A stretch of 64,000 bases of DNA from Olleya marilimosa CAM030 (GTDB lineage Bacteria > Bacteroidota > Bacteroidia > Flavobacteriales > Flavobacteriaceae): contig NZ_JADR01000007.1 in the NCBI RefSeq assembly GCF_000518485.1, positions 62,001 to 126,000 on the forward strand, read 5' to 3'. The position numbers were made by a program, and so were the translations under genes. Below the pieces are notes generated by a model. It was not told the origin of the DNA. It saw nothing but the letters and a program-made list of their open reading frames with translations, and did no database searches. Numbering within the stretch: position 1 is the stretch's first letter; each line of letters starts with the position of its first letter. Shown here one piece after another: positions 1 to 64,000 of the stretch.

Positions 1-2
1 TT

Positions 3-284
3 CCAGGATTTATATGTGGTACTGGACATCAAGATTATTTTCTTAAACCAAAGCATTTTATTGTATCTACAATTAGAAAATATTCAGGAGATTATTTAAC
101 TACTATGCGAGTCAAATTCATGTCTTCACAAAAAATATATTATTCAAATGAATTTGAAGGAGAAATAAATTATTCTCAATTTAAAAAAACAGAAGCAGTA
201 GTTTTTATGGAGAAAAAGTATCCAGATTCAATTTTCGGAGAGCCTTATTACAAGAGAAAACTTATATTTCTCGATTATGATTAA
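3..284 (+). CDS. 3' end of an unrecognised protein (5' truncated by window)
   Basis: An open frame runs from the first bases of the window to a TAA at 282-284, giving about 93 C-terminal residues and no start codon inside the window. The fragment is rich in Lys, Tyr and Phe and ends in LIFLDYD. I do not recognise a domain and see no membrane segment. It is read in the same direction as the Mrp gene but is separated from it by 252 bp carrying its own promoter-like box, so it is probably a different transcription unit. The coding call rests on the uninterrupted frame and plausible composition only. Confidence 0.6.
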   Translation, partial: PGFICGTGHQDYFLKPKHFIVSTIRKYSGDYLTTMRVKFMSSQKIYYSNEFEGEINYSQFKKTEAVVFMEKKYPDSIFGEPYYKRKLIFLDYD

Positions 285-424
285 ATCTAAAATTTATTCC
301 TCATTTTACACAATTTACACATAATTACATATTTTGCTTATTGGAGTTTAATCCATCATAACTTCCCTTTATAGTTCCATAAAAAACAACAAACCAAGCG
401 CTTCATTCTTCAAGGTTTATGTAG

Positions 425-432
425 TATCTTTG
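425..432 (+). promoter_or_regulatory. -7 box of the mrp-nfu operon
   Basis: TATCTTTG matches the Bacteroidota -7 consensus TAnnTTTG exactly. It lies about 105 bp before the Mrp start, so the transcript would carry a leader of about 100 nt. I see no clear TTG at the expected -33 position. Confidence 0.5.
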
Positions 433-536
433 CATTTTAGAATCATTCTGAATTAGTTAACTATTATCTAGAGTGGATTATTATAAGCTGTAGGCACAGT
501 TGTCACGCTTTAATTTACTCTTTTTTCTAAATAATT

Positions 537-1676
537 ATGAAATTAAATAAACAAGACATTCTTAAAGCGCTAGAAACTATAACAGTACCAGGAGAAGGTC
601 AAAATATGGTCGAAAGCGGAGCAATAACAAACGTAGTAACTTTTGCAGACGAGGTTATTGTAGACATAACAATAAAAAACCCAGCCTTACAAGCGCGTAA
701 AAAAACTGAGGTCGAAATCTTACAAGCCATTCACAAGTTAGTGTATGAAAAAGCAAAGATTAAGGTTAATATTAAAGTAGACGCACCAGAAAAATCAGCA
801 CCAAACGTCATCAAAGGAAAACACATTCCTGGAATACAAAATATAGTAGCAGTAGCTTCTGGTAAAGGTGGTGTAGGTAAATCTACAGTTACTGCAAACC
901 TAGCAGTCACATTAGCTAAAATGGGCTTTAAAGTAGGTGTGTTAGATGCTGATATTTACGGACCATCAATGCCAATCATGTTTGATGTAGAGTTGGAACG
1001 TCCATTATCTACAACAGTAGATGGTAAATCAAAAATGAAACCTGTAGAAAACTACGGAGTTAAAATATTATCTATCGGGTTTTTTACAAAACCAGATCAA
1101 GCAGTCGTTTGGCGTGGACCTATGGCAGCAAAAGCATTAAACCAAATGATTTTTGATGCAGCTTGGGGAGAATTAGACTTTTTACTAATTGACTTACCAC
1201 CAGGTACAGGAGATATCCACTTAAGTATCATGCAATCACTACCAATCACAGGAGCAGTAGTGGTAAGTACACCACAAAACGTCGCTTTAGCAGACGCCAA
1301 AAAAGGAGTCGCAATGTTCCAACAAGACAGTATTAACGTACCAGTTTTAGGAATTATTGAAAACATGGCTTACTTTACACCAGCAGAATTGCCAGATAAT
1401 AAATATTATATCTTTGGTAAAGAAGGTGCAAAACATCTAGCTGAAGATTTACAAGTGCCTTTATTAGGAGAGTTACCATTAGTACAAAGCATACGCGAAG
1501 CAGGAGACGTTGGTCGTCCAGCAGCAATGCAAACTGGAACACCTCTAGAAAAAGCATTTGAAACAATAACGCAAAATGTTGTGCAACAAGTGGTGGACAG
1601 AAACGAAAACCTTCCAGCAACTGAAGCAATCAAAATTACCACTATGGCAGGATGTTCTGCAGTTAATAAAAAATAA
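537..1676 (+). CDS. Mrp/ApbC-type iron-sulfur cluster carrier ATPase
   Basis: This is a P-loop ATPase of the Mrp/NBP35 family, which carries and transfers Fe-S clusters in the cytosol. The first ~95 residues form a MIP18/DUF59-like domain. The ParA/MinD-like ATPase follows, with the deviant Walker A GKGGVGKST near residue 110, LDADIYGPSMP just after it, and DLPPGTGD as the switch region. The C-terminal CxxC present in some ApbC proteins is not evident; only a single Cys lies near the end (MAGCSAV). Length (379 aa) is normal for the family. The stop codon abuts the ATG of the Nfu gene, so the two are co-transcribed, which fits cluster assembly and delivery. The family call is firm; the exact client proteins are unknown. 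Confidence 0.93.
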   Translation: MKLNKQDILKALETITVPGEGQNMVESGAITNVVTFADEVIVDITIKNPALQARKKTEVEILQAIHKLVYEKAKIKVNIKVDAPEKSAPNVIKGKHIPGIQNIVAVASGKGGVGKSTVTANLAVTLAKMGFKVGVLDADIYGPSMPIMFDVELERPLSTTVDGKSKMKPVENYGVKILSIGFFTKPDQAVVWRGPMAAKALNQMIFDAAWGELDFLLIDLPPGTGDIHLSIMQSLPITGAVVVSTPQNVALADAKKGVAMFQQDSINVPVLGIIENMAYFTPAELPDNKYYIFGKEGAKHLAEDLQVPLLGELPLVQSIREAGDVGRPAAMQTGTPLEKAFETITQNVVQQVVDRNENLPATEAIKITTMAGCSAVNKK

Positions 1677-1913
1677 ATGACAACACAAGAACTTAGACTA
1701 AACGTAGAAAAAGCTTTAGAAGAAATTCGTCCTTTTTTACAAAGTGATGGAGGAGACATAGCGCTTTTATCGATTGAAAATAACGAAGTAATAGTGCAAT
1801 TACAAGGTGCTTGTACCTCGTGTAGTGTCAACCAAATGACTTTAAAGTCAGGTGTTGAGATGACTATCAAAAAATACGCGCCACAAATCGAAAAAGTAAC
1901 AAACGTAGCATAA
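1677..1913 (+). CDS. Nfu/NifU C-terminal domain Fe-S scaffold protein
   Basis: A 78-residue protein made only of the NifU C-terminal (Nfu) domain. The cluster-binding CxxC is at Cys46 and Cys49 in GACTSCS, preceded by the typical LQSDGGDI. Such stand-alone Nfu proteins hold a [4Fe-4S] cluster at a dimer interface and pass it to apoproteins. The gene starts directly after the Mrp stop codon with no spacer, so translation is probably coupled. The pairing of an Mrp-type carrier with Nfu supports a shared Fe-S delivery role. Confidence 0.92.
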   Translation: MTTQELRLNVEKALEEIRPFLQSDGGDIALLSIENNEVIVQLQGACTSCSVNQMTLKSGVEMTIKKYAPQIEKVTNVA

Positions 1914-1919
1914 ATTTTT

Positions 1920-2019
1920 GGCGTTACCACAAGGGTTAGGCGCTCGCTACTAGCTAGTGTCGAGGCACTCACACAGTGAGTTTGTGCTGCGTGTAGTCGT
2001 AGTACGCCAATCTTAACGC
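1920..2019. repeat. Structured intergenic element with inverted-repeat ends
   Basis: GCGTTA (1921-1926) and TAACGC (2014-2019) are inverted ends. Inside them GGCG (1939-1942) pairs with CGCC (2005-2008). There is a 10-bp palindrome ACTAGCTAGT (1949-1958) and a hairpin CTCAC-ACA-GTGAG (1968-1980). It is clearly more GC-rich than its surroundings and sits between convergently unproblematic co-oriented genes. It resembles the structured intergenic elements scattered in flavobacterial genomes (from memory, not checked). It may be a repeat unit or a structured RNA. Confidence 0.5.
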
Positions 2020-2065
2020 AAGTAAAAAGCTAACAAAAGTCATAAAACAAAACCAAATCTTGTTT

Positions 2066-2073
2066 TACTTTTG
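2066..2073 (+). promoter_or_regulatory. -7 box before the ferredoxin-NADP reductase gene
   Basis: TACTTTTG is an exact TAnnTTTG match, 58 bp before the start codon. No convincing -33 TTG is visible. A 10-codon reading frame (2099-2131) follows, and its TAA overlaps the reductase ATG as TAATG. Confidence 0.4.
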
Positions 2074-2130
2074 TCAGGCACACTAAAAGCCACAAAAAAT
2101 GGCTAAAGGCAAATTTGAAAAGAAAAAATA

Positions 2131-3183
2131 ATGATTAAAACAGACATACTAATAATAGGTGCAGGACCAACTGGTCTTTTTGCAGTGTTTGAAGCAGGAT
2201 TATTAAAATTAAAATGTCACTTAATTGACGCATTACCACAACCAGGTGGTCAATGCTCAGAGATATATCCTAAAAAACCTATTTATGATATTCCAGCCTA
2301 TCCAGAAATTCTTGCAGGAGATTTAACCCATAAGTTAATGGAGCAATGCAAGCAGTTTGAGCCTGGATTTACACTTGGCGAGCGTGCAGAAACTATTGAC
2401 AAGCAAGAGGATGGTACATTTATAGTAACCACTAATAAAGGCACAAAACATCATGCTCCAGTAGTGGCAATAGCAGGTGGATTAGGTAGTTTTGAACCAC
2501 GTAAACCTATTATTGATAATATTTCTGATTACGAAGACAAAGGGGTTGAATATATAATTAAAGAACCTGAGTTTTACAGAGATAAAAAAGTAGTCATCGC
2601 TGGAGGAGGAGATTCTGCTTTAGACTGGAGTATTTATCTAAGCGATATCGCGTCAGAGGTTACTTTAATCCATAGACGTAACGAGTTTAGAGGTCATTTA
2701 GATTCAGTAGAAAAAGTGCAAGAATTAAAAAATGCAGGTAAGATTAATTTAATCACACCAGCTGAGGTTATTGGAGTAGAAGGTACTAATAAAATAGAGG
2801 CTATTACCATAAAACAAGATGCCAAAACCTTTAAAAAAGAGTGTGACCATTTTGTACCACTTTTTGGATTGTCACCAAAATTAGGACCTATTGCAGATTG
2901 GGGATTAGAGATAGAAAAAAATGCCATCAAAGTGGATAATAGTTTGGATTATCAAACTAATATTCCTGGTATTTTTGCTATTGGAGATGTTAATACCTAT
3001 CCTGGAAAACTTAAATTAATTTTATGTGGTTTTCACGAAGCAACACTAATGTGTCAATCGGCTTACCAGATTATTAATCCAGGAAAACGTTATGTATTAA
3101 AATATACCACAGTTAGTGGAGTAGATGGATTTGATGGGACACGTAAAGAAGCACCAAAAGCAGTGGTAAAAGCAATTCAGTAG
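2131..3183 (+). CDS. Ferredoxin--NADP(+) reductase, thioredoxin-reductase-like type
   Basis: A two-dinucleotide-domain flavoprotein of 350 aa. The FAD motif GAGPTG is at residues 11-16, followed by PGGQCSEIYP. The NADPH motif GGGDSALDW is near residue 158, and the second FAD motif AIGDVNTYPGK lies near the C terminus. The redox CxxC of thioredoxin reductases is missing from the NADPH domain. That loss, plus the C-terminal extension, marks the TrxR-like FNR family, which moves electrons between NADPH and ferredoxin. A [2Fe-2S] ferredoxin gene 270 bp downstream on the same strand is its likely partner. Confidence 0.9.
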   Translation: MIKTDILIIGAGPTGLFAVFEAGLLKLKCHLIDALPQPGGQCSEIYPKKPIYDIPAYPEILAGDLTHKLMEQCKQFEPGFTLGERAETIDKQEDGTFIVTTNKGTKHHAPVVAIAGGLGSFEPRKPIIDNISDYEDKGVEYIIKEPEFYRDKKVVIAGGGDSALDWSIYLSDIASEVTLIHRRNEFRGHLDSVEKVQELKNAGKINLITPAEVIGVEGTNKIEAITIKQDAKTFKKECDHFVPLFGLSPKLGPIADWGLEIEKNAIKVDNSLDYQTNIPGIFAIGDVNTYPGKLKLILCGFHEATLMCQSAYQIINPGKRYVLKYTTVSGVDGFDGTRKEAPKAVVKAIQ

Positions 3184-3189
3184 TCAGTC

Positions 3190-3443
3190 ATGGCAATACA
3201 AAAATTTGAAGACTTACTAGTTTGGCAAAAGTCTCAGGATGTAGCGATACATCTTTGCAAAGTATTTCAAGATAATAAAGACTTCTCTTTTAAAGATCAA
3301 ATAGCGAAGTCCGCACGATGTTATATTTATCAATTAGATTGCATTATTTAAGTAAAACAAACGCTAATAGTCTTATTGAAAATACTAACCAAATCGCAAA
3401 AATGCTACATGGATTAATTAAATCCATCAAACCTAAACCCTAA
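3190..3443 (+). pseudogene. Decayed four-helix-bundle (S23/IVS-type) protein gene
   Basis: From the ATG at 3190 the frame reads MAIQKFEDLLVWQKSQ and continues to FKDQIAKSA, the typical start of the four-helix-bundle family once linked to 23S rRNA intervening sequences. It then hits a TAA at 3349-3351 after 53 codons. In another frame the sequence resumes with family-like LYLSIRLHYLSK and ends IAKMLHGLIKSIK, stopping at 3441-3443. The middle of the fold, usually SIPSNIAEG and the second helix, is gone. This looks like an internal deletion with a frameshift. The gene lies between the reductase and the ferredoxin and has no obvious functional link to either. Confidence 0.75.
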
Positions 3444-3455
3444 CTACTATCACTA

Positions 3456-3788
3456 ATGCAACAAGACATAAACATAAAAATAACAGACAGAGATGGTGTA
3501 ACACATGAAGTGCTTGCGCCAACAGATATGGCAATGAACCTTATGGAAGTCGTACGTAGTTACGAGCTAGCTCCAGAAGGCACTATTGGTATTTGTGGTG
3601 GTATGGCAATGTGTGCTAGTTGCCAATGTTATGTATTAAGTGATACGATGCTTCCAGAAATGCAGGACGATGAAGAAGCGATGCTTAGCGAAGCATTTAA
3701 TGTCAAAGATAATTCGCGTTTAGGTTGTCAAATACAAATAACACCAGACCTAGAAGGTTTGGAAGTCCAGTTAGCTCCTGAAGAATAA
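3456..3788 (+). CDS. [2Fe-2S] ferredoxin (adrenodoxin type)
   Basis: A 110-residue ferredoxin with cluster ligands Cys47, Cys53, Cys56 and Cys91 in the spacing C-X5-C-X2-C-X34-C typical of vertebrate/bacterial adrenodoxin-like ferredoxins. The acidic stretch QDDEEAM after the third Cys is the usual partner-binding surface. It follows the TrxR-like ferredoxin-NADP reductase on the same strand, interrupted only by a pseudogene, so the two probably form an electron-transfer pair. Physiological acceptors cannot be read from the sequence. Confidence 0.92.
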   Translation: MQQDINIKITDRDGVTHEVLAPTDMAMNLMEVVRSYELAPEGTIGICGGMAMCASCQCYVLSDTMLPEMQDDEEAMLSEAFNVKDNSRLGCQIQITPDLEGLEVQLAPEE

Positions 3789-3826
3789 TCACACGTCATC
3801 ACATACAAAGTAAGTCTTATAAATAC

Positions 3827-3855
3827 GTCATTGCGAACAAAGTGAAGCAATCTGC
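3827..3855. repeat. Dispersed intergenic palindrome, CGTCATTGCG type
   Basis: CGTCATTGCG is followed after a short gap by GAAGCAATCT. ATTGC (3831-3835) and GCAAT (3848-3852) form the stem. It lies between two convergent genes. From memory, similar short palindromes recur between genes in many Bacteroidota genomes. Confidence 0.5.
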
Positions 3856-3891
3856 TTAATATGGAATCAGTTTCAAAAAACAGAAAATCAC

Positions 3892-4788
3892 CTAACCTTT
3901 ATAATCCAATAAACGTCTAGGACCTTCTAATAAGACACGCACAATTTGTAGTGTACCATCTTCTTTAGTGGCTATTTGCCATTTAATTAAAGAAATCGCG
4001 CCATTTTCAATCTCGATACCAGTTATGCTTCTTGGGTGCACACAACTACCATCATTAAAAAATGCCACATCACCAGGTTCCGGAAAACGTGGTCTGTGTG
4101 TATGACCAACAACAGTCATAATATTATTATTCTCAGTAATCCACTTTTTGGTACGACGTTCTACTTTAATTAATTCTTTATAGTTTTTTGCAGGACTTGT
4201 TGGATCCGCAATACCCATAACATTTAAAGGTTTCCAAAGGACACGTACCATAAATCGGCTCCATTTCCAAAAAGTATAATTCCACCAATCGGCTTGATGA
4301 CCATGAGTTAAAAACAGCTCTTGTTGTGTGTCTTTATGTTTTAAAATAATGGCTTCGTTGTATTCGATATCACCAAACAATTCTACATCTGCACCAACCT
4401 TAGGATCAAAAAAAGAATGTAAATTTTTCTTAACATAGTTGGGATCGCGATACACCATATCATGATTTCCCCAAATCATATGCAAGCGCTTTTGTTTATG
4501 AAACAGTTGCATTAAACCATACACGTTTTTATGAGCGTAAAGGATGGATTCAAACGAGTTATTTTCCCATAACTCATCACCATCACCTAATTCGGCATAG
4601 GCAAAACCTTGGACATAATAATGTTTTAAGGCATGGTAATAAATGTTTCTATTATTAGCAAAATCGTCTGCAAAACTATTATCACCACGATGACAATCGC
4701 TAAATAATATAAACTTGGAATCGTCATCAAACGCAACAACTTTGGCGTTATTATAAGCACGATCTAATTTCTTTTTTGCTGAAAACAT
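3892..4788 (-). CDS. Calcineurin-like metallophosphoesterase
   Basis: A soluble 298-residue phosphoesterase. The metal-binding motifs appear in family order: FSDCHRGD near residue 30, GDGDELWEN near 68, WGNHDMV near 106, THGHQADWW near 160 and VGHTHRP near 228. The closing FNDGSCVHPR resembles the UDP-2,3-diacylglucosamine hydrolase branch, but the fit is not close enough to assign that reaction. No signal peptide is seen. It is transcribed away from the capsule locus and stands alone. Substrate unknown. Confidence 0.85.
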   Translation of the reverse strand: MFSAKKKLDRAYNNAKVVAFDDDSKFILFSDCHRGDNSFADDFANNRNIYYHALKHYYVQGFAYAELGDGDELWENNSFESILYAHKNVYGLMQLFHKQKRLHMIWGNHDMVYRDPNYVKKNLHSFFDPKVGADVELFGDIEYNEAIILKHKDTQQELFLTHGHQADWWNYTFWKWSRFMVRVLWKPLNVMGIADPTSPAKNYKELIKVERRTKKWITENNNIMTVVGHTHRPRFPEPGDVAFFNDGSCVHPRSITGIEIENGAISLIKWQIATKEDGTLQIVRVLLEGPRRLLDYKG

Positions 4789-4952
4789 AGTGTTTAGTTA
4801 CTCATAGCAAGATAAGATATATTTTAATTAAAAGAGAAAAGGTAAATCAAAACCAAAAGGTGTTTCTGAATTAGATTTAATATCCCATTCTAATAATTAA
4901 TACAACTAATTTATTCAGAAATTCACAAAACACCACATTAAAATATAAACAG

Positions 4953-4960
4953 TACTTTTG
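4953..4960 (+). promoter_or_regulatory. -7 box of the polysaccharide locus antiterminator
   Basis: TACTTTTG is an exact TAnnTTTG match ending 23 bp before the antiterminator start codon. It would give a short 5' UTR of about 15 nt. Confidence 0.5.
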
Positions 4961-4982
4961 GCAGAGTTCCAAACAAACAAAA

Positions 4983-5465
4983 ATGCAGAATAAAAACTGG
5001 TACGTACTATACGTAAAACGAAACCACGAAAATAAGGTCGAAACCCTTATAAATAAGTGGAATAACAACATTCATGCTTTTTGTCCAATTCGTACTGAAA
5101 TCCGTGTGTGGAGCGATCGTAAGAAAAAAATAAAAGTCCCATTATTACCTCGTATCATATTTGTAAATGCTACTGAGGAACAGCGCAATACGATATTTGA
5201 TTTACCAGGAACCGTTAACTATTTGTACGACCAAGGAAAACCCGGAATTGTCAGAGAAGAAGAAATTAATTACCTAAAAAACAATTTGAAAAACCTTGAT
5301 ATTCAGTCGCATAGTGTGGAACCGATAACGCTTGGCGAAACGCTACCTTTGGTAGATTTTGGTATAGAAAATCAAGAAGGATTAATAGTGAAAACCACAA
5401 AAAATAATGTTTGGGTAGTTTTGAAGTCTGTTGGATTTGTTGTAAAATTGCAGCTTAATCAGTAA
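4983..5465 (+). CDS. NusG-like transcription antiterminator (UpxY/RfaH type) of the polysaccharide locus
   Basis: A 160-residue NusG-family protein. The N-terminal NGN domain opens with KNWYVLYVKRNHENKV, the usual WY-V-Y pattern. The C-terminal KOW-like part around residues 118-160 holds VDFGIENQEGLIVKT. UpxY proteins in Bacteroides and RfaH in enterobacteria ride RNA polymerase and prevent early termination in long polysaccharide operons. Being the first gene of a Wzx/Wzy locus and being followed by a long untranslated leader fits that role well. The specificity and recruitment site are inferred. Confidence 0.85.
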   Translation: MQNKNWYVLYVKRNHENKVETLINKWNNNIHAFCPIRTEIRVWSDRKKKIKVPLLPRIIFVNATEEQRNTIFDLPGTVNYLYDQGKPGIVREEEINYLKNNLKNLDIQSHSVEPITLGETLPLVDFGIENQEGLIVKTTKNNVWVVLKSVGFVVKLQLNQ

Positions 5466-5819
5466 TAAAAAAACAGTTTTATACAGTGTTACGGTTCTCA
5501 CCAAATCGTAATTATATATTATAATAAAAGGGAAAATAATCATGACATCTCCTTCATAACATAAATAACTAAATTACAAAGGATTATGTGACGGCCTAAT
5601 CAAAACAGCAATGTTTTAATTAGCTAGGCATAATAACTGGTGTTTTAGCATTGCATTTAGTTAAGGTTTAAGGTCGTGTTAATGACGTAAAAACAAGTTG
5701 TTTTTACAAATGTATCGCAGTATAATAGCAACTTGCCATGTGACAAGTAAGGGCGTAGCCACGTTCGGTACCTATTATACTTAACCATTTTTAGTACCAA
5801 TTTGGCAATCGCTATTAAT
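5466..5819 (+). promoter_or_regulatory. Long leader between antiterminator and first biosynthetic gene
   Basis: This 354-bp stretch holds no gene. It contains a perfect 10-bp inverted repeat GTAAAAACAA (5687-5696) / TTGTTTTTAC (5698-5707), and a hairpin ACTTG/CAAGT (5731-5748). A second hairpin is formed by GTAGCC and GGTAC (5755-5771). The string GGGCGTAGCCACG (5751-5763) recalls the RfaH ops element, but the match is imperfect. The position downstream of a UpxY-like gene suggests a place where termination and antitermination are decided. This is inference from layout. Confidence 0.4.
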
Positions 5820-6962
5820 ATGATTTTAGATAACTTACCTAGTAATCACGAGGAGATAACCGCCTTTTTAAACCACTACAAGTTTCCTGTAGCGGTCTGT
5901 ACTACACTATTTGCTATTTGTGCCACCATGGTTGTTACTCCAAAAGTAGTAGCCATTAGTAAAGCCAAAAATTTAACTGCATCACCAAACGACAGGACCT
6001 CTCATAAAGGGATTGTGCCTACACTTGGTGGTATTGGTGTATTTACAGGTATGATATTACCTATAAATGTAACAGCAATATTATTTGCTAATTACAGCCA
6101 GCTAATTGATTTGTTAATATTTAATGCGTTAATATTAGCGTTATTATTGATAGGTATTTTTGATGATATCATGAAACTTTCGGCAGTCCGAAAATTAGGA
6201 TATCAATTAGTGGTTGCTACCATTTATGTTTTAGGTGCAAATATGTATATAGATTCCTTTTTAGGTTTATTTGGGATGGATGATATTCCAATAACTTATT
6301 CCATAATTTTTTCTGTGTTTGTTATTGTTCTTTTAATTAATGCCTATAATTTGGTTGATGGTATAGACGGTTTAGCAGGAGTGCTAGGCGTTTTAATCTC
6401 TGGTTATATGTCCATAGTATTTTACCTGACCAATCACTTTTTTTATAGTTTAGTTTGTTTGTCTTTAGTAGGCGCTTTAATAGGCTTTTTAGTCTTTAAT
6501 TTTTCGCGACACCGTAAAATATTTTTGGGTGACACAGGGTCATTAATAGTTGGCTTTTTGTTAGCTTTAGAGGTCGTAACATATTTAAGTCTTGGTGCAC
6601 GCGAGTCACAGTTAATAATGTTTAAAAACGCTCCAGTAATAGTGCTAGCATTAGTGTCGTATCCATTATTTGATACCTTACGTGTGTTTTTTATTAGGAT
6701 AATTAACAAGCGCAGCCCATTTTCGCCAGACCGTAATCACATCCATCATCGTTTGGTGGACTTAGGTTTAAAACATAAATATGCGACACTAATTATTGGA
6801 TTGTATACAATTATAATAACTGGTTTAGCAATTTTACTTAGGGATTTACCAATAAATAAAGCCTTTTTTATAATATTACCTGCTGGAATTGTGTTATTAC
6901 TATTTCCTTTTATTTTAAAAGTAAAATCGGGTAAAGTTAAATGGGTTGTTCCTACCTTGTAA
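5820..6962 (+). CDS. WecA/WbpL-like undecaprenyl-phosphate sugar-1-phosphate transferase
   Basis: An integral membrane enzyme of the MraY/WecA family, which starts repeat-unit synthesis by putting a HexNAc-1-phosphate onto undecaprenyl phosphate. About eleven hydrophobic segments are visible. Key motifs are DDIMKLSAV (the DD loop), NAYNLVDGIDGLAG (the family NxxN-D core), FLGDTGSL and the His-rich HIHHRL. The frame can be extended to a TTG at 5802, but I chose the ATG at 5820, which gives MILDNLPS and 380 aa. As the first biosynthetic gene of the locus it fits an initiating transferase. The sugar is not certain; GlcNAc or a derivative is likely. Confidence 0.9.
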   Translation: MILDNLPSNHEEITAFLNHYKFPVAVCTTLFAICATMVVTPKVVAISKAKNLTASPNDRTSHKGIVPTLGGIGVFTGMILPINVTAILFANYSQLIDLLIFNALILALLLIGIFDDIMKLSAVRKLGYQLVVATIYVLGANMYIDSFLGLFGMDDIPITYSIIFSVFVIVLLINAYNLVDGIDGLAGVLGVLISGYMSIVFYLTNHFFYSLVCLSLVGALIGFLVFNFSRHRKIFLGDTGSLIVGFLLALEVVTYLSLGARESQLIMFKNAPVIVLALVSYPLFDTLRVFFIRIINKRSPFSPDRNHIHHRLVDLGLKHKYATLIIGLYTIIITGLAILLRDLPINKAFFIILPAGIVLLLFPFILKVKSGKVKWVVPTL

Positions 6963-7018
6963 AAAAAAGGGAAAAAACTATAAAAAAGATAAATTAAGAT
7001 AATAAGTATATATATAAA

Positions 7019-8299
7019 ATGACAATAGCTATTATAGGTTTAGGTTATGTAGGATTACCATTAGCAAGATTATTTGCTACAAAATATAAGGTCATAGGAT
7101 TTGATATTAATTCCGCTCGTGTTTCAGAGCTACAACAAGGTATAGACAGTACGCTAGAAATTGATCAGGCAACTTTAAAAGCAGTGGTTGTAACTAGTCC
7201 AGACCAACTTAATCAAAAAGATCAAGGCTTGTATTGCACAACAGATCAAGCACATTTAGCAAGCGCGACACATTATATTATAACAGTACCTACACCAGTA
7301 GACAAAAACAATAGACCAGATTTAACACCTTTAGTTAAGGCTAGTGAGACCGTTGGACGCGTATTAAAAAAAGGAGACATTGTAGTTTATGAATCTACGG
7401 TATATCCAGGAGCAACAGAGGAAGTTTGCATTCCAGTATTAGAAGCCACAAGTGGTTTAAAATTTAATACAGATTTTTTTGCAGGCTACTCACCAGAACG
7501 TATTAATCCAGGAGATAAAGAGCACACTGTAGATAAAATTTTAAAAGTAACCTCTGGATCAACGCCAGACGTTGGGCAACAAATAGACAAATTGTACAGC
7601 AGTGTTATTACAGCAGGTACACATTTAGCACCTTGTATAAAAGTAGCAGAAGCAGCAAAAGTGATTGAAAACGCGCAACGTGATATTAATATTGCGTTTG
7701 TAAACGAACTTGCTAAAATCTTCAATCGTTTAGACATTAATACAAACGATGTATTAGAAGCAGCAGCTACAAAATGGAATTTTCTACCCTTTAAACCAGG
7801 ATTAGTTGGTGGACACTGTATTGGTGTAGACCCTTATTATCTAGCTCAAAAAGCACAAGAAGTAGGCTATCATCCCGAAATCATATTAGCAGGTAGACGA
7901 CTTAACGACTCCATGGGAGAATATGTGTCCTCACAAATAGTAAAATTAATGCTAAATAATGATGTTAAAGTCAAAGGAGCAAACATCGTGGTACTAGGAT
8001 TTACGTTTAAAGAAAACTGTCCAGACGTCCGTAATACCAAAGTCGTGGATGTAGTCCGTAGTTTACAAAGTTATGGCATAACCGTAACCATCTACGATCC
8101 ATTAGCATCACCAGAGCAAGTACAACACGAGTACCAATTAACAACAACACAACACAAACCTACAGCAGTATTTGACGCAGTAGTAGTAGCAGTACCACAT
8201 AAACAGTTTTTAGACTTAGATTTACAAACACTAAAAGCACCCAAAGCTATTGTATACGATGTAAAAGGTGTATTAAAACACGCAGACGGTAGACTGTAA
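7019..8299 (+). CDS. Nucleotide-sugar dehydrogenase, TviB/WbpO type (UDP-HexNAc to UDP-HexNAcA)
   Basis: A 426-residue UDP-sugar 6-dehydrogenase. The NAD-binding motif GLGYVGLP is at residues 7-14. The middle domain has YSPERINPGDK, and the catalytic cysteine is Cys267 in GGHCIGVDPYYL. The C-terminal UDP-binding domain has GFTFKENCPDVRNTK. The ERINPGDKEH signature and the downstream TviC/WbpP-like epimerase point to oxidation of UDP-GlcNAc or UDP-GalNAc to the uronic acid, as for Vi antigen and Pseudomonas O6. It would supply an acidic sugar to the polysaccharide. Confidence 0.9.
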   Translation: MTIAIIGLGYVGLPLARLFATKYKVIGFDINSARVSELQQGIDSTLEIDQATLKAVVVTSPDQLNQKDQGLYCTTDQAHLASATHYIITVPTPVDKNNRPDLTPLVKASETVGRVLKKGDIVVYESTVYPGATEEVCIPVLEATSGLKFNTDFFAGYSPERINPGDKEHTVDKILKVTSGSTPDVGQQIDKLYSSVITAGTHLAPCIKVAEAAKVIENAQRDINIAFVNELAKIFNRLDINTNDVLEAAATKWNFLPFKPGLVGGHCIGVDPYYLAQKAQEVGYHPEIILAGRRLNDSMGEYVSSQIVKLMLNNDVKVKGANIVVLGFTFKENCPDVRNTKVVDVVRSLQSYGITVTIYDPLASPEQVQHEYQLTTTQHKPTAVFDAVVVAVPHKQFLDLDLQTLKAPKAIVYDVKGVLKHADGRL

Positions 8300-8339
8300 A
8301 CAATCAAAACAAAAATAGTAACGTTTAGTAAACCCATAG

Positions 8340-9332
8340 ATGGAGACATTTACACAATTAAAAAATAAAAAAGTACTAGTAACAGGAGGCGCAGGATTTA
8401 TAGGGTCTAACCTTTGTCAAGCCTTATTAAACCTAGACATTAAAGTGACCTGTTTAGACAATTTTGCAACAGGACACCAACACAATATTACACCCTTTTT
8501 AAGCAATCCTAATTTTACACTAATAACAGGCGATATTCGCGATTTAGAAGTGTGTAATACAGCCTGCAAAGATCAAGACTTTGTCTTGCATCAAGCAGCA
8601 TTAGGGTCTGTACCAAGATCCATAGTAGATCCAATTACAAGTAATGCAGTTAATGTGTCTGGATTTTTAAATATGCTAGTAGCAGCAAGAGACGCCAAAG
8701 TAAAACGGTTTATTTATGCTGCAAGCTCATCCACTTATGGAGACCACGAAGCCTTACCTAAAGTAGAAGAAACCATTGGTAAACCCTTATCACCATACGC
8801 CATCACAAAATATGTAAACGAGCTGTATGCAGAAAACTTTTTTACATCCTACGGATTAAATACCATAGGATTACGTTATTTTAATGTCTTTGGTAGACGC
8901 CAAGATCCAAACGGAGCCTACGCAGCAGTCATCCCATTATTTGTAAAGCAGTTAATAAAACACCAAAGTCCAGTAATTAATGGAGACGGAAGTTATTCTC
9001 GTGATTACACTCACATAGACAATGTAGTACAAATGAATTTGCTTGCCATTACAACCCAAAACAAACAGGCACTTAACCAAGTTTATAATACAGCAGTTGG
9101 AGACCGTACCACTTTAGTACAATTAACAGACTTACTAAAAAAATACTTGTCTAAATACGATCCTAAAATAGCCCAAGTTAATATAGTACATGGTCCAAAC
9201 CGAAAAGGAGACATTCCACATTCGTTGGCATCTGTAGATAAAGCAAAACGTTTATTAGATTATAATCCAACGCATGGTATTGCTCAAGGGATTGAAGAAG
9301 CAGTAGATTGGTATTGGGAGAATTTGAGTTAA
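8340..9332 (+). CDS. NAD-dependent UDP-HexNAc(A) 4-epimerase, TviC/WbpP type
   Basis: An extended short-chain dehydrogenase/reductase of 330 aa. The NAD motif GGAGFIG is at residues 16-22. The catalytic Ser lies in AASSSTYGD and the YxxxK pair is Tyr153/Lys157 in SPYAITKY. RYFNVFGRRQDP and GDGSYSRDYTHIDN are typical of UDP-GlcNAc(A) 4-epimerases. It directly follows the TviB-like dehydrogenase. The pair would make UDP-GalNAcA, either by oxidation then epimerisation as in Vi antigen or in the reverse order as in WbpP/WbpO. Confidence 0.88.
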   Translation: METFTQLKNKKVLVTGGAGFIGSNLCQALLNLDIKVTCLDNFATGHQHNITPFLSNPNFTLITGDIRDLEVCNTACKDQDFVLHQAALGSVPRSIVDPITSNAVNVSGFLNMLVAARDAKVKRFIYAASSSTYGDHEALPKVEETIGKPLSPYAITKYVNELYAENFFTSYGLNTIGLRYFNVFGRRQDPNGAYAAVIPLFVKQLIKHQSPVINGDGSYSRDYTHIDNVVQMNLLAITTQNKQALNQVYNTAVGDRTTLVQLTDLLKKYLSKYDPKIAQVNIVHGPNRKGDIPHSLASVDKAKRLLDYNPTHGIAQGIEEAVDWYWENLS

Positions 9333-9399
9333 ATTAATTTTTGAAAATTAAAACAACAACTAAATTGCTAAAGTTATTTAAGTTTAGGCACTTTTTATA

Positions 9400-10650
9400 A
9401 TGTTAGATAAAATAAAAAACAATATTAAATCTAAGCAAGGTAAAGTGCTAATTGGGAATTTTTTCTCCTTATCTGCATTACAGCTTGTCGGCATGTTACT
9501 CCCTTTAATTACATTACCATACGTTTTAAGGGTAATCGGATTAGAGAAATATGGTCTAATAGCTTTAGCATTATCGTTAGTGGCTTATTTTAATTCGATA
9601 GTAGATTTTAGTTTTCGTATTACTGCTACTAGAGATGTTGCAGTCTTTAGAAATAGTCCTAAAAAACTTAATTTAATTTATAGTAAAGTAACTACTGTTA
9701 AAGCAATATTTTTGACATTATCTTTAATTCTATTAACGCTAATCATTATTATTTACCCACCATTTTATGAAGAAAAATTTATTTTCTTCTCAGCTTCATT
9801 ATCGCTGATTGGATATATGCTTTTTCCAGAATGGTTTTTTCAAGGAATGGAAAAAATGAAATACATTACAGTAATAAATATAATTGTAAAGGTTGCTTTT
9901 GCTTTAAGTGTGTTTGTTTTTATAAAAGAGGAAAATGATTATATATTATATCCTTTGATGACGAGCTTAGGTTTGTTTTTTTCGGGATTAGCTGGGCAAT
10001 ATATTTTGATAAAAAAATATAAGCTTAAATTTTATAGAATGTCATTTAAAAGAATAAAAAGTACAATAAATATAAATATTCCCATATTTGTTAACCAGTT
10101 TATCCCTAATTTATATAACAATACTGGAGGTTTTTTACTAGGAATATTTTGTGCACCAACATTATTGGGATTGTATACTGCAGTTCGTCAAATTATTGAT
10201 TTAGCTATAACATTGTTGACTATAATATCACGAGTATTTTTTCCTTATTTGAATAAAAATAAATCAGCTTTTTATATATATAAAAAAATAATGTTTACAC
10301 TAACAGTGTTGGGTGTATTAATAATAATATTAAGTAATCAAATTATATTTTGGTATCTTGATATTGATTATTCATCAGGTATTTGGGTTTTAATTCTTTT
10401 ATCGTTAAGTATAATTGGTAATACAGCCTATGACGTATTTGGTTTGAATTATTTTATTGTGAATAATGAAGATAATTTAGTTATGAGCAATACTATAAAA
10501 ATGTCTATAATTGGATTTATAATAACGATACCATTAATTTATTTTTTTGATATTATAGGAGCTGCATTGAGCTTAATGTTATCAAGGTCTTTGATGGGAG
10601 GTGGTTTATATTTAAAATTCTTTCAGTTAAAAAACACTAAAAATAATTAA
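9400..10650 (+). CDS. Wzx-type polysaccharide flippase
   Basis: A 416-residue protein with about twelve hydrophobic segments and the oligosaccharide flippase (MATE-like/PST) pattern. The N terminus is LIGNFFSLSALQLVGMLLPL, with the usual P in TLPYVLRVIG. It would move the lipid-linked repeat unit to the periplasmic face of the inner membrane. Its TAA overlaps the next ATG by one base (TAATG), placing it in one operon with the ATP-grasp and polymerase genes. From here to about 14968 the genes are visibly more AT-rich than the two nucleotide-sugar genes upstream. Such variable, transferred composition is common for Wzx/Wzy/GT blocks. Confidence 0.88.
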   Translation: MLDKIKNNIKSKQGKVLIGNFFSLSALQLVGMLLPLITLPYVLRVIGLEKYGLIALALSLVAYFNSIVDFSFRITATRDVAVFRNSPKKLNLIYSKVTTVKAIFLTLSLILLTLIIIIYPPFYEEKFIFFSASLSLIGYMLFPEWFFQGMEKMKYITVINIIVKVAFALSVFVFIKEENDYILYPLMTSLGLFFSGLAGQYILIKKYKLKFYRMSFKRIKSTININIPIFVNQFIPNLYNNTGGFLLGIFCAPTLLGLYTAVRQIIDLAITLLTIISRVFFPYLNKNKSAFYIYKKIMFTLTVLGVLIIILSNQIIFWYLDIDYSSGIWVLILLSLSIIGNTAYDVFGLNYFIVNNEDNLVMSNTIKMSIIGFIITIPLIYFFDIIGAALSLMLSRSLMGGGLYLKFFQLKNTKNN

Positions 10651-11669
10651 TGAAATTAGCAATACATAAAAGTTTAGGAAGTTTCTCCGAGCGATGGATT
10701 AATTATTGTGATGAAAATGATATTTCTTACAAAATAGTCAATTGTTATGATAGTGATATTGTTAAACAATTAGATGATTGTAACGCACTGTTATGGCATT
10801 ACCATCATGCTAATTTTACTGATAGTATAATGGCAAAACAATTGTTGTTTGCCTTAGAGCAATCAGGGAAATCAGTCTACCCTAATAGTAATACTACATG
10901 GTATTTTGATGATAAAATTGGGCAAAAGTATTTGTTAGAAGCAATTGATATTCCATTTGTTGACACACATGTTTTTTACAATAAAAAAGAAGCTTGTTCT
11001 TGGATTAAAACTCAAGATTTCCCAAAAGTGTTCAAGCTACGTGGAGGAGCAGGATCAATAAATGTAAAATTACTAAAGTCAAAGCGAGAAGGATTGCGAT
11101 ATGCTAAAAAAGCTTTTGCCAAAGGGTTTAAAAAATATAATGGTTGGATACCATTTCGTGATAAGTTTAAGAAATTTACTAAAGGGAATGAATCAGGTTT
11201 AAATGTTATTAAAGCATTTGGTAGGATGTTAATTCCGACTGAATTTATGAAATATTCACCGCGGGAAAGGGGATATTTATATATACAAGAATTTTGTGCA
11301 GGTAACGATAGTGATATTAGAGTTATTGTTGTTGGGAAACGTGCATTTGCTATTAAAAGATTAGTTAGAGAAAATGATTTTCGTGCATCTGGAAGTGGTC
11401 ATATACTATATTCAAAAGAAGAGTTTGATATCCGTTGTATTGCAATGGCTTTTGAGTTAAACAAAAAGTTGAAAACACAAAGTCTTGCTATTGATTTTGT
11501 GTTTGATTCAAGTGATAATCCTATTATTATTGAGATTAGCTACGGTTGGCATGTCAAAGGTTACGATAGCTGTCCTGGATATTGGGATAACGATTTGAAT
11601 TGGGTTGAAGGTAAATTTGATCCCTATGGGTGGATGATAGAAAATTTAACTAAGGAATCTAGTTTATGA
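10650..11669 (+). CDS. ATP-grasp ligase within the polysaccharide operon
   Basis: A 339-residue ATP-grasp enzyme. The nucleotide-binding Lys is in FPKVFKLRGGAGS (about residues 125-137). YIQEFCAGNDSDIRVIVVG is the hinge and second lobe. The metal-binding acidic motif is FDSSDNPIIIEIS near residue 290. No transmembrane segment is seen. ATP-grasp enzymes join a carboxylate to an amine or thiol through an acyl-phosphate. The gene overlaps both the flippase and the polymerase by 1 and 4 bp, so it belongs to the pathway. A sensible guess is amidation of the GalNAcA-type carboxyl with an amino acid or amine, but the substrate is not visible. Confidence 0.78.
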   Translation: MKLAIHKSLGSFSERWINYCDENDISYKIVNCYDSDIVKQLDDCNALLWHYHHANFTDSIMAKQLLFALEQSGKSVYPNSNTTWYFDDKIGQKYLLEAIDIPFVDTHVFYNKKEACSWIKTQDFPKVFKLRGGAGSINVKLLKSKREGLRYAKKAFAKGFKKYNGWIPFRDKFKKFTKGNESGLNVIKAFGRMLIPTEFMKYSPRERGYLYIQEFCAGNDSDIRVIVVGKRAFAIKRLVRENDFRASGSGHILYSKEEFDIRCIAMAFELNKKLKTQSLAIDFVFDSSDNPIIIEISYGWHVKGYDSCPGYWDNDLNWVEGKFDPYGWMIENLTKESSL

Positions 11670-12907
11670 ATGTTTTAAAGTTGCTTTTAGATCGCACCAA
11701 TTTTATGATTTTTTTTATCATTATTTGGGACACACTTAAGTTTTACTTGGGTTTAGACGCTGCAATTTATCAATTTTTAATTTTGTTGCCAGTCTTATTC
11801 CTTGGTCTGACTGATAATATTTCAAGCCCATTATTTTGGAAAACAATATCATCAAGACCAGGTTCAGTATGGTTAATTTGGATAATTTTTGCATTATTAA
11901 ATACTTTTTTTATTACAGGTTTTTTTCACCCTAACAGTCAAAGTCCCTTTGTATTTATATCAGCAATTGTAATAACTTTCTTGTTTTTCATTGTCATAAT
12001 TTCTAAAAAATATTCAACTAAATCTTTGATTATTGTAATGCAGTTAGCTTTTGCAGTACGATTAATTATTTCTTTTATCTTCGATTCTAGTTCTATTCAG
12101 GGAAGTGATACTGTTGCGCGATTTGGTTCTGAATTCAATTCGAATGCAATCGCTTTTGGAGCATTGTTTTATATAATACTAATGATTATAAAAAAAATTC
12201 AGTTTAATAAGACCCATATTATTGAGTATGCTTTTGCTATAGTATCTATAGCTACGATTCTACTAACTGCATCAAAAAAAAATTTTTTAACACTAGTTTT
12301 TGTTATTTTATCTTACCTAGTTATAAAAAGGTCTAAAAATGTAATTAAAAATATAATTTTAGGATTTATTTCTTTTGGATTAGTTGCGATTTTAGGGTTT
12401 TGGACATTGAATAATACAGGTATTGGGACTAGAATCCTTCATACGTTTGAAAAATCTGCAAATGCAGAATCGACAGATAAGATGTTTGACCATAGAATGT
12501 CTTACTACATTAATGGATGGGAGTTTTTTAAAGAGAATCCTATAAACGGTATTGGACTTATTAACTTTCCTTACAGAAATAATTCAACTCATGTTTTACA
12601 TACGGAATATATGGTTCAGTTGACCGAAAATGGAATTATAGGTACATCATTATTCATTTTGTTTTATGGATACATCATTAAACATTTACTAAAAATTAGA
12701 ATTAGCGCTTGTATTAATCAAAGACGTACGGCAGAAGTTTATCTGTTAGGGATATTAGTAATGTTTATATTGTTTTTCGGGTCATGGATATATAATAATC
12801 CGTTAATGTGGGTGCTTATTGCTTTAGCAGTAAGATTTATTCGACAGTCGAAGAATAATATAAAAAAACTTAGACAAAATTATGCTAAAATAACAGTGAA
12901 TGGTTAA
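11666..12907 (+). CDS. Wzy-type O-antigen/capsule polymerase
   Basis: A 413-residue inner-membrane protein with about eleven hydrophobic segments. It has a large periplasmic loop at residues ~255-310 containing the HRMSYYINGWEFFKENP stretch, which matches the O-antigen ligase/polymerase family (Wzy_C-like, G-x-G-x-x-NFP region). It would link flipped repeat units into the polymer. It starts inside the ATP-grasp gene (ATGA overlap) and ends 8 bp inside the next glycosyltransferase. Polymerase rather than ligase is chosen because of the Wzx/Wza/Wzc context. Confidence 0.85.
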   Translation: MNVLKLLLDRTNFMIFFIIIWDTLKFYLGLDAAIYQFLILLPVLFLGLTDNISSPLFWKTISSRPGSVWLIWIIFALLNTFFITGFFHPNSQSPFVFISAIVITFLFFIVIISKKYSTKSLIIVMQLAFAVRLIISFIFDSSSIQGSDTVARFGSEFNSNAIAFGALFYIILMIIKKIQFNKTHIIEYAFAIVSIATILLTASKKNFLTLVFVILSYLVIKRSKNVIKNIILGFISFGLVAILGFWTLNNTGIGTRILHTFEKSANAESTDKMFDHRMSYYINGWEFFKENPINGIGLINFPYRNNSTHVLHTEYMVQLTENGIIGTSLFILFYGYIIKHLLKIRISACINQRRTAEVYLLGILVMFILFFGSWIYNNPLMWVLIALAVRFIRQSKNNIKKLRQNYAKITVNG

Positions 12908-13955
12908 AGTAGTGATATTAGTAAATACTTTGAACAGTGGAGGTTCTGAGCGTCAGAGTATCATGTTGTTTAATGTCCTGAAAAGTGATTTTTCAACGAC
13001 TCTAATTGTGATACATCCAGAAAAGATAGAGCAAAATATGTTAAATCTTATTGAGGGAGATAATTATAATTTAGTAAAGTTGGAAGGTTCTTTTTTTTAT
13101 AAATTCAAAATACTCTGTAAATTTCTTAAGGAAAACAATACAACTCATGTTTTTAACTTTTTGACAAAGCCTAATTTGATAGGCGCAATAGCTAGTAAGA
13201 AAGCAAAGGTACGTAATGTCTATAGTGGTATCCGAACTACTACGTTACCGTTTTGGAAATTTTTTATAGAGAAAGTTACTTCTAATTATTTAGTTACAGG
13301 TACAATTTATAATAGTTATTCAGGTGCAAAAATTTTTACTGCAAAGGGGCTAACTAAAAGCATAGTTATTCCAAATTGCTTTCCATTAATTAATGATCCC
13401 ATAATAAGAAATCGTAATAACAAAATTACTAATATAATTACGGTAGGACGATTCGTAAAAGCAAAAGACTATTTAACATCTATTTTAGTTATAAAACAAT
13501 TATTGTCTAAAGGGGAAAATGTCCATTATACAATTGTAGGATATGGTATTTTAGAAAGTAAAATTAGACAATGGATAATTAATTATGAATTAGAAAATCA
13601 TATTACAATGATTATTAATCCAAAAAATATACCAGAACTACTCTTAAAATCTGATATTTATTTGTCAACATCACTTTTTGAAGGTACTAGTAATTCAATT
13701 ATGGAAGCAATGAACGCTTCCCTTCCTATAGTCGCAACTGATGTAGGTGACAATAAGGAGCTTGTTATTGATGGAGTTAATGGATTTGTCGAGGAGGTGT
13801 CAGATTTTAAGTCTTTAGCGGTTGCTGTTCAGAATATTTTAAAAGGTATTGATAATCAAAAAAACATGGGTGTTGAGAGTAATATTATATTAAAAGATCG
13901 GTATTCACTAAAAAACTATAAACTAAAATACAGAAAATTAATAGACAAAAAATGA
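12900..13955 (+). CDS. Glycosyltransferase, GT4 family
   Basis: A 351-residue GT-B enzyme. The N-terminal domain opens with VNTLNSGGSERQ, the glycine-rich acceptor loop of GT4. The C-terminal domain has IITVGRFVKAKDY (residues ~178-190) and the donor-binding E-x7-E region SLFEGTSNSIMEAMN near 260. It would add one sugar from a nucleotide donor to the lipid-linked repeat on the cytosolic side. It overlaps the polymerase and the next GT4 gene, so all are one operon. Donor and linkage are unknown. Confidence 0.88.
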   Translation: MVKVVILVNTLNSGGSERQSIMLFNVLKSDFSTTLIVIHPEKIEQNMLNLIEGDNYNLVKLEGSFFYKFKILCKFLKENNTTHVFNFLTKPNLIGAIASKKAKVRNVYSGIRTTTLPFWKFFIEKVTSNYLVTGTIYNSYSGAKIFTAKGLTKSIVIPNCFPLINDPIIRNRNNKITNIITVGRFVKAKDYLTSILVIKQLLSKGENVHYTIVGYGILESKIRQWIINYELENHITMIINPKNIPELLLKSDIYLSTSLFEGTSNSIMEAMNASLPIVATDVGDNKELVIDGVNGFVEEVSDFKSLAVAVQNILKGIDNQKNMGVESNIILKDRYSLKNYKLKYRKLIDKK

Positions 13956-14968
13956 AAATATTACATATAGGTCCAAAAAATTATCCACCTGCTCATGGAG
14001 GAGTAGAAAAAGTGGTATTTGATTTAGTTACAGGACTGAATAAAGCAGATAGTCATGTTTTAGTGGAATGGGTGCAGGAAGAGAAAGAAAATATAAAGGT
14101 GTTACCAAAAGGATATTTTAAACAATTAAAATTTGTTCTCTCATATGCAAAGCAGAAAAAAATATCTGTATTACATTTTCATAAAGAACTTTTTGTTCTA
14201 CAAGCTGTTTTAGCAAAATTTTTGGGATATAAAACTATTGTTACAATACATGGTTGTCCATGGCGTGTAAAAAAGTGGAATTTTATTTACCGCTGCATAT
14301 TTTATTTTCTAGATTTGTTAGCATGTGCTTTTGTTGATGAAGTGGTCTTTGTGAGTAAGAGAGATACTACTCATTTTTCTCGTATTTTCTTTTGGAAAAA
14401 AATAAATTTTATTCCAAACGGTATCGCAGTGAGTCATTTAAGTTGTTCAGAAGATACTAAGCAATGTGTTTTTATTGGTAGAATTAGTATTGAAAAAAAC
14501 GTTTTAGAATTAATTAAAGCTTTCAGGGATCAAGATAAAGTATTAACAATTTATGGTCCATTAGATAGTCATAACCAGAATTATGGGAATGCGGTATTAA
14601 CAGAGATAAAAGATTCAATTAATGTAAGTTATGGAGGTGTTCTTCCCTTTTCTAAAGTTATTAAAACATTATCCAAGTATAATACATTTTATAATTTGTC
14701 TTCTTCTGAGGGTATGCCTGTAGCTGTACTAGAGGCTGCATCTATAGGAATGAATTTAGTTTTGTCTGATATACCACAACATCGTGATTTAGGATTTATA
14801 GATGTTAAATATGTAAATTTGAATAATATTTGTATTAGTAATTCAACCGTTTTTAAAGGATCTTCTAAATTAAATAAGAATCATACAGAAAAAGTTTTTA
14901 CTATTTCAGAAACAGCAAAAAAATATAAAAAATTATATGAGAAGTTAATGAGGAATACGATTTCTTAA
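13952..14968 (+). CDS. Glycosyltransferase, GT4 family
   Basis: A 338-residue GT-B enzyme. The N terminus KILHIGPKNYPPAHGGVEKV is the GT4 acceptor-side loop. The C-terminal half has VFIGRISIEKNVLELIKAF (residues ~175-193) and SSSEGMPVAVLEAASIG (~248-264), the E-x7-E donor motif. It overlaps the previous gene by 4 bp. It is the last gene before a 202-bp gap and the export genes. With only two dedicated GTs plus the initiating transferase, the backbone repeat may be as short as three sugars, unless enzymes encoded elsewhere take part. Confidence 0.88.
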   Translation: MKILHIGPKNYPPAHGGVEKVVFDLVTGLNKADSHVLVEWVQEEKENIKVLPKGYFKQLKFVLSYAKQKKISVLHFHKELFVLQAVLAKFLGYKTIVTIHGCPWRVKKWNFIYRCIFYFLDLLACAFVDEVVFVSKRDTTHFSRIFFWKKINFIPNGIAVSHLSCSEDTKQCVFIGRISIEKNVLELIKAFRDQDKVLTIYGPLDSHNQNYGNAVLTEIKDSINVSYGGVLPFSKVIKTLSKYNTFYNLSSSEGMPVAVLEAASIGMNLVLSDIPQHRDLGFIDVKYVNLNNICISNSTVFKGSSKLNKNHTEKVFTISETAKKYKKLYEKLMRNTIS

Positions 14969-15170
14969 AAAAGATTTGCAGTCTTTGTTGTAGAATCTAA
15001 ATCCTTTAAAATATCATAAAATATAAGTTACAGAGGCTATGTTCTTATTTGTTACTATTTTTGTTACCAACTAATATGCAATAAATCAGTTTTAATAAAA
15101 ATGGTAAGACAACGATGTAACTAACCAATAGTCAGTATCATAATAATCGCTAATAATAGAAAATCAATAC

Positions 15171-15947
15171 ATGTTTAAACAGCACCTAATTAAAATAATA
15201 ACGCTTGTGGTTGTCTCGATATCCTTAAGCAGCTGTGTGAGTAATAAAGAAATTTTATACTTTCAGGACGCTAACCAATACAACCAAACTAACGTACAGT
15301 ATCAGGAAAACACCATTCAGCCTAACGATATTTTAGCAGTAACCATAAGTGCTGCCATACCAGAAGCAGCCATTCCGTATAACAAAAACGTAAATGCTAA
15401 TGCTGTTAATAATAGCGTAGATATTTTAAAACTGCAAGGGTATTTGGTAAATCCTGAAGGGTTTATAGCCTTACCAGTTTTAGGTAAAATTAAAGCCACA
15501 CAGCTAACCAACTCGCAATTAGAAAACCAAATTGTGGCACAACTAGAAAATGATGGACACTTAATTAATCCTATTGTAACCGTTAGATTACTTAATGCTA
15601 AAGTCACTGTTTTAGGTGAAGTCCAACGTCCTGGAACCTTTAGTTTTACAGAGCAGTACATTAGTGTACCTCAAGCTTTAGGCTATGCTGGCGATTTAAC
15701 CATAAACGGAAAGCGTGACGATATTTTGTTAATTAGAGAAGTGGACGCGACACGTAAAATTACACACATAGACTTAACCACAACCCAATGGATGGATAAT
15801 CCAGAATACAGACTAAAACCTAACGACGTGTTAGTGGTACAACCTAATCGTGCTAAAGTAAAAACAGCAGGTTACGTGGGTAATGTGTCAACAATAGTAG
15901 CAATTGCATCGGTAACCTTAAGTGCTATAATTTTATTGACTAGATAA
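15171..15947 (+). CDS. Wza-like outer-membrane polysaccharide export lipoprotein
   Basis: A 258-residue lipoprotein. The signal peptide ends in a lipobox with Cys22 (SLSSCVSN). The Poly_export domain covers about residues 50-130 (IQPNDILAVTISA, PVLGKIKATQLTNSQLE). An SLBB-like segment follows around 145-225 with VTVLGEVQRPGTF. A hydrophobic C-terminal stretch near residues 235-255 could be the outer-membrane helix seen in Wza. It is followed after 7 bp by the Wzc-like kinase, the usual pair controlling polymer export. Confidence 0.9.
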   Translation: MFKQHLIKIITLVVVSISLSSCVSNKEILYFQDANQYNQTNVQYQENTIQPNDILAVTISAAIPEAAIPYNKNVNANAVNNSVDILKLQGYLVNPEGFIALPVLGKIKATQLTNSQLENQIVAQLENDGHLINPIVTVRLLNAKVTVLGEVQRPGTFSFTEQYISVPQALGYAGDLTINGKRDDILLIREVDATRKITHIDLTTTQWMDNPEYRLKPNDVLVVQPNRAKVKTAGYVGNVSTIVAIASVTLSAIILLTR

Positions 15948-15954
15948 GACGACT

Positions 15955-18315
15955 ATGGATAATTACCTAGAGCAGCAAGACACACAAGAGCAGCAAATAG
16001 ACTTAAAAGGCATTGCTAATAAGTATTTGGCTTATTGGTATTGGATCGCTTTAAGCGGAATAATAGCCTTAATTATAGCCTTTTTATATTTACGTTACAC
16101 ACCTGATAGCTACAAAACTGCTGCAAAAATTAAGGTGTTAACTGAAAAAGAATCCACTGCCTTAAACCTAGATTTAGATAAATTATTAGGTAAAGGAAAC
16201 GTCAACCTTGAAAACGAACGTGCTGTATTGCAATCCTTTAGATTAAACCGACAGGTGGTTAATCAATTAAATTTACAGGTGCAATATTTTCAGTCTGGTC
16301 GTGTTAATAAATCCGAAGTGTTTAACGCACCTTTTAAAGTGGTGTTTGATCCGGAATTAGCAAAAAAAGAAGCCGAATTAAATTTCCAAATAACACTTCA
16401 GGATAAAGGTTACCAATTATTAAACCTAGAAACCGAAGCAATTTTACAAGTCCCAAGTTTTTATTTTGAAAAACCAACGCAAGACTTTCCGTTTGCCATT
16501 CAGCCAACCAATGCACAAAGCTTAACTGTAAGCGATAATCCTGTGTATGAGGTTAAAATTATTAGCCAAACACAAGCGACTCAAAACCTATTACAAGCCA
16601 TAAAAATTGCGCCTGATGGTAAGGATAGTGATATATTAATTTTAAGTCTTGAAGATCCAAGCAAGCAAAAAGCACAACAGGTCTTAAATACCTTAATTGA
16701 AGTCTATACACAAGATGGTATTACAGACAGACAGGAAGTGTCTAAACGTACTATCGCGTTTATTGACGAAAGGTTTACGTATCTAACTACCGAGTTGGAC
16801 TCGATTGAAGTCGCAAAAGGCAGCTACAAGCAAGACAATAACTTAAGTATTTTTGAAGCTGATGCAGCGTCTGTGATTCAGAAAAAATCAATTAAAGACG
16901 AACAACTTTTTGAAGCCGAAACACAATTACTGTTAGCAGATGTGTTAGACAAAAGCATAACAAGTAACCAAGACATAAAATTATTACCAGCTAATATTGG
17001 GTTAAATAGTGGTGCAGTAAATACTTTGGTTAGCGATTATAATGCTGCAGTGTTAGAATATAACAAATGGAAAGCTACAGCAGGAGACAATAACCCAAGG
17101 GTTAAGATTTTAAAAGCGTCTATTACAGACTTAAATAACAACATCCAACGCTCGTTATCTGGTTATAAAACGCAATTACAACAAGCCTTATCGCAAAATA
17201 AACGTGCGCAAGGTTTAGCGCAACAGTCCTTTAAAACCTTACCAAGCAAAGAAAAAATATTACGTAGCATAGAGCGTCAACAAATCCTAAAAGAAAACCT
17301 ATACCTACTGTTATTACAAAAACGCGAAGAAGCAGCAATTACTATGGCAGTCACTGCAGCGAATGTAAAAGTGATAGATTACGCCATTACTAACTCGATT
17401 CCTGTAGCACCAAAACGTAAAATAGTACTGTTAGCTGCATTGTTGCTAGGTTTAGGACTACCAATAGGTATTTTGTATTTAAAGTTTTTAACCAACACTA
17501 AAATTTACACGAGTAAGGATGTAGAAAGCATCAATCCAAACACAGCTATTATTGGTGAGATTCCTGTAATTCCAAATGCTAAACAAGCCTTAAAGCTAAC
17601 CTCAGGTAACACCCAAACCGAAGAAGCCTTTAGGACTTTAATACATAACCTAAACTTTACGTTGCATAACAAGGAGGCAAGCCAAGGTCAAGTTATTGCG
17701 TTAACATCATCTGTTAAAGGAGAAGGTAAAACAACGGTTGCGTTTAATATTGCACAAACCTATTTTCATTTAAAAAAGAAAGTCTTATTAGTTGGTGCAG
17801 ATTTACGTAATCCTCAATTACACACCTTAATAGGTAGTACAAAAGACACCACAGGATTGTCTAATTATTTAAGTAGTCAAAATAGTAATTGGCAAGACAT
17901 TTTAATACATATGGATGCTGATAGTAATCAATTTGATTTACTATTATCAGGTCCAATTCCGCCAATGCCAACGGTTTTATTATCAAGTGCACGTTTCCAA
18001 GCGTTTTTAAAAGAAGCAAAAGCACAGTATGATTATGTAATTGTAGATACTGCTCCAACCTTATTAGTAGCGGATACCTTAACGTTTATGGATGGTGTGG
18101 ATTATACGGCTTACGTGGTGAGATCTGGAGTGACAGAAAAACCATTAATTGAATATTCTAAGAAATTAGTGGACCAGAAAAAAATCAAAAACATGGGTTA
18201 TATTATTAACGATATTGACTTTAAAGGGTCGTATGGTTATGGGTATAATTATGGCTATGGTTATGGTTATCATGCCGAAACGGTTAAGAAAAAATGGTAT
18301 CAGTTTAAAAAATAG
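15955..18315 (+). CDS. Wzc-like chain-length regulator and BY-kinase
   Basis: A 786-residue inner-membrane tyrosine autokinase. A Wzz domain begins with a TM segment at residues ~30-50. A long periplasmic coiled region follows, with a second TM at ~487-507. The cytosolic BY-kinase has Walker A SVKGEGKTT (~588-596), the A' motif VLLVGADLRNP (~617) and Walker B VIVDTAPTLL (~697). The C terminus is a Tyr cluster (YGYGYNYGYGYGY) next to a Lys-rich end. These are the autophosphorylation sites whose cycling controls polymerisation and export through the Wza partner encoded just upstream. Confidence 0.92.
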   Translation: MDNYLEQQDTQEQQIDLKGIANKYLAYWYWIALSGIIALIIAFLYLRYTPDSYKTAAKIKVLTEKESTALNLDLDKLLGKGNVNLENERAVLQSFRLNRQVVNQLNLQVQYFQSGRVNKSEVFNAPFKVVFDPELAKKEAELNFQITLQDKGYQLLNLETEAILQVPSFYFEKPTQDFPFAIQPTNAQSLTVSDNPVYEVKIISQTQATQNLLQAIKIAPDGKDSDILILSLEDPSKQKAQQVLNTLIEVYTQDGITDRQEVSKRTIAFIDERFTYLTTELDSIEVAKGSYKQDNNLSIFEADAASVIQKKSIKDEQLFEAETQLLLADVLDKSITSNQDIKLLPANIGLNSGAVNTLVSDYNAAVLEYNKWKATAGDNNPRVKILKASITDLNNNIQRSLSGYKTQLQQALSQNKRAQGLAQQSFKTLPSKEKILRSIERQQILKENLYLLLLQKREEAAITMAVTAANVKVIDYAITNSIPVAPKRKIVLLAALLLGLGLPIGILYLKFLTNTKIYTSKDVESINPNTAIIGEIPVIPNAKQALKLTSGNTQTEEAFRTLIHNLNFTLHNKEASQGQVIALTSSVKGEGKTTVAFNIAQTYFHLKKKVLLVGADLRNPQLHTLIGSTKDTTGLSNYLSSQNSNWQDILIHMDADSNQFDLLLSGPIPPMPTVLLSSARFQAFLKEAKAQYDYVIVDTAPTLLVADTLTFMDGVDYTAYVVRSGVTEKPLIEYSKKLVDQKKIKNMGYIINDIDFKGSYGYGYNYGYGYGYHAETVKKKWYQFKK

Positions 18316-18403
18316 TACAATAATAATACCTATATAAGGTTAGTAAAGTATCTCCCTAAACTATTAATAGCGCAAACAGTAACTAAGTTAAAATAGTAAC
18401 TTA

Positions 18404-18958
18404 ATGAAGATAAAATCGCTATTACTACACGTAGTTGTTGTTAGTGCATGTGTAATGTATAAAGCAACAGCACAAGACAAACCATACCTAAAATTGGCTT
18501 TAGGCGTCAACATAATTAATAATAATCCATACAGCAGATTACCTTGGGAAATCCAGAGGTTAGACTATGCGACACCCTTTAATGTAGGTTTGGATTATCA
18601 ATTAAATAAGCATTGGAGTGTGGGTTTAAATGTGTCCACCAACACGCTTAAAACGCCCAAAAACTCAGCCAGTTTATGGGCAACGCAAGCAGATATTAAT
18701 TATTATATTATCCCAAATACAACCAGAGACTACAAAGAGTTGTATGTGTTTTTAGCAGCAGGAAAATACACGTACGCTAATACAGACGCGCTTATAGCAG
18801 GTCCTGGTTTAGGAATTAATTATTGGGTGTTTCCTAAAATGGCTATTAATATCTCTGGACGTGCCAACGTAGCAGTCAAAAATAATAGTCCTGAAGTAGG
18901 TAGTTATTACCAATGTAACATTGGTGTGATTTGGCGATTTACTAATGATTTTAGATGA
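18404..18958 (+). CDS. Predicted outer-membrane beta-barrel protein at the end of the polysaccharide locus
   Basis: A 184-residue protein with a signal peptide ending near ATAQDKPYLK. Alternating hydrophobic and aromatic strands follow, ending in IGVIWRFTNDFR, a typical C-terminal beta-strand of small outer-membrane barrels. I recognise no named family. It is 88 bp downstream of the Wzc gene and is followed by a strong terminator, so it is probably the last gene of the locus. A role in surface attachment or export is possible but unproven. Confidence 0.7.
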   Translation: MKIKSLLLHVVVVSACVMYKATAQDKPYLKLALGVNIINNNPYSRLPWEIQRLDYATPFNVGLDYQLNKHWSVGLNVSTNTLKTPKNSASLWATQADINYYIIPNTTRDYKELYVFLAAGKYTYANTDALIAGPGLGINYWVFPKMAINISGRANVAVKNNSPEVGSYYQCNIGVIWRFTNDFR

Positions 18959-19050
18959 AATACATAAGCCTAAATATAAACTACAGTGTAAACCAAAGGA
19001 TAATTCAAAAACTACAAAACAGCATAAGCCCATAGTATAATACATAATAA

Positions 19051-19080
19051 AAAAAACACGTCGTTAAGACGTGCTTTTTT
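19051..19080. terminator. Bidirectional rho-independent terminator
   Basis: CACGTC (19057-19062), loop GTTAA, GACGTG (19068-19073), then C and six T. An A-run on the left lets it also work for the convergent acyl-CoA dehydrogenase gene. Confidence 0.85.
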
Positions 19081-19165
19081 ATATCTATACATTGAGTGAC
19101 TAAATATTCAAATAAAATAATAAGAAAGAAAAGCTTAAGCTATGCAATATTCTATTCACTATCTA

Positions 19166-20344
19166 CTATTTAAAAGCATTTAATCCAGTCACATCTAATC
19201 CAGTAATTAACAAATGGATATCATGTGTACCTTCATAAGTAACAACACTTTCAAGATTCATCATATGTCTCATAATGCTGTACTCACCACTAATTCCCAT
19301 ACCACCTAACATTTGTCTAGCGTCTCTAGCAATTTTTAGTGCCATATCTACATTATTACGTTTCGCCATAGATATTTGTGCTGAGGTAGCAGTACCATTT
19401 TCGCGCATAACACCTAATCGCCAAGCTAATAATTGTGCTTTGGTAATTTCGGTAATCATTTCAGCAAGCTTCTTTTGTTGTAATTGGAATTGTCCAATAG
19501 GCTTACCAAATTGCATACGTTCTTTACTATATCTTAAAGCAGTATCGTAGCAATCCATTGCTGCTCCAATCGCTCCCCAAGCAATACCAAAACGTGCCGA
19601 ATCTAAGCAACCTAATGGTGCACCTAATCCAGATTTGTTAGGTAATAAGTTTTCTTTTGGTACTTTAACGTTGTCAAAAATAAGCTCTCCAGTTGCAGAC
19701 GCACGAAGGGACCATTTGTTATGTGTTTCAGGTGTTGTAAAGCCTTCCATACCACGTTCTACAATTAAACCATGGATACGTCCTGCTTCATTTTTAGCCC
19801 AAACTACAGCGATGTTACAAAATGGCGAATTTGAAATCCACATTTTTGCACCATTTAATAGGTAATGGTCTCCCATGTCTTTAAAGTTGGTGACCATCCC
19901 TCCAGGATTACTTCCATGATCAGGCTCAGTTAAACCAAAACTTCCAATCCATTCTCCACTTGCTAATTTTGGTAAGTATTTTTGGCGTTGTGCCTCGTTA
20001 CCATATTTCCAAATAGGATACATTACTAACGACGATTGTACTGAGGCAGTACTACGTACACCAGAATCACCACGTTCTATCTCTTGCATAATTAAACCAT
20101 AAGCAATCTGGTCTAAACCTGCACCACCATATTCCTCAGGAATATAAGGTCCAAAAGCACCAATATCTGCTAATCCTTTAACAATTTGCTTCGGGAATTC
20201 TGCTTTTTGAGCATACTCTTCAATAATAGGAGAGACGTCACGCTTAACCCATTCGCGAGCAGCATCACGTACTAATTTATGTTCTTCAGTTAAAAGTTCG
20301 TCAAGATTATAATAATCTGGCGCTTCAAATAAATCTGGTTTCAT
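19166..20344 (-). CDS. Glutaryl-CoA dehydrogenase (acyl-CoA dehydrogenase family)
   Basis: A 392-residue acyl-CoA dehydrogenase that oxidises and decarboxylates glutaryl-CoA to crotonyl-CoA in lysine and tryptophan breakdown, passing electrons to ETF. The catalytic base is Glu371 in TYEGTHDIH, at the position of Glu370 in the human enzyme. DSGVRSTASVQSSLVM carries the Arg that binds the glutaryl carboxylate, and FGLTEPDHGSNP and RMQFGKPI are FAD/substrate motifs. The overall match to remembered human GCDH is close along the whole length. It stands alone on the minus strand. Confidence 0.92.
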   Translation of the reverse strand: MKPDLFEAPDYYNLDELLTEEHKLVRDAAREWVKRDVSPIIEEYAQKAEFPKQIVKGLADIGAFGPYIPEEYGGAGLDQIAYGLIMQEIERGDSGVRSTASVQSSLVMYPIWKYGNEAQRQKYLPKLASGEWIGSFGLTEPDHGSNPGGMVTNFKDMGDHYLLNGAKMWISNSPFCNIAVVWAKNEAGRIHGLIVERGMEGFTTPETHNKWSLRASATGELIFDNVKVPKENLLPNKSGLGAPLGCLDSARFGIAWGAIGAAMDCYDTALRYSKERMQFGKPIGQFQLQQKKLAEMITEITKAQLLAWRLGVMRENGTATSAQISMAKRNNVDMALKIARDARQMLGGMGISGEYSIMRHMMNLESVVTYEGTHDIHLLITGLDVTGLNAFK

Positions 20345-20570
20345 TTAAGTCTGTATTAAAAATAAACTATTCGTGTAGCTTATCGTTTCAATCACAAAAA
20401 TAACGAAATCGTTTTCAGAACACAATATTATATCAAAAATTAAGGCAATTTTTTAAGAATTCTTTTATTTACTAGTATATAATAACATATTTAGCATTTT
20501 AGCACAAATCCTTATAGTAACAAATCAAACCCAATAGTATCAAACCAATGTCACAAATAGCAAAAGCAAT

Positions 20571-20600
20571 GTCTCCCTGAGCGCAGTCGAAGGGTCTCTT
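20571..20600. repeat. Dispersed palindrome, CCCTGAGCGCAGTCGAAGGG type
   Basis: The stem is CCCT (20575-20578) with AGGG (20591-20594) around GAGCGCAGTCGA. The GAGCGCAGTCGAAG core is, from memory, a very common intergenic repeat in Bacteroidota. Confidence 0.6.
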
Positions 20601-20643
20601 ACAGACCACCAATCACAATAGCAAAATAAAGCCACGCACACCA

Positions 20644-20669
20644 CGTCATCCTGAACTAGTTTCAGGATC
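20644..20669. repeat. Dispersed palindrome, copy 1 of a 26-bp repeat
   Basis: The stem is ATCCTGAA (20648-20655) with TTCAGGAT (20661-20668) and loop CTAGT, preceded by CGTC. The same 26 bp recur at 21602-21627, on the other side of the TrmN6 gene. Confidence 0.8.
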
Positions 20670-20718
20670 CCATCCTAATTAAAGCAAGTAAACAGCATCC
20701 AAAAAGCTATGCAATTCA

Positions 20719-21432
20719 CTACATTTTAAGATAAAAATCTTTAGTTAACGCAATATAATCGTCTGTGTATTGGTGTCTTGTGGTTTCAATAACCAAGGTC
20801 TCGGTTTTAATTTCGCTTTCGCGGAAAGAAAAGGCTAGCAAGCTTCTTTTAACATCCGAAGTAGGCGTGCCTTTAACATGTAAGATGTTATTAGGGAACA
20901 AATTAACTTTAGACGCTAGCTTTATAAAATGAGCTTCTTCTTTAAAAGGAATAACAACCGTAAAAACACCTTGGTCTGACAATAATTGAGCAACACAAGC
21001 TACTAAATGATCAAACGGTAAGGCATCTGTAAAACGTGCTAAGTCACGTTGTGTATTGTCAGATTTGTAATCCTCAGCATAAAACGGAGGATTGGAAATA
21101 ATTAAATCGTATTTGTCCTCAATTTCTTCAGTAAATTCAGCTAAATCGGCATGATAACAAAATAAGCGATCAGCCCAAGGTGAGGTTTCAAAATTTTCCA
21201 CACATTGCTCGTAGGCATGTTCATCTATCTCTAAAGCATCAATTACTTGTGCGTTGCTACGTTGCGCTAGCATTAAAGCTAAAATTCCTGTGCCTGCACC
21301 AATATCTAAAATAGCAAAAGGATTGGTGTCTAAAGGTGACCAAGCACCAAGTAAAACACCATCAGTCCCAATTTTCATGGCACATTGGTCTTGTTGTACA
21401 GTAAATTGTTTAAATTTAAAAGGCTTGCTCAT
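20719..21432 (-). CDS. trmN6: tRNA1(Val) (adenine(37)-N6)-methyltransferase
   Basis: A 237-residue SAM-dependent N6-adenine methyltransferase of the YfiC/TrmN6 family. MKIGTDGVLLGAW is the family start. ILDIGAGTGILALMLAQ is SAM motif I (~residues 42-58), and DLIISNPPFYAED holds the catalytic NPPF (~112-116). It modifies A37 of tRNA1(Val). It lies between two gaps full of dispersed palindromes and 244 bp from the rimM gene. Substrate is assigned by family, not tested. Confidence 0.85.
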   Translation of the reverse strand: MSKPFKFKQFTVQQDQCAMKIGTDGVLLGAWSPLDTNPFAILDIGAGTGILALMLAQRSNAQVIDALEIDEHAYEQCVENFETSPWADRLFCYHADLAEFTEEIEDKYDLIISNPPFYAEDYKSDNTQRDLARFTDALPFDHLVACVAQLLSDQGVFTVVIPFKEEAHFIKLASKVNLFPNNILHVKGTPTSDVKRSLLAFSFRESEIKTETLVIETTRHQYTDDYIALTKDFYLKM

Positions 21433-21480
21433 AAAACGTTGTCCTAAATGTGTTGTAGGATCTCTTTAGTTTTGGATGTG

Positions 21481-21504
21481 ATACTGAAATAAATTCAGCA
21501 TGAC
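21481..21504. repeat. Degenerate dispersed palindrome
   Basis: CTGAA (21484-21488) and TTCAG (21494-21498) flank ATAAA, followed by CATGAC. It reads as a decayed inverse copy of the GTCATxCTGAA repeat family found nearby. Confidence 0.5.
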
Positions 21505-21601
21505 CTAGGTTATCTTGTAAGCTGCAAATCTATTAAATACTTAGGATAAATAACAGCTATGATTTTGTTAGATTATTTATAAAAGACTTACTGCTAGGTT
21601 A

Positions 21602-21627
21602 CGTCATCCTGAACTAGTTTCAGGATC
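21602..21627. repeat. Dispersed palindrome, copy 2 of a 26-bp repeat
   Basis: ATCCTGAA (21606-21613) and TTCAGGAT (21619-21626) with loop CTAGT. It is identical over 26 bp to the copy at 20644-20669. Confidence 0.8.
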
Positions 21628-21675
21628 TCATTATTTATTAGATTTAGGCTAAAAATAAATTCAGCACAAAACAAA

Positions 21676-22206
21676 TTATTCTTCTAAATATAAGTCAATT
21701 AAACCCTCTGGAGTATCCACAAAAATAGTTTTGTTAGGCTTGTCTACTTTTGCAATAAACTCGTCATTCATTGGTATTAAAATTTCAATACCATCTCTGT
21801 CAATTTCAAACAAAGATTGTGCTGTACTATCATTAACCGCTTTGATAACACCAACAAATCCAAAGTTTTTATCTTCTACTTTAAAGCCTATAATTTCATG
21901 AAAATAAAATTTATCGTCTTCTAATTCTGGTAAAAAACTTAGCGGTAAGTAAATATCACTTTTAATTAAACTGTCTGCATCAGCTTCGGTATCTACATCT
22001 TCAAACTTTACACGAAGTAATTCTGATTTATGTAATTGAGAGCTTTCAACAAAAAACGGAACTAATGAACCACGTAAATCTATTAACATAGAGTCTAAGT
22101 TTTCATAAAGTTCTGGCTCGTCAGTATCTAGTTTTATAAGGAGTTCGCCTTTAAAACTATATTTTTTTACAATTTTTCCTAAAAAGAAACAGTCTTTAAT
22201 ATCCAT
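21676..22206 (-). CDS. rimM: Ribosome maturation factor RimM
   Basis: A ~176-residue protein that helps assemble the head of the 30S subunit and binds S19. The N-terminal RimM domain begins DCFFLGKIVKKYSFKGELLI. The PRC-barrel half contains FYFHEIIGFKV and ILIPMNDEFIAKVD, the family hallmark. The frame can be extended upstream to an ATG at 22224, but that start would sit directly against a terminator-like hairpin. I prefer the ATG at 22206, which gives MDIKDCFF like relatives. It lies downstream of the S16 gene, the usual rpsP-rimM order. Confidence 0.93.
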   Translation of the reverse strand: MDIKDCFFLGKIVKKYSFKGELLIKLDTDEPELYENLDSMLIDLRGSLVPFFVESSQLHKSELLRVKFEDVDTEADADSLIKSDIYLPLSFLPELEDDKFYFHEIIGFKVEDKNFGFVGVIKAVNDSTAQSLFEIDRDGIEILIPMNDEFIAKVDKPNKTIFVDTPEGLIDLYLEE

Positions 22207-22224
22207 AACAAAAGTTTTTTGCAT

Positions 22225-22254
22225 AAAAAACTCCGATAAAAATTATCGGAGTTT
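22225..22254 (-). terminator. Hairpin between rpsP and rimM (terminator or attenuator)
   Basis: On the minus strand a 10-bp perfect stem ACTCCGATAA / TTATCGGAGT (22230-22252, loop of three) is followed by a T-run. It falls 20 bp after the S16 stop codon and just before rimM. Read-through would be needed for rimM expression, so it could adjust the S16 to RimM ratio. Confidence 0.75.
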
Positions 22255-22274
22255 AAAAGTATAAAAAATAATTT

Positions 22275-22775
22275 TTATTCTTCTTCATTAGAAGCTTCAG
22301 CGTCTTCAGCCACTACCTCTTCAACAGCTGGTGCTGCTGCAGCGATACGTGCTTCGTTAGCTGCTTTTTCTGCTTCAAAAGCTTTAGTTTTAGCGTCAGC
22401 TTCCGCCTTAGATAAACCTTCTTTTTTAGCTTCTACTTTGTTTGCTTTTTCTTCTAACCAAGCTGTAAACTTTGCTTCAGCTTGCTCTTCAGTTAAAGCA
22501 CCTTTTCTAACACCACCTGCTAAATGGTTTTTAAGCATAACACCTTTGTAAGACAAAATTGCTTTTGCTGTGTCAGTTGGTTGTGCACCATTCTGTAACC
22601 ATTTTACAGCGCCATCAATGTTTAAGTCGATAGTTGCTGGGTTTGTGTTTGGATTGTAAGCACCTAATTTTTCTAAGTATTTACCATCTCTTTTTGCTCT
22701 AGCATCTGCTGCTACGATCCAGTAATAAGGTTTTCCTTTTTTACCGTGTCTTTGTAATCTAATTTTTACTGGCAT
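22275..22775 (-). CDS. rpsP: 30S ribosomal protein S16 with C-terminal extension
   Basis: Residues 1-85 are a standard S16: [20 protein letters not shown], then [15 protein letters not shown] and [12 protein letters not shown]. The protein is 166 aa, about twice the E. coli length. The extra ~80 residues are rich in Ala, Glu and Lys and end in an acidic tail ([10 protein letters not shown]). Such extensions are usual in Bacteroidota S16. It is followed by an attenuator-like hairpin and rimM. Confidence 0.97.
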
Positions 22776-22821
22776 AAATAATTAATTTGTAAGGTACGCG
22801 ACCTCTATTATTAATAAGCTG

Positions 22822-22850
22822 CAAAGATACTATATTTTTTTAATTATCAA
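22822..22850 (-). promoter_or_regulatory. Promoter of rpsP-rimM
   Basis: On the minus strand the -7 box TATCTTTG (complement of 22822-22829) is preceded by TTG (complement of 22848-22850) with an 18-bp spacer, close to the Bacteroidota consensus. It starts 47 bp upstream of the S16 start codon. Confidence 0.7.
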
Positions 22851-22912
22851 GTTTTTAAAGTAAATCTGTCAAATAAAATAAATTATTCTATTTTTGGTCT
22901 TGTATAAAAGTA

Positions 22913-23611
22913 ATGATAATGAAAAAAATAACAATTTTATTAGTTCTCTTATTAAGCTTAACATCTTGTAGTGAGGATTTAGTTTTTAATAACCCTGCAT
23001 TTATTGGACATAATGATGGCGAATTGTGGGAAGCTACAACTTATAGAGCTAATGTTGATGGCTCAGGAAATTTAACAATTACTGGTATTAGAGGTTTAGA
23101 GACTGTGATACTTAAAACTAACGATACTGCCGAAACTTTGTACCAATTAGGTAATACAACATCTTCTGCAACTTATGAAAACGAATTTGGTGACTTTTAC
23201 TCAACTAACAATGAACCTGATCCTGAACTGCAAATTTATCCAGCAGATGGTAAAATAAATATTTCTGAATTTAATAGCATTGAAAGAACAGTTTCTGGAA
23301 CGTTTGCTTTTAACGCATTTGATAGTTCTGGAACAATGACTGAAAATTTTAATAAAGGGTATTTTTATAATGTGCCAATATTAAGCATTGGAAATGTTGT
23401 GTCGACAGATCCTTTAGTTGCATGTCAAAATGCAACAGCGGTTGTGGTGACAACAAAAACTAATTATGACTCTGTAGATACAACATCACCAGATTATCCA
23501 GTTTATTGTGGTTTATATAAAACTGCACTTGAGGTAAAATTACAACAATGTGGTGATCCAGATGGATCTATGCAAGATTTGATTGACGACTTAGGTGATT
23601 GCACTAATTAA
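22913..23611 (+). CDS. Lipoprotein of unknown function (DUF6252-like)
   Basis: A 232-residue exported lipoprotein. The signal peptide ends in the lipobox LTSCSED with Cys19. Next come HNDGELWEATTYRA and a beta-rich body ending in VSGTFAFNAFD, which resembles the DUF6252 family of Bacteroidota surface lipoproteins (from memory). The last ~60 residues carry four Cys and an acidic end. A second ATG six bases downstream (22919) gives the more usual MKK start. It is followed by a strong terminator and appears monocistronic. Confidence 0.75.
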   Translation: MIMKKITILLVLLLSLTSCSEDLVFNNPAFIGHNDGELWEATTYRANVDGSGNLTITGIRGLETVILKTNDTAETLYQLGNTTSSATYENEFGDFYSTNNEPDPELQIYPADGKINISEFNSIERTVSGTFAFNAFDSSGTMTENFNKGYFYNVPILSIGNVVSTDPLVACQNATAVVVTTKTNYDSVDTTSPDYPVYCGLYKTALEVKLQQCGDPDGSMQDLIDDLGDCTN

Positions 23612-23634
23612 TTACCTTCAAAATATAATATTTG

Positions 23635-23663
23635 AGCCAACGCAATAGCGTTGGCTTTTTTTT
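23635..23663 (+). terminator. Rho-independent terminator
   Basis: AGCCAACGC (23635-23643), loop AATA, GCGTTGGCT (23648-23656), then a T-run. It ends the DUF6252-like lipoprotein gene. Confidence 0.9.
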
Positions 23664-23786
23664 GTTAAATACTCTTAAGGCTATCACAAAGCCTGTTAAA
23701 TCGCTTGACATCAGGTGGTGTTTGTGTTATATTGTTATTGCAGATGTGAAACAATATGCATCTTTAAAAAAAATATTGAAATTTAA

Positions 23787-24251
23787 ATGATCAAAGATAT
23801 TATGAATTACAGTGAAAAAATTTCAAACAAGTTAAACGAATTATTAGTTAAAAATTATGATGCCGAAAAAGGGTATTTAAATGCAATTGATAACGTAGAC
23901 AATAAAGAATTAAAAATGTTTTTTAAACGAAGAGCTTCAGAACGTAGCCAATTTGCAAAAGAATTAAGAACAGAAATTTTGCAATATGGACAAATCCCAG
24001 AAGACTCAGGTAGCTTTAAAGGAACCATGCATAGAAATTGGATGAGCTTAAAATCAACCTTTACTTCAAATAATGAAGAAGCTATTTTGGAAGAAGCAAT
24101 TAAAGGTGAAGAAGCTAGTCTGGAAGAATACGATGCTTTGTTAAAAGAAAACAATTTGCCTCCAACAATAGATAATTTAATTGCTAAGCATAGAAATGCG
24201 ATTCAAGCAGCAATTAACACCGAAAAAGTACATGAAGAGCTAATCTCATAA
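23787..24251 (+). CDS. PA2169-type four-helix-bundle protein (DUF2383)
   Basis: A 154-residue all-helical protein. EKISNKLNELLVKNYDAEKG opens the domain and RRASERSQFAKEL and EEAILEEAIKGEEAS follow, matching the ferritin-like PA2169/DUF2383 family. Members are linked to stress responses but have no firm biochemical function. An internal ATG at 23802 (MNYSEKIS) could be the real start. It has its own terminator and no operon partner. Confidence 0.8.
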   Translation: MIKDIMNYSEKISNKLNELLVKNYDAEKGYLNAIDNVDNKELKMFFKRRASERSQFAKELRTEILQYGQIPEDSGSFKGTMHRNWMSLKSTFTSNNEEAILEEAIKGEEASLEEYDALLKENNLPPTIDNLIAKHRNAIQAAINTEKVHEELIS

Positions 24252-24271
24252 ACGCATAGTTGTAAAATAAA

Positions 24272-24301
24272 AGCCAGCAGTTATCTGCTGGCTTTTTTTT
24301 G
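24272..24301 (+). terminator. Rho-independent terminator
   Basis: AGCCAGCAG (24272-24280), loop TTAT, CTGCTGGCT (24285-24293), then eight T. It ends the four-helix-bundle gene. Confidence 0.9.
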
Positions 24302-24397
24302 TTTACAACTGTTTGCTATTTCGCTTTATAAAATTATAAATTCTATGTACTTTTATAGGCTCGTATTTTTCAGCACAAACTTCAAAGAAATCACATA

Positions 24398-27300
24398 ATG
24401 TACTTAATATTTGATACCGAAACCACAGGATTACCTAAGCGTTGGGATGCACCAATTACTGATACAGATAATTGGCCTAGATGTATCCAAATTGCTTGGC
24501 AATTACATGATGAGATGGGTAATTGTATCGAGCATCAAGATTATTTGGTCCAACCTGAAGGTTTTAATATACCATATGATGCAGAAAAAATCCATGGTAT
24601 ATCTACAGAATTAGCACAACAACAAGGTGTCCCATTATCAGAAGTTTTAGAAAAGTTTAATGTTGCATTAAGTAAAACTAAATTTGTAGTCGGTCAAAAC
24701 GTAAAGTTTGACTTAAATATTATGGGAGCGGAATTTGTTCGCGAAAGCGTAGAAAATCCATTGCAAGAGCTACCTGTTTTGGACACTTGTACAGAGTATA
24801 CTGCAGAGTTATGTCAGATTCCAGGAGGACGATACGGTAAGTTTAAGTTACCTACTTTAACAGAGTTGCATCAGTTTTTATTTGATCAGCCATTTGCTGA
24901 AGCACACAATGCAACAGCAGATGTTGAGGCAACAACACGTTGCTTTTTAGAGTTAATTAGATTAAAAGAGTATACAAAAGAACAGTTAGATGTTCAGCCA
25001 GATTATTTTGAGCATTTCAATAAAGCAAATCCTCAAACAATTCAGCTTATAGGATTAAAGCATATTAACCTTAAAAAGGAAAGTGCTAAAATCCAAGCGC
25101 AATTACAAAAGCAGAATACAAGTGAGATTTCTTCTGCCGAAATTAAAGAAAACATCAAGGATTTACAGTCCGTAGATTTTGTTCACTTACATAATCACTC
25201 TCAGTTTTCTGTATTGCAATCCACAATTAGTATCACAGATTTGGTCGATTTGGCTGCTGAGCAGGACATGCCTGCAGTTGCACTTACTGATCATGCTAAT
25301 ATGATGGGAGCATTTCATTTTGTAAAAGCTATTAATGGTCATAATAGAGCAGTTAAAGCTAAAAATGCCGAAGCTGAAGCTAAAGGAGAAACACCTAAAG
25401 CAAAAGAAATAAAAGGGATTTTAGGTTGCGAATTTTTTGTTTGCGAAGACCATACAGATAAAAGCAGAAAAGACAATGGCTATCAAATTGTCCTGATTGC
25501 CAAAAATAAAAACGGATACCATAACTTGGCTAAGCTGTCATCGCATGCGTTTGTTGATGGTTTTTACTATTTACCACGTATTGATAAAAAATTAATTGAG
25601 CAATATAGAGAGGATTTAATTTGCTTGACAGGAAACCTTTATGGTGAGGTGCCAAGCAAAGTGTTAAACGTTGGAGAAAGTCAAGCCGAAGAAGCGTTGC
25701 TTTGGTGGAAAGACTTATTTCAAGACGATTTATATATCGAGGTTATGCGTCACAATCAAGAAGACGAAAACCGTGTTAATCCAACTTTAATTAAATTTGC
25801 TAATCAGCATAATATTAAGTTGGTTGCAACTAATAACACCTATTACGGAAAACAAAGCGATGCTAATGCACATGATATTTTATTATGTGTTAAGGATGGC
25901 GAAAAGCAATCAACACCTATAGGAAGAGGTCGTGGTTACCGTTACGGTTTACCAAATCAAGAGTATTACTTTAAGTCCTCTGAAGAAATGAAGGCTTTAT
26001 TTAGGGATATTCCTGAGGCAATTACAAATATTCAAGAAGTCGTTGATAAAATTGAAGGTTTTGAGCTTGCCAGAGATGTCTTATTACCAGCATTTGATAT
26101 TCCAGACGAGTTCAAGCATCCAGAAGACGAAGTTGATGGAGGAAAGCGTGGAGAAAACGCTTTTTTAAGACATTTAACCTATGTTGGAGCTAAAAAACGT
26201 TATGGAGAAGAGCTGTCTGAGGAAGTTATAGAACGATTAGATTTTGAACTTTCAGTTATTGAAAATACTGGTTATCCAGGGTATTTCTTAATTGTAGAAG
26301 ATTTTATACGCGAAGCCCGAAAAATGGATGTATCGGTAGGACCTGGACGTGGTAGTGCTGCGGGTTCTGTAGTAGCGTATTGTTTGTGGATTACAAATAT
26401 TGATCCTTTACTATATAACTTACTTTTTGAGCGTTTCTTAAATCCGGATCGTGTCAGTATGCCAGATATCGATATCGATTTTGATGATGAAGGTCGATCA
26501 CGTGTCATGGATTATGTAATAGATAAATATGGAAGTAATCAAGTAGCGCAAATTATTACTTATGGTACTATGGCTGCTAAAAGTAGTATCAGAGATACAG
26601 CACGTGTATTAGATTTACCACTTTTTGATGCAGATAGGATAGCAAAGTTGATTCCGACAATGTCTAAATTGAAAAAGATTTTTGGACTATCTGAAAAGGA
26701 ATTAGGTCAAAAATTTAGAGCGGAAGATTTAGAAAAAATAAACGAGCTTTTTAATATTTCGGAAGGCGATAATTTAGAAGCCGAAACAATAAATCTTGCT
26801 AGAAGCCTAGAAGGTTCTGTAAGAAATACAGGGATTCACGCTTGTGGTGTAATTATTACGCCAGATGATATTACTAAGTTTGTACCTGTAGCAACAGCAA
26901 AAGATTCAGACTTATATGTAACCCAATTTGATAACTCTGTAGTAGAGGATGCTGGATTACTTAAGATGGATTTCTTGGGATTAAAAACGTTAACCTTAAT
27001 TAAGGATACCGTTAAAATTGTAAAGGCTAAACATGGTATAGTTTTAGATCCTGACACTTTTCCTCTAGATGATGTCAAGACTTACGAGTTGTTCCAGCGT
27101 GGAGAAACGGTTGGTGTTTTTCAATATGAATCTCCTGGAATGCAAAAACATTTAAAAGATCTTAAACCAACTGTTTTTGACGATTTAATTGCAATGAATG
27201 CACTGTACAGACCTGGTCCAATGGAGTACATACCAAGTTTTGTACGTAGAAAACATGGTGATGAAGATATTGAGTATGACCTACCAGCAATGGAAGAGTA

Positions 27301-28789
27301 CTTAAAAGAAACCTATGGAATTACCGTTTATCAAGAGCAGGTAATGCTATTATCACAAAAGTTGGCAGATTTTACAAAGGGTGAAGCCGATGTTTTACGT
27401 AAGGCAATGGGTAAAAAGCAAATTGCGGTTTTGGATAAAATGAAACCAAAATTTGTAGAGCAAGCCAGCGCAAAAGGACACGACCCTAAAAAATTAGAAA
27501 AAATTTGGAAGGATTGGGAAGCATTTGCAAGTTACGCCTTTAACAAGTCGCACTCGACTTGTTATGCTTGGATTGCTTACCAAACAGCGTATTTAAAAGC
27601 GCATTATCCTGCTGAGTATATGGCAGCAGTACTGTCTAATAATATGAATGATATTAAGCAGGTAACCTTTTTTATGGATGAGTGTAAGCGTATGAAATTA
27701 CCTGTACTTGGACCTGATGTTAATGAATCGTATTATAAATTTTCGGTAAATAAAGACAATGCTGTGCGATTTGGTATGGGAGCCATTAAAGGTGTTGGTC
27801 ATGGAGCTGTAATGACTATTGTTAATAATAGAAATGAAAATGGACCCTATACCTCGATTTTTGATTTGGCAAAGCGTATAGACTTGCGTGCAGCCAATAA
27901 AAAGGCGTTTGAAAATTTAGCGTTAGCTGGTGGTTTTGACGAGCTTGGAGATACACATCGTGCGCAGTATTTTTATAAAGATGGTAGTGATTTGACTTTT
28001 TTAGAAAAAGCAATAAAATATGGAGCGAAACATCAAGAAAACGAAAATTCAGCTCAAGTCAGTTTGTTTGGAGGAGAGAGTGATGTGCAAATTGAAGAAC
28101 CTGTAATCCCAGAGTGTGATACTTGGGGAACAATGGAAAAATTATCCAGAGAGCGTGAAGTGGTTGGTGTATATATATCAGGACACCCTTTAGACGATTT
28201 TAGAACTGAAATGAAATCGTTTTGTAATGGTAAAATATCAGACTTTCATGATCTTAATCCTCATGTAAATAAAGAAATTACATTTGGTGGAGTGGTAACA
28301 GATGTACAACATCGTGTTAGTAAACAAGGTAAAGGTTGGGCACTATTTACTATTGAAGATTATACGGATTCTTTTGAATTTAGAGTATTTGGAGAAGAGT
28401 ATTTAAAACATCGTCCTTTTTTATTACAAAATACATTTGTACACGTTAAAGCATTTGTTAGAGAAGGATGGGTAAATAGAGATACAGGTAAAAAAAGTGA
28501 GCCAAGATTACAGTTTAACAGCTTTCAACTGTTGCATGATGTTATGGAAAAAAATGTCCGTAAAATATCAATTCAATTAAATATTAAAGAGTTAGAGGCA
28601 GAAAAGATTCATTATTTAAAAGAATTAATCTCAATGCACCCAGGTAATCACGCGCTTAACTTTTTAGTTTATGATAATAGAGACAAAATTAAGTTAACTA
28701 TGATTAGTCGAAAACAAAAAATTAAAGTCACTAATGAGTTGCTTAATGAGTTGCAAGAACAACAGATTCATTTTTTAATTAATCAGTAA
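24398..28789 (+). CDS. dnaE: DNA polymerase III alpha subunit with fused DnaQ-like proofreading exonuclease
   Basis: A 1463-residue replicative polymerase. Residues 1-190 are a DEDDh 3'-5' exonuclease with Asp6 and Glu8 (FDTET), Asp105, His170 and Asp175 (AHNATADVE). After a linker the PHP domain starts at about 260 (VHLHNHSQFS). The polymerase core follows, with the catalytic aspartates in PDIDIDFDDEGR near 690 and the fingers region with KKQIAVLDKMKP near 1005. An OB-fold-like part is near 1290-1370 (ITFGGVVTDVQH). A standard DnaE is about 1160 aa; the extra length is the exonuclease. This polymerase-proofreader fusion is known in Bacteroidota. The active-site residues appear intact. Confidence 0.96.
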   Translation: MYLIFDTETTGLPKRWDAPITDTDNWPRCIQIAWQLHDEMGNCIEHQDYLVQPEGFNIPYDAEKIHGISTELAQQQGVPLSEVLEKFNVALSKTKFVVGQNVKFDLNIMGAEFVRESVENPLQELPVLDTCTEYTAELCQIPGGRYGKFKLPTLTELHQFLFDQPFAEAHNATADVEATTRCFLELIRLKEYTKEQLDVQPDYFEHFNKANPQTIQLIGLKHINLKKESAKIQAQLQKQNTSEISSAEIKENIKDLQSVDFVHLHNHSQFSVLQSTISITDLVDLAAEQDMPAVALTDHANMMGAFHFVKAINGHNRAVKAKNAEAEAKGETPKAKEIKGILGCEFFVCEDHTDKSRKDNGYQIVLIAKNKNGYHNLAKLSSHAFVDGFYYLPRIDKKLIEQYREDLICLTGNLYGEVPSKVLNVGESQAEEALLWWKDLFQDDLYIEVMRHNQEDENRVNPTLIKFANQHNIKLVATNNTYYGKQSDANAHDILLCVKDGEKQSTPIGRGRGYRYGLPNQEYYFKSSEEMKALFRDIPEAITNIQEVVDKIEGFELARDVLLPAFDIPDEFKHPEDEVDGGKRGENAFLRHLTYVGAKKRYGEELSEEVIERLDFELSVIENTGYPGYFLIVEDFIREARKMDVSVGPGRGSAAGSVVAYCLWITNIDPLLYNLLFERFLNPDRVSMPDIDIDFDDEGRSRVMDYVIDKYGSNQVAQIITYGTMAAKSSIRDTARVLDLPLFDADRIAKLIPTMSKLKKIFGLSEKELGQKFRAEDLEKINELFNISEGDNLEAETINLARSLEGSVRNTGIHACGVIITPDDITKFVPVATAKDSDLYVTQFDNSVVEDAGLLKMDFLGLKTLTLIKDTVKIVKAKHGIVLDPDTFPLDDVKTYELFQRGETVGVFQYESPGMQKHLKDLKPTVFDDLIAMNALYRPGPMEYIPSFVRRKHGDEDIEYDLPAMEEYLKETYGITVYQEQVMLLSQKLADFTKGEADVLRKAMGKKQIAVLDKMKPKFVEQASAKGHDPKKLEKIWKDWEAFASYAFNKSHSTCYAWIAYQTAYLKAHYPAEYMAAVLSNNMNDIKQVTFFMDECKRMKLPVLGPDVNESYYKFSVNKDNAVRFGMGAIKGVGHGAVMTIVNNRNENGPYTSIFDLAKRIDLRAANKKAFENLALAGGFDELGDTHRAQYFYKDGSDLTFLEKAIKYGAKHQENENSAQVSLFGGESDVQIEEPVIPECDTWGTMEKLSREREVVGVYISGHPLDDFRTEMKSFCNGKISDFHDLNPHVNKEITFGGVVTDVQHRVSKQGKGWALFTIEDYTDSFEFRVFGEEYLKHRPFLLQNTFVHVKAFVREGWVNRDTGKKSEPRLQFNSFQLLHDVMEKNVRKISIQLNIKELEAEKIHYLKELISMHPGNHALNFLVYDNRDKIKLTMISRKQKIKVTNELLNELQEQQIHFLINQ

Positions 28790-28880
28790 ATAAATATTGG
28801 TTTGTTTTACGTTTTAAAAATCATCAACATAAGTCAAACCAATACAGCAATAGTTAAAACAAATTGTCTGGTTGTAAGCT

Positions 28881-28896
28881 TTGGCAGAATTTTTGA
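28881..28896 (+). promoter_or_regulatory. Possible sigma-54-like promoter of thioredoxin gene
   Basis: TTGGCAGAATTTTTGA has GG then ten bases then GA, one base off the GG-N10-GC rule of sigma-54 promoters. Just after it TAATATTG (28898-28905) is one mismatch from the -7 box, so a housekeeping promoter is an equally good reading. Confidence 0.35.
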
Positions 28897-28945
28897 CTAA
28901 TATTGCATATTAACATGTAGTAAAACACAATTAAAACATAATATT

Positions 28946-29263
28946 ATGGCATTAGAAATCACAGATGCAAATTTTGAAGAAACAGTATTAAAAAGCGATA
29001 AGCCTGTAGTAGTAGACTTTTGGGCAGCTTGGTGTGGACCATGTCGTATGGTTGGACCAATCATCGATGAGTTAAGTACTGAGTATGATGGTAAAGCTAT
29101 CGTAGGTAAAGTGGACGTAGATGCAAATCAAGAATTTGCTGCAAAATATGGTGTACGTAACATTCCAACGGTTTTAGTATTTCAAAATGGTGAAGTAGTA
29201 GGACGTCAAGTTGGTGTTGCACCAAAAACAGCTTATGCTGAAGCGATAGACGCTTTATTATAA
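28946..29263 (+). CDS. trxA: Thioredoxin
   Basis: A 105-residue classical thioredoxin, a cytosolic disulfide reductase fed by thioredoxin reductase. The active site is WCGPC with Cys30 and Cys33, and NIPTVLVF holds the cis-proline. Length and the ending region GVAPKTAYAEAI are standard. It is monocistronic, with a terminator 24 bp after the stop codon. It follows dnaE on the same strand but has its own promoter region. Confidence 0.96.
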   Translation: MALEITDANFEETVLKSDKPVVVDFWAAWCGPCRMVGPIIDELSTEYDGKAIVGKVDVDANQEFAAKYGVRNIPTVLVFQNGEVVGRQVGVAPKTAYAEAIDALL

Positions 29264-29286
29264 GTCAATGTTATTAAAGTATTGAT

Positions 29287-29317
29287 AAAAGGTTTGCTGT
29301 AATGGCAAACCTTTTTT
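29287..29317 (+). terminator. Rho-independent terminator of trxA
   Basis: AAAAGGTTTGC (29287-29297) pairs with GCAAACCTTTT (29305-29315), loop TGTAATG, and a T-run follows. Confidence 0.85.
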
Positions 29318-29412
29318 ACTTTAGTTGAAACTATAATAAATACCTAAATAAACTATAGGTTTTTTTATAGTGATATTAAACTTTAAGATTTAAACGATCA
29401 AAATTATAAAAA

Positions 29413-29958
29413 ATGAGTAAAACAATAAAAGTACAAGATGCTATCGATACTAAACTTTTAGAAGAACGCAAAGTGTTTCTTTGGGGAATGGTTGATGATA
29501 AATCTGCAAAGCATGTAATAGACAGATTACTGTATTTAGATAGCATAGAGACTAAGGATATCACATTGTATATTAATAGTCCTGGAGGTTATGTAACCTC
29601 AGGATTTGCAATGTACGATTGTATTAAAAGTTTAAAAAGCGACGTTTCAACAGTATGCACAGGATTAGCAGCGTCTATGGGTTCTATATTATTATCTGTT
29701 GGTGCAAAAGGAAAACGTTTTATACAACCACATGCCAGAGTTATGATACACCAACCAAGTGGTGGAGCACGTGGACAAGCAAGTGATATAGAAATTACTG
29801 CTCAAGAAATTGTAAAAACCAAAGAGTTAAGTGCTCATATTTTAGCAGACAACTGTGGTCAAACGTTTGAAAAAGTAATGAAGGATTTTAATCGTGACCA
29901 TTGGATGGGAGCAGATGAGTCTGTTGCTTATGGCATTGTTGATGGTATCGCAGAGTAA
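29413..29958 (+). CDS. ClpP-family serine protease subunit
   Basis: A 181-residue ClpP-like peptidase. The triad is Ser88 (LAASMGS), His113 (MIHQPSG) and Asp162 (NRDHWMG). The spacings of 25 and 49 residues equal those of E. coli ClpP. TLYINSPGG forms the oxyanion region. The N terminus is shorter than in canonical ClpP (about 194-207 aa) and no propeptide is evident. It is translationally coupled (TAATG) to a DUF58 protein rather than to clpX, so it may be a second ClpP paralogue. Whether another ClpP exists cannot be seen here. Confidence 0.88.
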   Translation: MSKTIKVQDAIDTKLLEERKVFLWGMVDDKSAKHVIDRLLYLDSIETKDITLYINSPGGYVTSGFAMYDCIKSLKSDVSTVCTGLAASMGSILLSVGAKGKRFIQPHARVMIHQPSGGARGQASDIEITAQEIVKTKELSAHILADNCGQTFEKVMKDFNRDHWMGADESVAYGIVDGIAE

Positions 29959-30887
29959 TGAAATTACAAGACGAACTTAATAAAGCAGGAGGATTTAAAA
30001 ACCTCGAGCACTTAGCAAAGCAAGTGGTCGAGGGATTTATATCCGGAATGCATAAAAGTCCGTTTCATGGTTTTTCAGCAGAGTTTGCAGAGCATAAAAT
30101 TTATAATCAAGGCGAAAGTACGCGTCACATAGACTGGAAACTGTTTGCTAAAACAGATAAGTTGTACACAAAGCGTTATGATGACGAAACTAATTTGCGT
30201 TGTCATATTATTTTGGATAATAGTAGCTCTATGCATTATCCAAAAATGAATAACTACGCCTTATCAAACTTAAATAAGATTGCTTTTTCAGCTCTAGCAT
30301 CAGCAGCTTTGATGCATATTTTAAAAAAGCAACGTGATGCTGTTGGACTAAGTATTTATAGTGATGCTTACGATTTTTACGCACCAGAAAAAGGGAGCGA
30401 GCGTCATCATCAAATGTTATTGCATCAATTAGAGGATGCTGTTACAGTAGATCCAAAAAACAAGCAAACAGATACCTATGTGTATTTGCATCAAATAGCA
30501 GAGAAGATACACAGACGATCATTAATATTTGTATTTACAGATATGTTTCAGGCTTCAACAGATCAAGAAAAACTATTTGAAGCTTTAAGACACTTAAAAC
30601 ATAATAAACATGAAGTTGTTTTGTTTCATGTGCATGATAAAAACAAAGAAGTAACCTTTGATTTTAATAATAAGCCCAAAAAATTTATTGATATTGAAAC
30701 TGGAGACTACGTCAATTTATATGCGGATCAAGTAAAGGATAATTACAAAAAAGAAGTTTTAAATTATTTTAATGATTTAAAAATGAAATGTCTGCAATAC
30801 AAGATTAAATATGTTAATGCTGATGTAAATCAGGCATTTGACAAGATTTTGACAACTTATATGATCGAACGTGAAAAATTTATTTAA
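29958..30887 (+). CDS. DUF58/von Willebrand factor A-like protein
   Basis: A 309-residue cytosolic protein of the DUF58 family. STRHIDWKLFAKTDKLYTKR is the DUF58 signature (~residues 52-71). A vWA-type MIDAS follows in DNSSSMHYP (~90-98). No membrane helices are seen, unlike many DUF58 proteins. DUF58 proteins usually pair with MoxR ATPases; no moxR is next to this copy. Instead it starts on the stop codon of the ClpP-like gene. A shared role in protein handling is possible but unproven. Confidence 0.85.
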   Translation: MKLQDELNKAGGFKNLEHLAKQVVEGFISGMHKSPFHGFSAEFAEHKIYNQGESTRHIDWKLFAKTDKLYTKRYDDETNLRCHIILDNSSSMHYPKMNNYALSNLNKIAFSALASAALMHILKKQRDAVGLSIYSDAYDFYAPEKGSERHHQMLLHQLEDAVTVDPKNKQTDTYVYLHQIAEKIHRRSLIFVFTDMFQASTDQEKLFEALRHLKHNKHEVVLFHVHDKNKEVTFDFNNKPKKFIDIETGDYVNLYADQVKDNYKKEVLNYFNDLKMKCLQYKIKYVNADVNQAFDKILTTYMIEREKFI

Positions 30888-30914
30888 AAAAAAATAAAAA
30901 AAAGTGAAAAAAAG

Positions 30915-30945
30915 TTTGCGACATTGATGAAGAAGTGTATCTTTG
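30915..30945 (+). promoter_or_regulatory. Promoter of tRNA-Asp
   Basis: TTTG (30915-30918) and TATCTTTG (30938-30945) are separated by 19 bp. This is the full Bacteroidota consensus TTTG-N19-TAnnTTTG, and the -7 box ends 18 bp before the mature tRNA. Confidence 0.85.
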
Positions 30946-30963
30946 CACTCGCAATAACGCAAC

Positions 30964-31037
30964 GGTCTGGTAGTTCAGCTGGTTAGAATGTCGCCCTGTC
31001 ACGGCGAAGGTCGCGGGTTCGAATCCCGTCCAGACCG
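30964..31037 (+). tRNA. tRNA-Asp (anticodon GTC)
   Basis: A full cloverleaf is visible. The acceptor stem GGTCTGG pairs with CCAGACC (31030-31036), with G as the discriminator base. The anticodon loop CTGTCAC reads GTC, and GGTTCGAATC is the T arm. The 3' CCA is not encoded (the sequence continues GCGAAA), so it must be added after transcription. A consensus promoter lies just upstream and a terminator 14 bp downstream, so the gene is a single-tRNA unit. Confidence 0.97.
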
Positions 31038-31050
31038 CGAAAATTGCTAA

Positions 31051-31077
31051 AAGCTCCGATTTATCGGAGCTTTTTTT
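31051..31077 (+). terminator. Terminator of tRNA-Asp
   Basis: AAGCTCCGAT (31051-31060), TT, ATCGGAGCTT (31063-31072), followed by a T-run to 31077. Confidence 0.9.
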
Positions 31078-31461
31078 GGCAATAAAATTTAGTTGTGTTG
31101 TTTTGATAGATGTAGTAGTCTATCAAACTGGTAGAAAGCTAGTCAAATAGCTTGAACCGATGGAAAGCTTTCCTTTTTTCTTCTAGAAAATTGGGATGCT
31201 TTTTTGTTTTAAAGCGCTTTGTCTGTGTTATTTGCTTTTCATCGAATTATTTGCTATTTTTAGTCTATGTTATGATATTTTCGTCGGGCTTTAAAAGTTT
31301 CCCTCAAACATTACCACTATTAAAGCTAATCAATTAATCTTCTTGGACATACAAATAATTAGTGTGTTAATTTGGTAAGCTATATTCTTAGCTTACTGTT
31401 AGTATATTTAAATTTTTAAAATTATTAAATAACTCAAAATTAACCTTAAATAATTATTATT
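31078..31461. other. 384-bp gap without a convincing gene
   Basis: A 61-codon frame (31152-31337) exists but starts with TTG and reads as low-complexity Phe/Leu/Ser. I regard it as noise. The last part would hold the promoter of the small peptide gene. No clear structure was seen. Confidence 0.5.
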
Positions 31462-31641
31462 ATGAAATCCCTAAAAATTACATTAGTAGCAATCTTTTCT
31501 ATCGTATTATTAACTGGAGTAAGCGCTTTAAATGATACAACACCAAACAAAGAAAATTCTAATACCGAAGTTAAAAAAGTAGATATTAAGTTACTAGCAA
31601 CTAATGGTATCAAAAAAGATAAAGTACCATCTCAAGGATAG
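31462..31641 (+). CDS. Small secreted peptide, 59 aa, upstream of a sensor kinase
   Basis: The ATG at 31462 opens a 59-codon frame: MKSLKITLVAIFSIVLLTGV and then SALNDTTP. Residues 1-22 are a clean signal peptide with a likely cut after VSA. The mature part of about 36 residues is hydrophilic and ends in NGIKKDKVPSQG. There is no Cys, so it is not a lipoprotein. It lies 112 bp before a TPR histidine kinase on the same strand. A role as ligand or accessory of that kinase is inference. No family name is offered. Confidence 0.65.
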   Translation: MKSLKITLVAIFSIVLLTGVSALNDTTPNKENSNTEVKKVDIKLLATNGIKKDKVPSQG

Positions 31642-31753
31642 TCTATAGTTTAATTGTGGTAGTATAATAAGCATTGAAAATTATCAGTGCTTTGTGTGCC
31701 TGTATTTATCTATTTTATCCTAAATTTGGTTTTATCTTAATTTTGTAAATAGA

Positions 31754-33763
31754 TTGATAAAATATTTTCCATTAGTAATTTTACTTTTTGCTAGTCTAGG
31801 TTATAGTCAGAGTTTCGACTCAATATACTATTACAGAAACTTAGCCAAAAATGACCAAATAACTACGGAAGACAGGATTACGTATGCTAAAAAAGCAATT
31901 ACATTATCTGTTAAAACTGATAGGGACTCTACTTTATTAAATAGTCAAAGAGTCTTATCTTTTTTATACATAATTGATGGGCAAATAGATAACATCAAAT
32001 CTATAAATCTTAATAATTTAGATCTTGCCAAAAAATTAAAAGATTCGGTCTCAATTGCAAATGCATACTACAATCTGGGCTATTCTTATGGTAAAACACA
32101 AAAAGTAGATAGTGCTTATTATTATTACTTCAACGCAGTTAAGCTTTACGATAAGTTAGAAGATTTTAAAAATTATGCTGCTGTTTTATTAAATATGGCA
32201 AATATCCAAGAGTCTGAAAGAGATTATATTGGAGCACAAAATAATGTAATTAAGGCCATAAATGTTGTTGATAAACTTCAAAAAAACGAATATAATGTAG
32301 ATACAGAGTGGTCCTTATATAATCTTATTGGTATAATATCAGGCGAGCTTAAGCAATATGATAACTCAATAGAATATCATAATAAAGCCATTAATAGTAG
32401 TAACAAACTAAAAGATAATTATTTCTACAAAATCTATTCTAACGTTAATATAGCTTCGACTTATCGAAAAAAAGGCGATTATAATCTTGCTATTGATATG
32501 TACAATCAAATATTAAATAGTAGTAAACTTTTAACACAGGATCCTTCAACTTATGCTTATGTAATAAATGATTTAGCGTACTCTAAGTTTTTGCGTGGAA
32601 AGGATTCTAATAAAGAAATTGAAACGCTTTATAGACAAGCTTTTAGGCTTAGTGATTCTATTTCGGATAAAAACATAAAGATGTCTGTTAGTCTTAACTT
32701 TTCAGACTATTTTAAAACGATAAATCAACTCGATTCGGCTGCGATATATTCTACTACAGCATATGTTTTGGGTAAAGAGTTAAAGCATAATAAGACTATT
32801 TTAAAAGCACTTTATATTAAGTCTGAAATTGAAAAAGGGGAAACTTCAAAAAAATATCTCTTTGAACATATAAGACTAAATGATAGTTTACTTTTTGCAG
32901 AACGATCAAGTCGAAATAAATTTATGCGAATTGATTATGAAACAGAAGAAATTAAACAAGAAAACCAACAAATCTCACGTCAGCGTTTGTGGTTACTTAT
33001 TGTTTCTGGAGCGTTGCTATTTACTTTGTTTTTTCTGTACATTATTAAAACCCAACGAGAAAAAAATAAAGAATTACAGTTAGAAAGACAGCAACAAGAG
33101 GCTAATGAAGAAATATACAAACTCATGCTATCTCAGCAAGACAAAATTGATGAAGCTAGAAGTTTAGAAAAAAACAGAATATCTAAAGATATTCATGACG
33201 GAATATTAGGAAAGCTTTTTGGAGTAAGGCTTAGTTTAGATGGTCTGAATTTAAGCGTTAATAAAGAGGCTATTGACAAAAGGAGCCATTATATAAGCGA
33301 GCTTAAAAATATTGAAGAAGATATCCGTAAAGTATCTCACGAATTAAATACCGACTTTATAAAACAATCCGGTTTTTTGGATATTGTTAAAACTTTGGTT
33401 GATACTCAAATGAATGCTTATAACATTGAGTATACATTTTATGGTGACGACAATATTGATTGGGAAGCGTTAAATAATCAAGTAAAAATTCATCTTTATC
33501 GTATTTTACAAGAAACCATGCAAAACGCTTATAAACATGCCGAAGCTACAAAAGTTGATATTTCATTTAAAAATGAAGCAGGTAAATTAGTCTTCAGTAT
33601 TTTTGATAACGGAAAAGGTTTTGATACCCAAAAAGCTAAAAAAGGGATTGGATTAAAAAATATAGAGGATAGAATACAAGAAATTAACGGAAAACTTAGC
33701 ATTAAGAGTCAAGCAAATAAAGGCACTAAAATTATAATTATTGTCCCAACAATAAATAAGTAA
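31754..33763 (+). CDS. TPR-containing sensor histidine kinase (HisKA_3 type)
   Basis: A 669-residue membrane kinase. A signal peptide (residues 1-18) is followed by a periplasmic part with tetratricopeptide repeats at ~90-350 (for example NAYYNLGYSYGKTQKVDSAY). One TM helix lies at ~408-428. The cytosolic HisKA_3 domain has its phospho-His in RISKDIHDGILG (~480-490), and HATPase_c follows (QETMQNAYKHAEA, FDNGKGFD, GIGLKNIEDR). The start is a TTG; no ATG fits because the signal peptide begins right there. TAnnTTTG boxes at 31721 and 31738 lie just upstream. Only 3 bp separate it from its response regulator. Confidence 0.9.
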   Translation: MIKYFPLVILLFASLGYSQSFDSIYYYRNLAKNDQITTEDRITYAKKAITLSVKTDRDSTLLNSQRVLSFLYIIDGQIDNIKSINLNNLDLAKKLKDSVSIANAYYNLGYSYGKTQKVDSAYYYYFNAVKLYDKLEDFKNYAAVLLNMANIQESERDYIGAQNNVIKAINVVDKLQKNEYNVDTEWSLYNLIGIISGELKQYDNSIEYHNKAINSSNKLKDNYFYKIYSNVNIASTYRKKGDYNLAIDMYNQILNSSKLLTQDPSTYAYVINDLAYSKFLRGKDSNKEIETLYRQAFRLSDSISDKNIKMSVSLNFSDYFKTINQLDSAAIYSTTAYVLGKELKHNKTILKALYIKSEIEKGETSKKYLFEHIRLNDSLLFAERSSRNKFMRIDYETEEIKQENQQISRQRLWLLIVSGALLFTLFFLYIIKTQREKNKELQLERQQQEANEEIYKLMLSQQDKIDEARSLEKNRISKDIHDGILGKLFGVRLSLDGLNLSVNKEAIDKRSHYISELKNIEEDIRKVSHELNTDFIKQSGFLDIVKTLVDTQMNAYNIEYTFYGDDNIDWEALNNQVKIHLYRILQETMQNAYKHAEATKVDISFKNEAGKLVFSIFDNGKGFDTQKAKKGIGLKNIEDRIQEINGKLSIKSQANKGTKIIIIVPTINK

Positions 33764-33766
33764 CCT

Positions 33767-34444
33767 ATGGAAAATAAAATTTTAAAAATATTAATGGTGG
33801 ATGATCATCCAATGATTATTGAAGGATATCAACACACGTTATTAGCTACTAAAAAAGAAAATCAAACATTAGAAATTGATATTGCTACAGACTGTGACTC
33901 TGCATTAGCAGCAATAAAAAAATCAAAAAATATTGGAAAGCCTTACGATATCTATTTTTTTGATATTAGTATACCTCAATCTTCAGACGGTATTTATAAA
34001 TCTGGTGAAGATTTAGCAAAACATATCAAGCAGACACAGCCAGAGGCTAAAGTGGTTATCTTAACAATGTTTAATGAGGTTTACAGAATACACAATATAA
34101 TTAAAACTATAAATCCTGAAGGGTTTTTAATTAAAAGTGATTTAACATCAAGCGAGTTAGCTAGTGCTTTTGAAGTTATTCAAAATAATCCTCCTTTTTA
34201 CACAGGTACAATTAATAATACTATTAAGCGAAGTATTTTTAACCCTATTGAAGTAGATGAAATAAACCACAAAATGCTTTATTTTTTATCATTAGGTGTC
34301 AGAACAAAAGATTTAGTTGAGCCATTAGGCATTACATTAAGTGCTATTGAAAAACGAAAAAAAAATCTAAAAGAATTGTTTGCTGTGGAGGATGGTAAGG
34401 ACGAAACTTTAATAAGTATAGCTAAGGAAAAAGGCTACATTTAA
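33767..34444 (+). CDS. NarL/LuxR-type response regulator
   Basis: A 225-residue regulator. The receiver domain has MVDDHPMIIEGY at the start, a phospho-Asp in YFFDISIPQ (~residue 66) and the switch Lys in GFLIKSD. The C-terminal ~60 residues form a LuxR-like HTH whose recognition region is LGITLSAIEKRKKNLKELF. That helix is less canonical than typical NarL proteins. It partners the HisKA_3 kinase encoded 3 bp upstream. Two identical dyads lie 71-109 bp after its stop codon. Confidence 0.88.
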   Translation: MENKILKILMVDDHPMIIEGYQHTLLATKKENQTLEIDIATDCDSALAAIKKSKNIGKPYDIYFFDISIPQSSDGIYKSGEDLAKHIKQTQPEAKVVILTMFNEVYRIHNIIKTINPEGFLIKSDLTSSELASAFEVIQNNPPFYTGTINNTIKRSIFNPIEVDEINHKMLYFLSLGVRTKDLVEPLGITLSAIEKRKKNLKELFAVEDGKDETLISIAKEKGYI

Positions 34445-34514
34445 ATAAAAATGTTAAAATTTAATTTTTTTTAGCGATCAAAAATCTATCAAATAACTTG
34501 ATATGACTAAAACT

Positions 34515-34553
34515 TGTGGTTTTAACCACAGTAATGGTGTGGTTTTAACCACA
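34515..34553. repeat. Tandem pair of identical 16-bp dyads (possible operators)
   Basis: TGTGGTTTTAACCACA occurs at 34515-34530 and again at 34538-34553, 23 bp centre to centre. Each copy is a 7-bp inverted repeat around TT. There is no T-run after either copy, so they do not look like terminators. No promoter box pointing to a gene was found next to them. Confidence 0.75.
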
Positions 34554-34656
34554 ATAGGTAAATATAAGATTATATATATTTGCTATATAACTTAGTATAA
34601 AGTTAATCATTCCCTTCAAACTTCTGTTTGATTAATAGCATTTACATTTACACACT

Positions 34657-34691
34657 ATAAAGCAACATTTAAGGATGTTGCTTTATCTTTT
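34657..34691. terminator. Bidirectional terminator
   Basis: ATAAAGCAACAT (34657-34668) pairs with ATGTTGCTTTAT (34675-34686), loop TTAAGG, then a T-rich tract. It abuts the end of the convergent DUF456 gene. Confidence 0.75.
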
Positions 34692-35189
34692 TTATATCAT
34701 TAGGTGTTTATATTCCCAAAACGTAGCAATAAAATAGCCCATATATACAATAGCCACTATAAACTTTATTAAAGTTCCTGTTACAAATCCTAAAATTGAT
34801 CCAAAAGCAGCTTTGAGCGCTGTATTAGTGTTAGCGTTATTATATTTTTCTCCAATAAAGGCACCAACAAATGGCCCAATAATTATGCCTCCAGGAATAG
34901 GTGAGAATAACCCAATAAATAATCCAATGGTTGTTCCAATGACTCCAGATCGACTACCTCCAAATCGTTTGGTACCAATTGCAGGAATAAAATAATCTAA
35001 AGTAAATATAACTATAGCAATAATTAAAGTTATTATTAAAAAAGTATTGTCATTAGGTACAGCTGTGGTCATGTGTAAAAACAGTAAACCTATCCAACTT
35101 AATGGTGGACCAGGTATAATAGGTAATAAGCTTCCTGCTATTCCAAATAAAATAAACATTATGCCTAAAAGGCTAAATAAAATATCCAT
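34692..35189 (-). CDS. DUF456 family membrane protein
   Basis: A 165-residue inner-membrane protein with four to five hydrophobic segments. GIAGSLLPIIPGPPLSWIGL at residues ~17-36 and GLFSPIPGGIIIGPFVGAFIGE at ~93-114 are the glycine/proline-rich repeats of DUF456. It is transcribed divergently from the BlaI-type repressor gene, so the 122-bp region between them may carry signals for both. Function of the family is unknown. Confidence 0.85.
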   Translation of the reverse strand: MDILFSLLGIMFILFGIAGSLLPIIPGPPLSWIGLLFLHMTTAVPNDNTFLIITLIIAIVIFTLDYFIPAIGTKRFGGSRSGVIGTTIGLFIGLFSPIPGGIIIGPFVGAFIGEKYNNANTNTALKAAFGSILGFVTGTLIKFIVAIVYMGYFIATFWEYKHLMI

Positions 35190-35240
35190 CAGTTTTTTTA
35201 TTAATAAGACTACTAAAAATAACTTTTGTTACATTTTTAA

Positions 35241-35303
35241 ACTAAAAAATTAGTTTAAACTATAAAATTAGTTATATTTGAATCATTCAACTAAAAAGTT
35301 AGT
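35241..35303 (+). promoter_or_regulatory. Three BlaI-like operator dyads around a -7 box
   Basis: ACTAAAAAATTAGT (35241-35254), ACTATAAAATTAGT (35259-35272) and ACTAAAAAGTTAGT (35290-35303) share half-sites ACTAA/TTAGT around a 4-bp centre. The -7 box TATATTTG (35273-35280, exact TAnnTTTG) lies between the second and third dyads. The last ends 8 bp before the repressor start codon. Binding here would block the promoter, so autorepression by the BlaI protein is likely. Confidence 0.75.
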
Positions 35304-35311
35304 TACAAATA

Positions 35312-35671
35312 ATGAAAGCACTTACTAAAGCAGAAGAGGATATTATGCAGGTTTTATGGCAACTAAAAAACGCCAATGTTAAACAAATAATAGACTTTAT
35401 GCCAGAGCCAAAACCTGCTTATAATACAGTCTCTACAATTGTAAGGATTCTGGAATCTAAAGGGTTTGTGGATTATAAAAAACAAGGTAAGGGTCATATT
35501 TATTTTCCAATTTTAAAAAAACAAGACTATAGTAATCAGTCTATTAACAAATTGGTGGATAATTATTTTCAAGGATCATTTAAAAGTATGGTGTCTTTTT
35601 TTGTTAAAAAAAATGACATTAGTTTAAACGAGTTGGAAAGCGTTTTAAAAGAAATTAATAAAGAAGAATAG
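35312..35671 (+). CDS. BlaI/MecI/CopY family winged-helix repressor
   Basis: A 119-residue repressor. LTKAEEDIMQVLWQLKNANV opens the winged helix, and PKPAYNTVSTIVRILESKGF is the recognition helix with the conserved AYNTVxT. The C-terminal part is the dimerisation region that is cut by BlaR1/MecR1-like proteases in staphylococci. It is followed after 2 bp by an M56 peptidase gene, the standard partner. Three dyads in its promoter suggest it represses its own operon. Confidence 0.93.
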   Translation: MKALTKAEEDIMQVLWQLKNANVKQIIDFMPEPKPAYNTVSTIVRILESKGFVDYKKQGKGHIYFPILKKQDYSNQSINKLVDNYFQGSFKSMVSFFVKKNDISLNELESVLKEINKEE

Positions 35672-35673
35672 CT

Positions 35674-36969
35674 ATGTTGTATTTAATATTTCAGTGCATA
35701 TTATTTCAACTATTATTTTTAATAGTCTATGATTTGTTTTTAAAACGAAACACTTTTTTTAGTTATAACAGATGGTATTTGTTAATCACATCTGCATTGT
35801 CAATTGTTATTCCGTTTATTAAAATAGACAGTTTTAATACACTGCTAGATAGCAATTCAATTATTGTGTTGCCAGAAATTGTTTTGGGCAGTTTAAACAA
35901 TCAATCTAAAACAAATTATTCAGATGACACTGTAGTCTCACTAATGACGGTAGCTAATGGCTATGTTTTAATCACAATAATAATTTTTAGTGTCTTTGTA
36001 ATAAAGCTATTTAAGATTTTAAAATTAATCCATCATAACCCCAAAACAATACAAGATAATTTAACCATTGTTCATCTAAAGGAAACTAATGCAGCATTTT
36101 CATTTTTTAATTTTATCTTTTTAGGAGATACACTGTCAAGTACTGAAAGACAATCAATTTTTGAACACGAAAAAATTCATGCCATCCAAAAACACAGTAT
36201 TGATTTGTTGTGGTTTGAGGTCTTAAAAATTGTTTTATGGTTTAACCCATTAGTGTATGCATACCAAATAAGAATTAGTAATATCCACGAGTATTTGGCA
36301 GATCAAAAGGCTGTTAAAGTTAGTAAATCAGAATACTATCAACAATTATTACAACAAGTTTTTAGTGTTAAAACTTGTGCTTTTATCAATCCATTTTTCA
36401 AACAATCATTAATCAAAAAACGAATCATTATGTTACAAAAATCAAAAACAAAACAATCACATGTAGTTAAGTACTTATTATTAGTTCCTATGGTGTTAGG
36501 GATGTTAGTCTATTCTTCTTGTTCTAACGAAACAGAATCTTATCAAGAAGCAATAGTAAGTGTTAATACCGAAAAAATAGTGGTCAACGATAGTACATCA
36601 TTGGATGTAGACATCCCATTTTCTACTATTGATCAAGCACCTTTATTAGAAGCTTGTAAAACACTTGTTGACAAGGACCAACAAAAAAAATGTTTTTCAG
36701 AGGAAGTGTCTAAACATGTCCTAAATAATTTTAATACCAAGTTAGCCGATAATTTAGATTTAAAAAAAGGGCTTACTAAGGTTTATGTAAGTTTTAAAAT
36801 AAGTAAAACAGGAGCTATTGTTGATGTAATTTCAAGAGCAGTACACCCTGATTTAGAGGCAGAAGCATATCGTGTAATTAATAGCTTACCAAAAATGATA
36901 CCTGGTATGCATGAAGGTAAAGCGGTAGATGTTGCTTATGGTTTACCAATAGCGTTTAAAATTAACTAA
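35674..36969 (+). CDS. BlaR1-like M56 membrane metallopeptidase with TonB-like C-terminal domain
   Basis: A 431-residue membrane protein. Three N-terminal TM helices and the zinc site His165-Glu166-x-x-His169 (FEHEKIHAIQKHS) define peptidase family M56. A fourth TM lies at ~263-281. The exported C-terminal part (~330-431) reads as a TonB C-terminal-like domain: VYVSFKISKTGAIVDV and SLPKMIPGMHEGKAVDVAYGLPI. It replaces the penicillin-binding domain of BlaR1. The same domain recurs in the lipoprotein at 39002. It would cleave the BlaI repressor on an unknown envelope signal. Confidence 0.9.
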   Translation: MLYLIFQCILFQLLFLIVYDLFLKRNTFFSYNRWYLLITSALSIVIPFIKIDSFNTLLDSNSIIVLPEIVLGSLNNQSKTNYSDDTVVSLMTVANGYVLITIIIFSVFVIKLFKILKLIHHNPKTIQDNLTIVHLKETNAAFSFFNFIFLGDTLSSTERQSIFEHEKIHAIQKHSIDLLWFEVLKIVLWFNPLVYAYQIRISNIHEYLADQKAVKVSKSEYYQQLLQQVFSVKTCAFINPFFKQSLIKKRIIMLQKSKTKQSHVVKYLLLVPMVLGMLVYSSCSNETESYQEAIVSVNTEKIVVNDSTSLDVDIPFSTIDQAPLLEACKTLVDKDQQKKCFSEEVSKHVLNNFNTKLADNLDLKKGLTKVYVSFKISKTGAIVDVISRAVHPDLEAEAYRVINSLPKMIPGMHEGKAVDVAYGLPIAFKIN

Positions 36970-36970
36970 A

Positions 36971-38110
36971 ATGAAAAAAATTATTGTCTTAGTCAATATT
37001 TTGCTTTTTGTTAGTGCTAATTCCCAAACCACCGTTTTAAAAACAGCAGATAGCTTATATGATTACGGAAATTTCTCAAAAGCAATAGCGTTTTATAACC
37101 AGTTAGATAATCCATTGGATTATGCTGATAAAATAGCAAAATCCTATTATTATATAGGTAATTATGACCAAGCAATAGACTATTACAATAAAGCATTGTT
37201 AAACAATCCAAACAACCAATTAATAAAGTTTGAACAATGTAAATTATTGTTTCAAAATGGTCAATTAGCCAAAGCTAAAACCCATTTATTGGACCTAATA
37301 AAAGCAGATCAATCCAACCCTAATTACTACTATTTTTTAGGGTTGGTTGGTAATGCTTCAGACAATTTTGAAACTGCTCAGGATAATTTTTTAAAAGCCT
37401 ATCAATTGGATCAAACACATCAAAATGCAATTTTTGAATTGGCTAAATACAGTCTTCAAAAAAGAGCGTTTAAAAAGGTCGAAGATTACGTAAACAAGGG
37501 GTTAGAATCTTATCCAAATAATAAAAAGTTAATAGGACTTATTGCTCAAAAACATTATTTAAATAATGAATACCATGAATCCATAAGTCAATTTTTAAAA
37601 CTCTTAGATTTGGGCGAAACAACCAAGTTTGTTTACGAAAAATTAGGGTATTGTTACGGTAAAGTTTACTATTACAGTAAGGCTATAAAATATTTAGACC
37701 TAGCTTTAAAGTTAGACCCTAAAGATGCTAATAATCATTATTTATTAGGTATTAATTATGAACAAATCCGTAAATACGATTTAGCCGAAAAGCATGTTCT
37801 AGAAGCTATTAAGTTATTAGACCAACCCTTGGATGAGCAGTATGCTAAATTAGGCCTTTTGTATAATTTACAGGATAAACCAGCAGAAGCGATTCAGGCT
37901 TTTAATAATGCAATAAAAGAAAATCCAAAATCTGAGTCCAATTACTTTTTTAGGACGTTTACTAAATTGGATTATTTTAAGGATCTTGATGCTAAACAAA
38001 AGGAAGTTCAAAAGTTTAATAATCAATTTCCGGACAGCAAATATTCAGAAATATTAAACCTCAAATTAGCGAAGTTTAAAAGCGAAAAATTTCAAAATAA
38101 AACCGAATAG
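36971..38110 (+). CDS. Exported TPR-repeat protein
   Basis: A 379-residue protein with a signal peptide (residues 1-18, ending NSQT) and at least eight tetratricopeptide repeats over ~30-360. Examples are AKSYYYIGNYDQAIDYYNKA and LGYCYGKVYYYSKAIKYLDL. No C-terminal sorting or barrel domain is present, so it is probably periplasmic. It starts 1 bp after the M56 gene, making a three-gene BlaI-M56-TPR operon. It may help the protease detect or hold envelope clients; that is inference. Confidence 0.85.
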   Translation: MKKIIVLVNILLFVSANSQTTVLKTADSLYDYGNFSKAIAFYNQLDNPLDYADKIAKSYYYIGNYDQAIDYYNKALLNNPNNQLIKFEQCKLLFQNGQLAKAKTHLLDLIKADQSNPNYYYFLGLVGNASDNFETAQDNFLKAYQLDQTHQNAIFELAKYSLQKRAFKKVEDYVNKGLESYPNNKKLIGLIAQKHYLNNEYHESISQFLKLLDLGETTKFVYEKLGYCYGKVYYYSKAIKYLDLALKLDPKDANNHYLLGINYEQIRKYDLAEKHVLEAIKLLDQPLDEQYAKLGLLYNLQDKPAEAIQAFNNAIKENPKSESNYFFRTFTKLDYFKDLDAKQKEVQKFNNQFPDSKYSEILNLKLAKFKSEKFQNKTE

Positions 38111-38241
38111 AGATTTTGTAAATCAACACTTTAAATTGATTTTAATCTAAAAGTCTAGTTTCAATATAAATTTCTTAGTTAGATTTATTAATTTGTATGA
38201 AAATTACTATATATTGAATACTTATTTAATTACTATTTTAT

Positions 38242-38943
38242 ATGAAAAGATGTCTACCCTTAGTTTTTGCTTTATTTAGTTTTGCATTTACAGTAAATGC
38301 ACAAAGTATTAAAGATTGTAAACAAACCTGTACAATTGATAAAATAGTTTACGAAACAGCTTTTTTAGGTGTGCAGTTTGGTAGTCCTTGTGATAAAGAA
38401 AGTAAAGTTGATCCAGGTGTTATTATCCTAAAAGTAATAGATAATACTGCTGCTGCAGAAAACAACTTGCAACCCTATGATTTAGTATTAGCAATTGACG
38501 ATTTAGAAGTCAATAGAAGAGGAGATGCTATGAATGCTGTTAAAGCATATCAGCCTTTTGATACAGTAAAATTAACCATTCAACGTGACGGAAAAATAAG
38601 TGTAAAAATAATCACATTAGGTGCTAAATCCTCTAAAGTAGTACAAGAGGAAGTATGCTGCGATGCTATAACAACTACATTATCCAAAGAAAATATTAGT
38701 CTTTATCCAAATCCAGCAGTAAGCCAATTAAATGTGGCTTTTAAAGAGGTGCTTCAAGGCGAGTATAATTTTGCTATTTACATGACCAATGGTGTACTTG
38801 TAAAACAATACAAAAAACACTTTGCTAAAGGTGATTTAAATGAAGTCTTAAACGTAGATAAACTTGAGGATGGTGTCTATGTATTAAAAATATCTAAAGA
38901 CGACATAACCTACTCTAATCTGTTTGTAGTTAAAAGAAATTAA
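38242..38943 (+). CDS. PDZ-domain protein with T9SS sorting domain
   Basis: A 233-residue secreted protein. A signal peptide ends at NAQS (residue ~22). A PDZ-like domain at ~40-125 contains LQPYDLVLAIDDLEVNRRGD. A type IX secretion type A sorting domain at ~150-233 begins ISLYPNPAVSQLNVAF and ends in VYVLKISKDD. The PDZ part lacks an attached protease, so it may bind peptides. It lies downstream of the BlaI operon by 131 bp and may be transcribed separately. Six Cys residues suggest disulfides. Confidence 0.82.
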   Translation: MKRCLPLVFALFSFAFTVNAQSIKDCKQTCTIDKIVYETAFLGVQFGSPCDKESKVDPGVIILKVIDNTAAAENNLQPYDLVLAIDDLEVNRRGDAMNAVKAYQPFDTVKLTIQRDGKISVKIITLGAKSSKVVQEEVCCDAITTTLSKENISLYPNPAVSQLNVAFKEVLQGEYNFAIYMTNGVLVKQYKKHFAKGDLNEVLNVDKLEDGVYVLKISKDDITYSNLFVVKRN

Positions 38944-39001
38944 TAACTTACCAGTTTCTGTCATTTAAAAAAGTTGTACTTTTCGGCTATATTAGTTAAT
39001 T

Positions 39002-39478
39002 ATGAAGCAAATAGCTGTTTTCTTATTGTGTTTTATGTTGGCCTCTTGCCAATATTTTGACATAGAAAAAACCTCTTCTGATGCTATTTTAAAAAAAGAA
39101 CTTAAAACCTTTAATTGGAAAGAGTTAGATAGTTATCCAAGTTTTAAAACCTGTGACTCATTACAGTCAAAACTTGATGCTAAACAATGTTTTGAAACCA
39201 CTTTAGCTAATCATATTTCTAGTAAACTTCAAGAAAAAACAATTATAGTAACTCAGGATATTAATGATACAATAATGTTATCCTTGTTAATTTCAGAAAA
39301 AGGAGCGTTATTATTAAATGCAATAGAAATTGATAGTATCACAACTTTAGAAATTCCTGAAATCAAGCATTTAATTTCCGAAAGTTTAAATACATTACCA
39401 ACAATTTATCCAGCCATAAAACGTGGTCAACAGGTAAAGTCGCAATTTAAATTACCAATTGTATTACAAGTTAATTAA
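39002..39478 (+). CDS. Lipoprotein with TonB-like domain, paralogous to the M56 protein's tail
   Basis: A 158-residue lipoprotein (lipobox MLASCQYF, Cys16). The rest aligns with the exported tail of the M56 protein encoded at 35674. Shared features are a C-x5-L-x2-K pattern, KQCF versus KKCF, LLISEKGALL versus FKISKTGAIV, LNTLPTIYPAIKRGQQV versus INSLPKMIPGMHEGKAV, and LPIVLQVN versus LPIAFKIN. This suggests a duplicated domain acting in the same system, perhaps a free ligand or competitor for it. That role is inference. Confidence 0.72.
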   Translation: MKQIAVFLLCFMLASCQYFDIEKTSSDAILKKELKTFNWKELDSYPSFKTCDSLQSKLDAKQCFETTLANHISSKLQEKTIIVTQDINDTIMLSLLISEKGALLLNAIEIDSITTLEIPEIKHLISESLNTLPTIYPAIKRGQQVKSQFKLPIVLQVN

Positions 39479-39486
39479 GTTTGGTT

Positions 39487-40224
39487 TTAAAATCTAATAG
39501 CAAACTTTTTCATTAGTCTTAAAATTTCAACATACAACCAAATTAATGTAACTAAAAGTCCCCAAGTTGCCATCCACTCTTTGTATTTGGTGGCTTTATT
39601 TTTTTGTCTTTCTATGTAATCAAAATCTAGTAAAAGGGATAAAGCAGCAAAAATGGCTGCAAAAATATTAAATCCAATAGCAAGCCAAGAGGTTCCCCAA
39701 ATAAAAGATTTTATACCAAAAAAACTTAAAATCCAAGAAATAAAGTACACAATAAATAGGGTTGTGCAAACAGTTATTATCACACTTTTAACTTTTTTAG
39801 TGACTACGATTAATCGGGTTTGATATAAAAACAAAACCACAAAAAAAGTCACGATGGTTACACCTATAGCTTGATACGGTAAATCCGGAAACCTAGCCTG
39901 AGCATAAGCAGTAATACCACCTAGAAAAAAGCCTTTTGCTACAGCATACAATGGTACTAAAACATGAGCCCACTGTTGTCTAACAGAAAGCACAATACTA
40001 ATAACGATAGCAGTAAGCATACCTCCAGAAGCAAACCATTTAATGTTGGTTCCGTTGGCATAAAGCTTCCAAATGGCAACAACGATAGTTGTTATAACCA
40101 GTAAACAGAATAAAGTTTTAGTCATAATACCACCAACAGTCATTTTTTGACTAGTCGTTGGATTACGGTTTTTCCAAAAGTAATCTGTAAATGCTGGATT
40201 AGAGGTCTTTTCTAAAAAACGCAT
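39487..40224 (-). CDS. Bax inhibitor-1/YccA family membrane protein
   Basis: A 245-residue protein with seven hydrophobic segments and the family N terminus FLEKTSNPAFTDYFWKN. VPLYAVAKGFFLGGITAYAQ and SFFGIKSFIWGTSWLAIGFN match the YccA-like branch common in Bacteroidota. These proteins are ion-channel or stress-linked inner-membrane proteins of uncertain function. It is the downstream gene of a pair; only one base separates it from the upstream gene at 40226. Confidence 0.85.
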   Translation of the reverse strand: MRFLEKTSNPAFTDYFWKNRNPTTSQKMTVGGIMTKTLFCLLVITTIVVAIWKLYANGTNIKWFASGGMLTAIVISIVLSVRQQWAHVLVPLYAVAKGFFLGGITAYAQARFPDLPYQAIGVTIVTFFVVLFLYQTRLIVVTKKVKSVIITVCTTLFIVYFISWILSFFGIKSFIWGTSWLAIGFNIFAAIFAALSLLLDFDYIERQKNKATKYKEWMATWGLLVTLIWLYVEILRLMKKFAIRF

Positions 40225-40225
40225 G

Positions 40226-41098
40226 TTATAAATTTAACTTGTAACCTAAAGACAAGTCTAATGGAAAATTACCTTCGTTATCTATAAAAGCAGCAAACAA
40301 AGAGTCTAAAACAAGCGTGATGTAGCCTTTACCTAATTTATAATCTGCACCTATTCCAAAAATTAAAGGAACATCAAAACCAGAATTTTTTACTTCATCA
40401 ATAATTAATGTTTCCGTGTTGTTTGGATCTTGATAAGCAATAGTTGTTTTAGACTTAGTAAAAGTGGCAAACTTAGTTTGTCCATAAATATTAAAACTTG
40501 GTTTGTTTATAAATCTAAATCGGTAACCTAAAGCAATTTGGGTTGCGCTATATTTAAAATCGTCAGTATCTCCTGCACTACGTATATTTAAAAAACCAGA
40601 ATGTTTTGGTACAGAGCTGTCCTGAAAAACTTCTAATTCTGCTCCAAAAAACGGTACAGATTTATTGTTTGGATTAACCACAAAAGGATGGTTAGTTAAA
40701 CCGCTAAAAACACCAACTCTAGTTTTTAATTTTGGTTTGTCACTAGCATAGGTGTAGTTAGGATCACTTGATGCATTAGCTTGATTAATAAAGTTTTTTA
40801 AACTATAAAGTGTAAGCTTTACCTTAGAAGCATCTTGACCTGTTGTAGCCTTTAAAGTGGTTTGATAAGCATTATCATATTTATTGTCTGCACCTTTACT
40901 GTTTGTTAATTCTGTTAAGTTTTCATTTTGACTTTTAATAAAATAACGATAACGTCCATTAAACGTATTCCATAACAAGTCGTAGTCACCTTCTATCGCT
41001 GTCTTAAGTTCAATTTTTTCGTTATTAAACGTATATGTGTTTTGTGCAATAGTAAGCGTTGTAAAGCTTAAGGCTAAAAATAAAACTAGGGTTTTCAT
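40226..41098 (-). CDS. Exported beta-rich protein, probable outer-membrane barrel
   Basis: A 290-residue protein with a signal peptide ending IAQNTYTF. The C-terminal two-thirds show alternating strands such as QIALGYRFRF, SFNIYGQTKFATF and LIFGIGADYKLGKGYITLVLDS, ending in DLSLGYKLNL, which fits an outer-membrane barrel. I recognise no named family. It is co-transcribed with the Bax inhibitor-like gene. Confidence 0.7.
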   Translation of the reverse strand: MKTLVLFLALSFTTLTIAQNTYTFNNEKIELKTAIEGDYDLLWNTFNGRYRYFIKSQNENLTELTNSKGADNKYDNAYQTTLKATTGQDASKVKLTLYSLKNFINQANASSDPNYTYASDKPKLKTRVGVFSGLTNHPFVVNPNNKSVPFFGAELEVFQDSSVPKHSGFLNIRSAGDTDDFKYSATQIALGYRFRFINKPSFNIYGQTKFATFTKSKTTIAYQDPNNTETLIIDEVKNSGFDVPLIFGIGADYKLGKGYITLVLDSLFAAFIDNEGNFPLDLSLGYKLNL

Positions 41099-41148
41099 AA
41101 TGCTGTAGTTTGGTTTAATGCTAAAGTAAATGTTTTTGGCTGAAAAAG

Positions 41149-42282
41149 CTATTTCTTAAATGTTCGGTTTTTCCATTTATAGGTTGTAAACATAGATATA
41201 AAGGCAATATAAACACTAAAAAATGGGTAAATAAAACAGCTCCAAAGGTAATGCTTAAGCAATTCTTCTTTATTAAATAATTGGCAAGCTTTATAAATTA
41301 GTATAAAGTCTATAGCTACTTTTATAAAAAACAGATAAGCAAAAGGTTTTAAGGCAAATAGTCCTAAAGTTACTAATACAATTCCAATAACTAGACTAGC
41401 ATTTGTTATCAAGACTAATAAGCCAACAATTTTAGCAAATGTGTTATTGTAATTACTAGTTTTACTAGCCCAACGGACACGTTGTGATATTAAATTTTTT
41501 AAATTATTTTGTGGTTTAGTTATGACAGTAGCCTGCTTACTTTTTAGATACTTAATACTGTTGCTATCTTTTTTTAACGCTTTTTCCATTAAAAAAATAT
41601 CATCACCACTTGCAATGTTTGTATTGCCTTCAAACCCATTTAGTTGTTGAAAAAACTGTTTTTGATAAGCCAAATTTGCGCCATTACATAAAAACGGTTT
41701 GTTAATTCCAAAAGCACCAATGGTAGCACCAATTAAACTTAAAAAATCTAAAGCTTCAAATGTATTTAAAAGCCCATTGCCTTGACTATAGCTTACTGGA
41801 CCAGCAATCATTTTTAATGATTGACTTTGTATAAAATTATCAAAACTATCTAGCCAATATACAGGTACTATGCAATCTGCATCAGTGGTAATAATCCATT
41901 GGTGTTTAGCTTGGTTTATTGCAGCCTGTATTGCGTCTTTTTTTGGTGAATTTGTGTGTCTTTGATTATTAATAATTTTGAGGTTGTAATTTTTAGTTTC
42001 GTTTATTACTAGGTGATTTTTTATGATTTCAATTGAATCATCTTCAGAGTCATCATTCACTAAAATAACTTCAAATAAATATTGAGGATAATTTAAGTTT
42101 AAAAGAGATTGTAATAATTCTGGTAAATTTTCGGCTTCATTTCTAAACGGAATAACAACTGTAAACGTTGTTTTTGGAGCAATGTCTTGTAGTCTAAAAT
42201 CTTTTACTTTATCAAATCCTAGCACAAAATAGCCTATTAAAAACAGATACAGAATTGTAATAATTACAAAGGTGATTAGCAT
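41149..42282 (-). CDS. Membrane glycosyltransferase, GT2 family
   Basis: A 377-residue enzyme. An N-terminal TM helix is followed by a GT-A domain with TFTVVIPFRNEAENLPELLQ, NDDSEDDS and the metal-binding TTDADCIVP. The acceptor motif is QRVRWASK (~residues 280-287). Two to three TM helices follow at the C terminus. The frame runs open to 42378, but that would overlap the upstream gene by 97 bp. The ATG at 42282 forms a TAATG overlap with the upstream stop codon and is preferred. Lipid or glycan substrate unknown. Confidence 0.87.
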   Translation of the reverse strand: MLITFVIITILYLFLIGYFVLGFDKVKDFRLQDIAPKTTFTVVIPFRNEAENLPELLQSLLNLNYPQYLFEVILVNDDSEDDSIEIIKNHLVINETKNYNLKIINNQRHTNSPKKDAIQAAINQAKHQWIITTDADCIVPVYWLDSFDNFIQSQSLKMIAGPVSYSQGNGLLNTFEALDFLSLIGATIGAFGINKPFLCNGANLAYQKQFFQQLNGFEGNTNIASGDDIFLMEKALKKDSNSIKYLKSKQATVITKPQNNLKNLISQRVRWASKTSNYNNTFAKIVGLLVLITNASLVIGIVLVTLGLFALKPFAYLFFIKVAIDFILIYKACQLFNKEELLKHYLWSCFIYPFFSVYIAFISMFTTYKWKNRTFKK

Positions 42283-43250
42283 TAGATGATGGTTTTTGAT
42301 GGGTTGAATCTTAAAACAAAATAACTTCCTAATAGGCTTGGTAGCGCAAAGTTTAGTAGCCACATTAATAGTGTGCAAACTAACACAGGAAGTTCTGCAA
42401 TGTTAGCTAAACCAAATAAATAAATGGCAATGCTTCCTTTTATAACTACATCAAAAATTGAAATAGTAGGAATAATAGATGCTAGTAAATACATTGTTGT
42501 AATTATTACCATAGCATCAGGATAACTTGTTTCAATTCCTAAAAGCGTTAAAATGTAATAAAACTGAAACGAAAAAATTGTATATCTAATTAGTGATATT
42601 AGTAAGCCTATTGTAATATAAGGATAACCTAATGTGGTTAGATAATTAGTGATTTTTGGAATGGAAAATCCCTTTATTTTATATTTACTTTGTTTTATCC
42701 CAAATAATGTTAGCACTAAAATAGTTAAAGCTATAAGTAAGCCTCTTGATATTTTAATAATATTAATAGTGATGTCAAAAGTGTTATAGTAAAAGATAAA
42801 GCCAATAATTCCTAAAATAACAGTAATGCTCATTTGCATTAAATTACTCATTAGATTTAGCAATAAAACACGTTTTCTTAGTGGTTTTGAATAATAAATA
42901 GCTTTTGCACCATATTCTCCAATACGATTTGGAGTTAATAAAGAGGCTGTTAAAGCACCTAAACTTTGCTCTGTAGCTTTTAACAACGTTATTGTTTTAA
43001 GTTTAGAAACTAAAAAGCGCCATTTTGTGATTTCCAAAAACCAATTTAAACTACTTAAAAGCACTAAAAACACCACGTTTTTAATGTCAAACAACTTGTT
43101 TTGCTTTAAAATTAATATAAAACTTCTAAAATCTAAGTGGTCATTATGTAGAAGTTTTTGGTAGATAAAATAAAAAGCGCCAACAACTATACTTAATTTA
43201 ATAAGTACAAAAAAGAATTGTTTAGTTTTGTAAGGCAAGCTGCTGTGCAT
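42282..43250 (-). CDS. Lysylphosphatidylglycerol synthase TM-region (UPF0104) family protein
   Basis: A 322-residue protein with about eight hydrophobic segments. WRFLVSKLKTITLLKATEQSLGALTASLLTPNRIGEYGAKA (given here as the segment at residues ~78-118) is the family core, with the conserved P-x-R-x-G-E. These flippase-like proteins often sit beside GT2 enzymes, and this one is translationally coupled to one. It may move or handle a glycosylated lipid; that is inference from the pair. Confidence 0.82.
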   Translation of the reverse strand: MHSSLPYKTKQFFFVLIKLSIVVGAFYFIYQKLLHNDHLDFRSFILILKQNKLFDIKNVVFLVLLSSLNWFLEITKWRFLVSKLKTITLLKATEQSLGALTASLLTPNRIGEYGAKAIYYSKPLRKRVLLLNLMSNLMQMSITVILGIIGFIFYYNTFDITINIIKISRGLLIALTILVLTLFGIKQSKYKIKGFSIPKITNYLTTLGYPYITIGLLISLIRYTIFSFQFYYILTLLGIETSYPDAMVIITTMYLLASIIPTISIFDVVIKGSIAIYLFGLANIAELPVLVCTLLMWLLNFALPSLLGSYFVLRFNPSKTII

Positions 43251-43299
43251 AATAGTTGCGCCAATGTTAAGGTTTGCAAATTAAACTAAATATTACACA

Positions 43300-43929
43300 A
43301 TGTTATCTACTATCAAACACTATTGCTTTATCTTAATTGCTGTTTTTACCTTAAGCACAGCAAATGCACAAATAGAAACTAGTAAATGGAAAGCCTTATT
43401 TGCACTAGGTTTTAATAGTCCATCACAAGATGGATTGGTTGCGCCTTTTGAAGCTAATAGTATTAATTTTCCGACAATAAATTTAGGTGTACAACGTATG
43501 TTTACGCCACAATTAGGAGCTAAGGTGGACTTTGGATATAATCGTTTTGCAAATGCGGACAATACACCAGAGTTTAAAACCAATTATACACGTGTTAATT
43601 TACAATTTGTATACGACGCGACTCGCGATTTTAATTTTTTACCATTTGGGACAGGGATGTTGTTTCATGTTGGACCTGGTTACTCCATGATTAAACCTTT
43701 AGGCGATTATGGTGATAATAAAACATCCTTTTTAAATGCAATGGGAGGATTGGAGTTCCATTATGGGATTAGTAGGACTGTATCAGCATTTATTGATGCC
43801 TCTTACATTGTAGGATTTGCAGATGCTTTTGACCCAATTACAGAAGGATTTGGATCTTTTAATGGTAATATGTTAACGGTAACTGTAGGTGTGGCAGTCT
43901 CATTAAGCGGTTGTTATACTTGTAATTAA
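43300..43929 (+). CDS. Predicted outer-membrane beta-barrel protein
   Basis: A 209-residue protein with a signal peptide ending NAQIETSKW. The body has OmpA-like barrel strands: TINLGVQRMFTPQLGAKVDFGYNRF, LQFVYDATRDF and GTGMLFHVGPGYSMIKPLGDYGD. There is no OmpA peptidoglycan-binding domain. It starts 49 bp from the divergent UPF0104 gene and its stop codon directly abuts the ruvC start, so the two share a transcript. Confidence 0.78.
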   Translation: MLSTIKHYCFILIAVFTLSTANAQIETSKWKALFALGFNSPSQDGLVAPFEANSINFPTINLGVQRMFTPQLGAKVDFGYNRFANADNTPEFKTNYTRVNLQFVYDATRDFNFLPFGTGMLFHVGPGYSMIKPLGDYGDNKTSFLNAMGGLEFHYGISRTVSAFIDASYIVGFADAFDPITEGFGSFNGNMLTVTVGVAVSLSGCYTCN

Positions 43930-44484
43930 ATGAGCAAAGAACAAATTATTTTAGGGATTGATCCAGGAACAACCATTATGGGTTTTGGTTTAATTAAGGT
44001 TGTAAATAAAAAAATGAGTTTGATTCAGTTAAACGAATTAGATTTAAAAAAATACGACGACCATTATTTAAAGTTGAAACTCATTTTTGAACGTACCATT
44101 GAGCTGATAGAGACACATCATCCAGATGAGATTGCTATCGAAGCACCATTTTTTGGTAAAAACGTGCAAAGTATGCTTAAGTTAGGTCGTGCACAAGGTG
44201 TAGCTATGGCAGCCGGTTTAAGTCGCGAAATTCCTATTACAGAGTATGCGCCTAAAAAGATTAAAATGGCAATTACAGGTAATGGGAATGCTAGTAAGGA
44301 GCAGGTAGCAAAAATGTTGCAAAGTATGTTAGGGATTAAAACCTTACCTAAAAATCTAGATTCAATGGATGGGCTAGGCGCAGCAGTGTGTCATTTTTAC
44401 AATCAAGGACGTGTAGAGATTGGTAAAAGCTATACAGGTTGGAGTGCGTTTGTTAAACAAAATGAAAAGCGTGTAAAAAAGTAG
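43930..44484 (+). CDS. ruvC: Holliday junction resolvase RuvC
   Basis: A 184-residue endonuclease that cuts Holliday junctions with RuvAB. Catalytic acids are Asp11 (ILGIDPGTT), Glu in IAIEAPFFGKN (~residue 69) and the Asp pair in LDSMDGLGAAV (~142-145), the standard RNase H-like set. RAQGVAMAAG is the family helix. It follows directly on an outer-membrane protein gene and precedes hemW by 34 bp. Confidence 0.96.
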   Translation: MSKEQIILGIDPGTTIMGFGLIKVVNKKMSLIQLNELDLKKYDDHYLKLKLIFERTIELIETHHPDEIAIEAPFFGKNVQSMLKLGRAQGVAMAAGLSREIPITEYAPKKIKMAITGNGNASKEQVAKMLQSMLGIKTLPKNLDSMDGLGAAVCHFYNQGRVEIGKSYTGWSAFVKQNEKRVKK

Positions 44485-44518
44485 TAACACTTAGGTTTAC
44501 AATTAATAGCTTAATAAA

Positions 44519-45646
44519 ATGTCAGGAATATATATACACATACCGTTTTGCAAACAAGCCTGTCATTACTGTGACTTTCATTTTTCAACGTCCATGAAAA
44601 AGAAAGATCAGTTAATTTCGGCTTTAGCCAAAGAATTAGAGTTGCGCAAAGATGAGTTTAAAAACACAACTGTTGAAACCATCTATTTTGGAGGAGGTAC
44701 ACCAAGTGTGTTGTCTACAAAAGAACTGCAATTACTTATTGATACAGTATATTTAAATTATAAAGTTACCGATAGTCCAGAGATTACTCTAGAAGCCAAT
44801 CCTGACGATTTAAATGAAGACACAATAATTGCATTATCAAAAAGTCCTATTAACAGGCTTAGTATTGGTATACAATCTTTTTATGAAAAAGATTTAAAAC
44901 TAATGAATCGTGCACATAATGCTAAAGAAGCTAAACGTTGTTTGCAACTAGCAACCCAATATTTTGATAATATAAGCTTAGACTTAATTTATGGGATTCC
45001 AAATAGTACAAATACAGAATGGTTGGATAACATACAAACTGCATTAAGCTTTGGCGTGCCACACATTTCTAGTTATGCTTTAACCGTAGAGCCTAAAACA
45101 GCATTAGCTAGTTTTATAGCAAAAGGAGTTATAGATAATGTGGATGACGACTTAGCGCATGAGCAGTTTCATATTTTAATAGAGCAATTAAATCAAGCAG
45201 GTTTTGATCATTACGAGTTGTCTAATTTTGGTAAAAAAGGATTTTACAGTAAAAATAATAGTGCCTATTGGTTAGGTAAGCCTTATTTAGGAATTGGACC
45301 TTCTGCTCATAGTTTTAATGGTGAACAACGTGCATGGAATGTAAAAAACAACGCAATTTATATTTCCAAAATTAATCTTAATCAATTACCATTGGAGGTA
45401 GAAACTTTGACTGTAAATGATAAGTATAATGAGTACGTCATGACTGGATTGCGAACTATTTGGGGCGTTTCGTTAGATAAAATCGAAAAACAGTTTGGTA
45501 AATCCTTTTTGGAATACTTGTTGCAACAAGCTAATCAGTATATAAATAAACAAATGTTGTATATTGAGGATAACAACTTAAAAACAACAAAAACCGGTAA
45601 GTTTCTAAGCGACGGAATTGCTTCGGACTTATTTAAAATTATCTAA
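44519..45646 (+). CDS. hemW: HemW-like radical SAM haem chaperone
   Basis: A 375-residue radical SAM protein. Cys11, Cys15 and Cys18 form the CxxxCxxC cluster site in IPFCKQACHYCDFHFS. GGGTPSVL and EANPDDL follow in family order, and the C-terminal HemN domain has GLRTIWGVSLDKI. HemW inserts haem into respiratory enzymes and is often misnamed coproporphyrinogen oxidase; CxxxCxxC followed by Asp-Phe is the HemW form. The next gene starts 2 bp after its stop codon. Confidence 0.9.
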   Translation: MSGIYIHIPFCKQACHYCDFHFSTSMKKKDQLISALAKELELRKDEFKNTTVETIYFGGGTPSVLSTKELQLLIDTVYLNYKVTDSPEITLEANPDDLNEDTIIALSKSPINRLSIGIQSFYEKDLKLMNRAHNAKEAKRCLQLATQYFDNISLDLIYGIPNSTNTEWLDNIQTALSFGVPHISSYALTVEPKTALASFIAKGVIDNVDDDLAHEQFHILIEQLNQAGFDHYELSNFGKKGFYSKNNSAYWLGKPYLGIGPSAHSFNGEQRAWNVKNNAIYISKINLNQLPLEVETLTVNDKYNEYVMTGLRTIWGVSLDKIEKQFGKSFLEYLLQQANQYINKQMLYIEDNNLKTTKTGKFLSDGIASDLFKII

Positions 45647-45648
45647 TT

Positions 45649-46398
45649 TTGATTTCTACTATAACCATAAACACCAGAAAATACACAGTAAACTTAGCAC
45701 AACCTTTAGATATTTCTATGCCACTTCGTGCCTCAAAATCAAATGCTAACGCTTGGTATGTTGACGAGCCAAAAATAGAACCTGTAGTGGTTAATGATTG
45801 GATTGCAAGTGTTAAAGAAGGTGCATCAATAAATTTTAATAACATTAAATTTAATCCACATGCACATGGTACACATACAGAGTGTGTTGGTCATATTACA
45901 GAGCAGTTTTATAGTGTAAACAAGTGTTTAAAACAGTTTTTTTATTTAGCCGAAGTCATTACAGTAGCTCCAGAATTAATAGGAGAGGATCAGGTAATAT
46001 CAAAAGCACAATTACAATATTTATTAAAACAGCGTAAACCTCAAGCTTTAATTATTAGGACTATGCCTAATACTAAAGAGAAAAAATCTAGGCAATACTC
46101 TAACACTAATTGGCCTTATCTAACAGAAGAAGCTGCTATATTTATCCGAAAAATAGGTGTCAAACACTTATTAATTGATTTGCCTAGTGTTGATAAAGAA
46201 AAAGATGATGGTAAATTGTTAGCACATAAAGCCTTTTGGGATTTTAATGGTACGATTAGAAAAGACGCCACAATAACAGAGTTTATTTATGTCTCTAATA
46301 AAATTGAAGATGGTAAGTACGTATTAAATCTTCAAATTGCACCAATCGAGAATGATGCGACACCAAGTAAACCTATTTTATATAAAATCGAAAACTAA
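45649..46398 (+). CDS. Cyclase/kynurenine formamidase-like metal hydrolase
   Basis: A 249-residue protein of the cyclase family. The metal site HAHGTHTECVGH (~residues 64-75) has the HxGTHxD-like pattern with Glu in place of Asp. IIRTMPNTKEKK and HLLIDLPSVDKEKDDGKL match the core. Only a TTG (45649) serves as a start that keeps the N-terminal strand ISTITINTRKYTVNLAQ; the first ATG would remove it. The substrate cannot be told; tryptophan catabolism is one option. Confidence 0.8.
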   Translation: MISTITINTRKYTVNLAQPLDISMPLRASKSNANAWYVDEPKIEPVVVNDWIASVKEGASINFNNIKFNPHAHGTHTECVGHITEQFYSVNKCLKQFFYLAEVITVAPELIGEDQVISKAQLQYLLKQRKPQALIIRTMPNTKEKKSRQYSNTNWPYLTEEAAIFIRKIGVKHLLIDLPSVDKEKDDGKLLAHKAFWDFNGTIRKDATITEFIYVSNKIEDGKYVLNLQIAPIENDATPSKPILYKIEN

Positions 46399-47007
46399 AT
46401 GGAAACGTTTTTTACATTAATTATAGGTGGTATTATAGGTTTAGGTATTTACACTTTATACAATCATTTGCAGTCCAAAAAAAAGGTGTCAGCGCAATCT
46501 GTAATCTTATTAGACAAAATTAAAAAGGTTTGTAAGTTTATTACTGTAGAAGGTGATTTTGCTGAAATCTATCATTATGAAGATGTTAAAGAGCGCTTTT
46601 TAAAATTAGTGTCTAGTAAGAAAAAAGCCTTAGTAGTAATTAATGCCAAAGCTTATGTTGGCTACGATTTTAATAAAATTGAATTAACTGCTAATCATAA
46701 AAAAAAGACGATAACAATTAGTCATTTTCCGCAACCAGAAATATTGTCCATAGAGACTAATATTAATTATTACGATAAAAAAGATGGTTACTTTAATAAA
46801 TTTGAAGCTACCGATTTAACCAACTTAAGCGAGGAAGCTAAGCAACATATTAGAGATAAAGTTCCAGAAAGCGGATTGTATAATGTAGCCAAAAAAGAAG
46901 CTTTAGAATCCTTACTTCTTGTTGAAAATATAGTCGAAACAATTGGTTGGTCATTAGACTATTCTGCATTAAAAATAACTTCTAAGAATGATAAGATGTT
47001 AAATTAA
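46399..47007 (+). CDS. DUF4230 family protein
   Basis: A 202-residue protein with an N-terminal membrane anchor (FFTLIIGGIIGLGIYTLY, residues 3-20). The extracytoplasmic body has VCKFITVEGDFAEIYHY and KKALVVINAKAYVGYDFNKI, matching DUF4230. Its ATG follows the previous stop codon directly, so the hemW-cyclase-DUF4230 genes probably form one operon. Function of the family is unknown. Confidence 0.83.
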   Translation: METFFTLIIGGIIGLGIYTLYNHLQSKKKVSAQSVILLDKIKKVCKFITVEGDFAEIYHYEDVKERFLKLVSSKKKALVVINAKAYVGYDFNKIELTANHKKKTITISHFPQPEILSIETNINYYDKKDGYFNKFEATDLTNLSEEAKQHIRDKVPESGLYNVAKKEALESLLLVENIVETIGWSLDYSALKITSKNDKMLN

Positions 47008-47123
47008 AGTGTTTTTTATCGATTAAAAACGCGTTTTATCAGATTTAATAATTTTTGTTCTTACATTTGTTTTAACCTATTTGTGTTTTAATACCTTGAT
47101 TCACATAACCAAAGCTATTAGTT

Positions 47124-47261
47124 ATGAACAAATTTTTACAATACATTAATGACACTTTATTAAGTTTAGACATTCCGCCAATTGCAACCAAGGAAGACAC
47201 TCTTTATTTAAAAAAACTAAGAAGACAATCTAGCAAGTCTAATACAAAACATCAAAAATAA
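47124..47261 (+). CDS. Possible small protein, 45 aa
   Basis: The ATG at 47124 opens MNKFLQYINDTLLSLDIPPI and continues to a Lys/Ser/Gln-rich end, with TAA at 47259-47261. It is basic at the C terminus and has no membrane segment. It fills most of the gap before the MmcQ/YjbR gene on the same strand. Support is codon content and position only. Confidence 0.4.
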   Translation: MNKFLQYINDTLLSLDIPPIATKEDTLYLKKLRRQSSKSNTKHQK

Positions 47262-47279
47262 ATTTAAGTTGTCTTTATT

Positions 47280-47645
47280 ATGGATACAGAGCTATTAAGG
47301 ACCTATTGCTTAAGTAAGCCTAAGGTTACCGAATCTTTTCCGTTTGATGAAAGTACCTTAGTGTTTAAAGTGTTAGGTAAAATGTTTGCTTTAATCCCAT
47401 TAGATAAATGGGAGCGTGGACTAGCGTCTATAAACTTAAAGTGTGATCCAGAATATGCTTTACAACTTCGTGCAGAGCATGAAAGTATTGTACCTGGTTG
47501 GCACTCCAATAAAAAACATTGGAATACAATCCAGATACATAAAGCCGACTTAAAACCACAATTTATACAGCAATTAATAGATCACTCCTATGATATGGTA
47601 ATCAAAGGAATGACTAAAAAAATGAGGTTGGAATTGGAGTCTTAA
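47280..47645 (+). CDS. MmcQ/YjbR family protein
   Basis: A 121-residue protein with the CyaY-like fold of the MmcQ/YjbR family. TYCLSKPKVTESFPFDEST is the typical start, FKVLGKMFALIPLDKW the core and VPGWHSNKKHWNTIQI the ending region. It is often described as DNA-binding, but the function is not settled. It ends just 10 bp before the first LytTR-like repeat of the next promoter. Confidence 0.88.
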   Translation: MDTELLRTYCLSKPKVTESFPFDESTLVFKVLGKMFALIPLDKWERGLASINLKCDPEYALQLRAEHESIVPGWHSNKKHWNTIQIHKADLKPQFIQQLIDHSYDMVIKGMTKKMRLELES

Positions 47646-47654
47646 AATCATTTA

Positions 47655-47737
47655 CCGACACTCAACTGCAACTTATCTACATATAATTCTCTTTTAAAGA
47701 AATAAAAAAATAAGCACTAAAGACCATGCTACCTTTG
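47655..47737 (+). promoter_or_regulatory. LytTR-like direct-repeat promoter A
   Basis: CCGACA (47655), TCTACA (47676) and AAGAAA (47697) are spaced exactly 21 bp apart. The -7 box TACCTTTG (47730-47737) starts 33 bp after the third repeat. Because this box lies within the 47726 reading frame, translation must start further down, at the ATG 47765. Confidence 0.75.
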
Positions 47738-47764
47738 ACACCATTAAACATATATTCTCACAGT

Positions 47765-48034
47765 ATGAGTGTTCTAAATTTTTTTAAAAGCAAAATAAAA
47801 GTCATAACTAATGTTAATGACAATACATTAAACAATATGTATGACGATCAGTATAGCAAGAGTTTGTATTTAAATTTAAAGCAATTAGAATTTATTTCAA
47901 ATTTTGAAATGCATCTAGATAATAAAGCAGTAGATAGTTATTCTCTTAGTTTTCTTCAAGAGCTATCTAAAATTAAGCAGTCTGCCAAGTTAAATACAAT
48001 ACAATCTATTCGTTTTTATAAAAAACAAAAATAG
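47765..48034 (+). CDS. Small protein of unknown function under the LytTR-like promoter
   Basis: An 89-residue protein beginning MSVLNFFKSKIKVITNVND and rich in Asn, Lys, Leu and Ser. No signal peptide, TM helix or known domain is seen. The frame is open from an ATG at 47726, but the -7 box at 47730-47737 would then be inside the gene. The ATG at 47765 lies 68 bp after the third repeat, close to the 62-67 bp seen for three sister promoters. It sits just ahead of the H-NOX signalling operon and shares its promoter type, so it may be a component or output of that system. Confidence 0.62.
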   Translation: MSVLNFFKSKIKVITNVNDNTLNNMYDDQYSKSLYLNLKQLEFISNFEMHLDNKAVDSYSLSFLQELSKIKQSAKLNTIQSIRFYKKQK

Positions 48035-48046
48035 TATTTCCATTCG

Positions 48047-48129
48047 TCGACACTTAAAGGCTATCCGTCGACAGTTATCCATGTCTAACCGAAATATAAA
48101 ATTTAAACCTTGATTAAGGGGTAAATTTC
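48047..48129 (+). promoter_or_regulatory. LytTR-like direct-repeat promoter B (signalling operon)
   Basis: TCGACA (48047), TCGACA (48068) and CCGAAA (48089) are spaced 21 bp apart. The first two sit in CATTCGTCGACA and TATCCGTCGACA. The -7 box TAAATTTC (48122-48129, last base off consensus) starts 33 bp after the third repeat. The operon start codon is 27 bp further on. Confidence 0.8.
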
Positions 48130-48155
48130 GGTCGATTAATACAAATACCCTCAAG

Positions 48156-48569
48156 ATGATTAAAAAACTTAAAATTCTTCTTATTGAAGATGACATGATT
48201 GAAATAATGAAATTGAACAGAACAATTTCTACTCTAAAATTAGATCATACTATTATTGAAGCCAATAATGGAGAAGTTGCATTGCAAATATTAGAGAAAA
48301 AAGACAACTTACCTGATATAATTTTATTAGATTTAAACATGCCTAAAATTAATGGTATAGAGTTTTTGAAAATTTTAAAGAATGATGATGTATTAAAATA
48401 TATTCCTACAATAATTTTGACAACATCTAATAATCAAAAAGATTTGTTAGAATGTTATAAAATTGGTGTAGCAGGATATGTGATTAAGCCTTTAAAATAT
48501 GAGGATTACGTAATCAAAATTGAAAGATTATTAGCCTATTGGAGCATAAATGAATTAATAGTAGTATAA
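48156..48569 (+). CDS. Single-domain response regulator (receiver only)
   Basis: A 137-residue CheY-like receiver without output domain. The acidic pair is in LIEDDMIE (residues 9-16), phospho-Asp59 in LLDLNMPKI, the Thr in ILTTS and the switch Lys111 in GYVIKPL. It is the first gene of the H-NOX/FIST signalling operon and lies 2 bp before the H-NOX gene. It may accept phosphate from the operon's kinases and pass it on or act as a sink. Confidence 0.9.
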   Translation: MIKKLKILLIEDDMIEIMKLNRTISTLKLDHTIIEANNGEVALQILEKKDNLPDIILLDLNMPKINGIEFLKILKNDDVLKYIPTIILTTSNNQKDLLECYKIGVAGYVIKPLKYEDYVIKIERLLAYWSINELIVV

Positions 48570-48571
48570 CA

Positions 48572-49111
48572 ATGAAGGGTATAGTTTTTACAGAGTTTTT
48601 AGAGTTAGTTGAAGATAAGTTTGGTCTAGAAATGGTAGACAATATCATAACAAGCTCTACGCTAGAGTCTGGTGGTATTTATACAGCTGTTGGGACGTAT
48701 AGTTTTTCAGAAATGCTTCAGCTTTTAACACATTTAAGCGAAAACACAGGTATTTCAATAGATAACTTATTATTAGTTTATGCAGAGCACTTTTTTAGTG
48801 TAATAGAAAATAGTTATCCAGGATTATTAGCAACTTATAATGATCCAATCGAGATGATTTCGTCTATTGAAAACCATATTCATGTAGAGGTCAGAAAAAT
48901 TTATCCTGACGCAGAATTACCAACGTTTGAAGTTGTAGAAAAAACTGAAAACTCTTTAGTATTGATATATACTTCAAGCAGAGCGATGCATCATTTTGGT
49001 TTAGGGTTAATGAATAAAACATTTGCACATTTTAACGCAACAGCAACTATAGATTTACAAAAAATAAAAGAAGACGGAACAGAAGTTAGATTTGTTATTA
49101 ATAAAAATTAA
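48572..49111 (+). CDS. H-NOX (HNOB) haem-based NO/O2 sensor protein
   Basis: A 179-residue stand-alone H-NOX domain. It opens with MKGIVFTEFLELVEDKFG, the family start. His104 in HIHVEVRKIYP aligns with the proximal haem ligand (His102 in Thermoanaerobacter H-NOX), and Tyr133-x-Ser135-x-Arg137 in YTSSR is the invariant haem-propionate motif. The distal Tyr typical of O2-binding members could not be judged by eye. Such proteins bind NO and regulate a neighbouring histidine kinase or cyclase. Its stop codon overlaps the start of a PAS kinase gene (TAATG), the likely partner. Confidence 0.93.
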   Translation: MKGIVFTEFLELVEDKFGLEMVDNIITSSTLESGGIYTAVGTYSFSEMLQLLTHLSENTGISIDNLLLVYAEHFFSVIENSYPGLLATYNDPIEMISSIENHIHVEVRKIYPDAELPTFEVVEKTENSLVLIYTSSRAMHHFGLGLMNKTFAHFNATATIDLQKIKEDGTEVRFVINKN

Positions 49112-51069
49112 TGAGTCAAGATCAGTCAGAAATATTAAAGCGTGCTTTAACTAGAGAAAAAGCAGCTAGAAAAGCTGCAGAAAAAATTCTTGAAGAAAAA
49201 TCAAGAGAACTTTACTTTACCTCTCAAAGATTAGAACAACTTCTAGACGAAAAATCCTCACAACTTCAAGGTGTTTTTGAGAATATAGCAGATGCTTATG
49301 TGGTCATGGACCTTCAAGGTAATGTTATAAAATTTAACGAAGCTGCAACAAAATTATTTGGTTATGATGTCTCTATAGATAAAGTAAATGTAACCAATCT
49401 CATATATAAAGAAGACTATCAATACGCTATGACTTCTTTTTATGAGTTATACACTAAAGGTTTTTTTAAAGGTTATGAAGCTAGAGTATACACCAAATCT
49501 AAAGAGGTAAAATGGGTGCATATAAACGCTAGTGTTATTTATGATAAAGATAAAAAACCAGTTGCTGCTCAAGGTATTGTTAGAGATATCACCAATCAAA
49601 AAATTTCTGAAGAAAAATTAATAGAATCTGAAAACAGATTAGCATCACTAGTTGTTAATTTGGATAGTGGTGTTATTTTGGAGGACGAAAACAGAAAAAT
49701 TGTATTGACTAACAATAAATTTTGCGAACTATTTGGATTAAAAGCTTCGCCTAAAGATTTAATAGGTTTAGACTGTAAAGCAGCCTCAGAGCAAAATAAA
49801 ATATTATTTAAAGATCCAGATGGGTTTTTAAAACAAATGAGAGCAATTGATGAGGCTAAAAAAGAGGTGCTTGGTGATGAATTAGAAATGGTTGATGGTA
49901 AAATTTTAGAACGCAATTATACACCAATTGTTTTGGGTCAAAAATCTAAAGGTTATTTGTGGACATTTAAGGATGTGACCTTAAATCGTACCTATAGAAA
50001 AAGCTTAGAAGCACAAAAGCAAAAATATTACAGCATAATTGCTAACATGAATTTAGGACTGGTTGAGGTTAACAATCAAGACGAAATCTTGATGGTAAAT
50101 CAAAGTTTTGAACAATTATCAGGTTATACAGAAAAGGAATTAAAAGGTAAAAATGCAGGAGAAATATTTTCGGCTGAAACTGGTTCTGAAATAATAAAAG
50201 AAGAAAATAAGAAGCGTCAAAAAGGATTGTCCAATTCCTATGAGATTAAAGCTAAAAACAAATCTGGAGAAATAAGATATTGGTTAATTAGTGGTGCACC
50301 AAATTATAATCTAGAAGGAGAGGTTGTAGGGTCTATTGGTATCCATTTGGATATTACTGAAATAAAAAATCTTGAATTACAAAAAGAAAAACTACTAGCT
50401 AAGTTAGAAAAAAGTAATGACGAGCTTCAAGAATATGCTCATATAGTTTCACACGATTTAAAATCGCCTTTACGAAGCATATATGCACTAGTTAGTTGGT
50501 TAAAAGAAGACAACCAAGGAAAGTTAGATGATGTAAGTCTCCAAAATTTTGCGTTGATAGAATCTACTCTAGAAAAAATGGAGCAACTAATTACAGATGT
50601 TTTAAATTACTCTAGCGTTGGTGCAGATAATACAGCAAAATCTGAAGTCAATTTAAATACAATGGTTAGCGAGCTAATTAGTATGCTATACATTCCTGAC
50701 CATATACACATTAAAAGCCTTAATACATTACCAAATATTAATGGTGATAAAACCAAGTTGCAACAGTTATTTCAAAACTTAATTAGTAATGCAGTAAAGT
50801 TTATAGATAAAACAGAAGGACATATTATCATAGATGTAGAGGATTTAAAAAGCCACTATAAGTTTTCAATTAAAGATAATGGTATAGGAATTGATAAAAA
50901 GTTTCATGATAAAATATTTAAAATATTCCATGCACTTAATAAAAGTAAGGACTCTACAGGAATTGGATTATCTATTGTTAAAAAAATAGTTAATTTACAC
51001 GAAGGAGAAATCTGGTTAGACAGCCAACCAACAGTAGGAACCACTTTTTATTTCACTTTAAAAAAATAG
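49111..51069 (+). CDS. PAS-domain sensor histidine kinase (putative H-NOX partner)
   Basis: A 652-residue soluble kinase without TM helices. A short coiled coil (residues ~5-50) precedes three PAS domains: AYVVMDLQGNVIKFNEAA at ~62, SGVILEDENRKIVLTNNKFC at ~184 and GLVEVNNQDEILMVNQSF at ~315. HisKA carries the phospho-His at His448 in SHDLKSPLRS. HATPase_c has NLISNAVKF, DNGIGIDKK and GIGLSIVKKI. Being soluble and coupled to H-NOX, it fits the H-NOX-associated kinase role. Its last 250 residues are closely similar to the second kinase at 52205. Confidence 0.92.
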   Translation: MSQDQSEILKRALTREKAARKAAEKILEEKSRELYFTSQRLEQLLDEKSSQLQGVFENIADAYVVMDLQGNVIKFNEAATKLFGYDVSIDKVNVTNLIYKEDYQYAMTSFYELYTKGFFKGYEARVYTKSKEVKWVHINASVIYDKDKKPVAAQGIVRDITNQKISEEKLIESENRLASLVVNLDSGVILEDENRKIVLTNNKFCELFGLKASPKDLIGLDCKAASEQNKILFKDPDGFLKQMRAIDEAKKEVLGDELEMVDGKILERNYTPIVLGQKSKGYLWTFKDVTLNRTYRKSLEAQKQKYYSIIANMNLGLVEVNNQDEILMVNQSFEQLSGYTEKELKGKNAGEIFSAETGSEIIKEENKKRQKGLSNSYEIKAKNKSGEIRYWLISGAPNYNLEGEVVGSIGIHLDITEIKNLELQKEKLLAKLEKSNDELQEYAHIVSHDLKSPLRSIYALVSWLKEDNQGKLDDVSLQNFALIESTLEKMEQLITDVLNYSSVGADNTAKSEVNLNTMVSELISMLYIPDHIHIKSLNTLPNINGDKTKLQQLFQNLISNAVKFIDKTEGHIIIDVEDLKSHYKFSIKDNGIGIDKKFHDKIFKIFHALNKSKDSTGIGLSIVKKIVNLHEGEIWLDSQPTVGTTFYFTLKK

Positions 51070-51071
51070 TA

Positions 51072-52205
51072 ATGAAAATAGCACAATTAGTAAAACATAA
51101 AAATAAAAATTGGGAATATGTAGTTGAAAAACAGAAACTAATTGAGCCTTTAGTATTGGTTTTTGGAAATAGATTTATGTTGGAAGAAAAAACAGTATAC
51201 CAAGAGCTTAGACAGATTTTTCCTGATGGACATATTGTTTTTGCGTCTTCTTGTGCAGAAATTTCATCTAATACAGTTAATCAAAACAGTATTACAGTTA
51301 CAGCCATTCAATTTGAAAAAAGTAAGTTTTTAATTAAAACTAGTAACGTCCTAAACAAAGATTTAGATAGTTATAAAACAGGAAACGAATTGATACAACA
51401 GTTTCCTGAAGAAGGTTTAAAATACACATTTGTAGTCTCAGAAGGTAGTTTTATTAACGGAAGCCAATTAACAAAAGGCATGAGTGCTGCTACAAATAAT
51501 AACCTGTTAATAACAGGAGGATTATGTGGTGATGATGCTCGTTTTGAAAAAACATTAGCATCTTATAACGAAAATCCAAAAGAAGGAGAGCTAGTGGCTA
51601 TAGGGTTTTATGGGGACACATTAGAAATTTCGTTTTCAATTCATGGTGGATGGACACCATTTGGCCCAGAACGTATTGTTACCAAATCTAGTGGTAATGT
51701 TTTGTATGAATTGGATGGTCAACCAGCCTTAGATTTATACAAAACTTATTTAGGAGACAAAGCTAGAGACCTTCCAGGAGCAGCATTATTATACCCTTTA
51801 AACGTAACGTCTGAAGACGAAGATCAATCCATCGTACGTTCAATTTTAAATATAAATGAAGCAGAAAATGCTGTAATTTTAGCAGGAGATATTAAAGAAA
51901 ACTCTAAAGTACAGCTCATGATGACAAATGTAGATCACATAGCAAATGCGTCAGAGCGTGCAGCAAAACAAGCGTTAGAGCATAGACAAAATAAACCTGA
52001 ATTAGCTATATTAGTAAGTTGTATAGGCAGAAAAATTGTTTTGGACCAACGTGTAGAAGAAGAAATTGAAGAAGTTATAGAAGTCATTGGTACAGACACA
52101 GTAGTTAGCGGATTTTATTCCTACGGAGAAATAGCACCATTTCATGGCGAAGTCGCATGCCAATTACATAATCAAACCATGACTATAACGCTAATTAGCG
52201 AGTAA
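51072..52205 (+). CDS. FIST-domain sensor protein (NosP-like)
   Basis: A 377-residue soluble protein with FIST_N (~residues 28-220) and FIST_C (~225-360). Landmarks are VFASSCAEISSNTV, VVSEGSFINGSQL, ITGGLCGDDARFEKT and SCIGRKIVLDQRVEEE, then GFYSYGEIAP near the end. FIST proteins sense small ligands; the NosP branch binds haem and NO and controls a kinase encoded beside it. Whether this one binds haem cannot be read here. It overlaps the second kinase gene by one base (TAATG), which suggests that kinase as partner. Confidence 0.88.
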   Translation: MKIAQLVKHKNKNWEYVVEKQKLIEPLVLVFGNRFMLEEKTVYQELRQIFPDGHIVFASSCAEISSNTVNQNSITVTAIQFEKSKFLIKTSNVLNKDLDSYKTGNELIQQFPEEGLKYTFVVSEGSFINGSQLTKGMSAATNNNLLITGGLCGDDARFEKTLASYNENPKEGELVAIGFYGDTLEISFSIHGGWTPFGPERIVTKSSGNVLYELDGQPALDLYKTYLGDKARDLPGAALLYPLNVTSEDEDQSIVRSILNINEAENAVILAGDIKENSKVQLMMTNVDHIANASERAAKQALEHRQNKPELAILVSCIGRKIVLDQRVEEEIEEVIEVIGTDTVVSGFYSYGEIAPFHGEVACQLHNQTMTITLISE

Positions 52206-53269
52206 TGAATTCATTATTAAAAAGGCAAATACGCAAATATTTAAGTGAAGATTTAAAAAACAACGAGGCACTTTCAGAGTTTTTTAATGCTATAAGTAGC
52301 TCTTACAATAATTTTGACGAGCAATCACATATGATTCAAAGAGCAATGTCTATTAGTTCTGACGAGTTGTATGCTGCAAATCGTAAGCTACAAAACGAAG
52401 CACATGAGCAATCAAAACTAATAGAAAAGCTTAAAAGCGTTATAAACACACTTAAATTTTATAATTTAGAAGAAGACAAAAAAGCCGAAAATATAGAGCT
52501 TACAGGTTTAAAATTAGTAGACTTTATCGATAATCAAACCAAGGAGATTATCCAAATGAATAAACAAAAACAAGCATTATTAAATGAGTTGGCTTATCAA
52601 AATCAAGAACTTAGTGATTATGCACACATGGTATCTCATGATTTAAAATCGCCACTTCGTAGTATTGACGCTTTAACGTCATGGTTATCTGAAGACTATG
52701 CAGAGGTTTTTGATAGTAATGGAAAAAACACCTTAGATTTAATACGAGATAACGTTGAAAAAATGGATACGCTTATTAGTGGTATTTTAGAGTACTCTAC
52801 GATAGGTAAAAATCAAATAGAAACCTACGATGTGGATGCTAATTTGCTAATAGATAATATTCTAAAAATTATTCATGTACCAACTAATATTAATATTACA
52901 AAAACCAATTTGCCTGTTCTAAAAGGTGATAAATATAGGTTGCAACAATTGTTTCAAAACCTTATTAGTAATGCCATTAAATACAATGATAAAGACCTAG
53001 GTACTATTAACATTGGAGCAGAAGATAAAACCGACTATTGGCAGTTTTATATAAAAGATAACGGTAAAGGTATAGATAAATCCTACTTTGATAAAATATT
53101 CAAAACCTTTATAAAATTAGAAAACAATCCAGATTCAACAGGAATTGGATTGTCTATAGTTAAAAAAATTGTCGAATTATATGGTGGTACAATCTGGCTA
53201 GAATCTCAAGTCAATGTTGGTACAACATTTTATTTCACTTTAAAAAAATCCCCAAATGGAACAACCTAA
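52205..53269 (+). CDS. Soluble histidine kinase (putative FIST partner)
   Basis: A 354-residue kinase with no TM helix and no PAS domain. The N-terminal ~130 residues are helical/coiled-coil. HisKA has phospho-His145 in SHDLKSPLRS, and HATPase_c has NLISNAIKY, DNGKGIDKS and GIGLSIVKKIVELYGG. Kinase domains of this type beside FIST genes are the usual partners of NosP. It overlaps the Hpt gene by 14 bp. The kinase core resembles that of the PAS kinase upstream, pointing to a common origin and perhaps common targets. Confidence 0.9.
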   Translation: MNSLLKRQIRKYLSEDLKNNEALSEFFNAISSSYNNFDEQSHMIQRAMSISSDELYAANRKLQNEAHEQSKLIEKLKSVINTLKFYNLEEDKKAENIELTGLKLVDFIDNQTKEIIQMNKQKQALLNELAYQNQELSDYAHMVSHDLKSPLRSIDALTSWLSEDYAEVFDSNGKNTLDLIRDNVEKMDTLISGILEYSTIGKNQIETYDVDANLLIDNILKIIHVPTNINITKTNLPVLKGDKYRLQQLFQNLISNAIKYNDKDLGTINIGAEDKTDYWQFYIKDNGKGIDKSYFDKIFKTFIKLENNPDSTGIGLSIVKKIVELYGGTIWLESQVNVGTTFYFTLKKSPNGTT

Positions 53270-53573
53270 CCAATCCTACATTAACAGCTTATCTGGAGGT
53301 GATGACGCCTTTAAACAAAAGCTAATCGATATTATTAAAAAAGAATATCCAGAAGAAAAACAAGTCTATTTTAATAATTTTAAAGCTAATAATTTTAAAT
53401 TAGCAGCAGATAATGTGCATAAACTTAAACATAAAATTAGTATTTTAGGCCTAGAAAAAGGTTATGAAGTCGCAGTAGCTTACGAAAACAATTTGTTAAA
53501 TGGTACTACAGATCTTAAAGATCAATTTGAAAGGATATTAAAAAACATAACCGATTATTTAGAAGACATTTAA
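53256..53573 (+). CDS. Hpt histidine phosphotransfer protein
   Basis: A 105-residue helical protein. The Hpt motif is NVHKLKHKISILGLEKGY with phospho-His55 (H-x-L-K-x5-L-G). It is a free phosphotransfer module, which implies a multistep relay: kinase to a receiver, to this Hpt, to a final regulator. It sits between the second kinase and the LytTR regulator, both in the same operon. Its start overlaps the kinase end by 14 bp. Confidence 0.9.
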   Translation: MEQPNQSYINSLSGGDDAFKQKLIDIIKKEYPEEKQVYFNNFKANNFKLAADNVHKLKHKISILGLEKGYEVAVAYENNLLNGTTDLKDQFERILKNITDYLEDI

Positions 53574-53587
53574 ATATAAATAAAAAT

Positions 53588-54301
53588 ATGAATTGTATTA
53601 TCATTGATGATGAAGCTACAGCTAGGATGATTATCTCTCAATTGTGCTCAAATGTACCAAGTCTAAATGTTTTGGAAGAGTTTCCAAATGCAATGCAAGC
53701 CATAAAATATTTAAATCAAAACGAAATAGATTTAATTTTTCTTGATATACATATGCCAGATTTTACTGGTTTTGATTTTATCGATACCCTTAAAAATCCA
53801 CCTAAAATAATACTAACAACATCAGACCCAAATTTTGCTATTCAAGCTTTTGAATATGACTGTATTGTTGATTATTTAGTTAAACCTATAACGTTAGATC
53901 GCTTTAAAAAAGCAATTGATAAGGCAGAAGCTAAAAAAATTACAACTCCTAAAGAGGTTTCAAAATCTGAAAAGGTGGAAACATCTTCTGGCAATGATTT
54001 GTATGTAAATATTGATAGACGCTTAATTAAAATTGACATACCAAGTATTTATCTTGTTGAGGCTAAAGGTGATTATATTCAAGTTAAAACAGAGGATAAG
54101 AACTATACAGTACATTCTACACTAAAAAAAATTGAAGATAAATTACCTGACAATTTATTTTTAAAAGTACACAGGTCATACATCATTAACATTAAAAAAA
54201 TTATTGATATTGAGGATAATAGTGTGCTAATTAAAAAAGATGTAATTCCTGTAAGTCGATCTAATAGACCAGAATTAATGAAACGTCTTAATTTACTGTA
54301 A
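53588..54301 (+). CDS. LytTR-family response regulator
   Basis: A 237-residue regulator. The receiver has Asp7/Asp8, phospho-Asp53 in IFLDIHMPD and Lys99 in DYLVKPI. The DNA-binding LytTR domain (~135-237) has NDLYVNIDRRLIKIDIPSI, YLVEAKGDYIQV and LKVHRSYIIN, the family hallmarks. LytTR proteins bind direct repeats of about 9 bp separated by about 12 bp. Repeats with exactly that 21-bp period lie before this operon and before the next two genes, so they are its likely sites. It is the last gene of the signalling operon. Confidence 0.92.
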   Translation: MNCIIIDDEATARMIISQLCSNVPSLNVLEEFPNAMQAIKYLNQNEIDLIFLDIHMPDFTGFDFIDTLKNPPKIILTTSDPNFAIQAFEYDCIVDYLVKPITLDRFKKAIDKAEAKKITTPKEVSKSEKVETSSGNDLYVNIDRRLIKIDIPSIYLVEAKGDYIQVKTEDKNYTVHSTLKKIEDKLPDNLFLKVHRSYIINIKKIIDIEDNSVLIKKDVIPVSRSNRPELMKRLNLL

Positions 54302-54442
54302 TTGTAAAACATCATCCTTATTGTTTAATTTATCAATCCTATACCTTGTCAGGTAGTTAGGTGGTAATGCTGTTGTGTGTTTTTACGTCAATCCTCGATA
54401 AAAGGTAAAATTATTGGCTAATCTTTTATTTTTTACCATTCA

Positions 54443-54505
54443 TCTACACATAAAATTGTACTAATCGAAAAACCCTAAACCTACCACGCTTTAAAATTAG
54501 TTTTG
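54443..54505 (+). promoter_or_regulatory. LytTR-like direct-repeat promoter C
   Basis: TCTACA (54443, within ACCATTCATCTACA) is followed by TCGAAA at 54465, a 22-bp step. The -7 box TAGTTTTG (54498-54505, exact TAnnTTTG) starts 33 bp after TCGAAA. A first repeat at 54422 (TCTTTT) is weak. Confidence 0.7.
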
Positions 54506-54526
54506 TCATCAAATAACTAAATAAAG

Positions 54527-55021
54527 ATGAAAAAACTAACTATAATCCTAATCGTATTATTCAATATTTTATTAATGTCTTGTTCAGTAGACGAAGAGGT
54601 AAATTTACCTGAAAGCTATAATGCTACAATCGTGGATGTATCCTACTCACAATTAGATTATGAGATTATAGAGTTGATTAATAATTACAGAATTTCTCAA
54701 GGATTATCAAGTTTAGATATTTTAAATGAAGCGTCTAAAGAAGCTATAAATCACAATAATTATATGGTTAGCCAAGGCGCACCAAGTCATGATTATTTTT
54801 ATTTGCGTTCTCAAAACTTAAAACAAACCGTTAATGCAAAGACGGTTTCAGAGAATGTTGCATTTGGTTTTAGTAATGCGCAAGCCTTAGTAAGTGCTTG
54901 GTTAAATAGTGAAGGACATAGAGAAAACATAGAAAATCCTGAGGCAACAAATATTGGTATATCTACAACACAAGATGCAGAAGGTAAAAACTATTTCACT
55001 AATATTTTTGTTAAGTTGTAA
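54527..55021 (+). CDS. CAP-domain (SCP/PR1) lipoprotein
   Basis: A 164-residue surface lipoprotein (lipobox LLMSCSVD, Cys19). The CAP domain covers ~45-164: ELINNYRISQGLSSLDILNE, the His in APSHDYF, SENVAFG and WLNSEGHRENI with the second metal-site His. Bacterial CAP proteins are secreted and of uncertain activity. It is expected to be an output of the LytTR regulator because its promoter carries the phased repeats. Confidence 0.88.
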   Translation: MKKLTIILIVLFNILLMSCSVDEEVNLPESYNATIVDVSYSQLDYEIIELINNYRISQGLSSLDILNEASKEAINHNNYMVSQGAPSHDYFYLRSQNLKQTVNAKTVSENVAFGFSNAQALVSAWLNSEGHRENIENPEATNIGISTTQDAEGKNYFTNIFVKL

Positions 55022-55036
55022 TTTTAAACTTGTTTA

Positions 55037-55119
55037 TCTACAGTTAATTACCATTGGTCTACACTTACAACGTGTCAATCGAAAAACATATTAAAAAGCA
55101 CCTATTACAAGTAAATTTG
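55037..55119 (+). promoter_or_regulatory. LytTR-like direct-repeat promoter D
   Basis: TCTACA (55037), TCTACA (55058, within ACCATTGGTCTACA) and TCGAAA (55079) are spaced 21 bp apart. The exact -7 box TAAATTTG (55112-55119) starts 33 bp after the third repeat and 34 bp before the start codon. Confidence 0.82.
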
Positions 55120-55145
55120 TACTATAAATAAGAAATACACAAACC

Positions 55146-57761
55146 ATGATAAAACAACTACACACATCAAAAAAGCAAATATTAGTAGTGTTAATTTTAC
55201 TATTAAGTTTTTCTGTTAACGCACAGGACACTCCGTTTAATTGTGATTATAGTGCGTATTTATTTCAGTATAATGATGTTTATGCAATTGATTTAGCTTC
55301 TGGTAATGCTTATATAGCTGCTAAGGATATTACACCAGGAAATATCAACGCAGCAGCTTACAATCCAGCAGATGGATTTATTTGGGGTTATTTAAGCTCG
55401 CCTTCTAATACTATAGTTAGAATTGGTAATGATTTTCAAACAACAACGTTTACTATTCCAGAATTGACCTCAGGAAATAAATATGTTGGAGATATTAGTC
55501 CAAATGGTGTGTATTATTTTAAAGCTGGAGGTACTAGCTATTTTAAAGTAGATTTAGATCCAAACTCAGCAACATATACACAATACTTATCTACAGAAAA
55601 TTTATCTCAAAACATCAGCATTCACGATTGGGCATTTAATGCAGTAGATGGAAATTTATACGCAGTAGAAAAAAGTACAAATATTTTATATCGTATTGAT
55701 CCAACAACAAGTAATGTTCAAGCTTTAGGTGAAGTTCCAATTTTATCTGGATTAAATTATACATATGGTGCTGTTTATTTTGATGCAGATGGTCGTTTTT
55801 ACGTGTCTGCAAATCAAACAGGTACTATATATGTAATTCAAAGTGTTCAAGACCTGACAGCGTCATCAACCATGGATTCTAATTTATTTGCATTTGGTCC
55901 TTCAAGCGCAAGTAATGATGGAGCGCGTTGCCCTACAGCTCCTGTAGCTCAAGAAATTTGTGATAATGGTATTGATGATGATGGTGACGGATTGATTGAT
56001 TGTGAGGACCCTTCTTGTTCTGGTTTTGGAAGTTGTGACGTTATTGCACCTCCAACTACAGCTAACGATGGTGGTTTAGAAAGTAACGGAAGATTGTCTG
56101 AAGCTATTAATAAACGAAACTTTAATCGTGCTAAAACGAGTTATAAATTTAACCAAAAAACAGCAAAACGTGTCACTAAAGATACAAGTCGTAACAATTC
56201 TAATTACAGATCAGCTAGTAATAGTTTTCAATTACAAGATTTTGTACCATTAAATACAATTAACGAAGATTATGCAATAGACTCAACTCCATTAGATTTA
56301 CTAAATATTACTAATGCTACAGAGGTGTACTCAGTAGATTATATGCAAAATGGTGCTTCAATAGCCTCAATATTAGCATTAAAAACAGAAAATGGTGTGT
56401 ATGAGCATACAAAATATATTTGTGACAGATTATTAGGAGCCGAGTTAATTTCGGTATCAACCATAGATATTAACGATCAATCGTTTATTAAATCTATTAT
56501 TAAAAATGCAGATGGTAGTTTTGAATATGTATTAAGTTTATCTGCAAAATTAGATAATGCTGATGCTAATTTTGTTATCGAGTCACATTGGAATTTAGAC
56601 TTATATCAATCAGATATCACGTTTTATAATTTCCAAATTTGGTCAGATTCAATTGATGATTTATACAATTTAGCTCAAGAGGTATTAAACTTATTGGATA
56701 CGGTAAAGCCAATCTCGGAATACCAACTATCAACACCTCCAACTGTATTTGTTAGAAAAGGAAAATATGCTAATGGTACTTTAGACCTTCAAATAATAAA
56801 TACAAATGCAACTAACACTGTTGCTTTTGATTCTGGTTTTAGAACAACTGAAACTAGTGATTTTAACTACACTTCTAGTAGTCTTGATTTAAATGAAAAC
56901 TATATCACAGAAATAACTGTACCAACTGGACATTTATTTGATATTGGATTTAGAATTGGAGATGGTATTAATACACCAGACGATTTATTTATGTCTGATG
57001 GTCCTTGGGGTTTTGATGACTCTCAGGCATCTACTAGCGTTAATAATTATAACGTAACAGAAAACACAATTGCGTTTAATAGTTTAGATTTTCCAATAGA
57101 ACGTAATGTGACGCTTAATGCAACTACAAGTACCTATTTTGCAGCTTACAGAGCTTTGACTCCACGTTTTAAAGCTGTTGATTTAACAGATTTTAATAGT
57201 CTTAAATTAAAAGCTAAAGGAACAGGAAACTTAGAGATTACATTAGTGAAGCAAAGTATTTCTAATTGGGAAGAACAATACAAAACGACCATTGCTTTAA
57301 CAGATAGTTTTCAAAACTATGTGCTTTCATTTGCTGATTTTACATCTAATTTACCTACAGATTTAAATGCAGATGATGTTGTGACTATTGTCTTTACAAT
57401 GGTTAGCGAAGATGGAAGCATTGTGACAAAAGAAATGAATTTGCAAGATGTGCGTTTTTCTAGAGGAACAACATTGCTTGTTAATGATTTTGAAACTGAA
57501 ACTTCTGCTAATAACATTGCTGCGTACCCAAATCCAATGTTGGATATGTCAAACATACACTTTACTTCAACAAAATCTGAATCAGTACAATTGGTGATTT
57601 ACAATCTGTTAGGTAAAGTAGTTTATAATAAAACAATAAATACACAAGTTGGTAAAAATCAGATTGCTATAAGCAGACAAAATTTAAGCTCTGGATTATA
57701 CCTCTGTAAATTATCAAGTGATAACACACATTACAATCCCTTAAAATTACTAGTAAAGTAA
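55146..57761 (+). CDS. Large T9SS-secreted protein (DUF6923-like)
   Basis: An 871-residue secreted protein. A signal peptide ends VNAQDTPF (residue ~27). Residues ~30-265 look like a beta-propeller-type DUF6923 region (YAIDLASGNAYIA, AAYNPADGFIWGY, RIDPTTSN). A calcium-binding-type linker CDNGIDDDGDGLIDCEDPSC follows at ~280. A middle region of unknown type covers ~300-780. The T9SS type A sorting domain is at the end (~790-871; IAAYPNPMLDMSN, LSSGLYLCKL). It is probably attached to or released from the cell surface, as an output of the phased-repeat promoter just upstream. Confidence 0.87.
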   Translation: MIKQLHTSKKQILVVLILLLSFSVNAQDTPFNCDYSAYLFQYNDVYAIDLASGNAYIAAKDITPGNINAAAYNPADGFIWGYLSSPSNTIVRIGNDFQTTTFTIPELTSGNKYVGDISPNGVYYFKAGGTSYFKVDLDPNSATYTQYLSTENLSQNISIHDWAFNAVDGNLYAVEKSTNILYRIDPTTSNVQALGEVPILSGLNYTYGAVYFDADGRFYVSANQTGTIYVIQSVQDLTASSTMDSNLFAFGPSSASNDGARCPTAPVAQEICDNGIDDDGDGLIDCEDPSCSGFGSCDVIAPPTTANDGGLESNGRLSEAINKRNFNRAKTSYKFNQKTAKRVTKDTSRNNSNYRSASNSFQLQDFVPLNTINEDYAIDSTPLDLLNITNATEVYSVDYMQNGASIASILALKTENGVYEHTKYICDRLLGAELISVSTIDINDQSFIKSIIKNADGSFEYVLSLSAKLDNADANFVIESHWNLDLYQSDITFYNFQIWSDSIDDLYNLAQEVLNLLDTVKPISEYQLSTPPTVFVRKGKYANGTLDLQIINTNATNTVAFDSGFRTTETSDFNYTSSSLDLNENYITEITVPTGHLFDIGFRIGDGINTPDDLFMSDGPWGFDDSQASTSVNNYNVTENTIAFNSLDFPIERNVTLNATTSTYFAAYRALTPRFKAVDLTDFNSLKLKAKGTGNLEITLVKQSISNWEEQYKTTIALTDSFQNYVLSFADFTSNLPTDLNADDVVTIVFTMVSEDGSIVTKEMNLQDVRFSRGTTLLVNDFETETSANNIAAYPNPMLDMSNIHFTSTKSESVQLVIYNLLGKVVYNKTINTQVGKNQIAISRQNLSSGLYLCKLSSDNTHYNPLKLLVK

Positions 57762-57839
57762 TATTTTCATATAGTTTGTTGATTGATAGCTAGGAACCTA
57801 AGAATTAATAATAGCTTTATACAGTTGGTTCCTTATTTA

Positions 57840-57870
57840 GGGTGAAAGAGAAATCTTTTGCCCTTTTTTT
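57840..57870 (+). terminator. Rho-independent terminator
   Basis: GGGTGAAAGA (57840-57849), loop GAAA, TCTTTTGCCC (57854-57863) with two G-T pairs, then seven T. It ends the T9SS protein gene. Confidence 0.8.
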
Positions 57871-57921
57871 ATTTAAGAGTTTAATATTCGTTTTTTATTT
57901 TGAAAAAAATATATGACCCTA

Positions 57922-58332
57922 TTAATCCTGCTCTTTGTCAAATACGGTAGCCACCATATTTATCAAATTTTTTCGTGTAATGGGTTTAATAATAAAGTCT
58001 GTAATGGCTTCATACTCTTTTGCTTTTTTAATATCTACAGGATCTATAGAGGAACTAACAATGTATAGTGTTACTTTTTTGGGATATTTCATTTTAATAA
58101 ACTCATCTAAAAATTGCCATCCATCCATAATTGGCATATTAATATCTAATAATATTAAATCAGGAACATTTTTGCCAGTTTTAATAATTTCGGATAAGCC
58201 TTCAATTGCATCAGCTCCATTATTATAAATTATGAAATTTTGACATATATCTGTAGCTAATAAAATTTTTTTAGCAGCAAAAATAAAGATGTGATCGTCG
58301 TCAATTAGACAGGCAGATTCAATTTGTTTCAT
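57922..58332 (-). CDS. Single-domain response regulator
   Basis: A 136-residue receiver of the Rcp1-like type. LIDDDHIFIF starts the domain, phospho-Asp63 lies in LLDINMPIMD, and IVSSSIDP and the switch Lys in FIIKPIT complete it. There is no output domain. It overlaps the upstream PAS kinase gene by 14 bp, so the two are a translationally coupled pair on the minus strand. Confidence 0.9.
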   Translation of the reverse strand: MKQIESACLIDDDHIFIFAAKKILLATDICQNFIIYNNGADAIEGLSEIIKTGKNVPDLILLDINMPIMDGWQFLDEFIKMKYPKKVTLYIVSSSIDPVDIKKAKEYEAITDFIIKPITRKNLINMVATVFDKEQD

Positions 58333-59833
58333 ACATTAAATATATAGAAAATATGCTTCCTTTGTTTATTTTGCTTTTTACTTTAACTTTACCATGCATG
58401 GCTTCAATTTGGTTTTTTGTAATATATAAGCCTAATCCTTTAGCTTCTTTGTGGTTATGAAAAGTTTTGTATAACCCAAAAATTTTATCTTTATGAAGGT
58501 CTAGATTAATACCAAGACCATTATCTTCAATTTCTATTTTAACAAATTTATCAGACTGTTCTGCGCTTAAAGTTATTTCGGGTGTTATATGGTCTTGTTT
58601 GTATTTTAAAGCATTAGATATAAAATTAAATAATATGCTGTCCAAATAAGCAGGTATTGCTAAAACATAAATATCTTGTTCTATGTTTATATTAATGATG
58701 GCTTTAGTTTCCTTAATTTCGGCACTAAAATTTGAGATGGCTTTATTTGTAAAATCTAAAAGATTACAACGCTGTAAATCTTGTTCTTTATTGTCGTTTA
58801 TAGTAGACACTTGGTTAAGATTGTCAATGGTTTCGCTTAATTGATGGACAGCTTCTAATATTAACGGAACATATTCGTTATTAGTTGCTTCTGGTATTTC
58901 TGAGTGCATTAAATCTAATAACATTTGTATGTTTCCAGAATGTGACCTTAGGTTGTGTGATACAATATGAGCAAAATTTAATAATCTTTCATTTTGCTGT
59001 TTTGTGGTTTTTAAAAGCGTTTCTACCTTTTTATTAGCTATTGTACGTTTAGTTATATCAATTATATGAGATATAAAATGAACAGGTTTGAAATTTTCAT
59101 CTCTTAAAATAGAGACTGATAATAGACAATGTATGATAGATTTGTCTTTTCTGATGTATCGTTTTTCACACTGAAATTTATTGCTTTTACCAGCAATTAA
59201 ATCTTTTATATTTTGAGGTATTACATCGACATCTTCTGGATGAGATAAAGTATTTATCGGGAAGCCACTAAGTTCCTCTTTTGTGTAGCCTAAATAGTCG
59301 CTAAAGCTTTTGTTTGAAGTAAGTATTTGACCATCCAAACTAACTAATGCCATAGCGTTAGGAGCATTGTCAAACGTTGTACGTATTAATTCTTCTTTTA
59401 ATTTAAGTTCAAATAGAGTTTTGTTTTTTTCGGTAATATCTTGGATGACACCTATAACTTTTTGAGTTGCATCATTCTTTATTACAGGATAAGCTACAAT
59501 ACGCACCCATTTAATATTGTTTTTTGCTGTTTTTAGTTGTACCTCATTATCATAAGGTTCTTGTTTATTAACAGCACGATTAAATAGGATGCTTATTAAC
59601 TCTCTATCATAACCTTCTAAAAAAAAATTGATGCCTTCTTCTAAACTAGGATTGTAGTCTTGCTCAACTTCATGAATGGTTTTGGTCATTGCACTCCATG
59701 TCACTTCATTGTTTTGGAGGTTTACTTCCCAGGACCCAATTGCAATATCTCTTTGTATTGAGTCCATGTATGTGTAACTAACATTGTCTTTTGTTACGTG
59801 TTTTTGAAATAACTGTTTGTAAAGCTCTTTCAT
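58319..59833 (-). CDS. PAS-domain sensor histidine kinase
   Basis: A 504-residue soluble kinase. Two PAS domains cover ~25-140 and ~150-262 (FDNAPNAMALVSLDGQI). The phospho-His is His293 in VSHNLRSHSGN, an HWE-unlike box typical of Bacteroidota PAS kinases. HATPase_c has FISNALKYK, EDNGLGINLD and GLGLYITKNQIE. A -7 box TAGTTTTG (complement of 59851-59858) lies 17 bp before the start. Weak LytTR-like repeats upstream are noted among the findings. Confidence 0.9.
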   Translation of the reverse strand: MKELYKQLFQKHVTKDNVSYTYMDSIQRDIAIGSWEVNLQNNEVTWSAMTKTIHEVEQDYNPSLEEGINFFLEGYDRELISILFNRAVNKQEPYDNEVQLKTAKNNIKWVRIVAYPVIKNDATQKVIGVIQDITEKNKTLFELKLKEELIRTTFDNAPNAMALVSLDGQILTSNKSFSDYLGYTKEELSGFPINTLSHPEDVDVIPQNIKDLIAGKSNKFQCEKRYIRKDKSIIHCLLSVSILRDENFKPVHFISHIIDITKRTIANKKVETLLKTTKQQNERLLNFAHIVSHNLRSHSGNIQMLLDLMHSEIPEATNNEYVPLILEAVHQLSETIDNLNQVSTINDNKEQDLQRCNLLDFTNKAISNFSAEIKETKAIININIEQDIYVLAIPAYLDSILFNFISNALKYKQDHITPEITLSAEQSDKFVKIEIEDNGLGINLDLHKDKIFGLYKTFHNHKEAKGLGLYITKNQIEAMHGKVKVKSKINKGSIFSIYLMYETN

Positions 59834-60228
59834 ATAAGTAATTGGTTGTTCAAAACTAATAAGTTAGGGCTTATTAAGTGTAAGTTGTTGATTTTTAGAA
59901 TCTAAATGTATTTTAAAGTAAATATAATAATTAGCATCTACAAAAGGAAAATTTATCAGTTAAAATAACAGATTGTAAATTAAGCATCACATTTTGTGTG
60001 GAAATTACATCTTAATGTTTTAGTTTTTGGTTTTTATTAATACCTGTTTATTAGTTGTTTGTGTTTTTTTGGTGTCTATTAACTGTTCTTATTTAAAAGG
60101 AATATAAATTAATAAAATCGTTCAATATTTAATGTTGGCGCTTTTTTTAATAAAATTTAATCTTTAGCAGTAAATACTTTTTAGGGGTTTTAATAATTAT
60201 TACCTTTAATACCCAAAGTAACACAAAA
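59834..60228. other. 395-bp divergent intergenic region
   Basis: It separates the PAS kinase (minus) from the permease (plus) and has no reading frame of note. On the minus strand it holds the -7 box TAGTTTTG and weak 21-bp repeats. On the plus side TACCTTTA (60201-60208) is one base from the -7 consensus. The rest is AT-rich without clear structure. Confidence 0.5.
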
Positions 60229-61512
60229 ATGAGTAATCAAATAACTTTAAAAGATGCGATATCTATTGGTATTGGAGGAATGGTTGGTGGCGGAATTTTT
60301 GCGGTTCTAGGATTAGCGGTGTCATTAGCCAAAGGAGGGACACCTGTTGCCTTTTTATTTGCTGGTATTATTGCTTTATTAACTGCATATTCTTACGCTA
60401 AATTATCTAAAAAATTTCCTGAAAATGGTGGTACAGTTAGATTTGTACATCAACAATATGGTAATGGAATTTTTGCAGGTGGTATAAACAATTTACTTTG
60501 GGTAAGTTATATTGTGATGTTGGCATTATATGCTTCGGCATTTGGTTCTTATGCAGGCGAGTTGTTTAAAATTACAGGAGAAAAAGCTATAGATGTTCGT
60601 ATTTATCAAACATCAATAATTATTATTGCTTTAGCTATTAATTATTTAAGTGTAAGTTTAGTTGGTCGTATAGAGTCTGTTGCGGTTGTAATTAAATTGT
60701 TAATATTAGTTGCTTTTATTGGGATAGGACTTTATGGCTTATCTATGCATCCCGAAAATTTACATCAATTACAACCAAGTAATTGGGAAAACCCTTTTTT
60801 ATTACTTTCCGGAGGAATGGTTATTTTTGTAGCTTACGAAGGTTTTGAGCTAATTGCCAACTCTATTTCGGATTTGAAAAACCGAGAAAAAAATACTGAA
60901 AAAGCCTATTTTGGAGCTGTAGGTTTTGTTGTTGTATTATATATTTTAATTGCAATTGTAACTGTTGGCTCTTTACCTTTTGATAAAATAGCAAGTGCTA
61001 AAGATTATGTTTTAGCTGAAGCTGCTGCACCAACCTTAGGTCAAGTTGGATTTACTATTATTACAGTTACTGCATTGATTTCTACTTTTTCCGCCATTAA
61101 CGCTACTATTTTAGGAAGTGGAAGAGTAAACTATGACATTGCAGAGGATCAAGAATTACCACGTTATTTTTGTCATGTTTTTTGGGGTAAACCTATTGGT
61201 TATTTAGTAACAGCAATCTTATCTATAATTTTGGTTAATTTGTTTAATCTAGAAAGTATTTCTACAGCAGGAAGTGCTGGCTTTTTATTAATTTTTTGCT
61301 TAGTTAATTATATAGGCTTTAAAAAGCATACAATATTACAATCTAATAAAACTATCCATTTATTAGCAAGTATTTTGTGTTTATTGGCTTTTTGTACACT
61401 TATAGTCCAACAATTTCAAACTAATGTCACAGGTGTTGTTGTTGCTTTAGGTCTTATTTTATTGTGTTTTATAATGGAGTGGCTTTATAAAAGCTTAAGC
61501 TTTAAAAAGTAG
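60229..61512 (+). CDS. APC-family amino-acid permease
   Basis: A 427-residue transporter with about twelve hydrophobic segments. SIGIGGMVGGGIFAVLGLAV is the APC substrate loop at the start, and YEGFELIANSISDLKNREKN is the segment after TM6. PLFDTL-like or SLC7A partner features are absent, so the substrate is unclear. It ends 4 bp from the convergent TPR/barrel gene with no room for a separate terminator. Confidence 0.88.
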   Translation: MSNQITLKDAISIGIGGMVGGGIFAVLGLAVSLAKGGTPVAFLFAGIIALLTAYSYAKLSKKFPENGGTVRFVHQQYGNGIFAGGINNLLWVSYIVMLALYASAFGSYAGELFKITGEKAIDVRIYQTSIIIIALAINYLSVSLVGRIESVAVVIKLLILVAFIGIGLYGLSMHPENLHQLQPSNWENPFLLLSGGMVIFVAYEGFELIANSISDLKNREKNTEKAYFGAVGFVVVLYILIAIVTVGSLPFDKIASAKDYVLAEAAAPTLGQVGFTIITVTALISTFSAINATILGSGRVNYDIAEDQELPRYFCHVFWGKPIGYLVTAILSIILVNLFNLESISTAGSAGFLLIFCLVNYIGFKKHTILQSNKTIHLLASILCLLAFCTLIVQQFQTNVTGVVVALGLILLCFIMEWLYKSLSFKK

Positions 61513-61516
61513 TTGA

Positions 61517-63577
61517 TTACTCCCTAAAAACAGGCTTCTCAAATAATAACCATTTAAAACGTAATCCAATTTCGTTAAACGTAAAACCTGCTGCAGTTGC
61601 AGACGCAATATTGCTTCGTGTACCAAAAAGGTTAGCCATACAACGCTCTGAAAATTTATAACCTAATTTAGCCTGTATTCTGTATGTGCTTTGCTGTTCG
61701 TCATCTTCAATGTATTGTAAACCTGTTGCAGCTGTAAGCTCGTAGTACCATTCTTTAGGTTTAGCTATGTTTTCATCCTTAATCAGGTTTGCAAAAACCT
61801 CTACTGCATTAAAGGTTTCTGGTGAGAAATATATTGTAGGTACTTGGTTTTTAAACGTAATGTATTGGTAGTTTAAACCTGCTTTAAGTGATGGTTTTGG
61901 TAAGATGTTATAGTATAAAGAAGTAAACAATAAATTTCGGGCATTACTATCACTTTGGCTTGTGTAAAAGTATTGTGTAAACCAACCTAAGTTAAAATTA
62001 GTGTTTAAGCTGTAGTTAGCATAAAAGTTATTTTGTACAATCTCGCGATCTAATAACTCTGCATTAAAGCTTTGTAATTCACGCTTATAACCAATAGTTA
62101 AATCTTGTAGTTTAAATGGTTTTATATTAAAAGAGACATCTGTAAGTAATTGTGTGTAGTCATTTGTAGTTGCTTTGGCAGAGGTTAATCCTGCAGTACC
62201 TTTAAAGGTTACGTTTGGTAATAATTGGTAAGATAATCCTGCACTAAAATCGTGAGAGGTTGCTTCGTTATTTGTTACAGCATTGCTTGTGCTTCGGTAA
62301 TTATAGCTTCCTAAGATTTTAAATTTTGTAGACAATGGAAACTCTAGATTGTTGTTAAGTGCAAATGCTTCATTATCTCCATTATCAAATGTGTACGATG
62401 CTTTACCTTCGTAAAAAGGGGTAAACGTTGTGTTAAGGTTTTTTATAAAGTTAGTGGCATCTTTTTGGTTGTCGTAAAACTTCAACGTGTTTTCGGCAGA
62501 GGTATAAGCTGCTTCATATTTACCTAACGCTTTTAAAGCATTTGCGTTTCCTAAGTTACCATCAAACGATGTGCTGTCGTTTACCAAAATCTGGTCGTAA
62601 TCTTTAACACTCTTTTTAAAATCGCTTTTGTAAATGTTAAGTGTTGCACGTAAAGCTAATACCCAATTGTCGTTAGGTTTAGTCTCTATTAATTTCGCGA
62701 TAAGCGTGTTTGCAGTTTTATATTTTTTATTCCAAATTAAAGCTTGTGCATAACGCTCTGTGGTTTGTTGTGTAAGTGTTGCATCTGTTGTATCTTCTAA
62801 ACTATCGTATGCTTGTTGACTTAATTGTAGTGCGTCTTTCTCTTTTCCGTTTAAGTGAGAAACTAACGCTAAACCATTTAATGCTGTGATTTTGTTTTCA
62901 GGGTTTTTAGCTAAAATATCATAAGTGGCTTTAGCTTCATCTAACTTATTTGCAATTAAATATAAGTTTGCTAAGTTTAATAAGGTGTCTTTGTCGTTGT
63001 CAAAAAGCGTTAGGTTTTGTTTTAATAGGGATTCGGCTTCGTCATACTGTTGCGCTTGTTGCTTTTGGTAAGCATAGCCTAGATACATGTATTTTTTAGA
63101 GGTTAATGCGTTTGGGTTGCCTGGTAAAACCTCTAATGCTTTGTTTACATAAGTTAGTGCAGCTTCATATTCTTTTAAATTAGATAGTGTGTTTGCATAA
63201 CTTAATAAAGCAGGAAAACTTTTAGGATCTTCGTCAATTAAACCTTTAAAATAGGTTTTGGCTTTAGTGAAGTTGCTATTCCATAATAAAGACTCACCAT
63301 AATTTAGTTTCACCTCAAAATCTGTTGGGTAATCTGCTAATAGATTTGTAAACAGTGTGTTGGCTTGCTCTGGTTTTCCGTTTAATCCAATTGCACGACC
63401 ATAACATAGTCTAGCAGTTTTATTGTCTGGATGGTCTTTTAGTATGTTTTGAAAAAACGTTTCCGCTTTAGCGTACTTACCAGTTTCTAAATAGGTAAAG
63501 CCTTCTTGCATGTCTTGAGCATAGCTAAAAACAGCAGTCAATAATAGGGTAAGTAGGGTTATAAATTTGAGTTTCAT
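61517..63577 (-). CDS. TPR-repeat protein with C-terminal outer-membrane beta-barrel
   Basis: A 686-residue protein. A signal peptide ends SYAQDMQEG (residue ~21). TPR repeats span ~22-370 (for example GFTYLETGKYAKAETFFQNI). The last ~300 residues form barrel strands (KASYTFDNGDNEAF, FKILGSYNYRSTS, ending FNEIGLRFKWLLFEKPVF). The layout resembles the TPR-barrel porins of polysaccharide secretion (PgaA, BcsC, PelB) but no homology to one is claimed. It is divergent from the STAS gene, and the region between them carries the LytTR-like repeats. Confidence 0.82.
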   Translation of the reverse strand: MKLKFITLLTLLLTAVFSYAQDMQEGFTYLETGKYAKAETFFQNILKDHPDNKTARLCYGRAIGLNGKPEQANTLFTNLLADYPTDFEVKLNYGESLLWNSNFTKAKTYFKGLIDEDPKSFPALLSYANTLSNLKEYEAALTYVNKALEVLPGNPNALTSKKYMYLGYAYQKQQAQQYDEAESLLKQNLTLFDNDKDTLLNLANLYLIANKLDEAKATYDILAKNPENKITALNGLALVSHLNGKEKDALQLSQQAYDSLEDTTDATLTQQTTERYAQALIWNKKYKTANTLIAKLIETKPNDNWVLALRATLNIYKSDFKKSVKDYDQILVNDSTSFDGNLGNANALKALGKYEAAYTSAENTLKFYDNQKDATNFIKNLNTTFTPFYEGKASYTFDNGDNEAFALNNNLEFPLSTKFKILGSYNYRSTSNAVTNNEATSHDFSAGLSYQLLPNVTFKGTAGLTSAKATTNDYTQLLTDVSFNIKPFKLQDLTIGYKRELQSFNAELLDREIVQNNFYANYSLNTNFNLGWFTQYFYTSQSDSNARNLLFTSLYYNILPKPSLKAGLNYQYITFKNQVPTIYFSPETFNAVEVFANLIKDENIAKPKEWYYELTAATGLQYIEDDEQQSTYRIQAKLGYKFSERCMANLFGTRSNIASATAAGFTFNEIGLRFKWLLFEKPVFRE

Positions 63578-63627
63578 GTTTAGGTTTTAATTCACTTGCA
63601 AGTTAGTCAATCATTTTCATTCATTCA

Positions 63628-63690
63628 TCTACACCAATGCTCCACTCGTCGAAATTCAACAGTCCTTCAGAGGTTTGCGTTGCATCTTTG
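63628..63690 (+). promoter_or_regulatory. LytTR-like direct-repeat promoter E
   Basis: TCTACA (63628, within CATTCATCTACA) and TCGAAA (63649) are 21 bp apart. A -7-like box CATCTTTG (63683-63690, first base off TAnnTTTG) starts 34 bp after TCGAAA and lies 41 bp before the start codon. Confidence 0.65.
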
Positions 63691-63730
63691 TATCAGAAAA
63701 TCAGATAATAACAATTTAAATATAACAATT

Positions 63731-64000
63731 ATGGCACTAACAATTACACAACAGGACAACACAATTATTTTAAATGGAAGCTTAAATACTGCTACTATTA
63801 ATAATTTTAAAATACATTTTGGTTGTATAGTAAATACATTGAAAAGTGTAACATTAAATATTGATAAGGTTACAGATATTGATGAATGTGCTTTGCAAAC
63901 TTTAAAAACAATGTATGTAAACGGAGTTGTAAATCAACAGATGTTTTTTGTTGAGGGTAAAAGGAGTGAAGAGATTTACGAAGCATTTGTATATCCACAA
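63731..64000 (+). CDS. STAS-domain protein (3' truncated by window)
   Basis: Ninety codons from ATG 63731 to the window edge with no stop codon. The sequence has the STAS pattern: TITQQDNTIILNGSLNTATI, then VTLNIDKVTDIDECALQTLK, with LQTLK at the usual helix. The Ser phosphorylated in anti-anti-sigma factors is replaced by Glu/Cys in DIDECAL, so classic Ser phosphorylation may not apply. It has a LytTR-like promoter and may open another signalling operon beyond the window. Confidence 0.8.
   Translation, partial: MALTITQQDNTIILNGSLNTATINNFKIHFGCIVNTLKSVTLNIDKVTDIDECALQTLKTMYVNGVVNQQMFFVEGKRSEEIYEAFVYPQ

Follow-up and report, generated by a model that had tools for sequence, protein, structure and literature searches.

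Most of what is known about H-NOX and NosP comes from proteobacteria, in which their action is largely via c-di-GMP, and we know of no settled account of how bacteria without GGDEF or EAL proteins would convert NO into a biofilm decision. In Shewanella oneidensis, the NosP/FIST arm reportedly modulates the H-NOX arm, and the Vibrio pathway involves hybrid kinases, a sigma-54 type regulator and small RNAs. Here, we have analyzed a stretch of 64,000 nucleotides from Olleya marilimosa CAM030 (Flavobacteriaceae), hereafter called the window, which contains an operon for a receiver (REC), an H-NOX protein, a histidine kinase (HK1), a FIST protein, a second kinase (HK2), an Hpt protein and a LytTR regulator. 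In the S. oneidensis HnoX-HnoK-HnoB/D network with NosP, H-NOX controls a separate histidine kinase, as is proposed here, and biofilm is the output; according to the available part of the source (PMC8846402), however, that output is c-di-GMP turnover, whereas no GGDEF or EAL protein was found by profile search in the present genome and both sensors share an operon with Hpt and LytTR. The Vibrio H-NOX/HqsK and NosP/VpsS systems also direct NO-sensing kinases to a single protein of the Hpt type (LuxU) and a regulator that binds DNA (LuxO), and in V. cholerae the matrix (vps) genes lie downstream of the LuxU-LuxO pathway, but each pathway in the available parts of these reports contains either H-NOX or NosP (PMC6769237, PMC8738867); in the window, REC is a protein of its own and the regulator is of the LytTR type. 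Similarly, the Burkholderia NosP-NosK-NosR system, as far as the accessible text describes it (PMC12570481), has a FIST protein beside a soluble kinase without a recognized sensor domain; its response regulator is of the HD-GYP type, whereas the window operon has none and its FIST is not a NosP equivalog.

The original prediction held that no system of such composition had been described. No paper on the operon was found in the open-access literature, yet hnox-FIST neighborhoods for H-NOX group 1 had already been reported; in the available part of that report they are statistical, come from a network seeded with V. cholerae H-NOX, and include no operon, relay or regulon (PMC8738867). What is new here is a probable output, namely a predicted DNA site at the promoters of both the operon and matrix genes.

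All seven genes were recovered on the forward strand by open reading frames and Pfam domains, in agreement with the original prediction: REC, a single-domain receiver and proposed phosphoryl shuttle (48156-48569, 137 aa); the haem sensor H-NOX (48572-49111, 179 aa); HK1, a soluble kinase with three PAS stretches, HisKA and HATPase (49111-51069, 652 aa); a FIST/FIST_C sensor protein (51072-52205, 377 aa; FIST 147 bits, FIST_C 121 bits); HK2, a soluble kinase with HisKA and HATPase (52205-53269, 354 aa); Hpt (53256-53573, 105 aa), with the expected His55; and a response regulator with both REC and LytTR domains, the proposed output regulator (53588-54301, 237 aa). Every protein except Hpt scored above its Pfam cut-off. 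Each sensor gene indeed overlaps that of its own soluble kinase, H-NOX/HK1 and FIST/HK2 by a one-base start/stop each, and both kinases lack any strongly hydrophobic stretch (best 19-residue means 0.80 and 1.14); HK2 and Hpt overlap by 14 bases.

The haem motif of H-NOX consists of the proximal histidine, a conserved proline and YxSxR. The window protein (HNOB 130.2 bits, cut-off 25.5) has its haem residues intact, including the His104 and Y133-x-S135-x-R137 that had been pointed out, and across 122 operons H104, P117, Y133 and S135 are invariant (122/122) and R137 is present in 121. Zinc/redox sensing has been reported for V. cholerae H-NOX (available part of PMC8738867); it was rejected for the window protein, which has no cysteine. 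The seven-gene order also occurs in Kordia algicida OT-1 (locus L174), whose H-NOX has been solved (PDB 6BDD/6BDE) and is approximately 80% identical to that of the window; the available record of the K. algicida work deals with the isolated protein.

The conservation of the gene set was examined in a non-random sample of 160 starting loci, comprising 40 family loci taken mostly by H-NOX score, 20 loci from a phylum search, including 13 from other families, a further 20 family loci and 80 close named relatives, the scan for the latter being capped and 80 of 492 confirmed. Removal of duplicates in the C-terminal part of H-NOX left 150 loci, and exclusion of 13 with less than 7.5 kb downstream left 137 non-redundant H-NOX loci. 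REC, H-NOX, HK1, Hpt and LytTR occur together in 115 of these 137, of which 70 also have FIST-HK2, a kinase gene following FIST in all 70; FIST is absent after HK1 in the remaining 45. In two of those 45 (L192 and L194) a second kinase still follows HK1, and a FIST-kinase pair lies just upstream, separated from the operon in L192 by an opposite-strand gene. Among 73 operons, H-NOX is divergent in five and FIST in eight with the order kept, so distant homologues have taken over each of the two sensor slots. On the LytTR tree, FIST presence switches at least 24 times and FIST is therefore regarded as an optional input. In the neighborhood search that had been suggested, at least 75 of 397 family genomes have FIST and H-NOX on the same strand no more than 8 kb apart, and in 74 of these FIST lies 1.8-3.3 kb downstream, as counted from all 150 H-NOX places against FIST places down to approximately 125 bits among the matches listed; co-occurrence was thus borne out, and an already characterized operon of this kind was not found in the open-access literature. 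The recurrence of the gene set is more than chance. The idea that the arrangement is unique to the window was rejected, the order being common in the family (70 seven-gene loci).

The claim that the HisKA regions of the two kinases are near-identical proved overstated: identity is 52.5% over 236 residues (DHp and catalytic domain) and 51% over a 77-aa DHp query, with only the core VSHDLKSPLRSI identical. HK1, HK2 and HK3, an unlinked GAF-domain kinase, are closer to each other than to the other kinases of the genome that were compared, and the nearest DHp to that of HK2 is in HK3, not HK1. Moreover, the operon of another locus (L072) encodes, between HK2 and Hpt, a kinase with 56% identity to HK3 over 426 residues. 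The operon encodes all parts of a four-step phosphorelay (HK, REC, Hpt and output REC), its Hpt falling short of the Pfam cut-off (18.6 versus 24.6 bits) but being the sole Hpt match genome-wide (E ≤ 1). The same kinds of parts form the Spo0 phosphorelay (KinA-Spo0F-Spo0B-Spo0A), with its several kinases, free receiver, phosphotransferase and DNA-binding regulator, although the sensors and regulator are unrelated and the phosphotransfer protein here is of the Pfam Hpt type. In other families, fused HK-REC-Hpt proteins occur beside H-NOX (L076, L077 and L080, followed by LytTR in L080), and two genomes (L264, L265) have REC-HK-Hpt-LytTR without H-NOX and FIST. Searches of the 99.99% complete genome with the GGDEF and EAL profiles gave no match to either, and the pathway contains no GGDEF or EAL protein that would mark a c-di-GMP-linked NO circuit. 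Since there is one detectable Hpt and no GGDEF/EAL, a relay fed by several kinases is likely, which would reach matrix genes by transcription rather than c-di-GMP. The proposal that both kinases feed one REC-Hpt-LytTR relay thus gains genomic support from FIST-less relay cores, the fusions, the single Hpt and kinase likeness.

AgrA-type LytTR regulators recognize direct-repeat sites about two helical turns apart. A tandem site of the form CCATTCGTC[GT]A[CT]A[CG]T[AT]AA with a 21-bp period, which agrees with such spacing, was predicted upstream of the operon. With a matrix whose seed was chosen by eye and which was trained on secreted-protein promoters and tested on operon promoters of the same loci, sites of at least 14 bits were found in 119 of 135 REC-upstream promoters, compared with 0 of 1350 shuffles and 1 of 135 reverse complements. 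A second copy lies at +21 bp in 55% and at -21 bp in 20% of the 119, the next spacing reaching 2%. In the window, the predicted forward-strand copies are CCATTCGTCGACACTTAA (48040-48057) and TATCCGTCGACAGTTA (48062-48077), 21 bp apart; no TAnnTTTG box was found after this site. Across secreted-protein promoters (63 sites), the site precedes 44 of 46 TAnnTTTG (-7-like) boxes by 43-44 or 64-65 nt, whereas REC promoters have only 23 such boxes after 119 sites, of which 16 lie at the expected distances. Within the 397 family genomes, 189 exact sites occur in 146 genomes with H-NOX and 20 in 251 without (6 and 9, respectively, for the backwards-pattern control), these being raw counts that ignore kinship and use H-NOX as a stand-in for the operon; 52 of the 146 lack an exact site. 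At up to two mismatches, no excess was found in the genome (56 versus 57 in the backwards-pattern control), and exact matches and promoter position were therefore used instead.

Several candidate targets lie in the window itself. Downstream of the operon, a predicted site (54436-54453, forward strand) with the box TAGTTTTG at 54498 precedes a gene for a CAP-domain protein of 164 aa (54527-55021, forward strand) with a lipoprotein-like start as read from the sequence, and another (55051-55068, forward strand) with the box TAAATTTG at 55112 precedes that of DS871 (55146-57761, forward strand), a secreted protein of 871 aa with a Por_Secre_tail (type IX sorting) and a DUF6923 domain. A weaker copy was seen by eye 21 bp upstream of the latter site. 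A DS871 homologue is found downstream of LytTR in 67 of the 115 core loci, and the secreted-protein gene is absent from the four genes after LytTR in the other 48. The predicted structure of DS871 is of low confidence (pLDDT 64) and was set aside. Sites also occur upstream of exopolysaccharide genes. Near the window end, a TPR protein gene (61517-63577, reverse strand) marks the edge of a polysaccharide cluster, its homologue recurring elsewhere beside STAS, flippase and glycosyltransferase genes, and a weaker predicted site (63621-63638, forward strand; 15.6 bits) precedes the STAS-flippase part. The STAS-like gene (63731-64000, forward strand; 21.0 bits, cut-off 22.6), which runs past the window end, is the first of a cluster with a flippase, a glycosyltransferase and a fusion of REC to a glycosyltransferase. 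Fusions of this kind in the regulon, and those of REC to a sugar transferase, might in addition be under direct control by phosphate. Among 20 site regions chosen from the exact sites listed, nine contain no recognized target: three in genomes without H-NOX, where the site is inside genes, and L251, L253, L259, L260, L262 and L263. CAP homologues are present in L262.

On the basis of these computed features, we consider it fairly probable that the operon specifies a split phosphorelay which integrates at least two cytoplasmic sensors and acts on surface-protein and exopolysaccharide genes. H-NOX would bind NO at its His104 haem and control HK1, FIST would bind a second ligand (possibly haem/NO) and control HK2, and HK3 would probably join both. 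The kinases would phosphorylate the free REC, from which phosphate would pass via the sole detectable Hpt to REC-LytTR. Phosphorylated REC-LytTR would then bind the tandem sites, with their 21-bp spacing, immediately before the promoter core, and activate rather than repress its own operon together with the secreted-surface-protein and exopolysaccharide genes.

A first alternative concerns the FIST ligand, there being a somewhat less than even chance that the relay and regulon are as described but FIST senses a small non-haem molecule, such as a metabolite in its fold pocket, so that NO would be compared with another signal instead of being read by two NO sensors. FIST had been called NosP-like, a functional label that did not hold: NosP membership was rejected on the NCBIfam equivalog score of 58.8 bits against a cut-off of 450, seven other Bacteroidota FISTs reaching 40-81 bits. 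The FIST and FIST_C architecture beside a kinase is, by contrast, as in NosP. Of the eight pocket-type positions compared in 73 operon FISTs, C317, R256, R320, E331, E353, Y223 and W194 are invariant (73/73), whereas only 65 retain the histidine H366. The predicted structure (pLDDT 93.7) matches FBXO22 and Toblerone-fold cyclic amide hydrolases, which would also be consistent with a non-haem ligand; a sequence search for solved structures gave none relevant to FIST. The best of 27 FIST-containing plasmid records is 38.5% identical. Against this reading, H366 is still present in most operon FISTs and in every one of 20 FISTs at loci that lack H-NOX, and the characterized FIST/NosP proteins in the available part of PMC12570481 bind haem and sense NO.

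Other explanations concern the wiring rather than the ligand. The overlap of each sensor with its own kinase, and a seven-gene form in which REC adjoins H-NOX and Hpt/LytTR adjoin HK2, would suit two insulated pathways on one transcript, H-NOX/HK1 to the free REC and FIST/HK2 through Hpt to LytTR; this is improbable given the 45 core loci without FIST after HK1 (including the two with an upstream FIST-kinase pair), the HK-REC-Hpt fusions beside H-NOX and the single Hpt match in the genome. It is marginally less probable still that the tandem site belongs to another regulator controlling both the operon and matrix genes. The owner of the site was inferred from co-occurrence because the genome has 10 LytTR matches, but site presence tracks H-NOX across the 397 genomes, and the site persists in genomes that retain REC-HK-Hpt-LytTR but have neither H-NOX nor FIST (two sites in each of the two genomes above), as well as at separate REC + LytTR loci. 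Finally, FIST occurs alone beside a hybrid kinase (e.g., L092-L095 and L097-L106), as might be expected if ordinary H-NOX/HK and FIST/HK two-component systems were chance neighbors without shared logic, but we regard this as very improbable because the same order is found in 70 loci and distant homologues of either sensor occupy the same slot.

Under the preferred split phosphorelay, the operon offers a candidate for the whole route between haem sensor and promoter, together with a short DNA site from which targets can be predicted. It would also be a natural instance in which a single phosphotransfer protein serves two sensor/kinase pairs, for which genomes lacking one pair are ready comparisons, and the same gene order in Kordia algicida, a harmless marine flavobacterium with a solved H-NOX structure, makes the system open to test in that organism. 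Because no GGDEF or EAL was detected, NO would act on the matrix by transcription and not through c-di-GMP. We tentatively suggest, at somewhat less than even confidence, that NO (via H-NOX), the FIST ligand and a GAF ligand feed one relay, found widely within a single Bacteroidota family, that acts as a transcriptional switch for exopolysaccharide and type-IX-secreted surface proteins. If so, this relay would do for bacteria without GGDEF and EAL enzymes what the NO/c-di-GMP biofilm switch does for proteobacteria.

The seven genes of the operon (REC, H-NOX, HK1, FIST, HK2, Hpt and REC-LytTR; 48156-54301, + strand) are tightly packed, as originally predicted: according to the gene calls in the window, all lie at these coordinates in a single direction, with gaps or overlaps of no more than 14 bases. 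Pfam domains detected in their products are REC, HNOB, PAS/HisKA/HATPase (HK1), FIST/FIST_C, HisKA/HATPase (HK2), a weak Hpt match (18.6 bits, cut-off 24.6) and REC-LytTR. The H-NOX protein is closely related to that of Kordia algicida (structure solved, PDB 6BDD/6BDE) and retains the predicted His104 and YTSSR motif, as well as Pro117; the two PDB entries carry the molecule name of an aldolase and would therefore be missed by name searches. The idea of two NO sensors in one operon is half supported, through H-NOX; the FIST protein, a possible NO sensor, scores 58.8 bits against the NosP equivalog (cut-off 450). It belongs to the FIST family but falls outside the NosP equivalog, and seven further Bacteroidota FISTs score 40-81 bits. 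HK1 and HK2 share 52.5% identity across the kinase core and catalytic domain, and describing their HisKA regions as near-identical was therefore too strong.

A search of the open-access literature turned up neither this operon nor an H-NOX/LytTR pathway nor a site like the one discussed below; a review already notes hnox-adjacent FIST genes for one H-NOX group (PMC8738867), and proteobacterial parallels have been published (PMC8846402, PMC12570481, PMC6769237). Among 397 Flavobacteriaceae genomes, H-NOX is found in 146, FIST in 116 and both in 93, and in at least 75 the two genes lie on the same strand within 8 kb, FIST being 1.8-3.3 kb downstream of H-NOX in 74 of these and upstream in one. 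The proposed neighbourhood search was carried out by reading 160 loci (150 non-redundant); the counts use 137 of the latter, each with 7.5 kb or more of downstream sequence. REC, H-NOX, HK1, Hpt and LytTR are present together in 115 (core loci), the remaining 22 being different, and 70 of the 115, hence 70 of the 137 H-NOX loci examined, carry FIST-HK2 between HK1 and Hpt. Outside the family, one complete operon (L082) was found among 13 H-NOX loci, 12 of them with enough sequence. In three loci (L076, L077 and L080), H-NOX is followed by a single protein with PAS, kinase, REC and Hpt domains (Hpt scores 24.7, 27.4 and 32.7 bits, cut-off 24.6). LytTR is the next gene in one of them, L080. The original observation is right, and the operon is more widespread than was then recognised. 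One copy, with an internal stop in H-NOX and a truncated FIST (L066), is apparently decaying.

FIST-HK2 is an optional cassette: along a rapidly built LytTR tree covering 122 operons, it switches between present and absent at least 24 times, counted without a shuffle control. In two Tenacibaculum loci (L192 and L194), HK1 is followed by a second kinase but no FIST, and a FIST-kinase pair lies just upstream of the H-NOX operon, an order indicating rearrangement rather than plain presence or absence. A divergent FIST type (~20% identical) occurs in 8 of 73 operons and a divergent H-NOX type (~25% identical) in 5, with gene order unchanged in both cases. With the divergent-sensor operons set aside, the 60 that remain give correlations of 0.74-0.76 among H-NOX, FIST and LytTR identities; across all 73, the FIST-LytTR correlation is 0.29. 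In two loci of genus g128 in the same family (L072 and L074), a third kinase separates HK2 from Hpt; HK3, an unlinked GAF-domain kinase of the window's genome (L270), is 56% identical to that of L072 over 426 of 450 residues. The nearest relatives of the HK2 DHp in the genome are those of HK3 (54%) and HK1 (51%), other kinases reaching at most 40%. FIST genes were also seen beside a hybrid PAS kinase-REC (~580 aa) with no H-NOX nearby (L092-L095, L097-L106), and in tandem in several family genomes (e.g., G069, G101 and G261).

The window's genome (99.99% complete) has 10 LytTR matches and one Hpt match, that of the operon, although a divergent Hpt could escape detection; GGDEF and EAL proteins gave no match in it. 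Gene content, fusions and conservation suggest that phosphate likely flows from HK1, HK2 and HK3 to REC, then to Hpt and LytTR, and the predicted convergence of sensor/kinase pairs on one relay is well supported by genomics. Two genomes lacking H-NOX, each with two exact copies of the DNA site described below, carry a set of REC, PAS kinase, Hpt and LytTR genes that includes neither H-NOX nor FIST (L264 and L265; Hpt 24.3 and 20.5 bits, both below the Pfam cut-off).

The site was recognised as a conserved block in the stretches that separate LytTR from the secreted-protein gene after it; a matrix seeded from this block, with 69 of these stretches as its training set, finds a site in 66. When the first 18 columns were scanned upstream of REC (at least 14 bits), 119 of 135 regions contained a site, compared with none of 1350 dinucleotide-shuffled sequences and one of the 135 regions when reverse-complemented. 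Direct repeats are typical of LytTR binding sites. A further copy of the site occurs at a distance of 21 bp, on one side in 55% and on the other in 20% (next spacing, 2%). Across 150 loci, 294 sites reach 16 bits, and 272 of them fall between -300 and +60 nt relative to a gene start; in 713 kb of simulated sequence there were 2. In secreted-protein promoters, 46 TAnnTTTG boxes, the -7 box of Bacteroidota promoters, occur within 90 nt after 63 sites; a distance of 43-44 nt accounts for 34 of them and one of 64-65 nt for 10. The REC promoters show this less clearly, with only 23 boxes after 119 sites, 8 at 64 nt and 8 at 43-44 nt, and none after the site in the window's own REC promoter (shuffle means 2.25 and 6.35). 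This fixed placement upstream of the core promoter suggests that the predicted site acts in activation.

Exact matches to CATTCRTCKAYASTWA number 189 in the 146 genomes with H-NOX (94 genomes have one or more and 52 have none) and 20 in the 251 without (18 have one or more); read backwards, the same sequence gave 6 and 9. At up to two mismatches, the window's genome shows no overall excess over the backwards pattern (56 versus 57). On these exact counts, the predicted site goes with the operon. Second loci with REC and LytTR genes have a site before each REC (L252, L254, L256 and L257), two of them adjoined by flippase/glycosyltransferase genes, and in one genome (G382) LytTR is not adjacent to the H-NOX operon (L065).

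In the window's genome, nine sites have no more than one mismatch. Six of them fall inside 25 kb (C6:110-135 kb), before the operon, a CAP-domain protein gene (54527-55021, +), the 871-aa secreted protein DS871 (55146-57761, +), a STAS-like gene with a flippase, a glycosyltransferase and a REC-glycosyltransferase fusion; the other three are before a 1550-aa secreted-type protein (one) and within genes (two). The same six promoters carry the site in a genome of the same genus (G346). Of the 115 core loci, 67 have a DS871 homologue downstream of LytTR. In other genomes, UDP-sugar dehydrogenase, sugar-transferase, Wzz-like, export, STAS and flippase genes adjoin the operon. Among 20 site regions that we chose from those listed, polysaccharide or DS871-type genes stand behind the site in seven (L249, L250, L252, L254, L255, L258 and L261), two are relay operons without H-NOX, two more are REC and LytTR loci (L256 and L257), and nine have no recognised target. 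A receiver fused to a family 2 glycosyltransferase or bacterial sugar transferase lies near or behind the site in three loci (L242:17934-19175, G000:C6:134933; L184:15781-16968; L249:1915-3093), and such fusions could possibly place polysaccharide enzymes under direct phosphate control. The interval from DS871 to the polysaccharide cluster holds a separate pair of a 136-aa receiver and a 504-aa PAS kinase (57922-59833, - strand), which is also present in the same-genus genome (L247) and has no site of at least 14 bits before it. A TackOD1 (thaumarchaeal output domain) protein was observed among polysaccharide-type genes after LytTR (L190:16907-18283). Beyond the original prediction, the LytTR-type tandem site probably governs a regulon of matrix and surface genes, and the genome that holds this probable regulon has no GGDEF or EAL protein that could be detected.
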